This document shows, piece after piece, positions 1 to 56,269 of a DNA stretch of 56,269 bases (positions are counted from its first letter, which is position 1; the number at the start of each line of letters is the position of its first letter). Below the pieces are notes generated by a model that saw only the letters and a list, made by a program, of their open reading frames with translations, did not search any database and was not told the DNA's origin. The position numbers were made by a program, and so were the translations under genes. Origin of the DNA: Cytophagaceae bacterium. Its GTDB lineage: Bacteria > Bacteroidota > Bacteroidia > Cytophagales > Spirosomataceae. Where the stretch lies: contig CANLVU010000005.1 of assembly GCA_947494535.1 (NCBI GenBank), positions 1-56,269 on the forward strand, given 5' to 3'.

Positions 1-923
1 GTTTCTAATACCGAGTTCATATTGCGAACCGCATCAGCTGATTTATTGAACGCAGCTTGCTCGTCTTCTGTTAATTTATAGTCTACGATTTTCTCCCAAC
101 CATTCTTGCCTAAAACGACAGGAACACCTAGGCAGATATCTTTTTGGCCATATTCTCCTTCAAGAGATACACAACAAGCCATAATCTTCTTTTCATCACG
201 AACGATAGCTTCCACTAAAGCTGCTCCAGCAGCACCCGGTGCGTACCAAGCTGAAGTTCCTAATAAACCTGTTAAAGTGGCTCCACCTACCATCGTATCA
301 GCTACGACCTTGTCTAAGGTAGAATCATCTAAGAATTGAGAGACAGGAACACCGTTATAGGTCGCTAAGCGCTTCAATGGAATCATCGTTGTATCTCCGT
401 GGCCACCGATAACAGTTCCTGAGATATCATTGATAGATACATCCATCGCTTTTGCTAAATAACATTTGAAACGAGCTGAATCTAAGGTACCACCCATACC
501 GATGATTCGGTGCTTATCTAATCCAGCAATCGATTTCGTTAAATAAGTCATCGTATCCATTGGATTAGAGATGATAACGATAATCGGGTTTTTCGAATAT
601 TTTAAGATATTTTCAACCACACTTTTAACGATTCCAGCGTTCACTCCGATTAACTCTTCACGAGTCATACCTGGCTTACGTGGAAGTCCTGAAGTAATCA
701 CCACCACATCTGAATTAGCTGTCTTTGTGTAATCACTAGTAGATCCGATTAGCGTTGTATCAAAACCTAACAAGCTAGCTGTTTGATACATATCTAATGT
801 TTTACCTTCTGCGATACCCTCTTTGATATCTAATAAAACTAATTCATCTGCCAATTCTTTTCTGGCAATGTTGTCAGCACAAGTTGCTCCTACAGCACCT
901 GCTCCTACTACTGTGATTTTCAT
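1..923 (-). CDS. mdh: Malate dehydrogenase, 3' end cut by window edge
   Basis: NAD-dependent malate dehydrogenase of the LDH/MDH superfamily, which oxidises malate to oxaloacetate in the TCA cycle. My reverse-strand translation begins MKITVVGAGAVGATCADNIA, a Rossmann-fold dinucleotide-binding glycine motif. It continues with the substrate-binding segment containing GLPRKPGMTREEL and the catalytic-histidine segment IGGHGDTTM. About 307 residues are present and the family is usually about 310-315, so only a few C-terminal residues are missing beyond position 1. The start is the ATG at 921-923. A TATTTTTG -7-like box lies upstream at 963-970. Not part of an operon visible here; the gene on the other side is divergent. 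Confidence 0.95.
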   Translation of the reverse strand, partial: MKITVVGAGAVGATCADNIARKELADELVLLDIKEGIAEGKTLDMYQTASLLGFDTTLIGSTSDYTKTANSDVVVITSGLPRKPGMTREELIGVNAGIVKSVVENILKYSKNPIIVIISNPMDTMTYLTKSIAGLDKHRIIGMGGTLDSARFKCYLAKAMDVSINDISGTVIGGHGDTTMIPLKRLATYNGVPVSQFLDDSTLDKVVADTMVGGATLTGLLGTSAWYAPGAAGAALVEAIVRDEKKIMACCVSLEGEYGQKDICLGVPVVLGKNGWEKIVDYKLTEDEQAAFNKSADAVRNMNSVLE

Positions 924-962
924 TGTTATAATTTTTGGTAAGTATGATTCAAAAAACGATAC

Positions 963-970
963 AAAAATAC
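963..970 (-). promoter_or_regulatory. Putative Bacteroidota -7 box of mdh
   Basis: Read on the minus strand this is TATTTTTG, a match to the Bacteroidota -7 consensus TAnnTTTG, 39 bases upstream of the mdh start codon. No good TTTG -33 partner is visible at the usual spacing, so this rests on the -7 box alone. Confidence 0.35.
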
Positions 971-1020
971 GACAAATCCTTAAATGATTTCATTATATTT
1001 AAGCATTAATCGAAATTATT

Positions 1021-1440
1021 ATGTCACAATCTGGGACTTGGGTAAAGCGAATTGTCGACTCCCATTTTTTTAAAGAAGCAATGAATAAGAGTGAATTGCT
1101 CTTTTCTCAAAACCAAGTAGGCTTATTATCTTTGATCAAAGGAGCTTTGAGAAAGGTGCAAGAAACTGCCGCTTCCAGCGATTTAACTGTTGTAAAATTA
1201 TTGAATCGCTACATTATCCTTTTTAGTGAACTTATTAAGGCCTATGTCCAAGGTTCCTATACTAAGCTACCTGTTAAAACGTTAGTAAAAATCACAGCCG
1301 CTTTACTCTATTTTGTGATGCCCTTTGACTTTATCCCTGACTTTTTGCCTTTAGTCGGATTTGCAGATGATTTAGCCATTGTAGTTTGGGTAGGGAAGGC
1401 GATCAAAGATGAGCTAGATGAGTTTGAAAAACATCTTTAA
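1021..1440 (+). CDS. YkvA/DUF1232 family membrane protein
   Basis: A 139-residue protein. The C-terminal part, about residues 88-130, carries the DUF1232 (YkvA) signature: a short hydrophobic segment containing YFVMPFDFIPDFLPLVGFAD, with the Pro-Phe-Asp-x-Ile-Pro-Asp core typical of the family, followed by a second hydrophobic stretch. The N-terminal 80 residues are helical and not recognisable. The biochemical function of YkvA-like proteins is unknown to me; small membrane proteins of this type occur in many bacteria. The gene stands between divergent mdh and tatA, 58 bases before tatA, with which it may be co-transcribed. Confidence 0.8.
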   Translation: MSQSGTWVKRIVDSHFFKEAMNKSELLFSQNQVGLLSLIKGALRKVQETAASSDLTVVKLLNRYIILFSELIKAYVQGSYTKLPVKTLVKITAALLYFVMPFDFIPDFLPLVGFADDLAIVVWVGKAIKDELDEFEKHL

Positions 1441-1498
1441 ATAGACGAATAATTAACCTTTTTTAAATATATTTACGAAAATTTAGACAAAACACGAT

Positions 1499-1705
1499 AT
1501 GATGACTGCAAGCATATTTTTATTTTTAAATAGCCTAGGTGGTGGCGAAATGTTACTGATTGGGTTATTGATTTTGTTGTTTTTTGGAGGCAAGAAACTA
1601 CCAGAATTAATGAAAGGCCTAGGAAAAGGTATTCGCGAGTTTCAAAATGCGAAGAATGATGTGAAAGATCAAATCAATAAAGAGTTAGACGATACGAAAG
1701 AATAA
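1499..1705 (+). CDS. tatA: Sec-independent translocase TatA/TatE-type protein
   Basis: Subunit of the twin-arginine translocation pore, which exports folded proteins across the cytoplasmic membrane. The 68-residue product has one N-terminal transmembrane helix (about residues 17-30). It is followed by the diagnostic FGGKKLPELMKGLGKGIREF hinge and amphipathic helix, then a short charged tail. Length fits the family (60-90 residues). Translation may start at either of the two adjacent ATGs (1499 or 1502). No tatC is present in the window, as is common where Tat genes are dispersed. A strong hairpin terminator follows at 1728. Confidence 0.93.
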   Translation: MMTASIFLFLNSLGGGEMLLIGLLILLFFGGKKLPELMKGLGKGIREFQNAKNDVKDQINKELDDTKE

Positions 1706-1727
1706 GTCACTCTATTTCCCTATATCT

Positions 1728-1757
1728 GCATAGTTGAAGAAATTCAACTATGCTTTT
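1728..1757 (+). terminator. Intrinsic terminator downstream of tatA
   Basis: A perfect 11-bp inverted repeat (GCATAGTTGAA at 1728-1738 and its complement at 1743-1753) encloses a GAAA tetraloop and is followed by TTTT. It separates tatA from gatA. The ATG at 1750 lies inside the hairpin's right arm, which argues that gatA starts at 1783 instead. Confidence 0.85.
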
Positions 1758-1782
1758 GTGTTTATATAGATTCCTAATTTTA

Positions 1783-3198
1783 ATGAGTTATACGAGTCAA
1801 CCCTATGTGAAGATCAGGGAGAAATTGTTAGCGGGCGAGCTTTCTGTTTCTGCTATAGTCGTGAGTCATTTGGATCAAATTCATGCACATAATAAAGCTT
1901 TGAATGCTTTTTTAGAGGTGTATGAAGAGGAAGCGATGACTCATGCTGTTCATGTTGATGCTAAAATTAAAGCTGGAACCGCTGGGAAATTGGCAGGTTT
2001 AGTCATAGGTATTAAAGATATACTCTGTTATAAAGGGCATCATTCGTATGCTGGAAGTAAAATATTAGATTCTTTCAAATCAACTTTTTCCGCTACGGCA
2101 GTTCAGCGTTTGTTGGATGAAGATGCGATTATCATCGGGCGTCAAAACTGCGATGAATTTGGAATGGGCAGCACAAATGAAAATTCGGCGTATGGTCCAG
2201 TTCTGAATTTCGCGAATCCAGCCTATGTAGCGGGAGGTAGTTCTGGTGGTTCCGCGGTAGCGGTGCAAGCAGGAATGTGCCAAATTTCCTTAGGTACAGA
2301 TACGGGTGGATCCATTCGCATGCCTGCCGCATTTTGTGGTGTAGTTGGATTAAAACCTACCTATGGTTTAGTCTCTCGCTGGGGATTAATCGCTTACGCA
2401 TCCTCTTTTGATACGATTGGGCCTATTTCAAACTATGTTTCAGATGCTCGTTTAGTATTAGATATCATGAAAGGGGATGATGGTCAGGATAGTACGTTGA
2501 GTTCAACTATTCCTGCTGTTCAGAAAGATAAAAAGCGTATCGCTTACATAAAGGAAGTAGTGGAACATCCTAGTCTACAACCGGAGATTAAAGTGGCATT
2601 TGAAGCTCAGGTGGACAAATTAAGGGCTCTTGGATATTCGGTGGAAGGGGTTGAATTTCCTTACATTGATCAGTTATTACCCACTTATTATGTGTTGACT
2701 ACGGCTGAATCAAGTTCTAATTTAGCTCGATTTGATGGAGTTAAGTTTGGACATCGAACAGCTGACCCTGTTGATTTAATGCAGCTTTACAAGCGTACGC
2801 GTCAAGAAGGTTTTGGAGAAGAAGTACAACGTCGTATTATGTTAGGCACTTTTGTTTTAAGTGCTGATTATTATGATGCTTATTATACGAAAGCTCAAAA
2901 AGTACGTCGATTGATTCAAGACAAAACGCTCGCTATTTTAGCTGAGTATGATTTTATCATTTCTCCTACGACCTCTTCGACTGCCTATCGCCTAGGAGAA
3001 AAGACACTCGATCCGATTCAAATGTATGTAGGAGATTTATTTACAGTACAAGCTAACGTCACGGGGATTCCTGGTTTATCGATACCAATGGGTAAGGATT
3101 CCTCAGGTTTACCGATGGGTTTTCAATTGATGACTAATCCATTTCAAGAGGATAAAATGTTAAATGTAGGCGAATTGTTAAGCGATGATTTGGAATAG
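1783..3198 (+). CDS. gatA: Glu-tRNA(Gln)/Asp-tRNA(Asn) amidotransferase subunit A
   Basis: Amidase-signature subunit of the GatCAB complex. It hydrolyses glutamine and passes ammonia to transamidate mischarged Glu-tRNA(Gln) or Asp-tRNA(Asn). The 471-residue product contains the catalytic Lys in the segment GIKDILCYKG and the signature serine cluster AGGSSGGSAVAVQAG with the downstream GTDTGGSIRMPA, giving the Ser-cisSer-Lys triad. Length fits the family. I chose the ATG at 1783 (MSYTSQPYV) over the in-frame ATG at 1750, which lies inside a terminator hairpin and would add 11 non-conserved residues. The last 14 bases overlap the next gene, suggesting translational coupling. gatB and gatC are not in the window. 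Confidence 0.95.
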   Translation: MSYTSQPYVKIREKLLAGELSVSAIVVSHLDQIHAHNKALNAFLEVYEEEAMTHAVHVDAKIKAGTAGKLAGLVIGIKDILCYKGHHSYAGSKILDSFKSTFSATAVQRLLDEDAIIIGRQNCDEFGMGSTNENSAYGPVLNFANPAYVAGGSSGGSAVAVQAGMCQISLGTDTGGSIRMPAAFCGVVGLKPTYGLVSRWGLIAYASSFDTIGPISNYVSDARLVLDIMKGDDGQDSTLSSTIPAVQKDKKRIAYIKEVVEHPSLQPEIKVAFEAQVDKLRALGYSVEGVEFPYIDQLLPTYYVLTTAESSSNLARFDGVKFGHRTADPVDLMQLYKRTRQEGFGEEVQRRIMLGTFVLSADYYDAYYTKAQKVRRLIQDKTLAILAEYDFIISPTTSSTAYRLGEKTLDPIQMYVGDLFTVQANVTGIPGLSIPMGKDSSGLPMGFQLMTNPFQEDKMLNVGELLSDDLE

Positions 3199-4498
3199 AA
3201 TTGTTCTTCTTTCTTGTTTATTTATTTCCTCTATTTCCTTTGGCCAAATCACTGGGGCATATCAACCTGCCTATGATTTTAAACAAATTGATTCGTTAGC
3301 TAAAGTAGAGCAGGGCGGTCCACCAGCCTTTAGTATAGATCCAGGATTAATTCAAGAACGGTTAAAAAAGCTGGAGAATGAGATTCCGTTACATTACAAT
3401 ATTATTACGCACCAGTTTGTGGAAATTTTTGCCTTTCGAAAGGCAAGTTTCACGCAGCGCATGTTAGAGCGCAAGGATATTTATTTCCCAATATATGAGA
3501 AGTATTTAAAGAAATATGGCTTGCCGGATGAATTGAAATACTTGTCTTTGATTGAGTCTGGTTTAGAAAATAAGGCCATTTCTAATAAAGGAGCAGGTGG
3601 ATTGTGGCAATTTATGCCCTATACAGCTAGAGGAGATTTTGGGATGCGGGTGGATCAGTATATTGACGAACGATTCGATGCGGAAAGAGCGACAGATGCT
3701 GCTTGCCAGTATTTAAAGCGATTATATAAAACATTTGGAGATTGGCATCTTGCCTTAGCGGCATACAATACCGGACCTTCTAATGTGAAAAGAGCGATGC
3801 GTCGCTGTGGCGGTTCGAATGATTTTTGGGGTATTTATGCTTGCCTTCCCGCTCAGACAAAAGCTTACGTACCGCAGTTTATTGCGATGACGTATATGAT
3901 GAATTACCATTGGGATCATTCTATTCAGCCAGAGAACTGGGTAATTGATATTCCCAAGGATAGTATTTTAGTCAGTGGTTATTTAAATTTATCTACCTTA
4001 TCACGTTTAACAGGGTTTTCTTTAGATACCCTTAAGCGTCTGAACCCACACATCATAACGCATTTTTTACCTAAAAATGCGCAACAGGTTAAAATTCATA
4101 TACCTAGAAGTCGTTTTTCTTATTTCGAAAAGAATAGATCTCAAATTTTAGATTCAGCCAGGGTAGATTTGACAGCACCTGATTTGATAGAAATAGACAC
4201 TTCTCAGACAGTGGAAGAACCCTCTCCTGTTGCCAGAAGACATACCTATAAAGTTAGGAGTGGAGAAACGCTTTCTAGGGTTGCAAGGAAGTTAGGACTA
4301 AGTACTGCTGAACTAAAGCGAATAAATAGAATCAAAGGTTCTAAATTAAGAAAGGGGCAGGTACTTGTTTATTTCAAGCTAGAGAAAATAAAGCCCTCTC
4401 AAAAATCGAAAAAACTGACTTCAACTAAGAAAAAGAAAAAGGTCACGAAAAAGAAAAAGAAAAAAACCAAATCTAAAAAACGCCGTAAACGCAGGTAA
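3185..4498 (+). CDS. Membrane-bound lytic transglycosylase with LysM domain (MltD-like)
   Basis: Secreted peptidoglycan-cleaving enzyme of 437 residues. It has an N-terminal signal peptide (about residues 1-21, ending SISFGQ). The SLT catalytic domain, about 105-215, contains the glutamate in YLSLIESGLENKAISNKGAG, the GLWQFMPYTAR motif and LALAAYNTGPSNV. One LysM peptidoglycan-binding motif lies at about 355-400 (HTYKVRSGETLSRVARKLG...). After it the protein ends in roughly 35 residues that are almost entirely Lys, Arg, Ser and Thr, a strongly basic tail. The start overlaps gatA by 14 bases; ruvA follows after 2 bases, so gatA, this gene, ruvA and sprA look like one transcript. mltD is plausible as a symbol, but paralogues are usual in this phylum. 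Confidence 0.9.
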   Translation: MIWNRIVLLSCLFISSISFGQITGAYQPAYDFKQIDSLAKVEQGGPPAFSIDPGLIQERLKKLENEIPLHYNIITHQFVEIFAFRKASFTQRMLERKDIYFPIYEKYLKKYGLPDELKYLSLIESGLENKAISNKGAGGLWQFMPYTARGDFGMRVDQYIDERFDAERATDAACQYLKRLYKTFGDWHLALAAYNTGPSNVKRAMRRCGGSNDFWGIYACLPAQTKAYVPQFIAMTYMMNYHWDHSIQPENWVIDIPKDSILVSGYLNLSTLSRLTGFSLDTLKRLNPHIITHFLPKNAQQVKIHIPRSRFSYFEKNRSQILDSARVDLTAPDLIEIDTSQTVEEPSPVARRHTYKVRSGETLSRVARKLGLSTAELKRINRIKGSKLRKGQVLVYFKLEKIKPSQKSKKLTSTKKKKKVTKKKKKKTKSKKRRKRR

Positions 4499-4500
4499 TT

Positions 4501-5088
4501 ATGATAGCTTATTTGAAAGGTAAATTAGCTCACAAAGATCGCGCGCATGTGATTATCGATGTGAATGGAGTGGGTTATGAGGTTAAAATATCCTTACAGA
4601 CCTATGCAGCATTAGCTGATGGAGTAGAGCTTTGTAAGCTTTATACACATTTGCAGGTCAAAGAAGATTCTCATACCTTGGTTGGGTTTCATTCAATGGA
4701 TGAGAAATTATTATTTCTTGATTTGATATCTGTATCTGGAATTGGATTGAGTACGGCTTTAGTGATGCTCTCATCCTTTTCCTCTAATGAGATTCGTTCT
4801 GCGATTATGAATGAAAATATTGCACTGATTCAGTCAATTAAGGGAATTGGTTCTAAATCCGCTCAGCGTGTAATTTTAGAATTAAAGGATAAGTGTAAGA
4901 AAGATGCACTTTTTGTAGAAGCAGGTATAGCTTCTCACGATGCACATTTTGGAAATAAGCAAGAAGCATTAGCGGCTTTAGTTACCTTAGGAATTCCTCG
5001 AACGGCCGCTGAAAAGAGTTTGGATAGTATCTTAAAGTCGAATCCAGAAGCTTCCGTTGAAAATTTAATAAAATTAGCCTTGCGATAG
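4501..5088 (+). CDS. ruvA: Holliday junction branch migration protein RuvA
   Basis: DNA-binding subunit of the RuvAB branch-migration complex that processes Holliday junctions during recombinational repair. The 195-residue protein has the N-terminal OB fold (MIAYLKGKLAHKDRAHVIID), central helix-hairpin-helix motifs including SVSGIGLSTALVML and IKGIGSKSAQRVILELKDK, and a short C-terminal RuvB-interacting domain with EALAALVTLGIP. Length is normal. Its stop codon directly abuts the sprA start codon. The ruvA-sprA neighbourhood is, from general knowledge, conserved in Bacteroidota and probably reflects operon history, not a shared function. Confidence 0.97.
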   Translation: MIAYLKGKLAHKDRAHVIIDVNGVGYEVKISLQTYAALADGVELCKLYTHLQVKEDSHTLVGFHSMDEKLLFLDLISVSGIGLSTALVMLSSFSSNEIRSAIMNENIALIQSIKGIGSKSAQRVILELKDKCKKDALFVEAGIASHDAHFGNKQEALAALVTLGIPRTAAEKSLDSILKSNPEASVENLIKLALR

Positions 5089-8000
5089 TTGAAAGCCGAA
5101 AATAGATATATTTTTTCCTTTTTTTTATTCCTTTTATGGGGATTAGGATTTGTATTGTCTTTTTCGAGTTATTCTCAAGTTGATTCTGTTTCCAAATCAG
5201 GTAAAAAACCTAGATTGACTTTAAAAAAGCCGATTCGTTCGACATCAAAGTCTCCTTTTTCAATTTATTCAAAAAAGCCAAATTCTACTTATTCTTTTGA
5301 GTCAGATAATAAATTGGTTATTCAAAAAGATGCGACTGGCTCCGCCAATGCAACTGATTTTACCACGTATAATCGATTGCAAAACCAGGATGTTAATCGA
5401 AGCTTTTGGCAGACTTATTCTAAAAGTTTAGATGGAAGCAGTAATTTAAAATCGAGAGGATTATTCCCTAAAATTGAATTACCTCCAGCTATTGATCGCA
5501 TTTTTGGTGGAACGGAAGTTTCCTTTAAACCTAATGGTTCCTTATTGCTAGATGTTGGGTATATGGGCCAGTATGTAGATAATCCTGCAATTCCCGTTCA
5601 ATTACGGTATGTGGGTAATCTATTTTTTAATGAGCAAGCACAAATTAACTTTCAAGGAAAGATTGGTGATAAGCTGAACTTAAACGTCAATTTTGATACG
5701 AAGGCTAGTTTTAATTTTCAAAACCAATTAAAACTTAATTGGAGGACACAGGAAGAAGATATTCTACAAAATATTGAAGTTGGAAACACTTCCTGGACCT
5801 TGAATTCTCAATTGATCCCTGGAGTACAGAATTTGTTTGGTATAAAAACTTTGTTACGTTTCGGTGCGCTTGATATGACTGTCGTGGCTGCTCAGCAGCG
5901 ATCTAAGCAGGATTGTATTATGTTAAAGGGTGGAACTCAAGGAAAGAATTTTGAAGTAAGGGTAGATCAATACGATGAAAATCGTCACTTTTTCTTATCG
6001 TCCTATTTTAGGAATAATTATGAACGGGCATTAAAGAATTTGCCTGTAATTTCTAGTGGAATTACGGTAACTAGGGTGGAGGTATATGTGACCAATCGTA
6101 CACAGAGCACCGAGACACTTCGTAATTTAGTTTCATTGTATGATTTAGGGGAAGCTAGCCCTTATAACAATACTAATCCTATATTTCAACCTGTCAATCC
6201 GACTAGTCCGGTGGATAATAAGGCAAATGGGATGTATGCCAAACTAGTATCTGATCCTAACTTGAGGGAGTCTAATGAGGTGACAGATCGTTTAGAATCT
6301 ACTTATAATCTAAAACGTGGTACTGATTTTGATGTATTAAAAGGAGCAAAACGCTTATCGGAAAGGGAGTTTAAATTCAATTCTCAATTAGGGTATATTT
6401 CCTTGGTAGCCCCCATACGTAATGATGAGGTTTTGGCCGTATCATATGAGTATACTTTAAACGGCAGAAAGTATAAAGTGGGGGAGTTAACGGAAGATTA
6501 TCAAGCTAGGCAAGACGACGAGGTGCTGATTTTAAAAATGTTAAAATCAAGTACCATTCGGAATAACTTGAATTCAATTTCAACAGGAAAACCGCATCCG
6601 ATGTGGGATTTAATGATGAAAAATATTTATTCATTAAATACTTCCTCCTTAGCGAAACAAAATTTTCAGTTAAGAATTGTGTACAAAGACGATGCGACAG
6701 GGATAGATAATAGTAATTTGATAGAAGGAACAAATTTTAAAGATATTCCATTAGTTAAAGTTTTAGGCTTAGATAAATTAAATTTTGCAGGTGATCCACA
6801 ACCCGATGGAAACTTTGATTTCGTAGATGATATTACGATTGATGCTAAAAATGGAAAGATTATTTTCCCTGTTTTGGAACCTTTTGGAAATAATTTAAGG
6901 GCTAAGTTTACGGCAAGTGAAAGTAATTTAGTCGAAAAATATGTGTTTGATAAATTGTATTCAGGTACGCAAGTGGATGCTGCCCAAATTACAACTAAAA
7001 ACAAGTTTTTCATTAAAGGTTCATTCCAATCCGGTGCTGGTGGAGATATCTCTTTACCATTTGGAGTAGAAGCAAAATCGGTTACCGTGACGGCTGGAGG
7101 GCAATCATTAGCTGCTGGAACAGATTATATAGTGGAGCCTCAATCTGGTCGAGTAAAGATTATTAATGAGGGTGTTTTTAGTTCCGGAAGAGAGATTAAG
7201 GTGTGTTATGAAAAGCCTGACTTGTTTTCGAATCAAATTAGAACTCTATTAGGTACACGTCTAGATTATAATTTAGGTAAAAATGTACATTTAGGCGCCA
7301 CGATTCAGAATATGTCAGAAAGTCCGCCGGCCTTTTTTCGACGGGTGGCCATGGGGAATGAACCGGTGAATAATACCTTAATTGGGTTTGATGCAAGTAT
7401 CTTGCAAAATTCACAGGGGCTTACAAGGTTTCTAGATAAGTTACCTTTGATTTCAACTAAGGAGACTTCTGTAATTGATTTTCAGGGAGAGTTCGCTAAG
7501 TTAATTCCTAATGTCAATGATCGTGTGCAGGGTAATGCATTTATAGATGATTTTGAGGCTGCTCGGGTCATATATAATTTAAGTTCACAAGCAACACTTT
7601 GGAAACCTGGAGCAACTCCTAAATCCTATGTTTCCACTGGGAATAAATTGGCTACCGGATTTAATCGGGCTAAAATTTCTGCTTATACGGTAGATGCTAG
7701 TATTTATGGTCAAGGAGGTTTTGGTTTGGATGTCCCTGGTTTAGATCCTACCAAGTTAAACGCGTATGCCTATGAAAGAGTAGTAACCCCTAGAGGTCTA
7801 TTTCCCAATAAAGACTTTGCAAATAATATTACCAATTTACCCATTGGCGTTTTAGATGTTGCTTATTTTCCTTCAGAGAGAGGCTTATATAACTTTAACC
7901 CGAATCTTTCCTCTACAGGTTTGCTACCTACTCCAGTTTCTAATTTTGGGGCAATTACCCGGGCTATTAGTTCAGATACTGATTTTGACAATGCAAACGT

Positions 8001-11000
8001 GGAACAATTAGAATTTTGGTTGATGGATCCATTTATAGGTGGAGAAGCTGGGAAAATTCGAGATGGCCTATTTAATAAGAACAATGAGACGGGAGGTAAA
8101 TTAGTTTTCCATCTCGGTGATGTTTCAGAGGATTTTATTCCTGATGGCTATTCTAATTTTGAAAATGGTATTCCAGCAGGCGAAAAAATAACCTCAGGTA
8201 CAACTAAGAATATTGAAAAAACAGATTGGGGATTAGCTCCATCAAGACAGTTTGTTATCAATGCATTTGATAATTCGGCTGGTAGAGAAAAGCAGGATAT
8301 CGGTTTAGATGGTTTGCCTAATAAAGCAGATGATGCCACTGCATTAACGGAATCTACTCATTTTAAAGCCTATTTAGATCAGATAAAAACGCGTGTTTCA
8401 GATCCTTTAGCCTTATCTAACATTCAAAATGATCCAGCAGGAGATGATTTTGAATTTTATTTAAATCAGAAATTTAATGGCACCGAATCCTTAATCCAAC
8501 GTTATAAGAGTTACTTAGGGATGGAAAACAATAGTCCTACCACAGATAATCCTTCAAATACGAGTTTCACCGAGGCAAATAGTATGTTGCCGGATAGAGA
8601 GGATTTGAACAATGATAATACGGTAAATGATAGTGAGGCCTATTTTGAATATGAAATTGATCTAAAGCCTAATAGCCTGCAAATTGGCAATGGTTTTGTG
8701 GTAGATAAAATTACTGAAGGTGGCGTTAACTGGTATCTTTTCCGTGTACCTATAAAAGATAAACGTATTTATAAGACTCCTGCTGGGGAAATTAATTCGT
8801 TTAAATCAATTCGTTTTATGCGTATGGTTTTGAAAGATTTTCGGGAACCGGTTGTATTAAGATTTGCCCAATTACAATTGTCAGGATTTAGTTATCGAAA
8901 GTTTATTGGTGAATTAGATAAACGTAGTGGACAAGATTTGCCTGAGCCATATGATGCTAAATTTCGAGTATCAAGTGTGAATATTGAAGAAAATGGACCA
9001 GCAAATAAAGGAGAGACAGCTATTCCTTATGTTGTTCCCCCTGGATTCGTCAGGGATCAGGATATTACGACCATTAATAACGCTCGATTGAATGAACAAT
9101 CGATGAGCCTTTGCGTTGATAATTTGCGTGCTGGCGATGCAAGAGCGGTATTTAAAAATACACTTTTTGATTTTATTAATTATAAGCGCTTAAAGATGTT
9201 TGTCTCGATGCAAAGTCCGGACGCGATTAGTGGTCAAGTTAGCGCCTTCTTGCGTATTGGTACTGATTTGACAGATAATTATTATGAAATAGAAAATACG
9301 GGTTTAATGCAAACTCAGAAGGGCCAAAGTTTGGACACGGAAATTTGGCCATTGGAGAATGAATTTGATATTGAGTTTGATTTAGTAAAGCAAGTGAAGA
9401 TAGAGCGAGATAAACAAGGTAAGAGCTTAAATGACCGTTTTACGATGGTCATTACAAGTTCTACTGGAAAGACTTATAAAATTACGGTGATGGGTAGGCC
9501 AGATCAAAGTGCTACGATGGTCACTATGATAGGAGTTCGGAATACGAGTACTACCAATAAATCATTCTGTATATGGGTGAATGAATTGCGCGCCTCTGGT
9601 TTCGATCAGACTTCAGGGGAGGCTGCAATTGGTAAGTTAGCGATAAAACTGGCTGACTTAGGAACGATTCAAATGAATGGTAGTTTTAAGAATTACGGAT
9701 TTGGAGGAGTTCAAGCTAAAATATCAGAGCGTAGTAGAGAGAATAATTTAGAGTATGGAATAACAGCAAATTTAAATTTAGAAAAGCTATTGCCTAAAAA
9801 TTGGGGTTTAAAGATTCCTTTCTTTATTACCTACGACCGAAGAAATATTTCGCCACAGTTTGATCCATTTGATCCTGACATCTTCCTGTCTAATTCAATT
9901 CAGAAGTTTAATTCAGAATCTAAAAAGAATTCCTATTTAACCATGGTGGAAGATAATACGGAACGTAAAGGTTTTAATTTTTCTAATGTTAAAAAGAATC
10001 GGGGAGCTCAGTCTAAGAATTCTCATCCTTGGGATTTTTCGAATTTTACTTTCTCCTATGCATTTTCCGAAATGTTAAGGACTAGTCCGCTCATTGCAGA
10101 ATACACACAATTAAGTCATAAAGGAAGTATTTTATATGCCTATTCAACCTCGGCTCGCTATATAGAACCTTTCAAGAAGGCATCATTCGATTTGATCAAG
10201 GATTTTAATTTGAATTTAGTGCCTTCCTCTTTATTAGTGCGCTTAGATATGGATCGCAGTTTTATTAAAACTCAGTTGAGAAATTCGGAATTTACTACGG
10301 TGGGTGTAGCACCTCAATTTGAAAAATATTGGTTCTTTAATCGACAATACGCTTTGAACTGGAATTTGACAAAAAGTATGGTTCTGAATTATAATGCCCA
10401 AGTTAATGCCATTATTGATGAACCCATCGGGGATTTAGATACGCAGGAAAAGAGGGATTCCGTAATGATTAGCTTGAGAGCCTTAGGTCGTGCCAAAAGT
10501 TTTGACCAACAAGCGGGTATGGTTTGGCGTCTACCCTTACAGAAGTCTGTTTTAACGGATTGGATGAATGCGGATTATACGCATCGTGTAGGTTATAACT
10601 ATTTTGCCAATTCATTTGATATTCGAGATTCTTTAGGATTACCTTTTGGAAACATTATCAAAAATACGCGCGAACAAGCAATTAATGGGAAAGTTGATTT
10701 TGTTGCCTTATATAATCGGATTAAGGCTTTGCGGTGGGCAAATACTCCCCGCACTTTTGGTAAAAATATAGCCAGAAATCCAGGTGATGAGGAAGATATC
10801 GTCATTCCAAGCAAATCTGCTATTAAAGCTGTGACACGTTTATTATTAACCTTACGTGGAATTCAAGTCAACTATTCTATTAATGAGTCTACTACCTTAC
10901 CAGGATTCATGCCTGATCCCGGTAATCTAGGAATGAATCGTGTTAATTCAGCTCCTGGATTTGACTTTATCAGCGGAGGGCAAGATGATGGTATCCGATT

Positions 11001-12186
11001 TAAGGCTGCAGAAAATGGTTGGTTGACCCGAAGTACCGTACAAAATACACCATTTACTCAGTTAAGGAATCAAAAATTGACCTATTCTACCCAATTAGAA
11101 CCTACGAAAGATTTACGTATCCAGGTGGATGGTAATTACAATCGAGGGGATAATTACCAAGAATTCTTTCGACCTGATCAAGCAGGAGGGCCATTTAAAT
11201 CCCAGAGCCCGATTCGCTCAGGTAATTATTCGATGTCATTTTTATCCTTTATGACAGCATTCTCTAATCCAGAAGCCGTTTTCGAAGAATTTAGATCCAA
11301 TCGTTCGGTTTTAATTTCAAGATTAAATAAAGCAAAATCAACCGAGGTGGGTACCTATAATCAAAACTCTCAAGATGTATTAATTCCTGCATTCTTCGCA
11401 GCTTATTCTGGTGTTTCCGCGAATGATGTGAAGTTTTCGCCTTTCTATGATATTCCATTGCCTAACTGGAAAGTAGATTACAATGGGTTGAATTTGCTTC
11501 CTGGAATTAAGAATAAATTCTCTTCATTTACGATAACTCATATGTATTCAAGTACCTATAATGTGGGGAATTTCGTGTCTTCGTTAGAGTATGGTCAGTT
11601 TGCTACGGATTATATGAGTTTGTCCTTAAATAGTTTATTGTATCCTCTTTCTTCTCGTTTCGACCCCGAAACGAATACCTTAATTCCGGTGTATGTGATG
11701 AGTACGATCTCATTTGTAGAGCGTTTCTCGCCTTTAGTTGGAGTTAATGCAGTGACTAAGAGTAAAATATCTTTGCGTTTAGAATACAATCAGGATCGTA
11801 ACGTCGGCTTAAATTTAGCGAACTCACAGGTTGCTGAATTAGCGAATAAGGACTTCACGGTGGCTGTTGGATTTACTAAATCCAATATGTTAATTCCATT
11901 CAAGATTAATGGTAGATCTGTTCGTTTGCCTAATGATTTGCGATTTAATATGAATTTAACTATCCGAGATACGCGTACTTTACAACGAAAATTGGACGCA
12001 GAAACGATTGTTACGCAAGGTTTTGTGAATTTTCAATTCCGTCCTCAATTAAGTTATAATGTAAATAATAAATTAACAGTGACGGCTTATTTCGATAAGA
12101 TGATGAATAATCCATTGGTATCTAATTCTTTCTATCGATCTACAGTGGCAGGAGGTTTTCAAATACGTTATAGTTTAAGTGAATAA
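5089..12186 (+). CDS. sprA: T9SS outer-membrane translocon / gliding motility protein SprA
   Basis: Giant outer-membrane beta-barrel that forms the protein-conducting channel of the type IX secretion system; needed for gliding in Flavobacterium johnsoniae and called Sov in Porphyromonas. The 2365-residue length is close to known SprA proteins (about 2400). There is an N-terminal hydrophobic signal segment (about residues 8-29, ending SFSSYSQ), then a Ser/Lys-rich linker, long alternating beta-strand sequence, and a C terminus ending in an aromatic strand (GGFQIRYSLSE) typical of outer-membrane barrels. Translation must start at the TTG at 5089, immediately after the ruvA stop: no ATG precedes the signal peptide, so expression is probably coupled to ruvA. 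Upstream lie gatA, a lytic transglycosylase and ruvA; gcvH follows behind its own promoter. Confidence 0.95.
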   Translation: MKAENRYIFSFFLFLLWGLGFVLSFSSYSQVDSVSKSGKKPRLTLKKPIRSTSKSPFSIYSKKPNSTYSFESDNKLVIQKDATGSANATDFTTYNRLQNQDVNRSFWQTYSKSLDGSSNLKSRGLFPKIELPPAIDRIFGGTEVSFKPNGSLLLDVGYMGQYVDNPAIPVQLRYVGNLFFNEQAQINFQGKIGDKLNLNVNFDTKASFNFQNQLKLNWRTQEEDILQNIEVGNTSWTLNSQLIPGVQNLFGIKTLLRFGALDMTVVAAQQRSKQDCIMLKGGTQGKNFEVRVDQYDENRHFFLSSYFRNNYERALKNLPVISSGITVTRVEVYVTNRTQSTETLRNLVSLYDLGEASPYNNTNPIFQPVNPTSPVDNKANGMYAKLVSDPNLRESNEVTDRLESTYNLKRGTDFDVLKGAKRLSEREFKFNSQLGYISLVAPIRNDEVLAVSYEYTLNGRKYKVGELTEDYQARQDDEVLILKMLKSSTIRNNLNSISTGKPHPMWDLMMKNIYSLNTSSLAKQNFQLRIVYKDDATGIDNSNLIEGTNFKDIPLVKVLGLDKLNFAGDPQPDGNFDFVDDITIDAKNGKIIFPVLEPFGNNLRAKFTASESNLVEKYVFDKLYSGTQVDAAQITTKNKFFIKGSFQSGAGGDISLPFGVEAKSVTVTAGGQSLAAGTDYIVEPQSGRVKIINEGVFSSGREIKVCYEKPDLFSNQIRTLLGTRLDYNLGKNVHLGATIQNMSESPPAFFRRVAMGNEPVNNTLIGFDASILQNSQGLTRFLDKLPLISTKETSVIDFQGEFAKLIPNVNDRVQGNAFIDDFEAARVIYNLSSQATLWKPGATPKSYVSTGNKLATGFNRAKISAYTVDASIYGQGGFGLDVPGLDPTKLNAYAYERVVTPRGLFPNKDFANNITNLPIGVLDVAYFPSERGLYNFNPNLSSTGLLPTPVSNFGAITRAISSDTDFDNANVEQLEFWLMDPFIGGEAGKIRDGLFNKNNETGGKLVFHLGDVSEDFIPDGYSNFENGIPAGEKITSGTTKNIEKTDWGLAPSRQFVINAFDNSAGREKQDIGLDGLPNKADDATALTESTHFKAYLDQIKTRVSDPLALSNIQNDPAGDDFEFYLNQKFNGTESLIQRYKSYLGMENNSPTTDNPSNTSFTEANSMLPDREDLNNDNTVNDSEAYFEYEIDLKPNSLQIGNGFVVDKITEGGVNWYLFRVPIKDKRIYKTPAGEINSFKSIRFMRMVLKDFREPVVLRFAQLQLSGFSYRKFIGELDKRSGQDLPEPYDAKFRVSSVNIEENGPANKGETAIPYVVPPGFVRDQDITTINNARLNEQSMSLCVDNLRAGDARAVFKNTLFDFINYKRLKMFVSMQSPDAISGQVSAFLRIGTDLTDNYYEIENTGLMQTQKGQSLDTEIWPLENEFDIEFDLVKQVKIERDKQGKSLNDRFTMVITSSTGKTYKITVMGRPDQSATMVTMIGVRNTSTTNKSFCIWVNELRASGFDQTSGEAAIGKLAIKLADLGTIQMNGSFKNYGFGGVQAKISERSRENNLEYGITANLNLEKLLPKNWGLKIPFFITYDRRNISPQFDPFDPDIFLSNSIQKFNSESKKNSYLTMVEDNTERKGFNFSNVKKNRGAQSKNSHPWDFSNFTFSYAFSEMLRTSPLIAEYTQLSHKGSILYAYSTSARYIEPFKKASFDLIKDFNLNLVPSSLLVRLDMDRSFIKTQLRNSEFTTVGVAPQFEKYWFFNRQYALNWNLTKSMVLNYNAQVNAIIDEPIGDLDTQEKRDSVMISLRALGRAKSFDQQAGMVWRLPLQKSVLTDWMNADYTHRVGYNYFANSFDIRDSLGLPFGNIIKNTREQAINGKVDFVALYNRIKALRWANTPRTFGKNIARNPGDEEDIVIPSKSAIKAVTRLLLTLRGIQVNYSINESTTLPGFMPDPGNLGMNRVNSAPGFDFISGGQDDGIRFKAAENGWLTRSTVQNTPFTQLRNQKLTYSTQLEPTKDLRIQVDGNYNRGDNYQEFFRPDQAGGPFKSQSPIRSGNYSMSFLSFMTAFSNPEAVFEEFRSNRSVLISRLNKAKSTEVGTYNQNSQDVLIPAFFAAYSGVSANDVKFSPFYDIPLPNWKVDYNGLNLLPGIKNKFSSFTITHMYSSTYNVGNFVSSLEYGQFATDYMSLSLNSLLYPLSSRFDPETNTLIPVYVMSTISFVERFSPLVGVNAVTKSKISLRLEYNQDRNVGLNLANSQVAELANKDFTVAVGFTKSNMLIPFKINGRSVRLPNDLRFNMNLTIRDTRTLQRKLDAETIVTQGFVNFQFRPQLSYNVNNKLTVTAYFDKMMNNPLVSNSFYRSTVAGGFQIRYSLSE

Positions 12187-12196
12187 TTAAAAATCG

Positions 12197-12228
12197 TTTG
12201 CAAAAAATCTAGATTTTAGTGACCTTTG
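12197..12228 (+). promoter_or_regulatory. Putative promoter of gcvH
   Basis: TTTG at 12197-12200, a 20-base spacer and GACCTTTG at 12221-12228 resemble the Bacteroidota -33/-7 promoter (TTTG, about 19-21 bases, TAnnTTTG) with the first T of the -7 box replaced by G. The box lies 18 bases before the gcvH ATG, so the untranslated leader would be short. Confidence 0.5.
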
Positions 12229-12246
12229 TGAGCAAATAATAATGAT

Positions 12247-12627
12247 ATGAATTTTCCAAGTGAATTAAAGTATACTCAAGAGCACGAGTGGATTAAAATA
12301 GACGGCGATGTTGCTGTGGTGGGTATCACTGATTTCGCTCAAGGTGAGTTAGGAGATATCGTTTTTGTAGAGGTGGAGACCGTAGGTCAAAACATTACAA
12401 AGGATGGTGTCTTTGGAACGGTAGAAGCTGTTAAAACGGTATCTGATTTGTTCTTGCCGGTAGCTGGAGAAATTGTAGAATTTAATACAGCCTTAAACAA
12501 CAGTCCTGAATTAATAAATTCAGATCCTTATGGAGATGGTTGGGTAGTAAAAATCAAAGCAGCTGATGCTGGCGATCTATCCCAATTAATGGATGTTGAA
12601 ACATATAAATCCTTTATCGGACATTGA
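12247..12627 (+). CDS. gcvH: Glycine cleavage system H protein
   Basis: Lipoyl-carrying shuttle protein of the glycine cleavage system, which moves the aminomethyl group from the P protein to the T protein. The 126-residue product has the lipoyl-domain fold with the lipoylated lysine at Lys63 in the motif [14 protein letters not shown]. It begins [17 protein letters not shown], as H proteins do. gcvP and gcvT are not in the window. It follows sprA with its own promoter and ends at a strong terminator, so it is probably transcribed alone. Confidence 0.97.
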
Positions 12628-12632
12628 TTTTT

Positions 12633-12657
12633 AAACCCTGTTAATCAGGGTTTTTTT
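12633..12657 (+). terminator. Intrinsic terminator of gcvH
   Basis: An 8-bp perfect stem (AAACCCTG / CAGGGTTT) with a five-base loop at 12641-12645 is followed by a run of T. It lies 6 bases after the gcvH stop codon. Confidence 0.9.
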
Positions 12658-12671
12658 ATAACCAAAAACAA

Positions 12672-13964
12672 ATGCGGATCTTATTCAAACAGCTTTTAAT
12701 TCAAGATAGTCGGTCTTCCTACTATGGTAAGAAAGTTGATTTGCTTTCAGATAAGGGTCGGTGGATAGAAATTGGATCCACAATTCAATCTAAAGCAGAT
12801 TTAATCGTTTCAGGGGAAACACTTGAGTGGTTTCCTTCCGTTGTTGATCTGCGTGTGCACAATACGTTGCCAGGTGGAGAACATAGAGAAGATTGGTCAA
12901 GTTTGAAAGCTGCCGCTTGGAAGGGTGGGGTATTGGATTTTTTACTCTTACCTACAGGTGATCCTGTTCCACAACAGCCCGAATCTATCCAATTTATTAA
13001 AAACCGATTAGTTGGTTCTGGTGTATTATCGTATCCTGTAGCCCCATTAACACTAGGTAACAAATCAGAAAACTTTACTGATTTGATGGACTTGCATCAA
13101 GCAGGAGCCTCTTGGTTTAGTCACGGTGCAGGTGCTTTACAAGACACTGATTTGATGTTAAAATGTCTTCAATACTTGCAGCCATTAAAAGCAAAAGTTA
13201 TTTCTAGACCTGATGTAAGTGGCTTGTCCTTATTTGGCCAAATACATGAGGGGCTACAAAGCACCCTATTAGGATTGAAAGGGATACCCGTTTTAGCAGA
13301 AACGATGCACGTAAAACGTGATTTGGATCTTTTATCGTATGTGATGCAGCATTCTTTCGGTTTAGCTCATCCAGAATTTGCGCTGCATTTCTCTTGTATT
13401 TCTACTGCAGAATCAGTTAGGTTGATTTCTGAAGCACAAAAGTCGGGTTTACCTGTGACGGCAGACGTTGCCATCTATTCGCTACTATTTATGGAGGATG
13501 CGGTTTCAGAATTCGATACACTTAAAAAGGTAAATCCCCCACTCAGAACAGAGGCGGATCGTTTAGCTCTATGGAAAGGATTAAAAAATGGTGTAATTCA
13601 TTCAGTGGTTTCTGATCACCATCCTGTTGAAGTAGAATGCAAAGAAGTAGAGTTTGATCAAGCCTCTTTTGGAACGATAGGACTTGAAACGCTAGCTGTC
13701 GCCTTTATTCAAGAAGCAAGGAAACAAGGTCTAGACAAACCTGATCTTATTTTATCGCATAATCCAAGTTCTTTTTTAGGAATCTCACTACCCGAGTTAC
13801 AAGTGGGTGAAGAATTGAAAGGGATGGTATTAGTGAAAGAAAAGAATACCTATGAAGTAGCTAATATCGTATCTAAATCGACGAATTCCATATTTGTTGG
13901 TCATTCCTTTGATTATAAAATCTTAGGAGTATTTAATGGTTTAAATCATTCTTATGGTCAATAA
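12672..13964 (+). CDS. Dihydroorotase-like amidohydrolase lacking several metal ligands
   Basis: The 430-residue protein aligns along its whole length with class I dihydroorotases: N-terminal beta domain, barrel entry at residues 57-70, and the segments KVNPPLRTEADR and FDQASFGTIGLETL typical of PyrC/PyrX. The residues that should hold the active-site metals are mostly changed. The HxH motif reads DLRVHN (Arg61, His63). The usual AHCEDP-type histidine segment reads ISRPDV. The HxCHVST-type segment reads HFSCISTAESV, with Cys where the histidine should be. Only His63 and the Asp of SDHHP remain. It may therefore be non-catalytic, like the structural PyrC' partner of some aspartate transcarbamoylases, or have another activity. 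It overlaps the next gene by 11 bases. Confidence 0.8.
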   Translation: MRILFKQLLIQDSRSSYYGKKVDLLSDKGRWIEIGSTIQSKADLIVSGETLEWFPSVVDLRVHNTLPGGEHREDWSSLKAAAWKGGVLDFLLLPTGDPVPQQPESIQFIKNRLVGSGVLSYPVAPLTLGNKSENFTDLMDLHQAGASWFSHGAGALQDTDLMLKCLQYLQPLKAKVISRPDVSGLSLFGQIHEGLQSTLLGLKGIPVLAETMHVKRDLDLLSYVMQHSFGLAHPEFALHFSCISTAESVRLISEAQKSGLPVTADVAIYSLLFMEDAVSEFDTLKKVNPPLRTEADRLALWKGLKNGVIHSVVSDHHPVEVECKEVEFDQASFGTIGLETLAVAFIQEARKQGLDKPDLILSHNPSSFLGISLPELQVGEELKGMVLVKEKNTYEVANIVSKSTNSIFVGHSFDYKILGVFNGLNHSYGQ

Positions 13965-14475
13965 TTGGTTTGCTGAAATAGGTCGTTTTTCCTTATATGC
14001 CTTTTTATTCGTTGTTTTAATGGTCATCTATGGGCTTGTATTGCAGCAAGTAGGAATTATTCCAATAGGAGGAAAGAAGGCACCTACTTTTGTCATTTTG
14101 TTATTTTTTCAGTGGTGGTATATTTCTCGATTTCCTCAAAATCATCAAGGTGAAAAGAAACATTTTTTAGTCTATTTTACCTTACAGTATATCTTAATTG
14201 TCATTACAGCACTCTTTAGTAGTATCTTTTTAAATTATTTCTTTCAAACTTCAACAGGTTTACAAATGTTGGCTTCCTATATCCAGCAGAGTTTATTGGA
14301 GTTAAATTCGTTTAAGGAAGTTATTGTGAGTCAAGAAGGAGGGGAGTATTATAATAGTTTACATGCAGGGGTGAAATCAATTAATGCTTATAGCATTGCT
14401 AGAGATGATTTCTGGCAAAAAATCGCCTTGGGTTTCTTACCAAATTTGTTAATTTCACTTTATTATAAAAAATAA
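13954..14475 (+). CDS. Integral membrane protein, probable divergent DUF4199 member
   Basis: A 173-residue protein with about four hydrophobic helices (roughly residues 11-35, 42-58, 68-92 and a C-terminal one ending in a Lys-Lys-stop). Hydropathy, size and the amphipathic stretch before the last helix resemble DUF4199 proteins, and it sits 5 bases before a clearer DUF4199 gene, so I take the two as diverged neighbours. The function is unknown. It starts inside the 3' end of the dihydroorotase-like gene (11-base overlap), implying co-transcription and translational coupling. Confidence 0.55.
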   Translation: MVNNWFAEIGRFSLYAFLFVVLMVIYGLVLQQVGIIPIGGKKAPTFVILLFFQWWYISRFPQNHQGEKKHFLVYFTLQYILIVITALFSSIFLNYFFQTSTGLQMLASYIQQSLLELNSFKEVIVSQEGGEYYNSLHAGVKSINAYSIARDDFWQKIALGFLPNLLISLYYKK

Positions 14476-14480
14476 ATAGT

Positions 14481-15026
14481 ATGGAAAATACATCTGAGTC
14501 AACAGCTTCTTCCTCTATAATCGCCTTAAAGTATGGGTTTATAAATGGATTATTAAGTTTTCTTTTTTCGACACTTATCAATGTGATGGGATGGGCAGAA
14601 CAATTTCAAGAATCCATTAGCTGGGTTTCCACGATTTGGTCTTTGGTTTTATCCGTTACAATCTCCTATTTATGTTTACGTGAGTATAGAGAGCAGAATG
14701 AAGGATATATTAGTTATGGTCAAGGTTTAGGTTTGGCCACCTTGTTAGGGGCTATTAGTGGATTGGTGGCCGGAGCCTTTAATTATATCTATATTCAATT
14801 TATAGACAATACGGTCATGCAGCGCCAGATGGATATTGCTAGAGAGCGTATGGAAGACCAAGGTTTAAGCGCTAGTCAAATTCAAAGTGCGGAGGAAATG
14901 ACGTCCTTATTTTTGAATCCAGGTATGCAATTTGTTATAGTCGTTATTATGAGTGTTGTATTTAATTTTCTTTTGGGCTTAATCGTATCAGCCGTAGTTA
15001 AGAGAGAAAAACCTGTTTTTGAATAG
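14481..15026 (+). CDS. DUF4199 family membrane protein
   Basis: A 181-residue membrane protein with helices at about 17-35, 47-63, 80-105 and 150-172. The central segment, with REYREQNEGYISYGQGLGLA, matches the DUF4199 pattern of a conserved glycine-rich motif following a charged loop. A long amphipathic helix containing RERMEDQGLSASQIQSAEEM precedes the last transmembrane helix. DUF4199 proteins are common in Bacteroidota and have no established function. The neighbours are a second small membrane protein upstream and gldF directly downstream (1-base gap), which suggests a role at the inner membrane. Confidence 0.75.
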   Translation: MENTSESTASSSIIALKYGFINGLLSFLFSTLINVMGWAEQFQESISWVSTIWSLVLSVTISYLCLREYREQNEGYISYGQGLGLATLLGAISGLVAGAFNYIYIQFIDNTVMQRQMDIARERMEDQGLSASQIQSAEEMTSLFLNPGMQFVIVVIMSVVFNFLLGLIVSAVVKREKPVFE

Positions 15027-15027
15027 T

Positions 15028-15717
15028 ATGTTAGCTCTTTTAAAGAAAGACGTAATGGCCTATTTTAGCTCATGGATGGGCTGGGGTACCATTTCGTCTT
15101 TTTTTATTTTGATGGGAATCTATGTTTGGGTAATTGATGGAAATATACTTGACTATGGTTTTGCTGAGTTAACTGTATTCTTTGATTTAACTCCTTGGTT
15201 TTTGCTATTTTTTGTACCTGCGCTTTCGATGAGTAGTTTTTCGGAGGAGACAGAAAAAGGAACATTTCAATTATTGCGTTCTCTCCCCCTTAGTGTTAAT
15301 CAAATTTTGATGGCCAAATACTTAGCTTTGGCTATGATTGTTTTAATTACTTTATTACCAAGTGCTTTATTTGTTCAGAGTATAGCTTCTTTAGGATTTC
15401 CTACAAATAATTATGATTCATCTTTAATAGTGGGTGGATTCGCTGCTTTATTCTTATTAACCTTGTGTTTTGTAGCCTTGGATGTATTAGCTTCAAGTGT
15501 TACGAAAAAACAACCGGTTGCCTTTATCTTAGGGCTTGCTTTGAATTTTGCGATGTGGCAAGGTTCAAAAGAGCTAGGTTTAGAAGCCATCAATTTATCC
15601 TCCCATTATGATCGGATGAGCATGGGAGTAGTTCATTTCGGAGACCTGCTTTACTTGTGGGGATTTATTTTCGTCGTATGGGGAATTACGCGATTACGGT
15701 TGCGATTTCTTATTTAA
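15028..15717 (+). CDS. gldF: Gliding-motility-type ABC transporter permease GldF
   Basis: ABC-2 type permease of 229 residues with six predicted transmembrane helices. Its N-terminal MLALLKKDVMAYFSSWMGW, the LTPWFLLFFVPALSM segment and the conserved loop SFSEETEKGTFQLLRSLPLS match the GldF family. In F. johnsoniae GldF works with GldA (ATPase) and GldG in an exporter linked to gliding. I start at the ATG at 15028; the in-frame TTG at 15019 would overlap the upstream stop codon. No gldG follows: the next gene is convergent, with an 8-base overlap at the 3' ends, and encodes an ABC ATPase. Whether that ATPase pairs with this permease is unknown. Confidence 0.8.
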   Translation: MLALLKKDVMAYFSSWMGWGTISSFFILMGIYVWVIDGNILDYGFAELTVFFDLTPWFLLFFVPALSMSSFSEETEKGTFQLLRSLPLSVNQILMAKYLALAMIVLITLLPSALFVQSIASLGFPTNNYDSSLIVGGFAALFLLTLCFVALDVLASSVTKKQPVAFILGLALNFAMWQGSKELGLEAINLSSHYDRMSMGVVHFGDLLYLWGFIFVVWGITRLRLRFLI

Positions 15718-16312
15718 AATCGAGCATTGATATTTTGTTTGTGCAAAATTCGATTTCTCTTGCTTCATTGGAGGCAAGGACAATAAGTTTTTGACGATGT
15801 CTATCTAACTTGTCAAAGAACCATTGTTTAGCCTTTTCATCAAAATTAGTAGTGGGTTCATCTAATAGCAATACAGGTCTCTCGGACAAGAGTGCAAACC
15901 CCAATTTGATTTTCTGACGCATGCCAGAAGAATAGTTTTTTATTAATTTGAAACGGTCAGGTTTTAAATCGATGAAATCTTCTAGTTTTTCTATCGTAAT
16001 CGAAGAAGGTAAGTAGTTATTCTTTACTAAAATTTCAAGGTGTTCTGGAAGCGTATACTCCTCAATTAATTCAACGTAAGGGGCTGCGTAAGTAATTTGG
16101 CTATAAACTAAGTCAGAATCGATACCTGACATTTTCACTGTTCCAGAATTTGGAAGAGTAAATTGAGCAATTAATTGTAATAAAGTTGATTTTCCTGAGC
16201 CATTAGGTCCAGTGATAGCATACGATTGACCAGGTTGGAAAGTATAGCTGAAGGACTTAATGACAAATTCTTGCCTAAATTTTTTGAAAAGATCTTGAAC
16301 AAGAATATCCAT
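15710..16312 (-). CDS. ABC transporter ATP-binding protein with atypical Q- and H-loops
   Basis: A compact 200-residue ABC ATPase. Walker A is GPNGSGKST (residues 35-43), the signature is YSSGMRQK (about 127-134) and Walker B is VLLLDEPTT with the catalytic Glu at 152. The Q-loop glutamine is not seen: the segment reads ITYAAPYVELIEEYT (73-87). The H-loop histidine is replaced by Asn182 in VLASNEAREIE. It is the last gene of the lipid A operon, 6 bases after lpxA, and its 3' end overlaps convergent gldF by 8 bases. Its permease partner is unknown; GldF is adjacent, but on the other strand. It could act with another ABC-2 permease. Confidence 0.8.
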   Translation of the reverse strand: MDILVQDLFKKFRQEFVIKSFSYTFQPGQSYAITGPNGSGKSTLLQLIAQFTLPNSGTVKMSGIDSDLVYSQITYAAPYVELIEEYTLPEHLEILVKNNYLPSSITIEKLEDFIDLKPDRFKLIKNYSSGMRQKIKLGFALLSERPVLLLDEPTTNFDEKAKQWFFDKLDRHRQKLIVLASNEAREIEFCTNKISMLDFK

Positions 16313-16318
16313 ATTTCA

Positions 16319-17089
16319 TTAGCCTTTCATAATCCCTCTTTCTGAATTTTTTATAAATTCGAGAATTTCGTTTCTCTCAGGCGTATTAGGCAATTGTGTT
16401 TCAATTTCTTCAATAGCTGCATTCGTATTTAATCCTTTTAAATACAAATAGCGATAGGCTTCTTGAATGTTATTTATTTGCTCGTCTGTATAGTTACGTC
16501 GGCGTAAACCTACCGAATTAATACCAGCATAAGTTAATGGCTCACGCCCTGACTTAGTGAAAGGAGGGACATCTTTTCTAACTAATGATCCGCCTGATAT
16601 CATTACGTGCTGACCGATGGTGGCAAATTGATGGATGGCTGTTGAGCCTCCAATAATAGCGAAGTCTCCCACTGTTACATGTCCTGCCATTTGCACGGAA
16701 TTTGCTAAAATGCAGTTATTGCCAATGACGCAATCATGCGCTACGTGAACATAGGCCATGATTAGGCAATTTTGACCAATGACAGTCTTCATCTTATCAG
16801 ATGTCCCACGATTAATAGTCACGCACTCTCGTATAGTAGAATTGTCGCCAATTTCTGCTGTCGTTACCTCCCCACCAAATTTCAAATCCTGCGGAATTGC
16901 TGAAATCACAGCACCAGGAAAGATTTTTACATTTTTACCTATACGAGCACCTGGATATATAGTCACATTTGATCCTATCCAAGTTCCATCACCGATTTCA
17001 ACATCTGCATGTATAGAGGTGAATGCTTCGATACTAACATTAGCACCAATTTTGGCTTGTGGATCAATATGGGTTACTGGATGAATCAT
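16319..17089 (-). CDS. lpxA: Acyl-ACP--UDP-N-acetylglucosamine O-acyltransferase
   Basis: First enzyme of lipid A synthesis: it transfers a 3-hydroxyacyl chain from ACP to the 3-OH of UDP-GlcNAc in the cytoplasm. The 256-residue length is normal. The N-terminal two thirds are hexapeptide repeats forming a left-handed beta-helix (IHPVTHIDPQAKIGANVSIE...). The catalytic-histidine region is in VHVAHDCVIGNN, and the C-terminal helical domain contains LRRRNYTDEQI. It is preceded by lpxC/fabZ (10-base gap) and followed by an ABC ATPase, in the order lpxD, lpxC/fabZ, lpxA. Confidence 0.97.
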   Translation of the reverse strand: MIHPVTHIDPQAKIGANVSIEAFTSIHADVEIGDGTWIGSNVTIYPGARIGKNVKIFPGAVISAIPQDLKFGGEVTTAEIGDNSTIRECVTINRGTSDKMKTVIGQNCLIMAYVHVAHDCVIGNNCILANSVQMAGHVTVGDFAIIGGSTAIHQFATIGQHVMISGGSLVRKDVPPFTKSGREPLTYAGINSVGLRRRNYTDEQINNIQEAYRYLYLKGLNTNAAIEEIETQLPNTPERNEILEFIKNSERGIMKG

Positions 17090-17099
17090 ATGAATAATC

Positions 17100-18494
17100 T
17101 TACGATTTACGAACTAAACTAGCTGTCATTTCAGCTTCACACACTACTTGGCCTGCTACGTAAGCCTTACCTGTCATTTTAGCAATTCCTCTACGAATAG
17201 GGGCTTGAAGCTCACATTTAAAGATAATGGTATCTCCGGGAATAACACTTTTTCTAAAGCGGCAATTTTCGATTCCCACCAAGTATGGCCAATAATTCTC
17301 TGGATCTTCTACTGAACTTAAAACAAGGATTCCACCCGTCTGTGCCATAGCCTCTACTTGCATAACGCCTGGCATAACCGGATTGTTTGGAAAATGACCC
17401 ATGAAATAGTTTTCATTCATCGTCACATTTTTAACTCCTACGACACTGCTGTCATCTAAATAAATGATTTTGTCAATCATTTGAAAGGGATAACGATGCG
17501 GAAGAAGTTCATAAACGCGTTCGTGCGTGAAAATAGGAGGTTGCTTAGGGTCGTAAGTAGGCACTTTATTTTTCTCTGCGTCTAACATCAATTTCTTGAT
17601 CTTACGCGCCAGTTCTACATTAGAAGCGTGTCCTGGTCGAGAAGCTAAAATTTGTGCTTTAATCGGTCGACCCACTAATGCTAAATCACCCATTAAATCT
17701 AGCAATTTATGGCGAGCCATCTCGTTACTAAAATGTAGGTTTGTATTATTTAAAATACCCGCTTCTTTTGAAACGGAAATTTTAGGTTTGCCCAAAACTT
17801 CGGATAAATGGGCTAATTCAGCTTCAGAATAATCTTTATCAGCTATTACGATAGCATTATTCAAATCACCACCCTTAATTAAACCAGCTTTATATAATAC
17901 TTCTATTTCATGTACGAAACAGAAGGTTCTGCACATAGAAAAATCTTTTTCAAATTGAGAGACGTGGCTCAAATTAGCATGTTGGCTAGTTAGAAATTTG
18001 GAATTATAATCCACCATAACCGCCATGCGGTAGTCATTTAGCGGTAAAGCCGCTAGTTCAATTCCATTTTCTAAATCCTTGAATCGTACTTCCTCCGTAA
18101 TTTCAAAGAATTTGCGGTGCGCATCTTGTTCTACCGGAACCGCGTCTTTTAATGCCTCTACAAATTTGATCGAACTACCATCCATAATAGGAGGTTCTGG
18201 ACCATCTAATTGAATTAATATATTATCAACTTCTAAACCTACAAGTGCTGCTAAAACGTGCTCGACTGTGTTAATGCGCGCACCATTGTGCTCAATGGTC
18301 GTTCCGCGTGAGGTATCAACCACATAGTCTACGTCTGCATCTGCGATGGGTTGACCTGGTAAATCAACACGCTGGAATTTGATCCCATGGTTTGCAGGAG
18401 CGGGTAAAAATGTCAGGTTGGCAACTACGCCAGTATGTAAACCTATACCAGATAGGGTTACAGCATTGGTAATAGTATGTTGCTTATTGTTCAT
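17100..18494 (-). CDS. lpxC/fabZ: Bifunctional LpxC deacetylase / FabZ dehydratase fusion
   Basis: A 464-residue fusion. Residues 1 to about 305 are LpxC, the zinc-dependent deacetylase that commits UDP-acyl-GlcNAc to lipid A, with the zinc-binding TVEHVLAALVGLEVDN and RHKLLDLMGDLAL motifs and the DGPEPPIMDGSS loop. Residues from about 315 are FabZ, the 3-hydroxyacyl-ACP dehydratase of fatty acid synthesis, with the catalytic His in LLPHRYPFQMIDK and the active-site Glu in GHFPNNPVMPGVMQVEAMAQ. Such fusions are known across Bacteroidota and place two enzymes competing for the same hydroxyacyl-ACP pool on one chain. It lies between lpxD (8-base gap) and lpxA. Confidence 0.97.
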   Translation of the reverse strand: MNNKQHTITNAVTLSGIGLHTGVVANLTFLPAPANHGIKFQRVDLPGQPIADADVDYVVDTSRGTTIEHNGARINTVEHVLAALVGLEVDNILIQLDGPEPPIMDGSSIKFVEALKDAVPVEQDAHRKFFEITEEVRFKDLENGIELAALPLNDYRMAVMVDYNSKFLTSQHANLSHVSQFEKDFSMCRTFCFVHEIEVLYKAGLIKGGDLNNAIVIADKDYSEAELAHLSEVLGKPKISVSKEAGILNNTNLHFSNEMARHKLLDLMGDLALVGRPIKAQILASRPGHASNVELARKIKKLMLDAEKNKVPTYDPKQPPIFTHERVYELLPHRYPFQMIDKIIYLDDSSVVGVKNVTMNENYFMGHFPNNPVMPGVMQVEAMAQTGGILVLSSVEDPENYWPYLVGIENCRFRKSVIPGDTIIFKCELQAPIRRGIAKMTGKAYVAGQVVCEAEMTASLVRKS

Positions 18495-18502
18495 ACGCGA
18501 AA

Positions 18503-19510
18503 TTAAGATTCTAATCGTTTTAATAAATCTGGTAATTGACGCAATAAAGCATTACGTTTCAAATATTCACTATTAGGGGAGGCCGGTGTTCCACCAAGGA
18601 TTTGCCCTTCTTTTCGAACAGTTTTCGTTACTCCTGATTGGGCAGTAACACTCGTTTTATCTGCAATGGTAATATGTCCTGCTACACCCACTTGACCACC
18701 AATTAAGCAGTTTTGGCCTATTTTGGTAGAACCAGAAATGCCGGTTTGGGCGGCTATGGCAGTGTTTGCGCCGACTTCAACATTGTGGGCGATTTGGACT
18801 AAATTATCAATTTTAACCCCTTTTTGGATTAAAGTTGAACCCATCGTTGCACGGTCAATGGTCGTATTTGCACCTACACTTACTCCATCTTCTAGTACCA
18901 CGTTTCCTAATTGAGGAATGGTTGAAAATGTACCGTCAGCTTGTGGAGCAAAACCGAATCCATCAGAACCAATGACTGCATTCGCATGGATCGTACAATT
19001 GTTGCCAATAATAGAATCGTTATAAATGACAGCACCAGGGTATATGATGCAGTTATTGCCGATTGTGACTTTATTTCCAATAGTTACATGTGCTGAAATA
19101 TAGGTATCATTACCTATACTGGAGCCTTTTCCTATGCTAGAAAATTGTCCTAAATAGATATTTAAGCCTGTTTTAGCATCATCTGCGATAAAACTAGGTT
19201 GCTGAATTCCTATTTCTTTAACGCTAGTAAATTCTTGGTATTTCTGAAGTAAAATAGTAAAGGCAGCGTATGGGTCTTTTACCTTAATCAAGGTAGCTAG
19301 AGGCTTTTCTTTTAAAACTAAATCGTCAGCTATAATGATGGCTGTTGCCTTAGATGGATATAAGTACGATTCATATTTAGGATTAGCTAAAAAGGATATA
19401 CTTCCTTCTTGCCCGTCTTCTATTTTATTAAACGCTGTTATACTCGCTGATCCATCGCCATCTACTGTTCCTTTTATTAATTGGGCTATTTGATTAACAG
19501 TAAATTTCAT
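18503..19510 (-). CDS. lpxD: UDP-3-O-acylglucosamine N-acyltransferase
   Basis: Third step of lipid A synthesis: it adds the N-linked hydroxyacyl chain to UDP-3-O-acyl-glucosamine. The 335-residue product starts with the uridine-binding domain ([20 protein letters not shown]). A long run of hexapeptide repeats follows, including the conserved [13 protein letters not shown] segment and the catalytic His region in [12 protein letters not shown]. The C terminus is a helix ending in LLKRLES. Length fits the family. It lies 40 bases downstream of the HD-domain gene and leads the lpx genes on the minus strand. Confidence 0.97.
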
Positions 19511-19550
19511 TCGGTCAAACGATGTTTAATTAGGGCACAGAGAATTAATT

Positions 19551-20795
19551 TTAGCTCAATTCACCTTGCAAATATACGCTCTTTGGACAACAAAAATAGT
19601 ATTTTTTTACAATCTTACTCAATGCTTGTATGGTCGGTAAATCTGATGCCTCGAGTAACTCGACCACCTGTCCTTGTTTGTCGACCATCTTAATGGTGTT
19701 GTCGCCCTGTACATAAGCAGCGTTTGATGTAGAGCCTTCTACCACAAAATAGGATAGTTCTTCGTCTGTTATACCGTATTCGCGCTTAATATTTTCTTCT
19801 ATTTCTACTCTTTTTGCCTTAGGGAGTGGCTGTGAGCCTAATTTACAAGTGAATAATTTTCTGGCCAAAAAGTGAGTACATAAATGCTTTAGAATTTTGT
19901 CACTCGTATTTTTCCATTCTTTAATGGCTGCCCACACATCGTGGTCATCTAATTCGGTGAAGGCAATGAGTAAACTTTCATTTTTTGAAAATTCATCCCA
20001 AGTATAGGTGCCTTTTAAAAAGGTTTTTAAAGGACCTGAGCAGGGTAATTTTTGGCCTTCAGAAAATAAATATTTAGCCCGTCGTAAAATTTGAATTAAC
20101 ATCGTTTCAGCTGCAATGGCTGTTTTATGTAAATACACCTGCCAATACATTAATCGACGCGCCATCAAAAAGTTTTCTGTAGAATAAATACCTTTCTCTT
20201 CAATAACTAATTGCTCATTATTCAAGTCCATCATACTTAGTAATCGCTCAGATCCTATAAAACCTTCGCGCACACCTGTGTAAAAAGAATCGCGACTTAA
20301 ATAATCTAAGCGGTCTACATCTAACTGAGAAGACACTAATTGATGGAAAAATTTACGTGGATATTTGTTTTCAAAAATCTCGATGGCTAGGCCTAATCTA
20401 CCCTTGAAATGTTGATTTAATTTCGCCATTAATAGGGTAGATACATCTTCATGCTTTACCTCATTTAACAAAGTATATTCTAGTACATGAGAAAAAGGAC
20501 CATGGCCAATATCGTGTAATAAGATGGCAATTTCTGCCGCTTCACGCTCTTCGGTGGATATCGAATACCCTTTTGCTTTTAAATTATCTAAAACTTGATC
20601 CATTAAGTGCATGGCCCCTAAAGCGTGATGAAAACGCGTATGATGTGCACCCGGGTATACAAATTCAGCTAAACCTAATTGCTTAATACGTTTAAGTCGC
20701 TGAAAATAAGGGTGATCGATCAATTCAAGAATTAATGGATTATTGATTTTAATAAAACCATAAATCGGATCATTAATAATTTTAGTTGGGTACAT
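19551..20795 (-). CDS. HD-domain phosphohydrolase (dGTPase/SAMHD1-like)
   Basis: A 414-residue soluble protein with a metal-binding HD domain: HHTRFHHALGAMHL (about 51-64), the paired His-Asp in ILLHDIGHGPFSHVLE (residues 91-106), and a distal Asp in QLDVDRLDYLSRD. This is the architecture of dNTP triphosphohydrolase-like proteins (COG1078), whose substrates in Bacteroidota are not established. It is the first gene of the minus-strand lpx operon and probably shares its transcript. A direct role in lipid A synthesis cannot be read from the sequence. Confidence 0.88.
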   Translation of the reverse strand: MYPTKIINDPIYGFIKINNPLILELIDHPYFQRLKRIKQLGLAEFVYPGAHHTRFHHALGAMHLMDQVLDNLKAKGYSISTEEREAAEIAILLHDIGHGPFSHVLEYTLLNEVKHEDVSTLLMAKLNQHFKGRLGLAIEIFENKYPRKFFHQLVSSQLDVDRLDYLSRDSFYTGVREGFIGSERLLSMMDLNNEQLVIEEKGIYSTENFLMARRLMYWQVYLHKTAIAAETMLIQILRRAKYLFSEGQKLPCSGPLKTFLKGTYTWDEFSKNESLLIAFTELDDHDVWAAIKEWKNTSDKILKHLCTHFLARKLFTCKLGSQPLPKAKRVEIEENIKREYGITDEELSYFVVEGSTSNAAYVQGDNTIKMVDKQGQVVELLEASDLPTIQALSKIVKKYYFCCPKSVYLQGELS

Positions 20796-20814
20796 GGGAT
20801 ATTCTTTTCCGAAA

Positions 20815-20847
20815 TTTAGCTAAAAAGGTTAGTATTCCTTAATTTTG
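20815..20847 (+). promoter_or_regulatory. Putative promoter of the CAT-anticodon tRNA
   Basis: A TTTA at 20815-20818 and TAATTTTG at 20840-20847 (a full TAnnTTTG match), separated by 21 bases, lie 35 bases before the mature tRNA 5' end. This fits the Bacteroidota promoter pattern with an imperfect -33 element. Confidence 0.5.
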
Positions 20848-20882
20848 TCCCACATTGAATTCCTTTTAAGGATGTACAATGC

Positions 20883-20956
20883 GGACTTGTAGCTCAGTTG
20901 GTTAGAGCATCTGACTCATAATCAGGGGGTCCATGGTTCGAGCCCATGCTGGTCCA
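20883..20956 (+). tRNA. tRNA with anticodon CAT (elongator Met, less likely Ile2)
   Basis: A complete cloverleaf of 74 bases without encoded CCA. D stem GCTC/GAGC; anticodon stem TCTGA/TCAGG around loop CTCATAA (anticodon at 20917-20919); five-base variable loop; T stem CATGG/CCATG with TTCGAGC loop; discriminator A at 20956. The acceptor stem GGACTTG/CTGGTCC contains one U-U mismatch (position 6 with 67) and one G-U pair. The D arm and variable loop resemble elongator tRNA-Met, but a CAT anticodon could also belong to the lysidine-modified tRNA-Ile2. It is not an initiator, since the three-GC-pair anticodon stem is absent. A terminator follows. Confidence 0.93.
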
Positions 20957-20968
20957 CTCTTTTTTTTT

Positions 20969-21001
20969 ACCATACTCTTGTGATGAGAGTATGGTTTTTT
21001 T
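20969..21001 (+). terminator. Intrinsic terminator of the tRNA gene
   Basis: A perfect 10-bp stem (ACCATACTCT at 20969-20978 and its complement at 20986-20995) has a 7-base loop and is followed by a T run to 21001. The T run is only on the plus-strand side, so it serves the tRNA; on the minus strand the Nramp-like gene ends at the hairpin edge. Confidence 0.85.
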
Positions 21002-22253
21002 ATGCGATAAATTCAAGGTAGAGTAACGCTAAAGCAGCAATTGTCATGATAACAAATGCAGCAATTCCCAGCACATTGGAAAGAACGCTATTGGTATTTT
21101 CACCCATGATTTCCTTATTGTTCGAAATATGTAAGATGATGGCAATCAAAACGGGGGCGGTCATCCCATATAATATGGCTGTATATATAAGGGCATTGAT
21201 GGGAGTGATACCCACGTAATTTAAGAAAAGGCCTACCACAAGCGAAAATGCGATGATGGAATAAAAACCTTTGGCCTCATGAAATTTTTTATTTAAGCCC
21301 TGTTCCCATCCAAAGGTTTCTGTAAATATGTAAGAGAGAGAGCCACTTAAAACAGGAATTGCGATTAAACCTGTTCCAATAATACCAGTAGCGAATAACA
21401 AGTAAGCTAAATCGCCTGCTAATGGTTTTAAGGCTAAAGCAGCTTGCTCAACGGTATCAATTTGATGAATCCCACTCTTATATAATACAGTCCCTGTTGT
21501 TAAAATGATAAAATACATGACAAAACCAGAAAATGTCATTCCAAAATCAACGTCTTGCTCCATTTCATGAATTATCCGCTTATTCACTATTAATTTTTTA
21601 TGGACATTCATTTCCTCCACCTCCACTGATGCCTGCCAAAAGAACAAATAGGGAGAAATAGTTGTACCTAAAATACCCACTAAAATGGCAATATACTCTT
21701 TTGTGAATTCAATTTTGGGGATAAATGTTGCAGTCAAAATCTCCTTTATGTCTTGTTTGTAGAGAAAAGGAACAATAAAATAAACTAACATGACGATGCA
21801 CAAATATTTCAGAGTGGCAGCTATTTGAGCATAGGGTAAATAAATAATCAATCCGATCAACAGAATAGTGAATAGAACGCTAAAATAGCTTTGGTCAATC
21901 GAAGGGAATAATAAATTACCCACAGCTCCCATGCCAGCTATATCAGCTCCAATATTCATAATGATTGCTGGAAAACTAAATAAAAGCATCAGATATAAGA
22001 CTGGTTTAGGATAATGCTTTTTCAGGGTACCTGTTAAACCTTGTTTTGTCACTAAACCAATTCTTGCACACATTTGCTGAATAGCAGCCATTAATGGGAA
22101 GGCAATTAAAGCTGTCCAGAGGATTGAAAGACCTAAGCCTGCACCTGCTTGCGAATAGGTGGCTATCCCCGAAGGATCGTCATCGCTTGCTCCTGTGACT
22201 AAGCCGGGTCCTAAAAGCTTCCAAAAGCGAGCAATCCTTTTTTTAATTTCCAT
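21000..22253 (-). CDS. Nramp-family divalent metal transporter, non-canonical motifs
   Basis: A 417-residue membrane protein with about 11 transmembrane helices. The N-terminal segment GPGLVTGASDDDPSGIATYS is the TM1 region of the Nramp superfamily, but the metal-binding DPGN motif reads DPSG. The TM6 motif that normally contains Met-Pro-His reads TISPYLFFWQA. These changes place it in a branch separate from MntH/DMT1; some such relatives transport other divalent ions, so the substrate (Mn, Fe, Mg or other) is open. It is a single gene, divergent from the AraC-type regulator with 89 bases between starts. Confidence 0.85.
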   Translation of the reverse strand: MEIKKRIARFWKLLGPGLVTGASDDDPSGIATYSQAGAGLGLSILWTALIAFPLMAAIQQMCARIGLVTKQGLTGTLKKHYPKPVLYLMLLFSFPAIIMNIGADIAGMGAVGNLLFPSIDQSYFSVLFTILLIGLIIYLPYAQIAATLKYLCIVMLVYFIVPFLYKQDIKEILTATFIPKIEFTKEYIAILVGILGTTISPYLFFWQASVEVEEMNVHKKLIVNKRIIHEMEQDVDFGMTFSGFVMYFIILTTGTVLYKSGIHQIDTVEQAALALKPLAGDLAYLLFATGIIGTGLIAIPVLSGSLSYIFTETFGWEQGLNKKFHEAKGFYSIIAFSLVVGLFLNYVGITPINALIYTAILYGMTAPVLIAIILHISNNKEIMGENTNSVLSNVLGIAAFVIMTIAALALLYLEFIA

Positions 22254-22342
22254 TTAATTTAACAGTATGGTGGTAATTTACTAAGTATTGATTTTGAATC
22301 ATTATATTTTAGTACATTACATTTATATCTAACCACTTCATA

Positions 22343-23479
22343 ATGCTGTTTCTATTTCAATCGATTTTTGTCATGACGCTATTTACTAGTTTTATGACGC
22401 CCTCGATCATATTCTTGAAATCACGAGGATCCTTATTCGCTAATCCTAACATCTATTTAGCGATTTTATTTTTTATTTCTGGGATTTATTGTTTGACTGT
22501 TTATTCTATGTCTTTGGGCCATAGTTTATTATTTACGGTTCTTTTGTATGGCAATTTCTCGTCTATCTATTTTCTAATTGGACCACTTTTGTATTTTTAT
22601 CTCAGAAGTTTGCATTCAGGCAAAACACAGTTGAAAGGTTCTGATTTATGGCATATTTTGCCCTTTCTTCTTGTTTTTATAGATACCATTCCTTATTACT
22701 TGTCGCCCTATGCGTATAAAATAGAAGTGGTTAGGCAAGTGTTTAGTGATTGGACCGCTATGTTTTCGATAAAATTAGGATTCGTATTTAATGCAGTTCA
22801 TTTATACTTAATGCGTCCTTTGTTATTGACTTGCTATACAGTTTGGGGAATAGTTTATTTGAAAAAAAATAATTTGTACTTCTTTAAAGCAACACGTCTA
22901 GGGTTTTGGTTAGTTGTTTTTATACTTTTACAATGGATCGTTTTTGCGGGAATGAGTTCTGTTTTTTTAGGGGTATGGCTGGAAAATAACTGGGGTTATT
23001 CTTTTTTAAATCATCCTGGTGAGATAAAGTACATCACCCTAATGGCCTATATGGTGATGGTTTGTACCTTGTATTTCTTTCCGCAGGTCATCTATTTAGA
23101 TGTGGATAAGTTTAAAAGAGTATTAACTCCACAGGATGAGTATTGGTGGCAGTTTGACCAGACAATTAACGACTGTTATATCTTCAATAAGCCATTCTTG
23201 CAGCCCATGCTAACTTTGGATCAATTAGGGGAATTAGTGCAAAAAGATAAAAAAGAACTGAATGATTTTTTCGAGCTTTACCTTTTTACTAACTTCACTG
23301 ATGAAATGAATCGTTTGAGAATTCAATATGCCAAGAATTTAATTAAACAGGGTTGTTTAAAGAAATCTTGCCTGAAAGGATTGTTTAAAGATTCTGGTTT
23401 TGAAAATGACGAAAAATTGAATTACTTTTTTTTAGAATTTGAGGGAGTGAGTGTGAAGGAGTTTATCCAAACAGTATAA
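22343..23479 (+). CDS. Membrane-anchored AraC-type regulator-like protein
   Basis: A 378-residue protein. Residues 1 to about 250 contain roughly seven hydrophobic helices. The remaining 120 residues are soluble and resemble an AraC/XylS helix-turn-helix domain: NRLRIQYAKNLIKQG is like the first HTH helix region, and GLFKDSGFENDEKLNYFF followed by the GVSVKEFIQTV end is like the second HTH and C-terminal signature (DVGFxSxSxFxRxFKxxxGxTPxxYR). The match is degenerate, with the usual Arg/Lys of the second recognition region poor. 7TM-AraC proteins in Bacteroidota are thought to sense signals at the membrane. The next gene starts 11 bases downstream, so the two are probably co-transcribed. Confidence 0.65.
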   Translation: MLFLFQSIFVMTLFTSFMTPSIIFLKSRGSLFANPNIYLAILFFISGIYCLTVYSMSLGHSLLFTVLLYGNFSSIYFLIGPLLYFYLRSLHSGKTQLKGSDLWHILPFLLVFIDTIPYYLSPYAYKIEVVRQVFSDWTAMFSIKLGFVFNAVHLYLMRPLLLTCYTVWGIVYLKKNNLYFFKATRLGFWLVVFILLQWIVFAGMSSVFLGVWLENNWGYSFLNHPGEIKYITLMAYMVMVCTLYFFPQVIYLDVDKFKRVLTPQDEYWWQFDQTINDCYIFNKPFLQPMLTLDQLGELVQKDKKELNDFFELYLFTNFTDEMNRLRIQYAKNLIKQGCLKKSCLKGLFKDSGFENDEKLNYFFLEFEGVSVKEFIQTV

Positions 23480-23490
23480 ATAAGTTCAAT

Positions 23491-24006
23491 ATGAAGAGTT
23501 TTTTGTGTTTATGTTTTGTTCTAGGCTTTTCATCCTTTGCGTTTTCTCAAAAGGTGATAAGTTCCTCTATCGGTTCAGGCGGTTCCACTACAATGGTAGA
23601 TGGAAAATATTATTCCCAAATCATTGGGCAGCAGAGCGCCGTTACGGGTACTTCTACTAAAGGTGGTGTTATTGTTCGCCAAGGATTTAAGCAGCCTTCT
23701 TTATTAGAAAGAAGTATTGCTGCCTCAGGGATTAAGTTGAATGTACAAGAAGAAAATCCAATTATTTACACTGCTTTTCCGAATCCTTTTGTGGATAAAT
23801 TAACCATCGGATTCTCGGTACCAAGTACAAAGCCAACTTTTGTGGCCATTTATGATCAATTAGGATCGGTTATTTACCAGCATACCTACGAAGCACCTAT
23901 CAAGGAAATTGTTTTCACAGACTTCTCTGGTATTCGAGTGGGTAAGTATATTTTACATGTGATTTCTTCAGGAAAACCTTTTACAACCACGATTGTAAAA
24001 GAATAA
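23491..24006 (+). CDS. Small secreted protein with T9SS C-terminal sorting domain
   Basis: A 171-residue exported protein. The signal peptide is MKSFLCLCFVLGFSSFAFSQ (residues 1-20). A short glycine/serine-rich region with no recognised fold follows (about 25-75). The last 80 residues fit the type A T9SS sorting domain (TIGR04183): AFPNPFVDKLTIGFSV, then YDQLGSVIYQ, FSGIRVGKYILHV and a C-terminal Lys-Glu. The cargo portion is unusually small, so the protein may be a surface adhesin-like or cell-wall-attached peptide of unknown role. It is predicted to leave through the SprA translocon encoded at 5-12 kb. Confidence 0.85.
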   Translation: MKSFLCLCFVLGFSSFAFSQKVISSSIGSGGSTTMVDGKYYSQIIGQQSAVTGTSTKGGVIVRQGFKQPSLLERSIAASGIKLNVQEENPIIYTAFPNPFVDKLTIGFSVPSTKPTFVAIYDQLGSVIYQHTYEAPIKEIVFTDFSGIRVGKYILHVISSGKPFTTTIVKE

Positions 24007-24267
24007 TTACAGGCTAAATTTTACCTAACTTTTTGCGTTTTTCCTCCTCGTTAGTGATTCGTGATTTTTTTCTGTTTCTACTTTGCAATATGTGAAGAAT
24101 TTTAGCCTAAAGAATCTAATAATATTGTTACTAATTTTTGTGAGGGGGAAATTGCTTTTTGAAGCAGGCAATCGTATGCTGTTCAAGCTAAAACCAAAGT
24201 TGTTTATACATACAATTTCAAATTATAATGCTAGTTTAGTGTGATTTTAGCTCTAAACCTTATCAAA
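24007..24267 (+). other. Intergenic region before the rhamnosidase gene
   Basis: 261 bases without a convincing gene. The sequence is AT-rich with a GC-richer patch near 24143-24180, where a small hairpin is possible (TTGCTTTTTGAAGCA and following). An in-frame GTG at 24241 is not a likely start because the ATG at 24268 opens a clean signal peptide. Promoter or operator elements for the rhamnose genes are expected here, but I could not identify a confident -33/-7 pair. Confidence 0.5.
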
Positions 24268-26913
24268 ATGAAATTATTGGCTCTATTAGGTATGTTGTTG
24301 CCTTTTGGTTTATTTTCTCAAGTCTCCATTCAATCAATTTCTGTTGAAAATCAACAAAATCCGCTTGGAATTGGAGTAACTAATCCTCGAATTTCTTGGA
24401 AAATGACTTCTGAGAAACGCAACGAATCTCAGACTGCTTATTTATTACGTGTTTTTCAAGGGAAGAAGCAAGTATGGAATACAGGAAAGGTGGCTTCTTC
24501 CGCTTCCTTATTTATTCCTTATTCAGGAGAAAAGCTGCAGTCTAATGTAAAATACCAGGTCAAATTGCAGGTTTGGAACTCAGAGGGGAAAGCGAGTAAA
24601 GAATCCACGTCTTCATTTACGACAGCTCTATTAAATAAAGAAGATTGGAAAGCGAAATGGATTAGTTCAGGATTGGCTGCAGATACTGTGAATGGTCGTG
24701 TACCATTTTTTTCGAGTCAATTCTTAATTAAGAAGCCAGTTAGTTCAGTTAGAGCTTTTGTGACGGCTAAAGGAGCTTATGAAGCTCAAATCAATGGATC
24801 TAGGGTAGGAGATTCGTATTTAAATCCAGGTTGGACGAGTTATAACAAGCATTTGCAGTTTCAGGTATATGATTTGACAAAGCAGGTAAAACAAGGTCAG
24901 AATGATATAAAAGTACAAGTGGGTAGTGGTTGGTTTCGTTCTCGATTAGGCTGGCAAAATAATCAGAATTGTTATGGTTCTCAGACGGCTTTACTTTGGC
25001 AACTTGAAATTACTTATCTGGATGGTTCAAAAGAAACGTTGATATCTGATAAGCAATGGCAAGTAGGGTATTCGTCTATTGTATCGTCTGAGATCTATGA
25101 TGGGGAACATATCGATACACGAATTCAGTCTAATTCTACGGGTAATGCCGTCGAAGTAACAGGCAATTACGACGTGTTAGTCGCTCAGATTAATGAGCCC
25201 ATTAAAAAGCAAGATATTTTAGGTGTGAAACATGTTATAATTAGTCCTAAAGGGCGTAAAATTTTAGATTTTGGTCAAAATATCGTAGGCTGGGTTAAAC
25301 TTAATATAAAAGGAAAATCGGGCCAAAAGGTGGTGCTTCGTCACGTGGAGATGTTAGATAAAAATGGTGAGCCTTATTTTGAAAACCTGCGTTCTGCTAA
25401 AGCTCTAGCTTCTTATGAATTAAATGGTGAGCAGCAAGTGTTAGAGCCACACTTTACTTTCTTTGGTTTCCGTTATGTGCAAGTAGAAGGAATAGAGGTA
25501 AATCCTGAGGATTACCAGGCGATTGCACTACATTCAGATATGGCTTCCTCGGGTTCATTTGAAACAAGTAATCCTTTATTGAATCAATTACAATCCAATA
25601 TTAGATGGGGTCAAAAAGGAAACTTCTTAGATGTGCCTACAGATTGCCCTCAACGTGACGAGCGATTGGGTTGGACAGGTGATGCAGAGGTTTTTTCTCG
25701 GACGGCTTCCTTTAATTTTAATGTCAATCAATTTTTTGCCAAATGGTTAAAAGATCTCAAAGCTGATCAATTCCCTAATGGCGCAGTACCTTTTGTGATT
25801 CCTGATATTTTAAATAAGCCTAATGTGAACCCTGAGGCACAAATTGGAGCGGCCGGATGGTCTGATGCAAGCATTATTATCCCTTACAATATCTACACGA
25901 CTTATGGAGATAAGCAGATTTTAGAGAATCAATATGAAAGTATGAAAGCCTATCTTAATTATGTTCGCGGCGCAGCCAAGAATGATTTATGGAATACGGG
26001 ATTTCAATTTGCTGATTGGTTGTCCTATCGGGTAGATGATTCTAAAGGGATGATCGGTCAAAAATCTGCCGTAACGGATAATTACTTAGTTGCTCAATGT
26101 TTTTTTGCCTACAATACAGAATTAATGGTGAAGACGGCTCGAATTTTAGGTAAAACGGAAGATTACAAAGAGTTTGAAAAACTTCAGGATCGAATCAAAT
26201 TACAGTTCCAAAAGGAGTTTATGACAGCGAATGGCCGTTTGATTTCAGATACACAGACAGCTTATATTTTAGCTTTGCAGTTTGATATGATTCCAGGTAA
26301 TTTAAGAGCTGCTTCGTTAGAACGCTTAGTTAATAATATAAAAAGTTATAATTATCATTTAACGACGGGTTTCTTGGGCACTCCATTCTTGAATCCAGTC
26401 TTAAGCCGTTTCGGTAGAAATGATGTGGCCTATTCCTTATTGTTACAGGATACTTATCCATCTTGGCTTTACCCTGTAAAGGCACATGGAGCTACCACTA
26501 TTTGGGAGCGTTGGGATTCGATGAAGCCAGATAGTACATTTCAAGATCCAGGTATGACCTCTTTTAATCACTATGCTTATGGGGCGATAGGGGACTGGAT
26601 GTATCGTACGATTGGAGGTCTTGATACAGAGGAGTTTGATGGAGCGGGTTACAAACAAATTGTAATTAAGCCAGAATTAGGAGGCAAATTAACTTATGCC
26701 AAAACTTCGCTGGAAACCCCTTATGGAAAAGTTTCCACAGATTGGACAGTAAATTCAGCTGGTTTTACACTTAAGGTAGAAGTGCCAGTTAACGCAACTG
26801 CCACCGTTATTTTGCCGACTTATGGGTCTAATAAACGATACCAAGAGGGTGTGGAATTGACAGGTGATCGTATTCGTATAGGCAGTGGTTCTTATTCATT
26901 TACAGTTAATTAA
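24268..26913 (+). CDS. Alpha-L-rhamnosidase, glycoside hydrolase family 78
   Basis: Secreted exo-enzyme that releases terminal alpha-L-rhamnose from glycans or glycosides. The 881-residue product has a signal peptide (MKLLALLGMLLPFGLFSQ), N-terminal fibronectin/Bac_rhamnosid_N-type beta domains, and an (alpha/alpha)6 catalytic domain from about residue 440. That domain carries the GH78 motifs DVPTDCPQRDERLGWTGDAE (catalytic acid region), AAGWSDASIIIPYNIY, GATTIWERWDSM (base region) and FNHYAYGAIGDWMYRTIGGL, then a C-terminal beta domain. There is no T9SS sorting domain, so it is probably periplasmic. The rhamnose transporter gene follows after 6 bases, giving a release-and-uptake pair. Confidence 0.95.
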   Translation: MKLLALLGMLLPFGLFSQVSIQSISVENQQNPLGIGVTNPRISWKMTSEKRNESQTAYLLRVFQGKKQVWNTGKVASSASLFIPYSGEKLQSNVKYQVKLQVWNSEGKASKESTSSFTTALLNKEDWKAKWISSGLAADTVNGRVPFFSSQFLIKKPVSSVRAFVTAKGAYEAQINGSRVGDSYLNPGWTSYNKHLQFQVYDLTKQVKQGQNDIKVQVGSGWFRSRLGWQNNQNCYGSQTALLWQLEITYLDGSKETLISDKQWQVGYSSIVSSEIYDGEHIDTRIQSNSTGNAVEVTGNYDVLVAQINEPIKKQDILGVKHVIISPKGRKILDFGQNIVGWVKLNIKGKSGQKVVLRHVEMLDKNGEPYFENLRSAKALASYELNGEQQVLEPHFTFFGFRYVQVEGIEVNPEDYQAIALHSDMASSGSFETSNPLLNQLQSNIRWGQKGNFLDVPTDCPQRDERLGWTGDAEVFSRTASFNFNVNQFFAKWLKDLKADQFPNGAVPFVIPDILNKPNVNPEAQIGAAGWSDASIIIPYNIYTTYGDKQILENQYESMKAYLNYVRGAAKNDLWNTGFQFADWLSYRVDDSKGMIGQKSAVTDNYLVAQCFFAYNTELMVKTARILGKTEDYKEFEKLQDRIKLQFQKEFMTANGRLISDTQTAYILALQFDMIPGNLRAASLERLVNNIKSYNYHLTTGFLGTPFLNPVLSRFGRNDVAYSLLLQDTYPSWLYPVKAHGATTIWERWDSMKPDSTFQDPGMTSFNHYAYGAIGDWMYRTIGGLDTEEFDGAGYKQIVIKPELGGKLTYAKTSLETPYGKVSTDWTVNSAGFTLKVEVPVNATATVILPTYGSNKRYQEGVELTGDRIRIGSGSYSFTVN

Positions 26914-26919
26914 TCGAAA

Positions 26920-27972
26920 ATGGGTTCAATTTTAGGTCTTTTCTTTCATTCACTGGGTGGATTTGCCTCTGGTAGTTTTTACATTCCTTATCGTAAGATT
27001 CAAGTGTGGTCTTGGGAAAGTGCTTGGATTGTTGGTGGGGTGTTTTCCTGGTTAATTGTACCCCTTTTAGCTGCTTGGTTGACCATTCCAGATTTTATGC
27101 ATATTATTCAAACCATTGATTCAGATACGTTTTTTTGGACCTTTGTTTTTGGTGTTTTGTGGGGAATCGGTGGCTTGACCTTTGGATTAGCGATGCGTTA
27201 TTTAGGGATGTCTTTAGGGATGTCGATTGCATTAAGTTTGTGCAGTATTTTCGGAGCTTTAGTTCCGCCTATTTATCGGGAGTTTGCGGGAGTGGATGGA
27301 GACACGATCTCGCATATTGCAGGAAGTACGGGAGGTCAAGTGGTTTTATTGGGGATTTTGGTCTGTGTAGTAGGTATATTCCTATGCGGTAAAGCTGGAA
27401 TGATGAAAGAGGGAGAATTATCCCAGGAGCAAAAACAAGAAACGATTAAGGAGTTTAGTTTGACCAAAGGATTAATCGTAGCCATTATCTCTGGTTTATG
27501 TTCTGCCTGTTTTAATTTTGGTATCGAAGCTGGAAAGGATATGGCGGCTGTGGCAGTCGCTAAAGGTTGCGATCCGTTATTTCAAAATAATGTTATTTTC
27601 ATTGTGGTTCTTTGGGGTGGGTTTTTGACGAATTTTGTCTACTGTATGTATTTGAATTTTTCGAATAAGTCCTTTGGCGATTATTTGAATGCTAAAGCCC
27701 CGCTTCGGATGAATTACTTATTTGCTGCCGTGGCTGGCACCACCTGGTTTCTTCAATTCTTTTTTTACGGAATGGGAGAAAGTAAATTAGGGAATGGAGC
27801 TAGTTCTTGGATTCTTCACATGGCTACCATTATCATTACCTCGAATTTTTGGGGACTTTATTTTAAAGAATGGAAAGGTGTTTCTTCCAAGACAATGAGA
27901 ACGGTAATGGGAGGAATTGCGGTTATTTTAATTTCTGTGATTATCGTAGGAATTGGTAATTCGATTAAATAA
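26920..27972 (+). CDS. rhaT: L-rhamnose/H+ symporter RhaT
   Basis: Inner-membrane proton symporter for L-rhamnose, 350 residues with about 10 transmembrane helices. It begins MGSILGLFFHSLGGFASGSF, followed by IPYRKIQVWSWESAW and the GLTFGLAMRYLGMSLGMSIA segment characteristic of RhaT. Length matches the family. It is 6 bases downstream of the GH78 rhamnosidase, so rhamnose freed in the periplasm would be imported by its neighbour. Catabolic genes (rhaA, rhaB, rhaD) are not in the window. Confidence 0.95.
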   Translation: MGSILGLFFHSLGGFASGSFYIPYRKIQVWSWESAWIVGGVFSWLIVPLLAAWLTIPDFMHIIQTIDSDTFFWTFVFGVLWGIGGLTFGLAMRYLGMSLGMSIALSLCSIFGALVPPIYREFAGVDGDTISHIAGSTGGQVVLLGILVCVVGIFLCGKAGMMKEGELSQEQKQETIKEFSLTKGLIVAIISGLCSACFNFGIEAGKDMAAVAVAKGCDPLFQNNVIFIVVLWGGFLTNFVYCMYLNFSNKSFGDYLNAKAPLRMNYLFAAVAGTTWFLQFFFYGMGESKLGNGASSWILHMATIIITSNFWGLYFKEWKGVSSKTMRTVMGGIAVILISVIIVGIGNSIK

Positions 27973-28049
27973 GCTTTATTTTTTATTTCCCTCTTCTTCT
28001 AATTTTCAATATTTTATTTGGCAAAATCCCCATTTAACAGGGTATTTGC

Positions 28050-28081
28050 TTTGCATTTTTGCAAAAAAAACGCGATTTTTG
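28050..28081 (+). promoter_or_regulatory. Putative promoter of the leu operon
   Basis: TTTG at 28050-28053 and GATTTTTG at 28074-28081 are separated by 20 bases, the same spacing and the same -7 variant (GAnnTTTG) as before gcvH. The box lies 43 bases before the leuC ATG. Confidence 0.45.
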
Positions 28082-28124
28082 TAGCTTAATTATAATTAAA
28101 GCGCCTTTTAAATTAAAGTATATA

Positions 28125-29528
28125 ATGAGCAATTCCCCAACAACCTTATTTGATAAAGTATGGGATTCACATGTAGTTCGTAAAATTGCTGATGGTCCTG
28201 ATGTTTTTTTCATTGACCGTCATTTTATTCATGAAGTGACTTCCCCCGTTGCCTTTTTGGGTCTATTAACACGCGGCATCGGTGTTTTATCCCCTGAACG
28301 TACGTTTGCGACAGCGGATCATAATACGCCTACAATTAACCAACATTTGCCGGTCGAAGATCCGCTTTCTGCGAATCAACTATTGCAATTGGAGAAAAAT
28401 ACAGCGAAGTATGGTATTTCTCATTGGGGTTTAGGTAATCCTAAGAATGGAATTGTTCACGTGGTAGGACCTGAAAACGGAATTACTTTACCAGGTATGA
28501 CGATTGTATGTGGGGACTCTCATACCTCTACGCATGGAGCTTTTGGCGCTATTGCCTTTGGAATTGGTACATCAGAAGTGGAGATGGTCCTTTCTTCACA
28601 ATGTATTATGCAGCCTAAGCCTATGAAAATGCGTATAAACGTGAATGGGGTATTAGGAAAAGGTGTTACACCTAAAGATGTGGCTTTATACATTATTTCA
28701 AAATTAAGTACTTCTGGTGCTACGGGTTATTTCGTAGAATATGCAGGAGATGTGTTTGAAAAAATGTCCATGGAAGGCCGTATGACGGTGTGCAACTTGA
28801 GTATCGAGATGGGAGCACGTGGTGGAATGATTGCTCCGGATCAAACGACGTTTGACTATATCCATGGTCGCGAATTAGCACCTAAAGGAGCTGATTGGGA
28901 CAAGCAATTAGCTTATTGGAAGACTTTGAAGACTGATGCAGATGCAACATTTGATGAAGAAATCACTTTCTCTGCTTCAGATATTGAACCGATGATTACC
29001 TACGGTACTAATCCAGGAATGGGAATGGGTATTTCGAAGCATATTCCTAATGCAGTTGACATAGAAGGTGGTGTAACTACTTATGAAAAGTCATTAGAAT
29101 ATATGGGCTTTGCTCAAAATGATTCGATGATTGGTAAAAAAGTGGATTATGTATTTATCGGATCTTGTACAAATGGACGTATTGAAGACTTCCGTGCCTT
29201 CGCTTCGATTGTAAAAGGGCGCAAGAAAGCAGAACACGTGACAGCTTGGGTTGTTCCAGGTTCCCATGTGGTAGAAGCACAAATTAGAGAAGAAGGTATT
29301 TATGATATTTTAACAGAAGCAGGATTTGCTTTACGTCAGCCAGGATGTTCGGCTTGTTTAGCGATGAATGATGATAAGATACCTGCAGGTAAATATGCGG
29401 TGAGTACGTCTAATCGTAATTTTGAAGGCCGCCAAGGTCCTGGATCTCGTACTTTATTAGCGAGTCCTTTAGTCGCTGCTGCGGCTGCAATTACGGGTGT
29501 AGTAACTGACCCAAGAGAATTTTTATAA
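28125..29528 (+). CDS. leuC: 3-Isopropylmalate dehydratase large subunit
   Basis: Large subunit of the [4Fe-4S] isomerase that converts 2- to 3-isopropylmalate, and in citramalate pathways (R)-citramalate to 3-methylmalate. The 467-residue protein has the aconitase-type segments [33 protein letters not shown] (cluster cysteine) and [16 protein letters not shown] (two more cysteines). I chose the ATG at 28125 ([13 protein letters not shown]); the in-frame TTG at 28059 lies upstream of or within the promoter. leuD starts 21 bases after the stop. First gene of a leuC-leuD-cimA-leuB operon. Confidence 0.97.
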
Positions 29529-29549
29529 GATCGAATAAATAAAAGCAAA

Positions 29550-30140
29550 ATGGCTTACGATAGTTTTAATGTACTAAAAAGTTCCGCAGTTCCTCTTCCT
29601 ATTGAGAATGTGGATACAGACCAAATCATTCCTGCTCGTTTCTTAAAAGCGACTGAGCGCACAGGTTTTGGAGATAATTTGTTTAGAGATTGGCGTTATG
29701 ATAAAAATGATGCACCTAAGGCTGATTTCGTACTAAATAACCCGACGTATTCTGGTAAGATTTTAGTAGGAGGCAAGAATTTCGGTTCTGGTTCTTCTCG
29801 TGAGCACGCGGCATGGGCCATTTATGATTATGGATTCCGTTGCGTGGTTTCGTCCTTCTTTGCAGATATCTTTCGTGGAAATGCCATTAATGTAGGTGTT
29901 TTACCGGTTCAGGTTAGTCCCGAATTTTTACATGAGATTTTCACTGCGATTGAAGTAGATCCTAAGGCTGAAATAGAGGTGAGCTTACCAGAACAAAAAA
30001 TTACGATTGTTTCTACTGGGGCATTTGAGAATTTTGCCATAAATGGATACAAGAAGAATAACTTATTAAACGGTTTCGATGACATTGATTATTTACAAGC
30101 CATGAAATCTGAAATCAGCGCATTTGCTGTAAACCGCTAA
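29550..30140 (+). CDS. leuD: 3-Isopropylmalate dehydratase small subunit
   Basis: Swivel-domain subunit that completes the LeuCD isomerase. The 196-residue product shows [14 protein letters not shown] near the N terminus and [18 protein letters not shown], the substrate-binding serine loop, at about residues 72-90. Length is typical. The next gene begins 4 bases after its stop with a TTG codon. Confidence 0.97.
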
Positions 30141-30144
30141 TCAT

Positions 30145-31659
30145 TTGAAACGTCACATAGAAATAATGGATACGACCCTCCGCGATGGGGAACAAACCAG
30201 CGGAGTATCGTTTTCAGCCTCAGAAAAGTTAACCATTGCTCAATTGCTTTTGACCGAATTAAAGGTTGATCGCATTGAGATAGCATCTGCGCGTGTTTCG
30301 GAGGGCGAATTTCAAGCGGTGAAGAAGATTACTACATGGGCGGCAGCTAATGGATTCTTAGAAAAGGTGGAGGTGTTAACTTTTGTTGATGGAGGAACCT
30401 CTGTTCAATGGATGCTAGATGCTGGGGCGAAGGTGATGAATTTATTAACGAAAGGTTCTCTGAATCATCTAAAACATCAATTAAAGAAGACTCCAGAGCA
30501 ACATTTTAATGAAATTGAAGAGACTATTACTTTAGCAAAGTCGAATGGTTTATCTGTTAACGTATACTTAGAAGATTGGAGTAATGGAATGCGAAATAGC
30601 CCAGACTATGTTTTTCAGTATCTAGATTTTTTAGTTACTCAACCTATTGAACGTGTTTTATTGCCTGATACGTTGGGAATATTAACTCCTTATGAGGTTT
30701 GCGTTTTTATAAAGCAATTAATTGTTCGTTATCCTAAAACGCATTTTGACTTTCATGCGCATAATGATTACGATTTAGGAACAGCTAATGCCCTAGAAGC
30801 AGTGCGTTGTGGAGCTCATGGTTTACACTTAACGGTGAATGGGATGGGTGAGCGTGCTGGAAATGCACCTTTAGCTAGTGTGATTGCAGTTTTGAATGAT
30901 TACCAAACAGATGTGAAGACATCAGTTTGTGAAAAATCCCTTTATAGGGTAAGTAAATTAGTAGAGACTTTTTCTGGCTTTCGTATACCTGTGAACAAGC
31001 CGGTAGTAGGAGAGAATGTATTTACCCAAACGGCTGGTATTCATGCCGATGGCGATAAAAAGAATAATCTATACCACAATGATTTAATGCCGGAACGTTT
31101 TGGTCGAGAGCGTAAATACGCTCTGGGTAAAACTTCAGGGAAAGCCAATATTGAGAATAATTTAGCTGCCTTAGGTATTCAGCTTTCTGATCAAGATTTG
31201 AAGCTTGTTACCCAGCGTATCATTGAATTAGGTGATCGAAAAGAAGTAGTTACCCAAAATGACTTGCCTTACATCATATCCGACGTATTAGATAGTAATA
31301 CGATCGAGGAACGAGTGCAAGTCTTGAACTATGTGTTAACTCACTCGAAAGATTTACGTCCTTCAGTTACGTTGAAGATTTCTATAGATGGTGATGTTTT
31401 TGAAGAGCATGCTCAGGGGGATGGTCAATACGATGCCTTTATGAAGGCTCTTGGTATCATTTTTGAAAAGCACGGTAAAATCCTTCCAGTTTTGAAGGAT
31501 TATGCAGTGCGTATTCCACCTGGAGGGGATTCTGATGCCCTTTGTGAGACGATTATTACGTGGTCAGATGCGGGTAAGGAATTAATTACAAGAGGCCTCG
31601 ATTGTGACCAAACGGTTTCAGCCATCAAGGCCACGAAAAAAATGTTGAATTTGATTTAA
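30145..31659 (+). CDS. cimA: Citramalate synthase-type 2-isopropylmalate synthase family enzyme
   Basis: A 504-residue acetyl-CoA-dependent condensing enzyme: an HMGL-like TIM barrel starting MDTTLRDGEQTSGVSFSASE and holding the metal histidines in HFDFHAHNDYD, plus a C-terminal LeuA-type allosteric domain (about 380-500). The sequence closely resembles, from memory, the citramalate synthase of Leptospira. The three residues reported there to shape the pyruvate pocket (Leu81, Leu104, Tyr144) are all present at Leu78, Leu101 and Tyr141 with a constant offset of 3. I therefore favour (R)-citramalate synthase, the first step of threonine-independent isoleucine synthesis, over canonical LeuA. The start is TTG at 30145; the ATG at 30166 would cut the first strand. 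LeuCD and LeuB on either side can serve both pathways. Confidence 0.8.
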   Translation: MKRHIEIMDTTLRDGEQTSGVSFSASEKLTIAQLLLTELKVDRIEIASARVSEGEFQAVKKITTWAAANGFLEKVEVLTFVDGGTSVQWMLDAGAKVMNLLTKGSLNHLKHQLKKTPEQHFNEIEETITLAKSNGLSVNVYLEDWSNGMRNSPDYVFQYLDFLVTQPIERVLLPDTLGILTPYEVCVFIKQLIVRYPKTHFDFHAHNDYDLGTANALEAVRCGAHGLHLTVNGMGERAGNAPLASVIAVLNDYQTDVKTSVCEKSLYRVSKLVETFSGFRIPVNKPVVGENVFTQTAGIHADGDKKNNLYHNDLMPERFGRERKYALGKTSGKANIENNLAALGIQLSDQDLKLVTQRIIELGDRKEVVTQNDLPYIISDVLDSNTIEERVQVLNYVLTHSKDLRPSVTLKISIDGDVFEEHAQGDGQYDAFMKALGIIFEKHGKILPVLKDYAVRIPPGGDSDALCETIITWSDAGKELITRGLDCDQTVSAIKATKKMLNLI

Positions 31660-31671
31660 TTAAATATAATA

Positions 31672-32745
31672 ATGGCGAAGAAGCATATTTTAATTGTTCC
31701 AGGTGATGGAATTGGTCAAGAAGTAACCGAAGTAGGTAAAAAAGTATTAGAGAAAATTGCGGCTAAATTTGGCCACGATTTTACGTATGATGAAGCATTA
31801 ATTGGTCACGTTGCTATCGAAGCGACGGGGGATCCATTGCCAGCTGAGACTTTGGAAAAAATGAAAGCCTCTGATGCGGTATTATTCGGGGCAGTAGGTC
31901 ATCCTAAGTATGATAACGATCCATCAGCTAAGGTTCGTCCAGAACAAGGTTTATTGAGAATGCGTAAAGAATTAGGTTTGTATGCGAATCTTCGTCCTAT
32001 TAAGTTATTTGATGAGTTATTAAGTGCTTCAAGTATTAAGCCTGAGATTTTAAAAGGAGCTGATATCTTGTTTTTCCGTGAATTAACTGGAGATATTTAC
32101 TTTGGCGAAAAAGGCCGTAAAAATAATGGTGATACGGCTTATGACGTAGCAGAATATAGCCGTTACGAAGTGGAGCGTATTGGACGCAAAGCTTTTGAAG
32201 CAGCGCGAACTCGTAAGAAACATTTAGTTTCTGTAGATAAAGCAAACGTATTAGAATCATCTCGTTTATGGAGGGAAGAAATACAAAAATTAGCTTTGGA
32301 ATATCCAGACGTAACAGTTGAATATCAATTCGTGGATGCGACAGCTATGTTGTTGATTAAGGACCCGAAGCGTTTCGACGTAGTGGTGACAGCCAATTTA
32401 TTTGGAGATATCTTAACGGATGAGGCGTCTCAAATCGCTGGTTCGATGGGCATGTTAGCTTCAGCTTCTATTGGTGATGGAACCGGTGTTTATGAGCCTA
32501 TCCATGGTTCTGCACACGATATTACGGGCAAGGGCTTAGCAAATCCGATGGCTTCTGTTTTATCTGCAGCTCTTTTATTAGACATTTCTTTCGGTATGAA
32601 AGTGGAGTCAGAAGTGGTTATTAACGCCGTTGATCAGGTTTTGAAGAAAGGTTTCCGTACAGGGGATATTGCTGATGCCTCCACTGATAAATCAATGATT
32701 CTAGGAACTGACGCGATTGGCGAAGAAATCTTGAAATTGATTTAA
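31672..32745 (+). CDS. leuB: 3-Isopropylmalate dehydrogenase
   Basis: NAD-dependent oxidative decarboxylase of the isocitrate/isopropylmalate dehydrogenase family, 357 residues. Visible motifs are the N-terminal IVPGDGIGQEVTE, the substrate-arginine stretch EQGLLRMRKELGLYANLRP and the metal/NAD segment NLFGDILTDEASQIAGSMGMLASASIG (given in part). It acts after LeuCD in leucine synthesis and can process beta-methylmalate in the citramalate route. Last gene of the operon, with a strong terminator 20 bases after the stop. Confidence 0.97.
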   Translation: MAKKHILIVPGDGIGQEVTEVGKKVLEKIAAKFGHDFTYDEALIGHVAIEATGDPLPAETLEKMKASDAVLFGAVGHPKYDNDPSAKVRPEQGLLRMRKELGLYANLRPIKLFDELLSASSIKPEILKGADILFFRELTGDIYFGEKGRKNNGDTAYDVAEYSRYEVERIGRKAFEAARTRKKHLVSVDKANVLESSRLWREEIQKLALEYPDVTVEYQFVDATAMLLIKDPKRFDVVVTANLFGDILTDEASQIAGSMGMLASASIGDGTGVYEPIHGSAHDITGKGLANPMASVLSAALLLDISFGMKVESEVVINAVDQVLKKGFRTGDIADASTDKSMILGTDAIGEEILKLI

Positions 32746-32765
32746 TTGAAATAACTTGTATTTTT

Positions 32766-32798
32766 ATGCTCGGTGTCTATGGATGCTGAGCATTTTTT
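32766..32798 (+). terminator. Intrinsic terminator of the leu operon
   Basis: A 12-bp stem (32766-32777 with 32782-32793, including three G-U pairs) has a TATG loop and is followed by five T residues. It lies between leuB and the S9 peptidase gene. Confidence 0.85.
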
Positions 32799-32817
32799 AT
32801 AACTAGACCTTTTATCT

Positions 32818-34914
32818 ATGAAACACCTTTTATTAATACTCTTCACTTTTTCTTTATTTGCCCAAAGTCCTAAAGAGAAAATTCAAGTCACAGATTTATT
32901 AAAGATCAAAACAGGTGGAAAACCTAGTCTAGCTCCTAAAGGAAATCAATTTATATATACTGTTACATCGATTGTAGATGATTCTGATAAGAAGAATAAT
33001 TTTGTGTACCAGACACATTTGTATCTAGGAAACCTTCAAACAGGTGAATCGAGAGTCTTAACTTCAGGTAAGAATTCTATTTCATCTCCCACTTGGAGTC
33101 CAGATGGAAGTAAAATTGCCTTTTCTAGAGATATGGGTTCTAAATCCCAGGTGTATGTATTGGATTTAGCAGGAGGGGAGCCTCAGGCGATTACAAACTT
33201 ACCTTTCTCGGTTTCCAATCCAGTTTGGTCTGCATCGGGGCAGGAAATTTATTTCCAATCCTCTTTTACTGTTAGCCAATTTTTAATGGATTCCGTCTAT
33301 AACAAGAAAGGTTTAGTGCCTTCATGGACTTTGGAAAAACCATTGCTTACTGGTACTTCGAAGAAATCAAAGGCAAATCCTAACGGAAGTATCGACGAAG
33401 TACGCGCTTATTTAACCCAGAATGAGGTAGACAAAAAAGCTAAGGTTATCAATCGTTTAAATTTCCAAGAAGAGAGTACCACCACTTCTGAGATTTCGTT
33501 ACCAGCCTATTTTAAAACCAATTTATCTGGTAAAACCGTTTTATTGAATAACCCTTTCACACGTTGGTCAGATGTGGAAATAGCTTCTAATGGTATGTAT
33601 GCTGTTATTCCAGCGGATTCATTGGCACATCCTGACAAGGTGTTGGATTCTTATATTGGATTAGGGTCTAACGTGATCTACCAAAAAGTGGGTCACCGCA
33701 TGTCTAATCTATCTTTATCACCTTCAGAAAAATGGGTAGCCTTTCAAGAGACGAAGTCGACAGGTGTACAAAATGGATCTTTGCAAATAATTTCCACATC
33801 GAGTTCTAGTTCTATTATTAAGGTCCCACTTGATCGGGTTATTACACAAGTTAAGTGGTCATCCGATGAGACTAAGCTGTATTTTACGGCTCAAAATCAG
33901 GGAGGAGCACCCCTTTATTCATTTGACATAGCCACTAAACAGGTGAAGCAAATAACAGATAATAACACGGGGATTTTGGGATTTGATGTCACAAACTCGG
34001 GGTTCATCTATGCCAAAACAAGCATTGAGAATCCATCCGAAATTTACCAGCAAATGGCTGATTCCGTGAGAACCTTCACTTCTCTAAATACTGGCTGGTT
34101 AGCTTCGAAAAGTATTGTTCGTCCTACTAAACATACCTTTACTAATTCCAAAGGCTTAAAAGTGGATTATTGGGTAATGAAACCAACTGATTTTGAAGCT
34201 GGAAAGAAATATCCAGTTGTACTAGAGATTCACGGCGGTCCTTCTGCCATGTGGGGTACAGGAGAAGCAAGTATGTGGCATGAGTTTCAGTATTACGCTG
34301 CCAAAGGAATGGGTATCGTATATGCGAATCCTCGCGGATCTGGTGGTTACGGTTCGGAATTCTTAGCAGCTAATGTGAAAGATTGGGGTGCTGGTCCTAC
34401 GTCCGATGTGATGAAAGCATTAGATCTGACCATTGCTGAAGGTTGGGCAGATACGACACAGTTAGCTGTGACAGGTGGATCCTATGCAGGTTACCTAGTC
34501 ACTTGGATTGTTGGTCATACAAATCGATTTAAAGTCGCTTGCTCGCAAAGAGGTGTTTATGAGCTTTCAACCTTTATGGGAGAAGGAAATGCCTGGCGTT
34601 TAGTGCCAAATTATTTTGGAGGCTATCCATGGGAAAAAGCAACAAAAGCAATTTTAGATCGCGAATCACCTTATACGTATGTGCAAAACATCAAAACCCC
34701 TTTGCTAATTTTCCATGGAGAAAATGATTTGCGTACAGGTGTGATTCAAAGTGAAATGCTGTACAAAAGCTTAAAAGTATTAGGTCGTGACGTTGAATAT
34801 GTTCGTCACCCGGGTGGAACACATGAATTAACGCGTTCAGGTAATAATCGCCAGCGCATCGATCAGATGTTGAGGACGTATGAGTTCTTTGCTAGGTATT
34901 TGAAAATTCAGTAG
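32818..34914 (+). CDS. S9 family (prolyl oligopeptidase-like) peptidase
   Basis: A 698-residue exported serine peptidase. The signal peptide is short (MKHLLLILFTFSLFAQS). Residues about 30-420 form a TolB/PD40-like beta-propeller with repeated motifs such as PTWSPDGSKIAFSRD. The C-terminal alpha/beta-hydrolase domain carries the S9 triad: Ser555 in GGSYAGYLV, Asp637 in GENDLRTG and His669 in GGTHEL. The architecture fits the acylaminoacyl/dipeptidyl peptidase group that acts on short peptides in the periplasm. Transcribed alone: terminators lie on both sides, and a convergent peptidase gene follows. Confidence 0.93.
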   Translation: MKHLLLILFTFSLFAQSPKEKIQVTDLLKIKTGGKPSLAPKGNQFIYTVTSIVDDSDKKNNFVYQTHLYLGNLQTGESRVLTSGKNSISSPTWSPDGSKIAFSRDMGSKSQVYVLDLAGGEPQAITNLPFSVSNPVWSASGQEIYFQSSFTVSQFLMDSVYNKKGLVPSWTLEKPLLTGTSKKSKANPNGSIDEVRAYLTQNEVDKKAKVINRLNFQEESTTTSEISLPAYFKTNLSGKTVLLNNPFTRWSDVEIASNGMYAVIPADSLAHPDKVLDSYIGLGSNVIYQKVGHRMSNLSLSPSEKWVAFQETKSTGVQNGSLQIISTSSSSSIIKVPLDRVITQVKWSSDETKLYFTAQNQGGAPLYSFDIATKQVKQITDNNTGILGFDVTNSGFIYAKTSIENPSEIYQQMADSVRTFTSLNTGWLASKSIVRPTKHTFTNSKGLKVDYWVMKPTDFEAGKKYPVVLEIHGGPSAMWGTGEASMWHEFQYYAAKGMGIVYANPRGSGGYGSEFLAANVKDWGAGPTSDVMKALDLTIAEGWADTTQLAVTGGSYAGYLVTWIVGHTNRFKVACSQRGVYELSTFMGEGNAWRLVPNYFGGYPWEKATKAILDRESPYTYVQNIKTPLLIFHGENDLRTGVIQSEMLYKSLKVLGRDVEYVRHPGGTHELTRSGNNRQRIDQMLRTYEFFARYLKIQ

Positions 34915-34917
34915 GCA

Positions 34918-34996
34918 ATAGATTGTAGATTAGAGAGTATAGAGTATAGATAAAATTAACCATCTCTACTCTTTACTCTATTATCTCTAATCTGAT
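34918..34996. repeat. Degenerate 7-bp-period repeat forming an inverted pair
   Basis: Directly after the S9 peptidase stop, about five 7-base units of the type AGATTAG, AGAGTAT run to about 34952. After a short AT spacer, about five units of the opposite type (ATCTCTA, CTCTTTA, CTCTATT) run to about 34995. The two halves are roughly complementary, so the region can fold into a long imperfect hairpin. The same 7-base period occurs at 41601, also between convergent genes. Function unknown. Confidence 0.6.
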
Positions 34997-35060
34997 ATTT
35001 TAATTAAAACACGGTTACAAATTATTGCGTAGCACAATTTTAACCGTGTTTAATTAAAAT
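34997..35060. terminator. Long palindrome, probable bidirectional terminator
   Basis: Arms of 20-21 bases (34997-35017 and 35041-35060) are complementary apart from one unpaired base, with a 23-base loop. Each arm ends in an A/T-rich flank that gives a U run in both directions. The stop codon of the M42 peptidase gene (35050-35052) lies inside the right arm. The position between convergent S9 and M42 genes fits a shared terminator. Confidence 0.7.
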
Positions 35061-36114
35061 AGCGCCAATCCTCCCCACCCTTCACCTTCAACAAGCATTG
35101 ATATATCAGGTCGATCACCGCATTCATATCTTCTTTAGCGATCGTTTCTACTGTGGTGTGCATATACTTCAAAGGCAAGCTGATTAGCGCAGAAGCAACA
35201 CCTTCCGTTGCATACGCAAAAGAATCAGTGTCAGTACCCGTAGAGCGAGATACCGCTTGTCTTTGGAAATCAATCTTGTTTTCTGTAGCCACATCGATGA
35301 TGAAATCACGCACATTATTTTGTACGGCAGGACCGTAGCAAATAACTGGACCCTTACCACAAGCCATATCGCCTTGTGTTTTTTTATTATACATAGGTGA
35401 TTGGGTGTCATGCGTAACATCGGTAATAAATGCCAAATCTGGTTTTAATCGACGAACAATCATCTCTGCCCCGCGTAAACCTATTTCCTCTTGAACGGAG
35501 TTGACCACATATAAGGTATAGGGAAGGGTTATTTTGTTCTCTTTCAATCTTCTAGCTACTTCAGCGATCATATAACCGCCTATTCGGTTATCTAACGCAC
35601 GACCTACCAAGTATTTCCCATTTAATTCCATTAATCCATCTTCGAAGGTAACAACCGTGCCTACATGGATGCCCATCTCTTCCACTTCCTTTTTATTCGA
35701 AGCGCCACAATCGATGAAGATATCTGCGATGGCTGGGGCTTTGTCTTTGGCAATATCACGCACATGAATTGCTGGCCATCCAAAAATACCTTTTACTACT
35801 TTATCTTTTGTGTGAATATTTGCTCGCATAGACGGTGCAATTAGCGCATCCGAACCTCCATTACGACGTAAGAATAAATAACCGTTATCGTCGATGTAAT
35901 TCACAAACCAAGAAATTTCATCTGCATGCGCCTCGATGACTACTTTGTAGGGTTGACCCGGATTGATGACTCCTACAGCGGTTCCATAGGTATCAATAAT
36001 CTTTTCGTCGATAAAAGGTTGAATATAATCTAACCAAATTTTTTGTCCACTTGCCTCAAATCCAGTGGGTGAGGCGTTATTTAAATAGGAGTATAAAAAT
36101 TCGTTTGCGTTCAT
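35050..36114 (-). CDS. M42 family metallo-aminopeptidase
   Basis: A 354-residue cytosolic binuclear-metal aminopeptidase (glutamyl aminopeptidase/endoglucanase M family), which trims peptides. The metal and catalytic residues are visible: His in VIEAHADEISWFV, Asp in GRALDNRIGGYM, the paired Glu in VQEEIGLRGAE, Asp in FITDVTHDTQ and the distal His in MHTTVET. Length matches the family. A CAAATTTA (minus-strand TAAATTTG, a -7 match) lies at 36144-36151, 30 bases before the start. It converges on the S9 peptidase. Confidence 0.94.
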   Translation of the reverse strand: MNANEFLYSYLNNASPTGFEASGQKIWLDYIQPFIDEKIIDTYGTAVGVINPGQPYKVVIEAHADEISWFVNYIDDNGYLFLRRNGGSDALIAPSMRANIHTKDKVVKGIFGWPAIHVRDIAKDKAPAIADIFIDCGASNKKEVEEMGIHVGTVVTFEDGLMELNGKYLVGRALDNRIGGYMIAEVARRLKENKITLPYTLYVVNSVQEEIGLRGAEMIVRRLKPDLAFITDVTHDTQSPMYNKKTQGDMACGKGPVICYGPAVQNNVRDFIIDVATENKIDFQRQAVSRSTGTDTDSFAYATEGVASALISLPLKYMHTTVETIAKEDMNAVIDLIYQCLLKVKGGEDWRYFN

Positions 36115-36143
36115 AGGTGCTTTGATTTAATATGAATAGGTCT

Positions 36144-36151
36144 CAAATTTA
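36144..36151 (-). promoter_or_regulatory. Putative -7 box of the M42 peptidase gene
   Basis: The minus strand reads TAAATTTG, a full TAnnTTTG match. A minus-strand TTTG lies 23 bases further upstream (36175-36178), a little beyond the usual spacing. Confidence 0.4.
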
Positions 36152-36205
36152 CGTTTTTATTGCATTTTTAATGCCAAAATTCGAGGTAAAAAGAGAGAAA
36201 GATTG

Positions 36206-36213
36206 TATTTTTG
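36206..36213 (+). promoter_or_regulatory. Putative -7 box of pfkA
   Basis: TATTTTTG matches the Bacteroidota -7 consensus exactly, 38 bases before the pfkA ATG. The -33 region has only a weak TTCG. Confidence 0.4.
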
Positions 36214-36251
36214 ACTGAATAAGAGGTCTAAGAAATTTTAAATTATAAGAG

Positions 36252-37226
36252 ATGAAGAAAATAGCTGTATTTACATCAGGTGGTGATGCACCAGGAATGA
36301 ATGCATGTATTCGTGCGATTGTTCGTGGAGCTGCTTACCATGGGGTAGAGGTGTTTGGAATTGTGCGTGGATACAATGGTATGATTAAAGGGGATATTAT
36401 TCCTTTAAATTCTCAATCAGTTAGCAATATTATTCAACGAGGTGGTACTATTTTAAAATCAGCTCGTTCAAAGGAATTTATGACGACTGAAGGCCGTCAA
36501 AAAGCGTATAATCAACTTCAAGAGTTTGGTATAGAAGGTTTGGTAGCTATTGGTGGGAATGGAACCTTTACAGGTGCGGAGATTTTCTACAATGAGTTCA
36601 AAATACCTACGGTAGGAGCTCCAGGAACGATAGATAATGATTTGTATGGCACAGATTATACGATAGGCTTTGATACAGCGGTTAATACGGCTCTCGATGC
36701 AGTGGATAAGATACGTGATACAGCTGACTCTCATGATCGAGTTTTCTTTATTGAAGTGATGGGACGCGATTCGGGTTATATCGCTATTCAATGTGCCATT
36801 GCAGGTGGGGCAGAATCGGTCATGATACCAGAAAATTTGACTTCCGTTGAAGAGATTACTGCTATTCTTCAAAAAGGATTTGACAAGAAAAAATCGTCCT
36901 CTATTGTTATTGTAGCTGAAGGTGATGAGGAAGGGAATGCTCAGATAGTGGCTAAGAAGATTAAAGATAAAATGGGTGAGAACCTAGATATACGAGTGAC
37001 TACTTTAGGTCATATTCAACGAGGGGGAATTCCTACAGCATCTGACCGTATTTTGGCTAGTAGATTAGGATTAGGAGCTTTGGAAGGCTTATTGCGAGGA
37101 GAGAAAAACGTGATGGCTGGTGTGGTTAATAACCAGTTGATTTACACACCTTTTCATGATACGATTACTAAAAAGAAACCTGTTTCAGAAGATTTGATTC
37201 GCATGGTAGAGATTTTGTCTACCTAA
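36252..37226 (+). CDS. pfkA: 6-Phosphofructokinase
   Basis: Phosphorylates fructose 6-phosphate to the 1,6-bisphosphate in glycolysis. At 324 residues it is a bacterial-type PFK with GGDAPGMNACIRAI at the N terminus, the catalytic Asp in PGTIDNDLYGTDYTIGFDTA, MGRDSGYIAI and LGHIQRGGIPTASDRILA. The Gly of the GGxG motif favours ATP over pyrophosphate as donor. The motif that normally reads GGDGS is GGNGT, so the aspartate aligned with E. coli Asp103, a Mg-ATP contact, is Asn103 here. The stop overlaps that of the convergent YdcF-like gene by 3 bases. Confidence 0.95.
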   Translation: MKKIAVFTSGGDAPGMNACIRAIVRGAAYHGVEVFGIVRGYNGMIKGDIIPLNSQSVSNIIQRGGTILKSARSKEFMTTEGRQKAYNQLQEFGIEGLVAIGGNGTFTGAEIFYNEFKIPTVGAPGTIDNDLYGTDYTIGFDTAVNTALDAVDKIRDTADSHDRVFFIEVMGRDSGYIAIQCAIAGGAESVMIPENLTSVEEITAILQKGFDKKKSSSIVIVAEGDEEGNAQIVAKKIKDKMGENLDIRVTTLGHIQRGGIPTASDRILASRLGLGALEGLLRGEKNVMAGVVNNQLIYTPFHDTITKKKPVSEDLIRMVEILST

Positions 37227-37969
37227 GCGAAACCAATTAGTTGATAAATCACGTAACCGCTTATCTCTCTAATTAATTCAGCGAATTTATTGAGGTTACG
37301 TTCTTGAGGAATAATTTGATCTAGGATACCTGAAGGGGTATCCTTTTTCTTTATATCTGCGGGGAAAGCTTCGATTAAAAACCCCTCTTTTAGAAAACAA
37401 GCTTTCGCTCGAGGCATGTGCATAGCAGAAGTAACTAATACCATTCTTTCTTTCAGGAAGGGCTTTAACATTTGTTTCGTGTATACTGCATTTTCATGCG
37501 TATTTCGGGCATTTTCCTCTAAATAGATATCTTCAGGTTTTACACCCATGGCAATCAGTACTTCCTTCACTTTTTTGCTTTCCTGCGTAAGGTCAATTTT
37601 TAAACCTTTGATATTGACATTACCGCCCGTAATTAGTAGTTTTTTAACAATGCCCTTTTTATATAATAAGAGAGGTTGGATAAAACGATCAGCTGTTTCT
37701 CCTGTTCGATATCCTTCTCCAGCTCGCATCATTCCTCCACCTAAAATAATGCACCATTGATAGGTGTTTTTTAGCTTAACTTGAGGACTTTCATAAGCTA
37801 GATAACACTGATTCACAAACCATCCGTTGCTCAATAACAGTAAAACAACTGTAATAAGTAGAATTACACGCTTTGTATATTGACTAAAGTAGGCAATTCC
37901 TAACAGAATAAATATCCAACAAATAGGTTGAAGGAAAAAGTCGATTATTTTAGATAGGATGAAAAACAT
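37223..37969 (-). CDS. YdcF/ElyC-like DUF218 membrane protein
   Basis: A 248-residue protein with two N-terminal transmembrane helices (about residues 2-25 and 30-50). A periplasmic DUF218 domain follows, with the glycine motif CIILGGGMMRAGEGYRTGET, the LITGGNV segment, ENARNTHENAVYTKQ and LVTSAMHMPRAKACF. ElyC and SanA, relatives in E. coli, affect peptidoglycan and envelope integrity; the exact reaction is unknown. I start at ATG 37969, since the upstream GTG at 37993 would leave little room for promoters shared with the divergent thioredoxin gene 41 bases away. Confidence 0.85.
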   Translation of the reverse strand: MFFILSKIIDFFLQPICWIFILLGIAYFSQYTKRVILLITVVLLLLSNGWFVNQCYLAYESPQVKLKNTYQWCIILGGGMMRAGEGYRTGETADRFIQPLLLYKKGIVKKLLITGGNVNIKGLKIDLTQESKKVKEVLIAMGVKPEDIYLEENARNTHENAVYTKQMLKPFLKERMVLVTSAMHMPRAKACFLKEGFLIEAFPADIKKKDTPSGILDQIIPQERNLNKFAELIREISGYVIYQLIGFA

Positions 37970-38010
37970 TGTAAATTTGAGAATTAGTGACACAAATTTA
38001 TTCTAAACAT

Positions 38011-39399
38011 ATGAAAGTAGGCAGTACTGTTCTTTTTATTTTATTTTTCGGGGTTAATTGCTTTGCGCAATATGATATTAAGGGAAAAATAAAAGGTCTT
38101 TCTAAGTCTGAGGTCTATTTAGCACATTATTTTGGCTATAATCAGCAAGTTGTTAAAGATACCGTCATTGCAAATGAATCAGGCGAGTTCCAGTTTAAAG
38201 GATCGGAGACCTTGCCCAAGGGATTGTATTTGATCTCTTTTCTTAAGTCGAAGTATATTGATGTGGTCTTAGAGGATGCGAATTTCTCCTTTTCACTAGA
38301 TACGACAGATATTTTAAAATCCATTTCATTTACAAATTCAGAAGAAAATACCGCCTTTTATTCTTTTCAGCGTAACATGAATGAGTTTTACACTCAATTA
38401 AATCAACCTACTCTTTCTGTAGATCTAAGAAAAAACTTACAAACCCAGGTGCAACAATTTCAGCAACAATGGAAGTCGAAAAATACTGGGCTTTTTGTAT
38501 CAAAACTGATTGAATCTTCCTTTGATCCAGAGATTCCAACCTATAAAGGCGCATTAAAGTCAAAAGCTGATACGACAAGGATGCAAATGTATCAATACCA
38601 ATATTACAAAAAACATTACTTTGACGGGATGGATCTGAGTGATGAGCGTATGGTTCGAACTCCTTTTTTACAAAGAAAATTAGAACGTTACTTTAAGGAT
38701 TTAGTTGTGCAAGATCCTGATTCTATTGCCATTGATTCAGATTGGATTTTAGCCAAAGCTAAAGACACCGAAGTACGTCGTTATATTATATATAAAATAG
38801 CCAGCACCTATGAAAATAACCCTATTTTAGGAACTGATGGAGCTTTTGTTCATGTAGCAGAGAAATATTATATAGGCGAGCCCGCCTTATGGGATACTAG
38901 TACAGTACGGCGAATGAAAGAAAGAATTGCCATTATTAAACCTTTACTTTTAGGAAAGTCTTTTCCTAAAATGCATTTGACAGATGTAGCAGGCAAAGAA
39001 ATTAATATCGCAGCCTTACCTTTTAATTACACGGTAGTGTTTATCTATGACCCTGAATGTAGTCATTGTAAGCAAGAAACCCCTAAACTAGTTGCTTTAA
39101 ATGATTTCTTTAAATCCAAGAACATTGGAGTGGTAGGAAGTTCAATTGTACGGGATAAGGCAGCTTGGAAGAAATTTATATCAGAATTTAACACAAGTTC
39201 TTGGATTAACGGGATTGATATTCACTTGAATCCTAGGACAGGGAAAGAAGAATTCTACACTGACTTTAGAAATACATTTGATGTCTATTCAACTCCAGTT
39301 GTTTATGTGTTAGATCAACAAAAGAAGATTGTGGGGAAGCGTATTCCTGTGGAAAATTTAAAAGATTTTATTCAGTATTTAGAAAGCAAACGTAAGTAA
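38011..39399 (+). CDS. TlpA-like thioredoxin-domain protein with N-terminal DUF4369
   Basis: A 462-residue exported thiol-disulfide protein. It has a signal peptide (MKVGSTVLFILFFGVNCFAQ), an N-terminal beta domain of DUF4369 type (residues about 21-110, with GKIKGLSKSEVYLAHYFG), a helical middle region, and a C-terminal thioredoxin fold (from about 310) with the active-site CxxC in YDPECSHCKQETPKL and the cis-proline in YSTPVVYVLD. Such proteins probably reduce periplasmic disulfides, for example in cytochrome maturation, but the target is not known. I use the ATG at 38011; the GTG at 37987 would extend ahead of the signal peptide. Convergent with rlpA (2-base gap). Confidence 0.88.
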   Translation: MKVGSTVLFILFFGVNCFAQYDIKGKIKGLSKSEVYLAHYFGYNQQVVKDTVIANESGEFQFKGSETLPKGLYLISFLKSKYIDVVLEDANFSFSLDTTDILKSISFTNSEENTAFYSFQRNMNEFYTQLNQPTLSVDLRKNLQTQVQQFQQQWKSKNTGLFVSKLIESSFDPEIPTYKGALKSKADTTRMQMYQYQYYKKHYFDGMDLSDERMVRTPFLQRKLERYFKDLVVQDPDSIAIDSDWILAKAKDTEVRRYIIYKIASTYENNPILGTDGAFVHVAEKYYIGEPALWDTSTVRRMKERIAIIKPLLLGKSFPKMHLTDVAGKEINIAALPFNYTVVFIYDPECSHCKQETPKLVALNDFFKSKNIGVVGSSIVRDKAAWKKFISEFNTSSWINGIDIHLNPRTGKEEFYTDFRNTFDVYSTPVVYVLDQQKKIVGKRIPVENLKDFIQYLESKRK

Positions 39400-39401
39400 A
39401 A

Positions 39402-39935
39402 CTATCGTTTACTATATTTTTTATTAATGTACTTTTTGTGCTTTATATTCTTCTTCATCTTATAGTGTGTCTTGTATTTAAGCCGTGATTTTTGATAGTA
39501 GTTACGGCTAAATTTAGGATTACTCTCTAAAGAAAGTTTTTGGTAAGGGATGAGCATTAATTCATTTTCAAAACCTACGATTTTAATCTTAACCCTAACA
39601 AGACCTATTTTCTTTAGATTTAGTTTTTTTGCGGCTGTTTCTGAAAGGTCAATGACACGGCCTTTTCGATAGGGCCCACGATCGTTTATTCGAACGATTA
39701 CGCTTTTACGGTTGGAAAGATTGGTGACTTCAACTAAGGTATTGAATGGGAATTTTTTGTGTGCGGCAGTTAAGTCTGTTTTATTTAAGCGCTCTCCACT
39801 GGCTGTTTTTTTACCATAAAATGAGTTAGCATAGAAAGAGGCAATTCCTACTTTTTCGTATCCTAAATCTTGTGAAAAAGCATTTAGGGATAAAAATGAG
39901 CATATCAATAGTACTATTGATGGTATTTTTATCAT
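39402..39935 (-). CDS. rlpA: RlpA-family septal ring lytic transglycosylase-like protein
   Basis: A 177-residue exported protein with a signal peptide (about residues 1-21, ending LNAFSQ) and a double-psi beta-barrel RlpA domain. The domain shows GIASFYANSFYGKKTASGER, TAAHKKFPFNTLVEVTN and the conserved VRINDRGPYRKGRVIDLSE with its catalytic-type Asp. RlpA proteins cleave naked glycan strands in some bacteria. There is no SPOR domain. Instead the last 40 residues are rich in Lys, Arg and Tyr, a basic tail that recalls the one on the MltD-like protein at 3-4.5 kb. The gene is convergent with the TlpA-like gene. Confidence 0.88.
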   Translation of the reverse strand: MIKIPSIVLLICSFLSLNAFSQDLGYEKVGIASFYANSFYGKKTASGERLNKTDLTAAHKKFPFNTLVEVTNLSNRKSVIVRINDRGPYRKGRVIDLSETAAKKLNLKKIGLVRVKIKIVGFENELMLIPYQKLSLESNPKFSRNYYQKSRLKYKTHYKMKKNIKHKKYINKKYSKR

Positions 39936-40028
39936 TAAAGAGGTTAGATGATGATAGTAAAGATGTAGGTTTAAATTGAGATTTAAAAATTAGGTATTTT
40001 GGCACATAACTTAATTCTAGTATTTTTT

Positions 40029-40059
40029 TTTGAGTGAATGAGAATAAATAGTAGATTTA
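40029..40059 (+). promoter_or_regulatory. Putative promoter of the PUR-family gene
   Basis: TTTG at 40029-40032 and TAGATTTA at 40052-40059 are spaced by 19 bases, close to the TTTG/TAnnTTTG pattern (last G of the -7 box replaced by A). They lie 29 bases before the GTG start codon. Confidence 0.45.
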
Positions 40060-40088
40060 CACATTGTGAAACCATAATTTAACTACCA

Positions 40089-40406
40089 GTGGAAGAAAGA
40101 GATAGAGAAGAATTATTTTCTAAACGTATTAGGGCCGGAAAGAGAACTTATTTTTTTGATGTTAAGTCGACCCGTTCTCAAGATTATTATATAACAATAA
40201 CAGAAAGTCGTCGTCACCAAAAGGAAGATGGATTCGTTTATGAGAAACACAAGATGTTCTTATACAAAGAAGATTTTGATAAATTTATAGAAGGGTTAAA
40301 TGAAGCGGTTAGTCATGTGAAGAATGAGCTAATGCCCGATGTTGATTTTTCATCCTTTAATCGAGATGAAGATGAGTTTGGGAACAGTGAATTGAAATGG
40401 GAGTAA
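40089..40406 (+). CDS. DUF3276 / PUR-alpha-like nucleic-acid-binding protein
   Basis: A 105-residue protein of the DUF3276 family, the bacterial relatives of the PUR-alpha single-stranded DNA/RNA-binding domain. The core reads ELFSKRIRAGKRTYFFDVKS, then DYYITITESRR and HKMFLYKEDFDKFIEGLNEA, giving the beta-beta-beta-alpha PUR repeat. The start is GTG at 40089, which yields the acidic N terminus (MEERDREE) usual in the family; no ATG is available. It is followed by a terminator and ychF. Its cellular role in Bacteroidota is not settled. Confidence 0.9.
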   Translation: MEERDREELFSKRIRAGKRTYFFDVKSTRSQDYYITITESRRHQKEDGFVYEKHKMFLYKEDFDKFIEGLNEAVSHVKNELMPDVDFSSFNRDEDEFGNSELKWE

Positions 40407-40424
40407 TATTCTATAAAATATTCG

Positions 40425-40454
40425 AAAAAGCCTCTGAGAAATCAGGGGCTTTTT
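40425..40454 (+). terminator. Intrinsic terminator after the PUR-family gene
   Basis: A 13-bp stem (40425-40437 with 40442-40454, one T-G pair) closes a GAAA tetraloop. The right arm ends in five T residues. The A run at the left base could also allow termination from the other strand, but no gene there needs it. Confidence 0.85.
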
Positions 40455-40466
40455 GATTTTTAGCCG

Positions 40467-40474
40467 TACTTTTG
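40467..40474 (+). promoter_or_regulatory. Putative -7 box of ychF
   Basis: TACTTTTG matches TAnnTTTG, 22 bases before the ychF ATG. The -33 position would fall inside the preceding terminator hairpin and shows no TTTG. Confidence 0.35.
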
Positions 40475-40496
40475 TGCTTTCATTTTAAAAATTACT

Positions 40497-41600
40497 ATGG
40501 GATTAACTTGTGGAATTGTCGGATTGCCTAATGTAGGTAAATCAACTTTATTTAGTGCTATTTCTTCTAATAAGGCAGAAGCAGCAAATTATCCTTTTTG
40601 TACGATTGAGCCCAATGTGGGGATAGTTACAGTGCCGGATGATCGCTTAAATATACTAGCTGAATTAGTGAAGCCTAACCGCATTTTACCTACTGTTATT
40701 GAATTTACTGATATAGCTGGGTTAGTAAAGGGTGCTTCGACTGGAGCTGGTTTGGGTAACAAATTCTTAGCTAATATCCGTGAGGTGGATGCCATTATTA
40801 ACGTAGTTCGCTGTTTTGAAGATGAAAATATTGTTCACGTGGAAGGTCGTGTGAATCCTGTAAGTGATAAAGAAATTATTGATTTAGAATTACAGATCAA
40901 GGATTTGGATTCTGTAGATAAGAAAATTTCCAAAACAGAAAGAGCGGCTAAAGCAGGAGATGCAAAGGCAAAAGCTGAATTGGCAGCTCTACAACAGTTT
41001 AAAAAAACATTAGAAGAAGGTAAATCAGCCCGTACAGTAGTGATGGATGATGAACTTCGTCAAACAGCTATAGGTGATTTATATCTGTTAACTGATAAGC
41101 CGGTGATTTATGTGGCGAATGTGGATGAAGCGTCTATCGCTGCCGGGGGAAACCAATATGTAGATCAACTGAAAGCAAATGTTGCTTCTGAAAATGCGGA
41201 AGTGGTCGTTGTCTGTGCTGCTTTAGAGGCTCAAATTGCCGAGATGGAAGATTTAGATGATCGTGCTATGTTCTTAGAGGAATATGGTTTGAAAGAATCA
41301 GGTTTAGATAAATTAATTCGCAGTTCTTATCACTTGTTAAATCTAATTACCTATTTCACGGCAGGAGTTCAAGAAGTACGTGCTTGGACCATTCAAAAAG
41401 GATGGAAAGCGCCTGCTGCTGCCGGTGTGATACACACGGACTTTGAGCGTGGATTTATTCGTGCAGAGGTAATTAAATTAGCAGATTATGTTGCTTATAA
41501 AACTGAAGCAGGCTGTAAAGATGCTGGTAAATTAAGTGTTGAAGGTAAGGAGTATTTGGTGCAGGATGGAGACATTATGCACTTCCGCTTTAACGTCTAA
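40497..41600 (+). CDS. ychF: Redox-regulated ATPase YchF (Obg family)
   Basis: Universally conserved P-loop protein of the TRAFAC class that prefers ATP over GTP and associates with ribosomes. The 367-residue product has G1 GLPNVGKSTLFSAI, G3 DIAGLVKGASTGAGLG, a coiled-coil insertion (about 130-170), the altered G4 NVDE in YVANVDEAS (consistent with ATP use), and a C-terminal TGS-like domain (VRAWTIQKGWKAPAAAGVIH, FERGFIRAEV). Length is typical (363-370). A 7-bp-period repeat begins directly after the stop codon. Confidence 0.97.
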   Translation: MGLTCGIVGLPNVGKSTLFSAISSNKAEAANYPFCTIEPNVGIVTVPDDRLNILAELVKPNRILPTVIEFTDIAGLVKGASTGAGLGNKFLANIREVDAIINVVRCFEDENIVHVEGRVNPVSDKEIIDLELQIKDLDSVDKKISKTERAAKAGDAKAKAELAALQQFKKTLEEGKSARTVVMDDELRQTAIGDLYLLTDKPVIYVANVDEASIAAGGNQYVDQLKANVASENAEVVVVCAALEAQIAEMEDLDDRAMFLEEYGLKESGLDKLIRSSYHLLNLITYFTAGVQEVRAWTIQKGWKAPAAAGVIHTDFERGFIRAEVIKLADYVAYKTEAGCKDAGKLSVEGKEYLVQDGDIMHFRFNV

Positions 41601-41665
41601 GTTCTATCGACTAGAGACTAGTGACTATCGACTAGCGACTACCCACTCTCTACTGCCCACTGACC
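41601..41665. repeat. Degenerate 7-bp tandem repeat between ychF and the T9SS plug gene
   Basis: About nine consecutive 7-base units in register, of the form nnACTnn: for example CGACTAG, AGACTAG, TGACTAT, CGACTAC, CCACTCT, CTACTGC. The array starts right after the ychF stop and runs into the convergent plug gene, covering its stop codon (41650-41652) and last codons. Unlike the array at 34918, there is no complementary half. Confidence 0.65.
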
Positions 41666-42876
41666 ACCGTCGTATACCCCACCAGCGCATCATAACTAGT
41701 GCCTGGTTTTTGATAATAAATGAGAAGCTCATAGAGGTTTTCGGTTTGAGCGTAATTTCCCTCTAATGTTGAATTAGGGGGATTTTTGCTTTTAAAGTGA
41801 TAGTTATAAACCCCTTGCTTTAAAATTTGTGTGTTTTCAAGTAATCCATTCGAAGGATTATGCTGCATTTTTGAAGAAAGAGAATAGTTGTTAAATCCTC
41901 CTGCCATATAGATTTCCTCCAAATTATCTTTTGGTTTCAAGCGAAAAGTACATTGAACATAATCTGCCTGCAGCGGATTTTCTCGATTTTCGTAAGATTC
42001 TATTATGTAGGAACCATTCAGATCATTTCGTTGAACATAAGCATACATTCCTTGCGGCTGTTCTACTTGGGTATTAATTAAGTTAATTTTCTCTCCGGTA
42101 ATAATTTGGTCGACAAATGAAAGTTTCTGTTGCGAGCTACGCAAATCTATTAGCCTAAACTCATTAGAACCAGGAAATGCATTTTCTTGTCCAAAGAATG
42201 GAAAGGAGAGACTATTTTCTTGAAGATTAAATTGTCCTGTGGGAAGATGATGTAAAAGATTGTCAGATTGGTGGTTTTGGCGAATCTGTATACTTAATTG
42301 TTCATCGCCCGCATAGTTTAAACTAGGGGGTATATTTAATTTGAAATCGATGGTTTGGTGGCTAGAGCGTAAGGCATTGGTTTTGGCATAAGAAAAAGAC
42401 GTTAGCGCTTTAACTAGTTGTTCTGCCACTGAGAATCGTATACAAAGAACCGTATCTTTCTTATTTCGTTTATTGTAGACCATTGCAACGTAATTCCCAC
42501 TTACTTTTAGACTAGGAATGGGCACGGTATAATGCAAGTAAGGGACCTTAGTTCCTAGTGATGATTCCGGGTTTCTCAGCGGAATATCATTAAAATCTTC
42601 TAAATATTCGATCTCTGATAAAGGCGAAGGCTTCCAGTTAGCCTGACAATGAATTATTCTGAAATAGTATGAAGGATAATTAAGCCCCAAATCATCAAAT
42701 TTTAGGGAAGATGAATTTTCTGACCCTAGGTTTAGGACAACATTAGGATGAATGTACTTGTCCGCTGTTTGCAGATAAGCTGTTTGAATATTCGAATGGT
42801 GTATTCGCGATTCTATTTGGGAAAAAATAGTAAAAGGTAGACCTAGAAATAGCAGAAGCGAGATATAGGTCTTCAT
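41650..42876 (-). CDS. Type IX secretion system plug protein (DUF5103)
   Basis: A 408-residue exported protein of the family first listed as DUF5103 and now named for the T9SS plug, which closes the periplasmic side of the SprA channel when no cargo is engaged. It has a signal peptide (MKTYISLLLFLGLPFTIFSQ) and an N-terminal beta domain with YYFRIIHCQANWKPSPLSEIEY and LEDFNDIPL, the family hallmark. Further beta domains follow, including AGGFNNYSLSSKMQHN near the C terminus. I use the ATG at 42876; an upstream in-frame start at 42900 would precede the signal peptide and overlap the ABC-F gene. The final codons lie in a 7-bp repeat. It is unlinked to sprA, about 30 kb away. Confidence 0.85.
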   Translation of the reverse strand: MKTYISLLLFLGLPFTIFSQIESRIHHSNIQTAYLQTADKYIHPNVVLNLGSENSSSLKFDDLGLNYPSYYFRIIHCQANWKPSPLSEIEYLEDFNDIPLRNPESSLGTKVPYLHYTVPIPSLKVSGNYVAMVYNKRNKKDTVLCIRFSVAEQLVKALTSFSYAKTNALRSSHQTIDFKLNIPPSLNYAGDEQLSIQIRQNHQSDNLLHHLPTGQFNLQENSLSFPFFGQENAFPGSNEFRLIDLRSSQQKLSFVDQIITGEKINLINTQVEQPQGMYAYVQRNDLNGSYIIESYENRENPLQADYVQCTFRLKPKDNLEEIYMAGGFNNYSLSSKMQHNPSNGLLENTQILKQGVYNYHFKSKNPPNSTLEGNYAQTENLYELLIYYQKPGTSYDALVGYTTVVSGQ

Positions 42877-42881
42877 AAGGA

Positions 42882-44747
42882 TTAAATTAATGCTTCCCAA
42901 GCAGCAGTGGTTGTTTCTAAATTTTTCTTTTCAACTGCTAAAGATATTTCCAATTGCTTTAAACCTGTATAATCCGCTTTGTTGGCTAAATCCACCATTT
43001 GCGCCTCTATGGCAGCAATACCATTTTCGATTTCCATAATCTCTGCTTCCAGCTTTTCAATTTGCTTGGTTTGATTAGGTGTTTTTGCTTCTACTGGAGC
43101 TAACTCGGGTTTGGCTTTCAAAGCCGCTTTCACAGAAACTGGTTTTGAAGTTGCTCTGGTAGCCATCCAGGTCTCATATTCATCGAAAGAACCCGGGTAT
43201 TCCTTGATTTCATGATCCTCAATGTACCATATTTTATTGGCAATACTACTGACGAAATAGCGGTCGTGGGATACAACAACATAGGTTCCTTCGTATTGTT
43301 GCAACGCCTGAATCAGAATATTTACCGATTGCATATCCAAGTGATTGGTAGGTTCATCGAGTAGAAGGAAATTCGCTTCGGAGATTAATACTTTAGCTAA
43401 AGCCACGCGTGATTTCTCTCCACCAGAAAGGACCTTGATTTTTTTGAAAACTTCTTCTCCGGAGAATAAGAAACAACCCAACACGGAACGTAATTCCATT
43501 TCGGTCTTCGTTGTTCCGGTACCTTTTAATTCCTCTATTAAGGTATTTTCTACGGTTAAACTCTCTAATTGATGCTGCGCAAAGAAGGATTCAATTACAT
43601 TGTGACCAGTTCGTCTTTCGCCTTGGATTTGTTCTGTACCTGAAATGATACGCAATAACGTGGATTTACCCTTCCCGTTTGCACCGATCAAAGCAATTTT
43701 ATCACCGCGGTTAATCGTAGCTGATGTGTTTTTTAAGATTACCTTTTCTCCAAAAGCTTTGGAAATATGTTCTAAAAACAAGATAAATCGACCAGGTTCT
43801 GTTCCAAAGTTGAATTTGAAATTAACTTTCGCTTTCTCATCAATGACATCATCAATGATATCGATTTTATCTAAGGCTTTTACGCGTGATTGAACTTGTC
43901 TGGCTTTAGAAGCTTTTGCTTTAAAACGTTCGATAAAACGCTCTGTTTGGCGAATTTGTGATTGCTGATTCTCAAATGCCCCTTTTTGAATCTCATTTCG
44001 AAGGGCTTTCTCTTCCATATAGAAAGAATAATTACCCGGATAAAGTGTGATTTTTGCTCCTGAAACTTCGGCAATATTTTCAATGGTGCGATCTAGGAAA
44101 TAGCGGTCATGAGAAACCACTACAATAGAACCTTCGTAATCATGAATGTATTTCTCTACCCATTCAATGGATGGCAAGTCCAAGTGGTTAGTGGGCTCAT
44201 CGAGTAGGAGTAAAGCTGGTTTTTGTAATAATAATTTAGCCAGCATCACACGCATTCTCCAACCCCCTGAAAATAATTTTAAAGGACGGTTCAAATCATC
44301 CGTACTAAATCCTAAACCTTCCAAAATCTCTTCGGTACGCGATTGAATCGTATAACCGTCTAAACGTTCAAAATCTTCTTGAAGTTTAGCTAATACATCT
44401 ATGTCTTTGTCTTCATAATTGGTTTCCATTTTATGAAGCACTGCATCAATATCTTTTTGTAATTCTAATTGTTTCTCAAACGCCTGCATGGCCACGTTTA
44501 AAATGCTATCATCCGTTTGGTAAGACAATAGATCTTGATTCAAGAAGCCGATTGTGCAGTCGCCAGACTTGGAGATTGTTCCTCCATCTGGCGTATATTC
44601 TCCTGAAATTAGGCGCAATAAAGTAGATTTACCGGTTCCATTCGCACCGATTAAACCGATTTTAGTCTTAGGCTTGATGTGTAAACTTGCTCCTTCGTAT
44701 AAGGCGCGACTTCCGAAATAGAAGTTTAAATTGGATATTGATAACAT
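42882..44747 (-). CDS. ABC-F family ATPase (translation factor type)
   Basis: A 621-residue soluble protein with two ABC cassettes and no membrane domain. Cassette 1 has Walker A GANGTGKST and signature LFSGGWRMRV; cassette 2 has GANGKGKST and LSGGEKSRVALAK, each with LLLDEPTNHLD. A charged linker of about 80 residues lies between them, with EIQKGAFENQQSQIRQTERF, and a C-terminal coiled coil lies at about 555-621. ABC-F proteins such as EttA, Uup and YheS bind the ribosomal E site; the subgroup cannot be fixed by eye, though the C-terminal coiled coil resembles Uup/YdiF types. Start at ATG 44747; the longer reading from 44774 overlaps the upstream gene. The plug gene follows after 5 bases. 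Confidence 0.9.
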   Translation of the reverse strand: MLSISNLNFYFGSRALYEGASLHIKPKTKIGLIGANGTGKSTLLRLISGEYTPDGGTISKSGDCTIGFLNQDLLSYQTDDSILNVAMQAFEKQLELQKDIDAVLHKMETNYEDKDIDVLAKLQEDFERLDGYTIQSRTEEILEGLGFSTDDLNRPLKLFSGGWRMRVMLAKLLLQKPALLLLDEPTNHLDLPSIEWVEKYIHDYEGSIVVVSHDRYFLDRTIENIAEVSGAKITLYPGNYSFYMEEKALRNEIQKGAFENQQSQIRQTERFIERFKAKASKARQVQSRVKALDKIDIIDDVIDEKAKVNFKFNFGTEPGRFILFLEHISKAFGEKVILKNTSATINRGDKIALIGANGKGKSTLLRIISGTEQIQGERRTGHNVIESFFAQHQLESLTVENTLIEELKGTGTTKTEMELRSVLGCFLFSGEEVFKKIKVLSGGEKSRVALAKVLISEANFLLLDEPTNHLDMQSVNILIQALQQYEGTYVVVSHDRYFVSSIANKIWYIEDHEIKEYPGSFDEYETWMATRATSKPVSVKAALKAKPELAPVEAKTPNQTKQIEKLEAEIMEIENGIAAIEAQMVDLANKADYTGLKQLEISLAVEKKNLETTTAAWEALI

Positions 44748-44748
44748 T

Positions 44749-46308
44749 TTACAAAGATAGCCGTTTTCTTGCATTTAGACCACCTAAATGCGGACATTTG
44801 ACTAATTCTTCTAATCCAGGATAAATTATTTCCGTTTTAGTATATCCTAAAGCTTTCGAAAGAGCCATCGTCCGGTTATTGTCTCCCATTGACCATTCGA
44901 TATCATCCATTGTCATTTGAGAAGGATGTTCATATCCACAAGCATGTGTAATTTCTGCGATCTCTTTAACGAGCGTGTAATGGTAGCGGTAGTAGCGTTC
45001 GCTTTTTAATGTCACGTCGATACCTGCTTGTAGCCACTTATTCGAAGTTGCAATACCGGTAGGACAGTGGTTTGTATGGCATTTTTGAGCCTGAATACAT
45101 CCAATGGACATCATTGCCTCACGTGCGATGTGAATACTATCTGCTCCCATGGCAAAAGCCATCAAGGATTTCTCAGGGAATCCTAACTTACCTGAAGCGA
45201 TAAAGAAGATTTTGTCCGTTAAATTATGCCGTTGGAAAATCTGATAAACTTTAGCAAAGGCAAAAGTGAATGGCATTGAAACGTGGTCCGCGAAAGCATG
45301 TGGTGCCGCCCCCGTTCCTCCTTCACCACCATCAATGGTGATGAAATCAGGGCCTTTACCGTGTTTTTCCATGTAGGCAGCTAATTCTTCCCATTGCTCT
45401 AGTTTGCCTATTGCAGATTTTACACCCACTGGCAAACCCGTCTCTGTGGCCATCGCTTCAATGAAATCGACCATTTCAGGAACAGAGGAGAATTCGGAAT
45501 GAAAAGCAGGTGACATCGCATCTTTATCCATTGGAATGTTACGAATTTCTGCAATTTCTTTATTGATTTTGGATTTAGGTAGCATTCCCCCTTTTCCAGG
45601 TTTCGCCCCTTGGGAAAGTTTTAATTCGATTGCCTTAATACAGGGATTTTCAATCACTTTTTGTTTTAGTTTCTCCATCGAAAAGCGCCCATTTAGCTCT
45701 CTAACTCCGAAATAGGCAGTACCTATGTTCAACATTACATCCGCACCGTTTTGATGGTAGGGGGATAATGAACCTTCTCCCGTATTATGATAGCAACCGG
45801 CAATTAATGCCCCTTTATTTAAAGATTCTACTGCCTTGGCAGATAAAGAACCATACGACATACCTGATATATTTACAATGGAATAAGGTCGATATGGTTT
45901 TGCTCTATTATGATATGCGCCTATGACTTTCGCTGCTGGTAAAACACCCGGGTTCTTGTGGTATAAATGTTCTTTTGATGGATTAAATCCCATCATGGCA
46001 TTTTTTATGAATATATAGCCTGGTGAGCTGAAATCTTGATCAGTGCCAAAGCCTTGTAAGTTATTTTCGTTCTTCGAGGATGCGTAGATCCAAGAGCGCT
46101 CCTGGCGGTTAAATGGTAATTCTTCTCGATTATTTGCGACGATATATTGTCTTATTTCAGGACCTATACGCTCAAGCCAATACCTGAAATGTCCTACAAT
46201 GGGAAAATTATGTGTAATGGTGTGACTTTTTTGAAAAAATACATCACGAATAATAACAAGGAATAAAATGAGAAATAGCCAAAACCAGGCTGATGTTAAA
46301 ATGTTCAT
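44749..46308 (-). CDS. FMN-binding glutamate synthase family protein
   Basis: A 519-residue protein with one N-terminal transmembrane helix (about residues 6-24) followed by a single glutamate-synthase central/FMN barrel. Motifs include SGMSYGSLSAKAVESLNKGA, GEGSLSPYH, the glycine-rich TIDGGEGGTGAAPHAFADH, and a 3Fe-4S-type cysteine cluster in CIQAQKCHTNHCPTGIATS. The glutamine amidotransferase domain of GltB is absent, so it is not a standard GOGAT. Related proteins are annotated only by homology, and the substrate is unknown. The gene ends 1 base upstream of the ABC-F start and is preceded by a divergent Ldh-family gene. Confidence 0.9.
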   Translation of the reverse strand: MNILTSAWFWLFLILFLVIIRDVFFQKSHTITHNFPIVGHFRYWLERIGPEIRQYIVANNREELPFNRQERSWIYASSKNENNLQGFGTDQDFSSPGYIFIKNAMMGFNPSKEHLYHKNPGVLPAAKVIGAYHNRAKPYRPYSIVNISGMSYGSLSAKAVESLNKGALIAGCYHNTGEGSLSPYHQNGADVMLNIGTAYFGVRELNGRFSMEKLKQKVIENPCIKAIELKLSQGAKPGKGGMLPKSKINKEIAEIRNIPMDKDAMSPAFHSEFSSVPEMVDFIEAMATETGLPVGVKSAIGKLEQWEELAAYMEKHGKGPDFITIDGGEGGTGAAPHAFADHVSMPFTFAFAKVYQIFQRHNLTDKIFFIASGKLGFPEKSLMAFAMGADSIHIAREAMMSIGCIQAQKCHTNHCPTGIATSNKWLQAGIDVTLKSERYYRYHYTLVKEIAEITHACGYEHPSQMTMDDIEWSMGDNNRTMALSKALGYTKTEIIYPGLEELVKCPHLGGLNARKRLSL

Positions 46309-46329
46309 AGGGTTGATGAATTAATGGTT

Positions 46330-46337
46330 CAAATTTA
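46330..46337 (-). promoter_or_regulatory. Putative -7 box of the FMN glutamate-synthase-like gene
   Basis: The minus strand reads TAAATTTG, a TAnnTTTG match 22 bases upstream of the start at 46308. The -33 element is weak. Confidence 0.35.
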
Positions 46338-46374
46338 GGTTCATTTTGGCAATATTATTACCAATAGTTCTAAT

Positions 46375-46382
46375 TATCTTTG
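46375..46382 (+). promoter_or_regulatory. Putative -7 box of the Ldh-family gene
   Basis: TATCTTTG matches TAnnTTTG, 17 bases before the ATG at 46399. The nearest TTTG upstream (46345-46348) is further than usual. Together with 46330 it makes the 90-base gap a divergent promoter region. Confidence 0.4.
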
Positions 46383-46398
46383 TGGTTTAGTTTATATT

Positions 46399-47478
46399 AT
46401 GCAGGCAGATTATCACTTATTAAAAAAATATGTAGCTTCTGTTTTTATAGCCATTGGTTGTAATGAAGAAGAGGCACAACTAGCTTCCGATGTTTTAGTA
46501 TCTGCTGACGCTAGAGGAATTGATTCTCATGGCGTCGCTCGTTTAGCAGGTTACGTTCGACTCTTCGATAACGGAAGATTGAACACAAAACCACAGGTAA
46601 AAGTTTTACATGAAACACCTTCTACGGCTACCTTAGATGGAGATCGTGGTTTAGGACTTATAGTGGCTCCCAGGGCCATGGAAATTGCAATTGAAAAAGC
46701 GGCTTTGGCTGGTACTGGTTGGGTGGCAGTCCAAAACTCGAATCACTTTGGTATTGCTGGCTACCATGCGATGAAAGCTCTGCCCTCCCAAATGATCGGT
46801 TGGGCAATGACACATGCCGCTCCTCTAGTAACTCCTACTTTTTCAAAGGAAAAATTACTAGGAACAAATCCGATTGCAGTAGCTATTCCAGCGAATGAAG
46901 AACCTGCTTTTGTGGCTGATTTTGCTTCTACTGCAGTGGCTTATGGTAAATTAGAGATTCTTCAACGAAAAGGTTTAGATACACCAGATGGCTGGGTACA
47001 GGATGCAAATGGTGATCCTTGCAATGATGCTTTTGCGATTAAAAATGGAGGAGCCTTGTTACCATTAGGTGGAGATAGAGAACATGGATCTCACAAAGGG
47101 TATGGTTTGGGTGCGATTGTAGATATCTTATCTGGTGTATTGTCTGGCGCTAATTTTGGACCTTGGGTGCCTCCATTTGCGACTGCTGGATTTATGCAGG
47201 CAGGAGAGACGGTGGGAAATGGAACGGGTCATTTTTTAGGGGCAATGCGCGTAGATGCGTTTAGACCAGCGGAAGATTTTACAAAAGATATGGACAAATG
47301 GATTCGTCGCTTTAGATCTGCCAAAGCCGTAGAAGGCAAGCAAGTCCTCATTCCAGGTGATCCGGAACGCGAATTAGAAGCGATTCGACGTGTGGAGGGA
47401 ATTCCATTATTGGTTCCTGTGGTAGAGGATTTAAAATCCTTAGCCTCTCGTTTTAACTTAGATTTTAAATTGGATTAA
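46399..47478 (+). CDS. Ldh-family (MDH2/YlbC-type) NAD(P)-dependent dehydrogenase
   Basis: A 359-residue protein of the malate/L-lactate/ureidoglycolate/sulfolactate dehydrogenase family (COG2055), unrelated in fold to the mdh at the window start. Motifs: SADARGIDSHGVARLAGYVR with the catalytic His, VQNSNHFGIAGYHAM, LLGTNPIAVAIPA, and GSHKGYGLGAIVDILSGVLSG near the C terminus. The substrate (malate, lactate, 2,3-diketogulonate or another 2-hydroxy acid) cannot be told from the sequence. mltG follows after a 1-base gap. Confidence 0.9.
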   Translation: MQADYHLLKKYVASVFIAIGCNEEEAQLASDVLVSADARGIDSHGVARLAGYVRLFDNGRLNTKPQVKVLHETPSTATLDGDRGLGLIVAPRAMEIAIEKAALAGTGWVAVQNSNHFGIAGYHAMKALPSQMIGWAMTHAAPLVTPTFSKEKLLGTNPIAVAIPANEEPAFVADFASTAVAYGKLEILQRKGLDTPDGWVQDANGDPCNDAFAIKNGGALLPLGGDREHGSHKGYGLGAIVDILSGVLSGANFGPWVPPFATAGFMQAGETVGNGTGHFLGAMRVDAFRPAEDFTKDMDKWIRRFRSAKAVEGKQVLIPGDPERELEAIRRVEGIPLLVPVVEDLKSLASRFNLDFKLD

Positions 47479-47479
47479 T

Positions 47480-48514
47480 ATGGTTTCGAATAAACGTCTC
47501 AAGATTTTTATTTTAATGTTCAGCTTGGTATCAGCCATGTTTTCTTACTACGTTTGGCAGGTATTCAAAACGCCTAATTTTAGAGTAGAGGCCAATCAAT
47601 CGTTTGAGTTATTTATCCCTATAAATTCAACGTATGAATCTGTTTTGGATACGTTAAAAAAGCATGATTTAGTCCGTGATCAACTGAGTTTTCGATTTCT
47701 TGCGAAGGTGTTAAACTATCCAGAAAAAGTGCGTCCTGGGCGCTATGTAATACATAGTGAAATGGGTAACTGGGAATTATTGCGCAAACTAAGAAATGGC
47801 CGACAGGATGCCTATAAAGTGGTTATTAACAACTTCAGATTAAAAGAAGATATTGCTGGACGCATCGCCCATCAGACGGATTATGATTCAGCTGCGATTT
47901 ATGCTGTATTGGATTCGTCAGAGTTAATGCAAAAATGGGGTTTTACTGGTGAAACAAGTCCGGCTATCTTTGTTCCTAATACGTATGAGGTGAATTGGAC
48001 AACGTCTTTTCCGGAGTTTTTGGATAAGATGAATAAAGCTTATGTGAAGTTTTGGACTTCAAAAAGAATGGCTGATGCGCAGAAATTGGGATTGACTCCC
48101 GTTCAGGTTTCGATTCTTGCCAGCATTGTGTATGGCGAATCTAAAAATGCTAAAGAGCAAGCGCGAGTTGCAGGTGTTTATTGGAACCGCTTACAGGCTA
48201 ATATGCCACTTCAAGCGGATCCAACCGTGGTTTTTGCTTGGAAAGATTTTTCCATAAAACGGGTGACTAGTAAATATACAGCACTAAATTCTCCTTATAA
48301 TACCTATAAAAACGTAGGTTTACCTCCAGGGCCCATTTCAATCGTTCCTAGCGATGTGATAGATAAAGTCCTGAATCTTGAGCACCACAGCTATATTTAT
48401 TTCTGCGCAAAGGCTGATTTTTCAGAAAATCACACTTTTGCAGTTACTTATGAAGAGCATATGAAAAATGCGGCTGATTATCAGAAAGCTCTAGATCAAC
48501 GCAAAATTCATTAA
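47480..48514 (+). CDS. mltG: Endolytic murein transglycosylase MltG
   Basis: Membrane-anchored YceG-like enzyme that cuts nascent glycan strands and sets their length. The 344-residue protein has one N-terminal transmembrane helix (about residues 8-26), a LysM-like subdomain (about 35-105), and a catalytic domain with the Glu at residue 220 in ILASIVYGESKN. ARVAGVYWNRLQANMPLQAD and the C-terminal YNTYKNVGLPPGPIS are also family motifs. Length and spacing agree with E. coli MltG (catalytic Glu218). Tightly packed between the Ldh-family gene and a thioesterase gene. Confidence 0.96.
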   Translation: MVSNKRLKIFILMFSLVSAMFSYYVWQVFKTPNFRVEANQSFELFIPINSTYESVLDTLKKHDLVRDQLSFRFLAKVLNYPEKVRPGRYVIHSEMGNWELLRKLRNGRQDAYKVVINNFRLKEDIAGRIAHQTDYDSAAIYAVLDSSELMQKWGFTGETSPAIFVPNTYEVNWTTSFPEFLDKMNKAYVKFWTSKRMADAQKLGLTPVQVSILASIVYGESKNAKEQARVAGVYWNRLQANMPLQADPTVVFAWKDFSIKRVTSKYTALNSPYNTYKNVGLPPGPISIVPSDVIDKVLNLEHHSYIYFCAKADFSENHTFAVTYEEHMKNAADYQKALDQRKIH

Positions 48515-48515
48515 T

Positions 48516-48932
48516 ATGCTCTCTCACCAGGTTTCTTACCGCGTTTGTTATGCAGATACTGACCAAATGGGTTATGTCTATTATGGTAATTATGCTCGCT
48601 TCTATGAGATTGCCCGTGTAGAAACCTTGCGTAGTATTGGAGTAAGCTACAAAGTTTTAGAGGATGCAGGAATCGGTTTGCCAGTATATGAAAATTATTC
48701 GAAGTACCATTCACCTGCTCTATATGATGATTTATTGCAGATTAAATGTTCGTTACTGAAGATGCCTTCTGCTCGTATCGAATTCGATTATCAAATATAT
48801 AATCAAAGTAATGTCTTATTACACGAAGGAAAGACGACTTTAGTCTTTATGGATTTAGTCTCAAAAAAGATAGTTAAGGCACCTGAATGGTTGATTTCAG
48901 CTATTTTGAAACATAGAAATGATGATAAATAG
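48516..48932 (+). CDS. YbgC/4HBT-type acyl-CoA thioesterase
   Basis: A 138-residue hot-dog-fold hydrolase that cleaves acyl-CoA thioesters. The catalytic-Asp signature reads RVCYADTDQMGYVYYGNYAR at about residues 8-27, followed by the long hot-dog helix (YEIARVETLRSIGVSY) and the strands KCSLLKMPSARIEFDYQI. Length is typical. It starts 1 base after mltG and ends inside the yihY-like start (11-14 base overlap). The acyl substrate is unknown; the neighbourhood suggests phospholipid or envelope metabolism. Confidence 0.92.
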   Translation: MLSHQVSYRVCYADTDQMGYVYYGNYARFYEIARVETLRSIGVSYKVLEDAGIGLPVYENYSKYHSPALYDDLLQIKCSLLKMPSARIEFDYQIYNQSNVLLHEGKTTLVFMDLVSKKIVKAPEWLISAILKHRNDDK

Positions 48933-49836
48933 GGTTTTGCGGGAGATTAGGCTGTTTTGGAAGGATTGTGAAGAACATTATGTTTTAGCACGTATTCTGA
49001 CGATTCTATATCAAAAGATTTTTCATTTTGATATAGATGTTCGTGCGGCTGCTGTTGCCTATAATTTTACTTTGGCTGTTTTTCCTACCATTATCTTCCT
49101 ATTCTCTTTATTAGCCTATATTCCGGTAGATAATTTTGACATCAAAATGGTGAACTTTTTAAAGTCATCGATTCCCAAAAACCTACAGAAAGATTTCACC
49201 GAGTTACTCTTAGATTTGATTCGAAAAAAATCCGGTGGAGTTTTGTCTTTTGGATTTTTGTTTGCCCTTTATGCTTCCACTAGTGGGATTCAAGCTCTTA
49301 TTCGTTCGTTTAATCTCACCTATAAAACAAAAGAGAATCGAGGGATTTTGAAGGAGCGCGTGATTGCAGTTTCATTGAATTTCTTGTTGACCTTCGTCTT
49401 GATTACGGCATTCTCTGTCTTTATTGTAGGGAAATTAGTGATTGGTTATTTGAAAGGCAAGGGGCTAATTGATTATGATTTCAATTTCTATATGTTGAAT
49501 ATTCTGACCTATTTCCTCATTTTCGCGATTTTCTTTTTGACTATATCCATTATCTATTATTATGCTCCAGCGATCACTAAACGGTGGAAATTCTTTAATG
49601 CGGGGTCTATTACAGCCTCTGTTTTAACCATTTTAGTAACAAATTTATTCTCCTATTATTTAGTCAATTTTGCGAGTTATAATAAGGTATATGGTTCGAT
49701 TGGTTCATTGATTGCCTTGATGGTTTGGTTGTACTTTATTGCCTTGATTTTACTTGTGGGATTCGAAATTAATGCAAGTATTGATCAAGTGAAAGAGGAA
49801 CAAGAGGAATCAGAAACAGATTATTTCTTCGAATAA
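48919..49836 (+). CDS. YihY/BrkB-family membrane protein
   Basis: A 305-residue inner-membrane protein with about six transmembrane helices and the family motif DVRAAAVAYNFTLAVFPTIIF near the N terminus. The stretch YASTSGIQALIRSFNLTYKT and the C-terminal YGSIGSLIALMVWLYFIALILLVGFE (shown in part) are also typical. The old label ribonuclease BN is wrong for this family; the function is undetermined. Two ATGs (48919 and 48922) are possible, both overlapping the thioesterase stop. The next gene starts 1 base after the stop. Confidence 0.92.
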   Translation: MMINRVLREIRLFWKDCEEHYVLARILTILYQKIFHFDIDVRAAAVAYNFTLAVFPTIIFLFSLLAYIPVDNFDIKMVNFLKSSIPKNLQKDFTELLLDLIRKKSGGVLSFGFLFALYASTSGIQALIRSFNLTYKTKENRGILKERVIAVSLNFLLTFVLITAFSVFIVGKLVIGYLKGKGLIDYDFNFYMLNILTYFLIFAIFFLTISIIYYYAPAITKRWKFFNAGSITASVLTILVTNLFSYYLVNFASYNKVYGSIGSLIALMVWLYFIALILLVGFEINASIDQVKEEQEESETDYFFE

Positions 49837-49837
49837 T

Positions 49838-50461
49838 ATGGCAGAACTTATCCGACTTTATGATAAGAATAACAGTCAAGCGACTTTGGAGTTGATTGTT
49901 AAGGCTTTGGATAAAGATTCAGTGATCATTTACAAGACGGACACGATGTATGCTTTAGGGTGTCACATAAATTCAACGAAAGCCGTGAATCGAATTTGTG
50001 AAATTAAGGGCATTCAGGCTTCAAAGAATCGATTCTCCTTTATTTGTTCGGATCTAAGTTCGATTTCGAATTATGCCAAAGTCTCAGATTTCGCCTTTAA
50101 AACTTTAAAAAGACACCTTCCTGGCGCTTTTACCTTTGTATTGCCAGCAAGTTCTAAAGTGCCTTCCATTTTAATTCAAGGAAAGAAGACAGTAGGAATA
50201 CGTATTCCTGATTATGACCCTATTCTGTCCATTGTTGAATTATTGGGTTACCCTTTATTGACGACTTCTCTGCCTCATGACGATTTAGAAGTGGAAGAAT
50301 ATACCGACCCCAGCTTAATTATGGATCGTTGGGGACATGCAGTTGATTTAATTCTTGATGGAGGTTTTTCAGGTTATGTACCCTCTAGTGTGGTGGAAAT
50401 TGTAGAGGATTCATTTGATATCCTACGCGAAGGTGCTGGAGATTGCGCTGAATTTAATTAA
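49838..50461 (+). CDS. YciO/Sua5-like (YrdC-domain) protein
   Basis: A 207-residue YrdC-fold protein, related to L-threonylcarbamoyladenylate synthase (TsaC/Sua5), which makes the precursor of t6A37 in tRNA. The nucleotide-binding signature is IIYKTDTMYALGCHINSTKA; RFSFICSDLSSISNYA, LPGAFTFVLPA and GYVPSSVVEIVEDSFDILREG follow. The motif order and length fit the YciO branch better than TsaC or Sua5, so the t6A role is uncertain. It closes the mltG-to-yciO run and overlaps the convergent acyltransferase stop by 4 bases. Confidence 0.88.
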   Translation: MAELIRLYDKNNSQATLELIVKALDKDSVIIYKTDTMYALGCHINSTKAVNRICEIKGIQASKNRFSFICSDLSSISNYAKVSDFAFKTLKRHLPGAFTFVLPASSKVPSILIQGKKTVGIRIPDYDPILSIVELLGYPLLTTSLPHDDLEVEEYTDPSLIMDRWGHAVDLILDGGFSGYVPSSVVEIVEDSFDILREGAGDCAEFN

Positions 50462-51342
50462 GACCATTTAATGTTTAATTTTTCAGGCTTTGTATGCTTC
50501 CAGCGTTTATGTGACCATAAATACTGTTCCGGATAGTCATTAATTGATTTCTCTAATCTACGCGCAAATCGTTCAATTATTTCCCCTTGAGCTAAATCTT
50601 CAAAAGGTACATTGGCAATTAATTCATAGGTTAATGTGTATTTTCCTCTTTTAGTACGAACAGCCTCAGCAAAAATAACTGGATAGTTATATTCTCGAGC
50701 GAAACGTTCCATTCCAGTAAAGAAGGCAGTGTCTTGATGTAGAAATGTGGTCCAATAGGCACTTTCTGGTTTTTGAGGCGCTTGGTCAGCCGCTAAACAA
50801 ACAGCACGTGGAATTTCTTTTCGTTCGCGAGTTAACAAGACAGATTCTCTTTTTTCTATTAGATAGATATTTCCAAATCGAGCTCGTACTTGCCTAGTGA
50901 ATTCGTCGAATAATGCGTTATTGAGCTTTTGATAAATTATATCATAAACATTTTTGCTTAAGGCTAATCTGTGAATGGCCCATTCCCAATTACCTTGATG
51001 TCCAGCAACTAATATGACAGGAATTCCTTTCTTGATAAAATGGCTTACTACTTCTTCATTTTTAATTTCGTACCGATCCAAAATTTCATCTTTCGTAATC
51101 GTAGCACCTTTCAAAAATTCCACTATCTGATCAGTTAAATAACCATAAAAACGATAGAGTAATTTGTTTAACTCTTTATCGGTGGCTTTAGGAAATGAAT
51201 TTTTTAAATTAGTATGGATAACTTTTTTTCTGTAAGGAATGATATAATAGAATAAAAAGGCACAAAATGAAGCGAAACCGTAAAGTACAGGTAAGGGTAA
51301 TCTTCCAATTAGTTTGTACAGAAATAGGGGAGACACTTTCAT
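50458..51342 (-). CDS. LpxL/HtrB-like lipid A acyltransferase
   Basis: A 294-residue membrane-associated acyltransferase of the LpxL/LpxM superfamily, which adds secondary acyl chains to lipid A or acylates similar lipids from acyl-ACP. It has a hydrophobic N-terminal helix (about residues 10-34). The catalytic HxxxxE/D motif appears in LVAGHQGNWEWAIHRLAL. Later come AADQAPQKPESAYWTTFLHQDTAFFTG (shown in part) and QYLWSHKRWK near the C terminus. Length is normal. With the lpx genes at 16-19.5 kb it completes part of lipid A synthesis; the precise step cannot be assigned. Confidence 0.88.
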   Translation of the reverse strand: MKVSPLFLYKLIGRLPLPVLYGFASFCAFLFYYIIPYRKKVIHTNLKNSFPKATDKELNKLLYRFYGYLTDQIVEFLKGATITKDEILDRYEIKNEEVVSHFIKKGIPVILVAGHQGNWEWAIHRLALSKNVYDIIYQKLNNALFDEFTRQVRARFGNIYLIEKRESVLLTRERKEIPRAVCLAADQAPQKPESAYWTTFLHQDTAFFTGMERFAREYNYPVIFAEAVRTKRGKYTLTYELIANVPFEDLAQGEIIERFARRLEKSINDYPEQYLWSHKRWKHTKPEKLNIKWS

Positions 51343-51393
51343 TCTTATTATCTTTGTTCTTTAATCATACAAATATCCGATTAATTTTTGGGA

Positions 51394-51990
51394 ATGCACA
51401 TTGAGACGCATTATTTGCCTAGTTTAGAATACATGTCGCTTTTGCTTCAGCATACGTCCTTACTTTTCGAGGTAGAGGAAAATTTTCCGAAGCAAACTTA
51501 TCGAAATCGATGTCTCATTTTAGGTGCAAATGGAGTAGAGCGATTAACCGTTCCTGTTATTCATACTTCTGGTCAGAAAACAAAAACGAAGGACACCAAG
51601 ATTGATTATTCCCAAAATTGGGTCAAGCAGCATCAAGGTGCTTTTCAGGCTGCTTATGGGAATGCACCGTATTATGAATATTTTGAGCCATATTTAGATC
51701 AAATTTTTGCGAAAAAAAGGTTTTTTTTAGTAGATTTAAATATTGATCTATTGAGTTTTGTTTACCGTATTTTAGATGTACCTCTCATTTATGAGAAGAC
51801 ACAAGAGTTCGGAGTTAATAACGAAACAAGTGAGTACGATCAAATAAGTGCGAAGAAAGACTGGACAACGCGTTCAATCTATCAAAATAGATCTTATCGC
51901 CAATGTTTTGGAACGGAATTTGTTCCTAATTTGTCGATTTTGGATTTATTGATGAATCACGGGAAAGAGTCTTTGACTTTTTTAATATAA
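51394..51990 (+). CDS. WbqC-family protein
   Basis: A 198-residue protein matching the WbqC-like family: HYLPSLEYMSLLLQHTSLLF at the N terminus, then FPKQTYRNRCLILGANGVER and KIDYSQNWVKQHQGAFQAAYGNAPYYEYF. WbqC genes occur near O-antigen clusters in some species, but the biochemical role is not established. I start at ATG 51394; the in-frame TTG at 51388 adds two residues only. Between it and the divergent acyltransferase lie 51 bases. clpC follows 65 bases later, so it is probably monocistronic. Confidence 0.88.
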   Translation: MHIETHYLPSLEYMSLLLQHTSLLFEVEENFPKQTYRNRCLILGANGVERLTVPVIHTSGQKTKTKDTKIDYSQNWVKQHQGAFQAAYGNAPYYEYFEPYLDQIFAKKRFFLVDLNIDLLSFVYRILDVPLIYEKTQEFGVNNETSEYDQISAKKDWTTRSIYQNRSYRQCFGTEFVPNLSILDLLMNHGKESLTFLI

Positions 51991-52055
51991 AAAGGGAACA
52001 ATTTAGGGGCATACGTGGTTGATGCAATTAAATTGTACGAAATAAATAGAACGAT

Positions 52056-54629
52056 ATGGAGGCTAAATTTTCGAATAAAGTGAAGGAAGTCATCTCGTTA
52101 GCACGAGAAGAGGCATTGCGTTTAGGTCACGATTATATCGGTACCGAACATTTGATGTTAGGGATGATTCGGGATGGACAGGGCCCAGGGATTGATTTAT
52201 TATTGCGTTCAGGTGTTTCTTTGGATTCATTACGCCAAAGTATTGAGCATTCGACCGCTTCTACCACGCGTTCTACTTTTGATCGCGAAAATATGTTAAA
52301 TATTCCCTTAACTAAGCAAGCAGAGAAAGTATTGCGTTTGACTTATTTAGAGGCTAAGTATTTCAAAACAAATGTGGTAGAAACTGATCATTTATTGATG
52401 GCAGTTTTGCGTGATGAGGATAATGTGGCCACTCAAATTTTAGAAAAATACCAAGTTTACTACGATTTAATTAAAGAAATGGTGGAATTTCAATCAGGTA
52501 ATGGCCAAGGAGCAAATCCGAAGGCTAGTTCAGATACAGATGACAACGACGATGATTCACGCTTATACAGCGCTGGTTCTGGATCGACTGGTGGAGCAGG
52601 TGCTGGAAGTACAACAGGTTCAAAACCAGGAGAGAAAAGTAAGACACCAGTATTAGATAATTTCGGTCGTGATTTAACTAAGATTGCGGAGAATGGGAAA
52701 TTAGACCCTATTGTAGGTCGTGAGAAAGAGATTGAACGTGTGGCCCAGATTTTGTCTCGTCGCAAGAAAAATAATCCTATTTTAATTGGAGAGCCCGGTG
52801 TGGGTAAAACGGCTATTGCGGAAGGCTTAGCCTTGCGTATTGTGCAGAAGAAAGTATCTCGTGTCCTTTTTGGCAAGCGTGTAGTTACGCTTGATATCGC
52901 TTCTTTAGTGGCTGGCACGAAATACCGTGGTCAATTCGAAGAACGTATGAAAGCTGTCATGAATGAACTGGAGAAGTCTACGGACGTGATCTTGTTCATA
53001 GATGAATTACATACCATTGTAGGCGCAGGGGGAGCATCTGGTTCATTGGATGCATCTAACATGTTTAAACCAGCTTTAGCACGTGGAGATATCCAAGTGA
53101 TTGGAGCTACGACTTTGGATGAGTACCGTCAATATATTGAAAAAGATGGTGCATTAGCTCGTCGTTTCCAAACAGTGATGGTAGATGCCACTACTGTCGA
53201 TGAGACCATCGAAATTTTGCACAATATTAAAGACAAATACGAGGATCATCACCACGTTATTTATACGGAAGAGTCTATCATTTCTGCCGTTAAATTATCA
53301 GATCGTTATATTTCTGATCGTTTTTTACCTGATAAGGCAATTGACGTATTGGATGAAGTGGGTGCACGTGTGCATATTTCTAATATTAATGTTCCTGAAG
53401 ATATCGTAGCATTAGAGGGGCAAATCGAAATCGTAAAGAAAGAGAAGAACCAAGTGGTGAAGTCTCAGAAATACGAAGAAGCTGCTCAATTGCGTGATAG
53501 AGAGAAGAAACTAATCGATCAATTAGAGCTTTCAAAGGCTGCATGGGAAGAAGATTCGAAGAAGCAGAAATTTACGGTTACGGAAGAACATGTGGCGGAG
53601 GTAATCGCTCAGATGACTGGTATTCCAGTTAATCGTGTGGCGGCGAAAGAGGGTGAGAAATTATTACAGATGGATGAGCAACTTTCGAAGCAAGTGATTG
53701 GTCAGCCAGATGCGATTAAAAAATTAGTTAAAGCCATTCAGCGTACGCGTGTAGGCTTAAAAGATCCGAAGAAACCTATTGGTTCTTTTATCTTTTTAGG
53801 CCCTACAGGGGTAGGAAAGACAGAAATGGCCAAAGTATTAGCTACTTATTTATTCGATAAAGAAGATGCTTTAGTACGTATTGATATGAGTGAATACATG
53901 GAGAAATTCAGTGTATCTCGCTTAGTCGGAGCGCCTCCAGGTTACGTAGGTTATGAAGAAGGTGGTCAGTTGACGGAGAAAATTCGTCGTAAGCCTTATG
54001 CTGTCATTTTATTAGATGAAATAGAAAAGGCTCATCCAGATGTTTTTAACCTATTATTGCAAGTGTTAGATGATGGTATTTTGACAGATGGCTTAGGTCG
54101 TCGCGTTGATTTCCGAAATACGATTATCATTATGACTTCGAATATTGGTGCACGTGATTTGAAGGATTTTGGATCAGGTATAGGCTTCTCGACAAAATCG
54201 AAAGTGGACAACTTGGATGAATATGCGAAGACGACCATTCAAAATGCATTGAAAAAGGCTTTTGCGCCAGAATTTATTAACCGTTTAGATGATATTATTG
54301 TATTTAATTCCTTAGAGCGTCCTGCGATTCATCAGATCATTGATTTGATGTTAACTAAGCTGAAAGCACGTTTAGCTAATCTAGGTTTCGAAGTGGAATT
54401 AACAGAGAAAGCAAAAGACTTTATGGTGGATAAAGGTTATGATCCACAATATGGCGCTAGACCTTTGAATCGTGCGATTCAGAAATACTTAGAGGATGCA
54501 TTAGCTGAAGAGATTTTAAAAGGATCTTTAGCAGAGGGTGAATATATCGTGGCGGATTTTGAAGAGGGTGCGGATGCCTTGACTTTGGCCAGAAAAACAA
54601 GGAAAGAATTAACCAAACAGAAAAAATAA
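52056..54629 (+). CDS. clpC: Clp protease ATP-binding subunit ClpC-type AAA+ unfoldase
   Basis: Hexameric unfoldase that feeds substrates to ClpP. The 857-residue chain has a double Clp_N domain (residues 1-145), a Gly/Ser/Thr-rich linker (about 165-190), AAA1 with Walker A GEPGVGKT and Walker [10 protein letters not shown], a UVR-type coiled coil (residues about 455-490, with [20 protein letters not shown]), AAA2 with Walker A GPTGVGKT and Walker [13 protein letters not shown], and a C-terminal ClpB D2-small domain. The UVR motif marks ClpC over ClpA or ClpB. fabG begins 1 base after its stop, suggesting a shared transcript. No CtsR-like operator is evident upstream. Confidence 0.96.
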
Positions 54630-54630
54630 T

Positions 54631-55377
54631 ATGTCATTAGTACAAAATAAGGTCGTTTTAGTGACAGGTGCCTCGCGAGGTATTGGTCGTGCTATTGCGA
54701 CAACCTTTGCTAAAGCTGGCGCGAACGTTGCTTTTACTTATCTATCATCTGTTGAGAAAGGTCAAGCTTTAGAACAAGAATTAATAGCTTTTGGAATTAC
54801 GGCTAAGGGTTATCGTTCAGATGCCTCTTCTTACACCGAATCAGAGAAATTAGTGGAGGATGTGTTGGTTGATTTTGGCACTATTGATATTTTAATTAAC
54901 AATGCAGGGATAACTCGAGATGGATTATTAATGCGTATGTCTGAGGAGCAGTGGGATGAGGTAATTCGCGTTAACCTAAAGTCAATTTTTAATTTAACAA
55001 AAGCGGTTACTAAGCCGATGATGAAAGCTAGATCTGGTTCTATTATCAATATGACTTCGATTGTTGGGATTAAAGGTAATGCGGGTCAATCAAATTACGC
55101 CGCTTCAAAAGCGGGAATCATTGGATTTACGAAGTCTGTGGCCCTTGAATTAGGCTCTCGTAATATTCGTTGCAATGCGATTGCTCCTGGATTTATTGAA
55201 ACAGAAATGACCGAAGAATTAAATGAGGCTGCGATTGAAGAGTGGACAAAAGCAATTCCAATGAAAAGGGGAGGGCAGGCGACGGAAGTAGCGGATGTTT
55301 GTTTATTCTTAGGTTCTGAAATGTCATCTTACGTTACAGGGCAAGTTATTTCAGTAAACGGGGGTTTATTAACCTAG
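54631..55377 (+). CDS. fabG: 3-Oxoacyl-[acyl-carrier-protein] reductase
   Basis: NADPH-dependent short-chain dehydrogenase that reduces 3-ketoacyl-ACP in fatty acid elongation. The 248-residue product has the cofactor motif VTGASRGIGRAIATTFAKAG, NNAGITRDGLLMRMSEEQW, the catalytic Ser in INMTSIVGIKGNAGQSN, and Tyr-Lys in YAASKAGIIGFTKS, followed by the substrate lid PGFIETEMTEEL. These residues and the length are characteristic of FabG. It lies 1 base downstream of clpC and ends at a terminator. Confidence 0.95.
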   Translation: MSLVQNKVVLVTGASRGIGRAIATTFAKAGANVAFTYLSSVEKGQALEQELIAFGITAKGYRSDASSYTESEKLVEDVLVDFGTIDILINNAGITRDGLLMRMSEEQWDEVIRVNLKSIFNLTKAVTKPMMKARSGSIINMTSIVGIKGNAGQSNYAASKAGIIGFTKSVALELGSRNIRCNAIAPGFIETEMTEELNEAAIEEWTKAIPMKRGGQATEVADVCLFLGSEMSSYVTGQVISVNGGLLT

Positions 55378-55398
55378 TCATTATTTTTAAACACACAC

Positions 55399-55438
55399 GG
55401 CCTCAGTCTTTTCGTTTAAGATTGAGGTCTCTTTTTTT
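55399..55438 (+). terminator. Hairpin terminator after fabG, abutting the next start codon
   Basis: A 12-bp stem (55399-55410 with 55418-55429, two G-T pairs) is followed by seven T residues. The T run ends at 55438 and the next gene's ATG is 55439-55441. A terminator this close leaves no room for a promoter between it and the following gene, so the hairpin may act on read-through transcripts as an attenuator. Confidence 0.75.
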
Positions 55439-56269
55439 ATGAAGATTTATTTATTTTTTCTTCTGGTATTCTTAAGCTCTTGTGCTAAGACGATTCTTCC
55501 CGTGCAGATGGCTGAAAAGTCAGTTTATGTGGATCGATTCCCTGCTTTAATACCTGGTTTAACAACGATTGATTTTTCTCTTTCTTTCGATAGTTTATTA
55601 GCGCTCAGTCAATTGAAAGCAGGTTCTGTACTTTATCAAAATTCGGCTGCTTCCTCCGCCATTGATTTTCCTTTAGATGTGCGATTATTAGCACCTATTC
55701 AATTGCAAGCCCTTCAAAAGGACCATATTAGTTTATCATTACCCGTTCGAATGTCTGCAAAACCAGAGTTAGCGGGTATATCTGCGGGCCTAGTTACAGG
55801 TGATTTAGCGATGAAGGTTCAGCTGAAGTTGAATTTAGCTAATTTAAGCTCTTTGCAGGTGAAAGAAGTTGCCTATGACTATGAATGGATTCAAAAACCT
55901 TCGGTGAAAGTGATGGGATTTCCGGTAAATGTTTCGGGTGTGGTGGATCAATTGTTTAATCAAAAGAAGGCATTGATTCTGGCCCAAATGCAAGAGCAAT
56001 TGAATGCTTCTATTCGAAATATAGTTACGAAACCTTTTTCGTTACAATCTTTTATTCCGGATTCGCCACTTGGTTACCGGTTTGAACCTTCGGTTACCTC
56101 AGCTTTGGATTTGCGTGATTTATCTTTTGAACAAACTGGAATTAAAGGGCAGTTGAGGTATTTAGGAGGATTTAAAGTAGTTTCCGGTCAAAATAATCTG
56201 AAGCCTATTTTCATCCCGGTAAAAGATTTACCAGGTGTGACTAAACCTACACTACCCTTTCAATTTCAA
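55439..56269 (+). CDS. Lipoprotein, probable DUF4403 family, 3' end beyond window
   Basis: The reading frame is open from the ATG at 55439 to the window edge (277 codons, no stop). The product begins with a lipoprotein signal peptide, MKIYLFFLLVFLSSCAKT, with the lipobox Cys at residue 15. The rest is rich in short beta-strand-like segments (TIDFSLSFDSLLALSQLKAG, ISLSLPVRMSAKPEL) and contains YEWIQKPSVKVMGFPVNVSG. This resembles DUF4403 proteins of Bacteroidota, membrane-attached lipoproteins of unknown function, but the match is by eye. It starts directly after a terminator T run. The remaining C-terminal part is not visible. Confidence 0.55.
   Translation, partial: MKIYLFFLLVFLSSCAKTILPVQMAEKSVYVDRFPALIPGLTTIDFSLSFDSLLALSQLKAGSVLYQNSAASSAIDFPLDVRLLAPIQLQALQKDHISLSLPVRMSAKPELAGISAGLVTGDLAMKVQLKLNLANLSSLQVKEVAYDYEWIQKPSVKVMGFPVNVSGVVDQLFNQKKALILAQMQEQLNASIRNIVTKPFSLQSFIPDSPLGYRFEPSVTSALDLRDLSFEQTGIKGQLRYLGGFKVVSGQNNLKPIFIPVKDLPGVTKPTLPFQFQ

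Follow-up and report, generated by a model that had tools for sequence, protein, structure and literature searches.

A heptamer array at the ychF–plug junction of an Aquirufa genome as a probable solo copy of a repeat family tied to S23 elements

A tandem heptamer array lies at position 41601 of a 56,269 nt stretch of DNA from a Cytophagaceae genome (the window), and sequence comparisons indicate that it is probably a solo copy of a dispersed heptamer family derived from S23 elements. In its fullest form, this family consists of an S23/IVP gene between inverted, outward-pointing arrays of a lineage-specific word. As judged from its units, the array at 41601 is a solo array in which the type III words described below dominate. 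Its tie to S23 type III is supported, although imperfect and correlational. The array and its two flanking genes are:

41596–41672, + strand: solo heptamer array of ACTNNNN units with no partner arm, located by ACT-spacing count, Tandem Repeats Finder and array scan
40497–41600, + strand: open reading frame that we take to be ychF, an Obg-like GTPase; its stop codon (41598–41600) lies directly before the array
41650–42900, − strand: convergent open reading frame, presumably the T9SS plug gene (the name is from the earlier note); its last codons and stop lie inside the array, and its start codon is uncertain

Eight consecutive ACT trimers were found in register at a spacing of exactly 7 bp between 41610 and 41665, and degenerate units on both sides extended the array to about 41596–41672. 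This agrees with the earlier note, in which ACT heptamers were described right after the ychF stop and over the stop and last codons of plug. The words are ACTAGAG, ACTAGTG, ACTATCG and ACTAGCG, then ACTACCC, ACTCTCT and ACTGCCC. Tandem Repeats Finder, run on the window, reported period 7 at 41604–41641. The self-match of 41601–41665 was 0.69 at lag 7 versus 0.08–0.33 at lags 1–6 and 8–13. When lags 4–12 were compared over the 56 kb, the array was the top self-match window (31/42 at lag 7), and the runners-up scored 29 (lag 6, position 4428) and 28 (lag 7, the array at 34918). The array is one-sided and thus lacks the terminal inverted repeats of transposons and MITEs, and no S23p gene (PF05635/TIGR02436) lies inside it; the full elements of the family, such as the one on contig C2, do have one. 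Its fold showed nothing unusual on either strand (z +0.32 and +1.04), and a hairpin or insulator at 41601 was rejected on this ground. Elsewhere in the window, the + strand holds a very long open reading frame at 5089–12186, with about 2365 codons.

The ychF–plug junction was then compared across relatives. ychF was found in 26 of 30 same-genus genomes, giving 27 junctions together with the window's own, all read by eye. Arrays were present in all eight genomes of the close clade, in which ychF proteins are at least 95% identical, and in none of the other 19 (8/8 vs 0/19). The 19 array-less junctions, where the ends of the two coding regions overlap or are only a short distance apart, include those of the array-rich genomes G011, G012, G022, G031 and G035. 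Within the close clade, words and unit numbers differ. G008 and G023, whose ychF DNA is 0.960 identical, carry ACTGGAT/ACTGTTT and ACTATCG/ACTAGCG words, respectively, and words at this junction have been replaced between species, not merely lengthened. The comparison of orthologous junctions, which the earlier note had proposed, thus revealed turnover of both words and length at a fixed place. The comparison of plug C termini, proposed there as well, showed that the end of plug is recoded by the array: the array-coded tails in the eight genomes are GYTTVVSGQ, GYSSVVSGQ, GYTSLVSIQ, GYTTVVTSR and GYTSLVTSR, versus GYQK..., GYNK... or GFQR... in the nine array-less genomes printed, and the plug stop lies within the array in all eight array-bearing genomes (by eye). 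On the other hand, the suggestion that the array insulates convergent transcription is not supported, given the ordinary fold and the array-rich relatives without an array here.

The window belongs to an 81% complete MAG (2.03 Mb, 143 contigs), which can be assigned to Aquirufa because its plug gene matches A. antheringensis and related Cytophagaceae MAGs. A genome-wide search for the exact four-unit pattern ACTN4ACTN4ACTN4ACT gave 146 matches and the reversed pattern none, upholding the proposal of a dispersed element family; these counts overlap, so that one long array counts many times and long arrays weigh heavily. In 380 kb of this genome, a sample made up of the window and of stretches chosen because arrays were present, 40 self-match windows passed at lag 7 vs 0–2 at eight other lags. 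For G007, where the sample was 460 kb and included an evenly spaced 400 kb, the corresponding counts were 13 vs 0–3. Across 36 same-genus genomes, four-unit matches numbered 46–284 in 16, 1–13 in 6 and none in 14. This ACT count measures the word, because the array-poor genomes hold other heptamers (TTACCTA, TGTAGAA, TACCATT), and the reading of array-rich and array-poor as presence and absence was rejected. The dominant words in the window's genome are ACTAGCG, ACTATCG and ACTAGTG, and the same words are common to unrelated loci. Like other dispersed heptamer repeats, the 7-bp units stand in tandem in many intergenic regions of this genome, and none of the dominant words is that of a described family of the STRR, TAACTGA or GGGAATC type. 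ACT conservation within units was 97–100%, partly by construction because the arrays were found by ACT. A low-threshold scan returned 52 arrays and 38 matches in the reversed-sequence control, and it therefore serves only to list arrays. Among those listed, L048 (7263–7397) is a higher-order repeat of three 50-bp units, each with CCTCCGG followed by ACT heptamers, and the arrays of L036 (12058–12134) and L041 (9620–9654) lie within called genes and are possibly translated.

The earlier note had further placed such arrays at gene ends, and this held in part. In the evenly spaced 400 kb of G007, 7 of 11 period-7 windows lay between convergent genes, where the background was 54 convergent among 319 intergenic regions; the stricter ACT-only count was weaker (3/6 regions, p 0.065). 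A pooled enrichment (9/12 regions, p 9e-6) was discarded as evidence because several of its regions had been fetched for the window's own arrays. Genes were called with a codon-usage script, which missed the S23 gene on C2; most of the genomes compared are incomplete MAGs, and arrays break assemblies.

S23 genes were found to be framed by the same kind of array. The C2 array pair, among the longest and most regular in the window's genome, frames the one PF05635 gene detected there, and the whole element folds strongly (z −19.86, 20 shuffles). The long C27 pair (L039, 9310–9616) is S23-less with a centre of about 100 bp; its arms are very regular, with about 11 ACTATCG units followed by ACTAGCG units. 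Inverted arms, scored as flank complementarity of at least 15, were present at 57 of 59 Aquirufa S23 loci, the other two being cut by contig ends. In the first set of 31 loci, 30 reached this score (L177 was cut), and their distal windows, where measurable, reached 9–12; in the second set of 28 later-fetched loci, all 27 measurable ones reached at least 20 (L258 was cut). Small-gene controls reached 15 in 6 of 264 cases and never 20. Complementary ends around an S23 gene are thus seen in the Aquirufa elements but not in the array at 41601. S23 matches of at least 105 bits, a cut chosen after the scores were seen, occurred in 16/16 array-rich vs 1/14 array-poor genomes among 30 relatives. A tie of S23 to ACT arrays only was rejected, as S23 loci lacking ACT arrays turned out to have arms built from different words. 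Reading frames without an internal stop were present in 51 of the 58 copies listed, and because most frames are open, some selection on the protein is suggested. The Aquirufa copies that were read lie between protein genes, none inside a 23S rRNA gene, and no rRNA was detected in L051 or L032 by Rfam.

The word of the arms was paired with the lineage of the S23 gene between them. Sixteen S23 loci adjoin hemE, with engB on the other side where the flanks could be read; 11 of these genes point toward hemE and 5 in the opposite direction. Three types of S23 gene, each with a different word (type I, ACTGnnY; type II, YTYCGGACT; type III, ACTANYG), alternate at this site independent of species. At these loci, flank words followed S23 protein distance (Mantel r 0.834, p 5e-5, n = 16) and not species distance (r −0.095), with a partial correlation between flank words and S23 of r 0.863 (p 1e-4, n = 11). 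In a test that took in 59 loci, the nearest flank partner from a different genome was an S23 relative of at least 60% identity at 56 of 58 (8.6% expected; misses L172 and L279). In some high-identity pairs, both loci lie at one chromosomal site, and this can raise their flank similarity. S23 pairs within one genome showed no flank similarity (mean −0.04), and hemE-site pairs of different type have identities of 0.5–0.7, a bin with mean flank similarity of −0.01 to 0.12. In the second set, all 12 loci having a first-set relative of at least 80% identity bear that relative's word (by eye). Moreover, solo words of the window's genome frame S23 genes elsewhere in the genus: ACTCTCT at L264 and L266; GCTTTAT at L270, L274 and L278; TTTGAAC at L265, L267, L268 and L271; and CACCATT at L269, L276, L277 and L280. 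The G008 MAG holds two hemE-site versions with matching words, one with S23 type I (L159) and one with type II (L257), and because both occur in one MAG, it is probably a strain mixture with strain-level cassette polymorphism.

Solo words track the resident S23 type only in part. In 11 of 16 genomes, the S23 type at the hemE site agreed with the dominant solo word, counted genome-wide with three word patterns after removal of the S23 locus (p 0.005 by permutation; raw match with the locus included, 13/16); G006, G012, G027, G030 and G035 were the five mismatches. Type III word counts separated completely, at 65–160 in the five type III genomes vs 0–31 in the eleven others. The closest clade pairs by ychF (G008/G023, G000/G002 and G007/G030) differ in S23 type, and 5 of their 6 word contrasts were as expected. 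At the ychF–plug junction, the word matched the resident type in 5 of 8 genomes by strict count (p 0.043), with a tie in G013 and misses in G002 and G030. The window's genome has one detected S23 gene but several words. At 23 hemE loci of other, mostly array-poor Aquirufa genomes, no S23 match was detected. The hemE start was located in 12 of these S23-free loci, and TTACCTA-type words lay upstream in 11 of the 12; such words frame S23 genes at another site in G004 and G018 (L176, L179). L217 (G025), the sole readable hemE-upstream site without heptamer array or S23 match, is a candidate empty site.

The window contains a further period-7 locus at 34918, with the following features:

34918–34952, − strand: left arm of an S23-less inverted pair, ACTCTAT/AATCTAC-type word
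34963–34997, + strand: right arm of the pair, ACTCTTT/ACTCTAT/AATCTGA-type word
35000–35060, no strand: second, terminator-like hairpin beside the pair, seen by folding
32818–34914, + strand: open reading frame, presumably a prolyl-oligopeptidase-like gene, with its 3′ end facing the pair
35050–36114, − strand: open reading frame that we take to be an M42-type peptidase gene, the convergent partner at this junction

The likeness between this locus and the array at 41601, asserted in the earlier note, is partial. Both arrays are real, have period 7 and lie between convergent genes, but the one at 34918 is an inverted pair of another word whereas that at 41601 is one-sided. The overall word type of the pair is ACTCTAT/ACTCTCT, unlike the array at 41601, and its right-arm word frames S23 genes at L264 (G002) and L266 (G008). 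By their words, the two arrays belong to two different S23 lineages, a distinction missed in the earlier note. The region 34900–35075, comprising the pair and the second hairpin, folds strongly (z −8.55). In relatives, this junction holds ACT-type arrays in G019, G007 and G022 (mixed with other words in the latter two), the window's word in G013, TGTAGAA in G033, a degenerate inverted stretch in G005 and a short hairpin in G010.

The pattern extends beyond Aquirufa. PF05635 was detected in 61 of 80 Bacteroidota genomes, the window's included, vs 0 of 14 control genomes. Among 30 other-Bacteroidota S23 loci, the best-scoring of 30 genomes, proximal flanks gave 0.309, 0.296 and 0.309 at lags 7, 14 and 21, and distal flanks lower values of 0.262, 0.257 and 0.282. 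The stem threshold was reached by 21 of these 30 loci vs 6 of 264 controls, and the 13 printed loci have various words, some of them 8-mers (L187, L197, L205). For plasmids, 16 of 21 records with S23 were fetched (H5, H11, H13, H14 and H16 were left out); 12 of the 16 loci reached the stem threshold and none of the 16 distal windows did. An Azospirillum S23 copy sits inside a 23S rRNA gene with GGACGGA/GGACAGA-like arms. S23 genes also occur within CRISPR-cas neighbourhoods: in Picosynechococcus, one (L248, 1483–1839, NZ_CP016476.1) lies between cas10 and a Cmr3-family gene, and in Pseudanabaena, one (L241, 1489–1848, NZ_CP112875.1) lies between cas6 and cas4.

In the origin that we favor, the S23/IVP four-helix-bundle gene and its outward-pointing arrays would be exchanged as a cassette. 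Through recombination, template switching or an S23-assisted step, the words of these elements would then overwrite older arrays and reach sites that tolerate them, frequently the 3′ ends of genes. The S23 protein may recognise its own word, and an array at a gene end would cost a few codons and gain a new stop, as in plug. We infer the copying of solo arrays from S23 arms, as well as any role of the S23 protein. Counting against this origin are the five genomes whose dominant solo word differs from their S23 type, the strict match of only 5 of 8 at ychF–plug, the solo arrays at S23-free sites and the several words of the window's genome beside its one detected S23 gene. In addition, Xanthomonas heptamers are described in the excerpted text of Rehm et al. 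(PMC4692102) as generally not near insertion sequences or transposable elements, and the comparisons showed no transposition event, target duplication or S23 activity. Passive spread, in which S23-element arms seed solo arrays by recombination, gene conversion or template switching and the protein merely shares the cassette, would explain the link between 41601 and type III as well as an action of the protein would; that link is correlational, like all S23-word links. It fits the S23-free TTACCTA arrays found next to hemE in 11 of the 12 array-poor genomes that could be read and the statement, in an excerpt on Coxiella, that S23p is unlikely to be produced in vivo (PMC4990558), but the open frames of 51 of the 58 listed copies speak against it, and we regard it as possible but doubtful.

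Two further accounts have far less to recommend them. It is highly improbable that the heptamers are microsatellites arising locally by slippage and tolerated at gene ends, with S23 genes as bystanders. Heptamers are over-represented among long simple repeats and slippage has been proposed for them (excerpts of PMC4679880 and PMC4692102); unit numbers vary between species, and slippage may account for array length. The slippage account is already hard to hold for the whole family, since the same words recur at unrelated loci, S23 genes have inverted arms on either side, words track the lineage of S23 instead of the species, and words at one junction were replaced, not just lengthened. Very little credence is likewise given to arrays kept as a functional gene-end module, acting as terminators or separators of convergent transcription or as stops in all three frames, which arise because period 7 shifts the frame by one each unit. 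The favoured convergent junctions, the plug stop inside the array in 8/8 array-bearing genomes (by eye) and the strong fold of the 34918 region would agree with such a module. However, the array at 41601 has no fold, array-rich relatives do without an array at ychF–plug, whether stops result depends on the word, without any need for selection, and the S23 arms beside hemE sit in a divergent promoter region.

The origin from S23 elements would bear on several known repeats, as dispersed heptamer arrays have so far been reported as unexplained. Cyanobacterial STRR sequences are short heptamer arrays dispersed between genes and, by description only, resemble the arrays here. In REP/RAYT systems, a short repeat specific to the lineage flanks a gene as inverted copies and is scattered through intergenic regions as well. 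S23 elements share this combination of a framed gene and a dispersed lineage-specific repeat, but have a four-helix bundle instead of a Y1 transposase, and a heptamer array as the repeat. According to excerpts on the 23S rRNA IVS of Coxiella and others (PMC4990558), the S23p frame lies between complementary ends forming a long stem, as in the Aquirufa elements, in Coxiella GACAGAT heptamers precede it in numbers variable between strains, and S23/IVP proteins are without known function. The Azospirillum copy is likewise inside a 23S rRNA gene with heptamer-like arms, whereas the Aquirufa elements lie between protein genes and have longer arrays as arms, lineage-specific words and dispersed solo arrays. 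The TAACTGA repeats of Beggiatoaceae, Cyanobacteria and five Bacteroidetes (MacGregor, 2015, PMC4679880, as excerpted) are intergenic heptamers with an ACT core, patchy across phyla and with some arrays overlapping gene ends, as here, but they have one fixed word and lie mostly just before start codons; S23 is absent from the text of that paper, and no S23 link is proposed in it. Excerpts of Rehm (2015, PMC4692102) describe GGGAATC and GGGGA(C/T)T heptamers of Xanthomonas and Nostoc with a similar preference near stop codons, and with 186 arrays in X. campestris, including 70 cases of paired opposite arrays; these repeats differ in being discussed as G-quadruplex formers. Calothrix heptanucleotides, which belong with the cyanobacterial STRR sequences, are mentioned there too.

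Each S23 lineage is paired with a heptamer of its own, across several phyla and also within a 23S rRNA gene. This pairing offers a shared explanation for bacterial repeats that have lacked one, and suggests that several of them stem from selfish DNA of a kind so far little recognised. In the open-licence papers searched, as excerpted, no statement of a link between S23 lineage and its own heptamer was found. TRAP is a protein that reads spaced triplets. By analogy, an S23 ring might take up one heptamer core per subunit across a variable spacer and, acting in trans, protect, amplify and spread the word that belongs to it; this is rather unlikely, and if true, it would unite IVS, STRR, TAACTGA and GGGAATC repeats in one superfamily of selfish DNA. 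The one-heptamer-per-subunit arrangement is suggested by the 7-bp period together with the toroidal homopentamer reported, in an excerpt, for a solved S23-family member (PMC4990558). The solved S23 protein 2gsc is XCC0516 of X. campestris, which is host to GGGAATC arrays as well.
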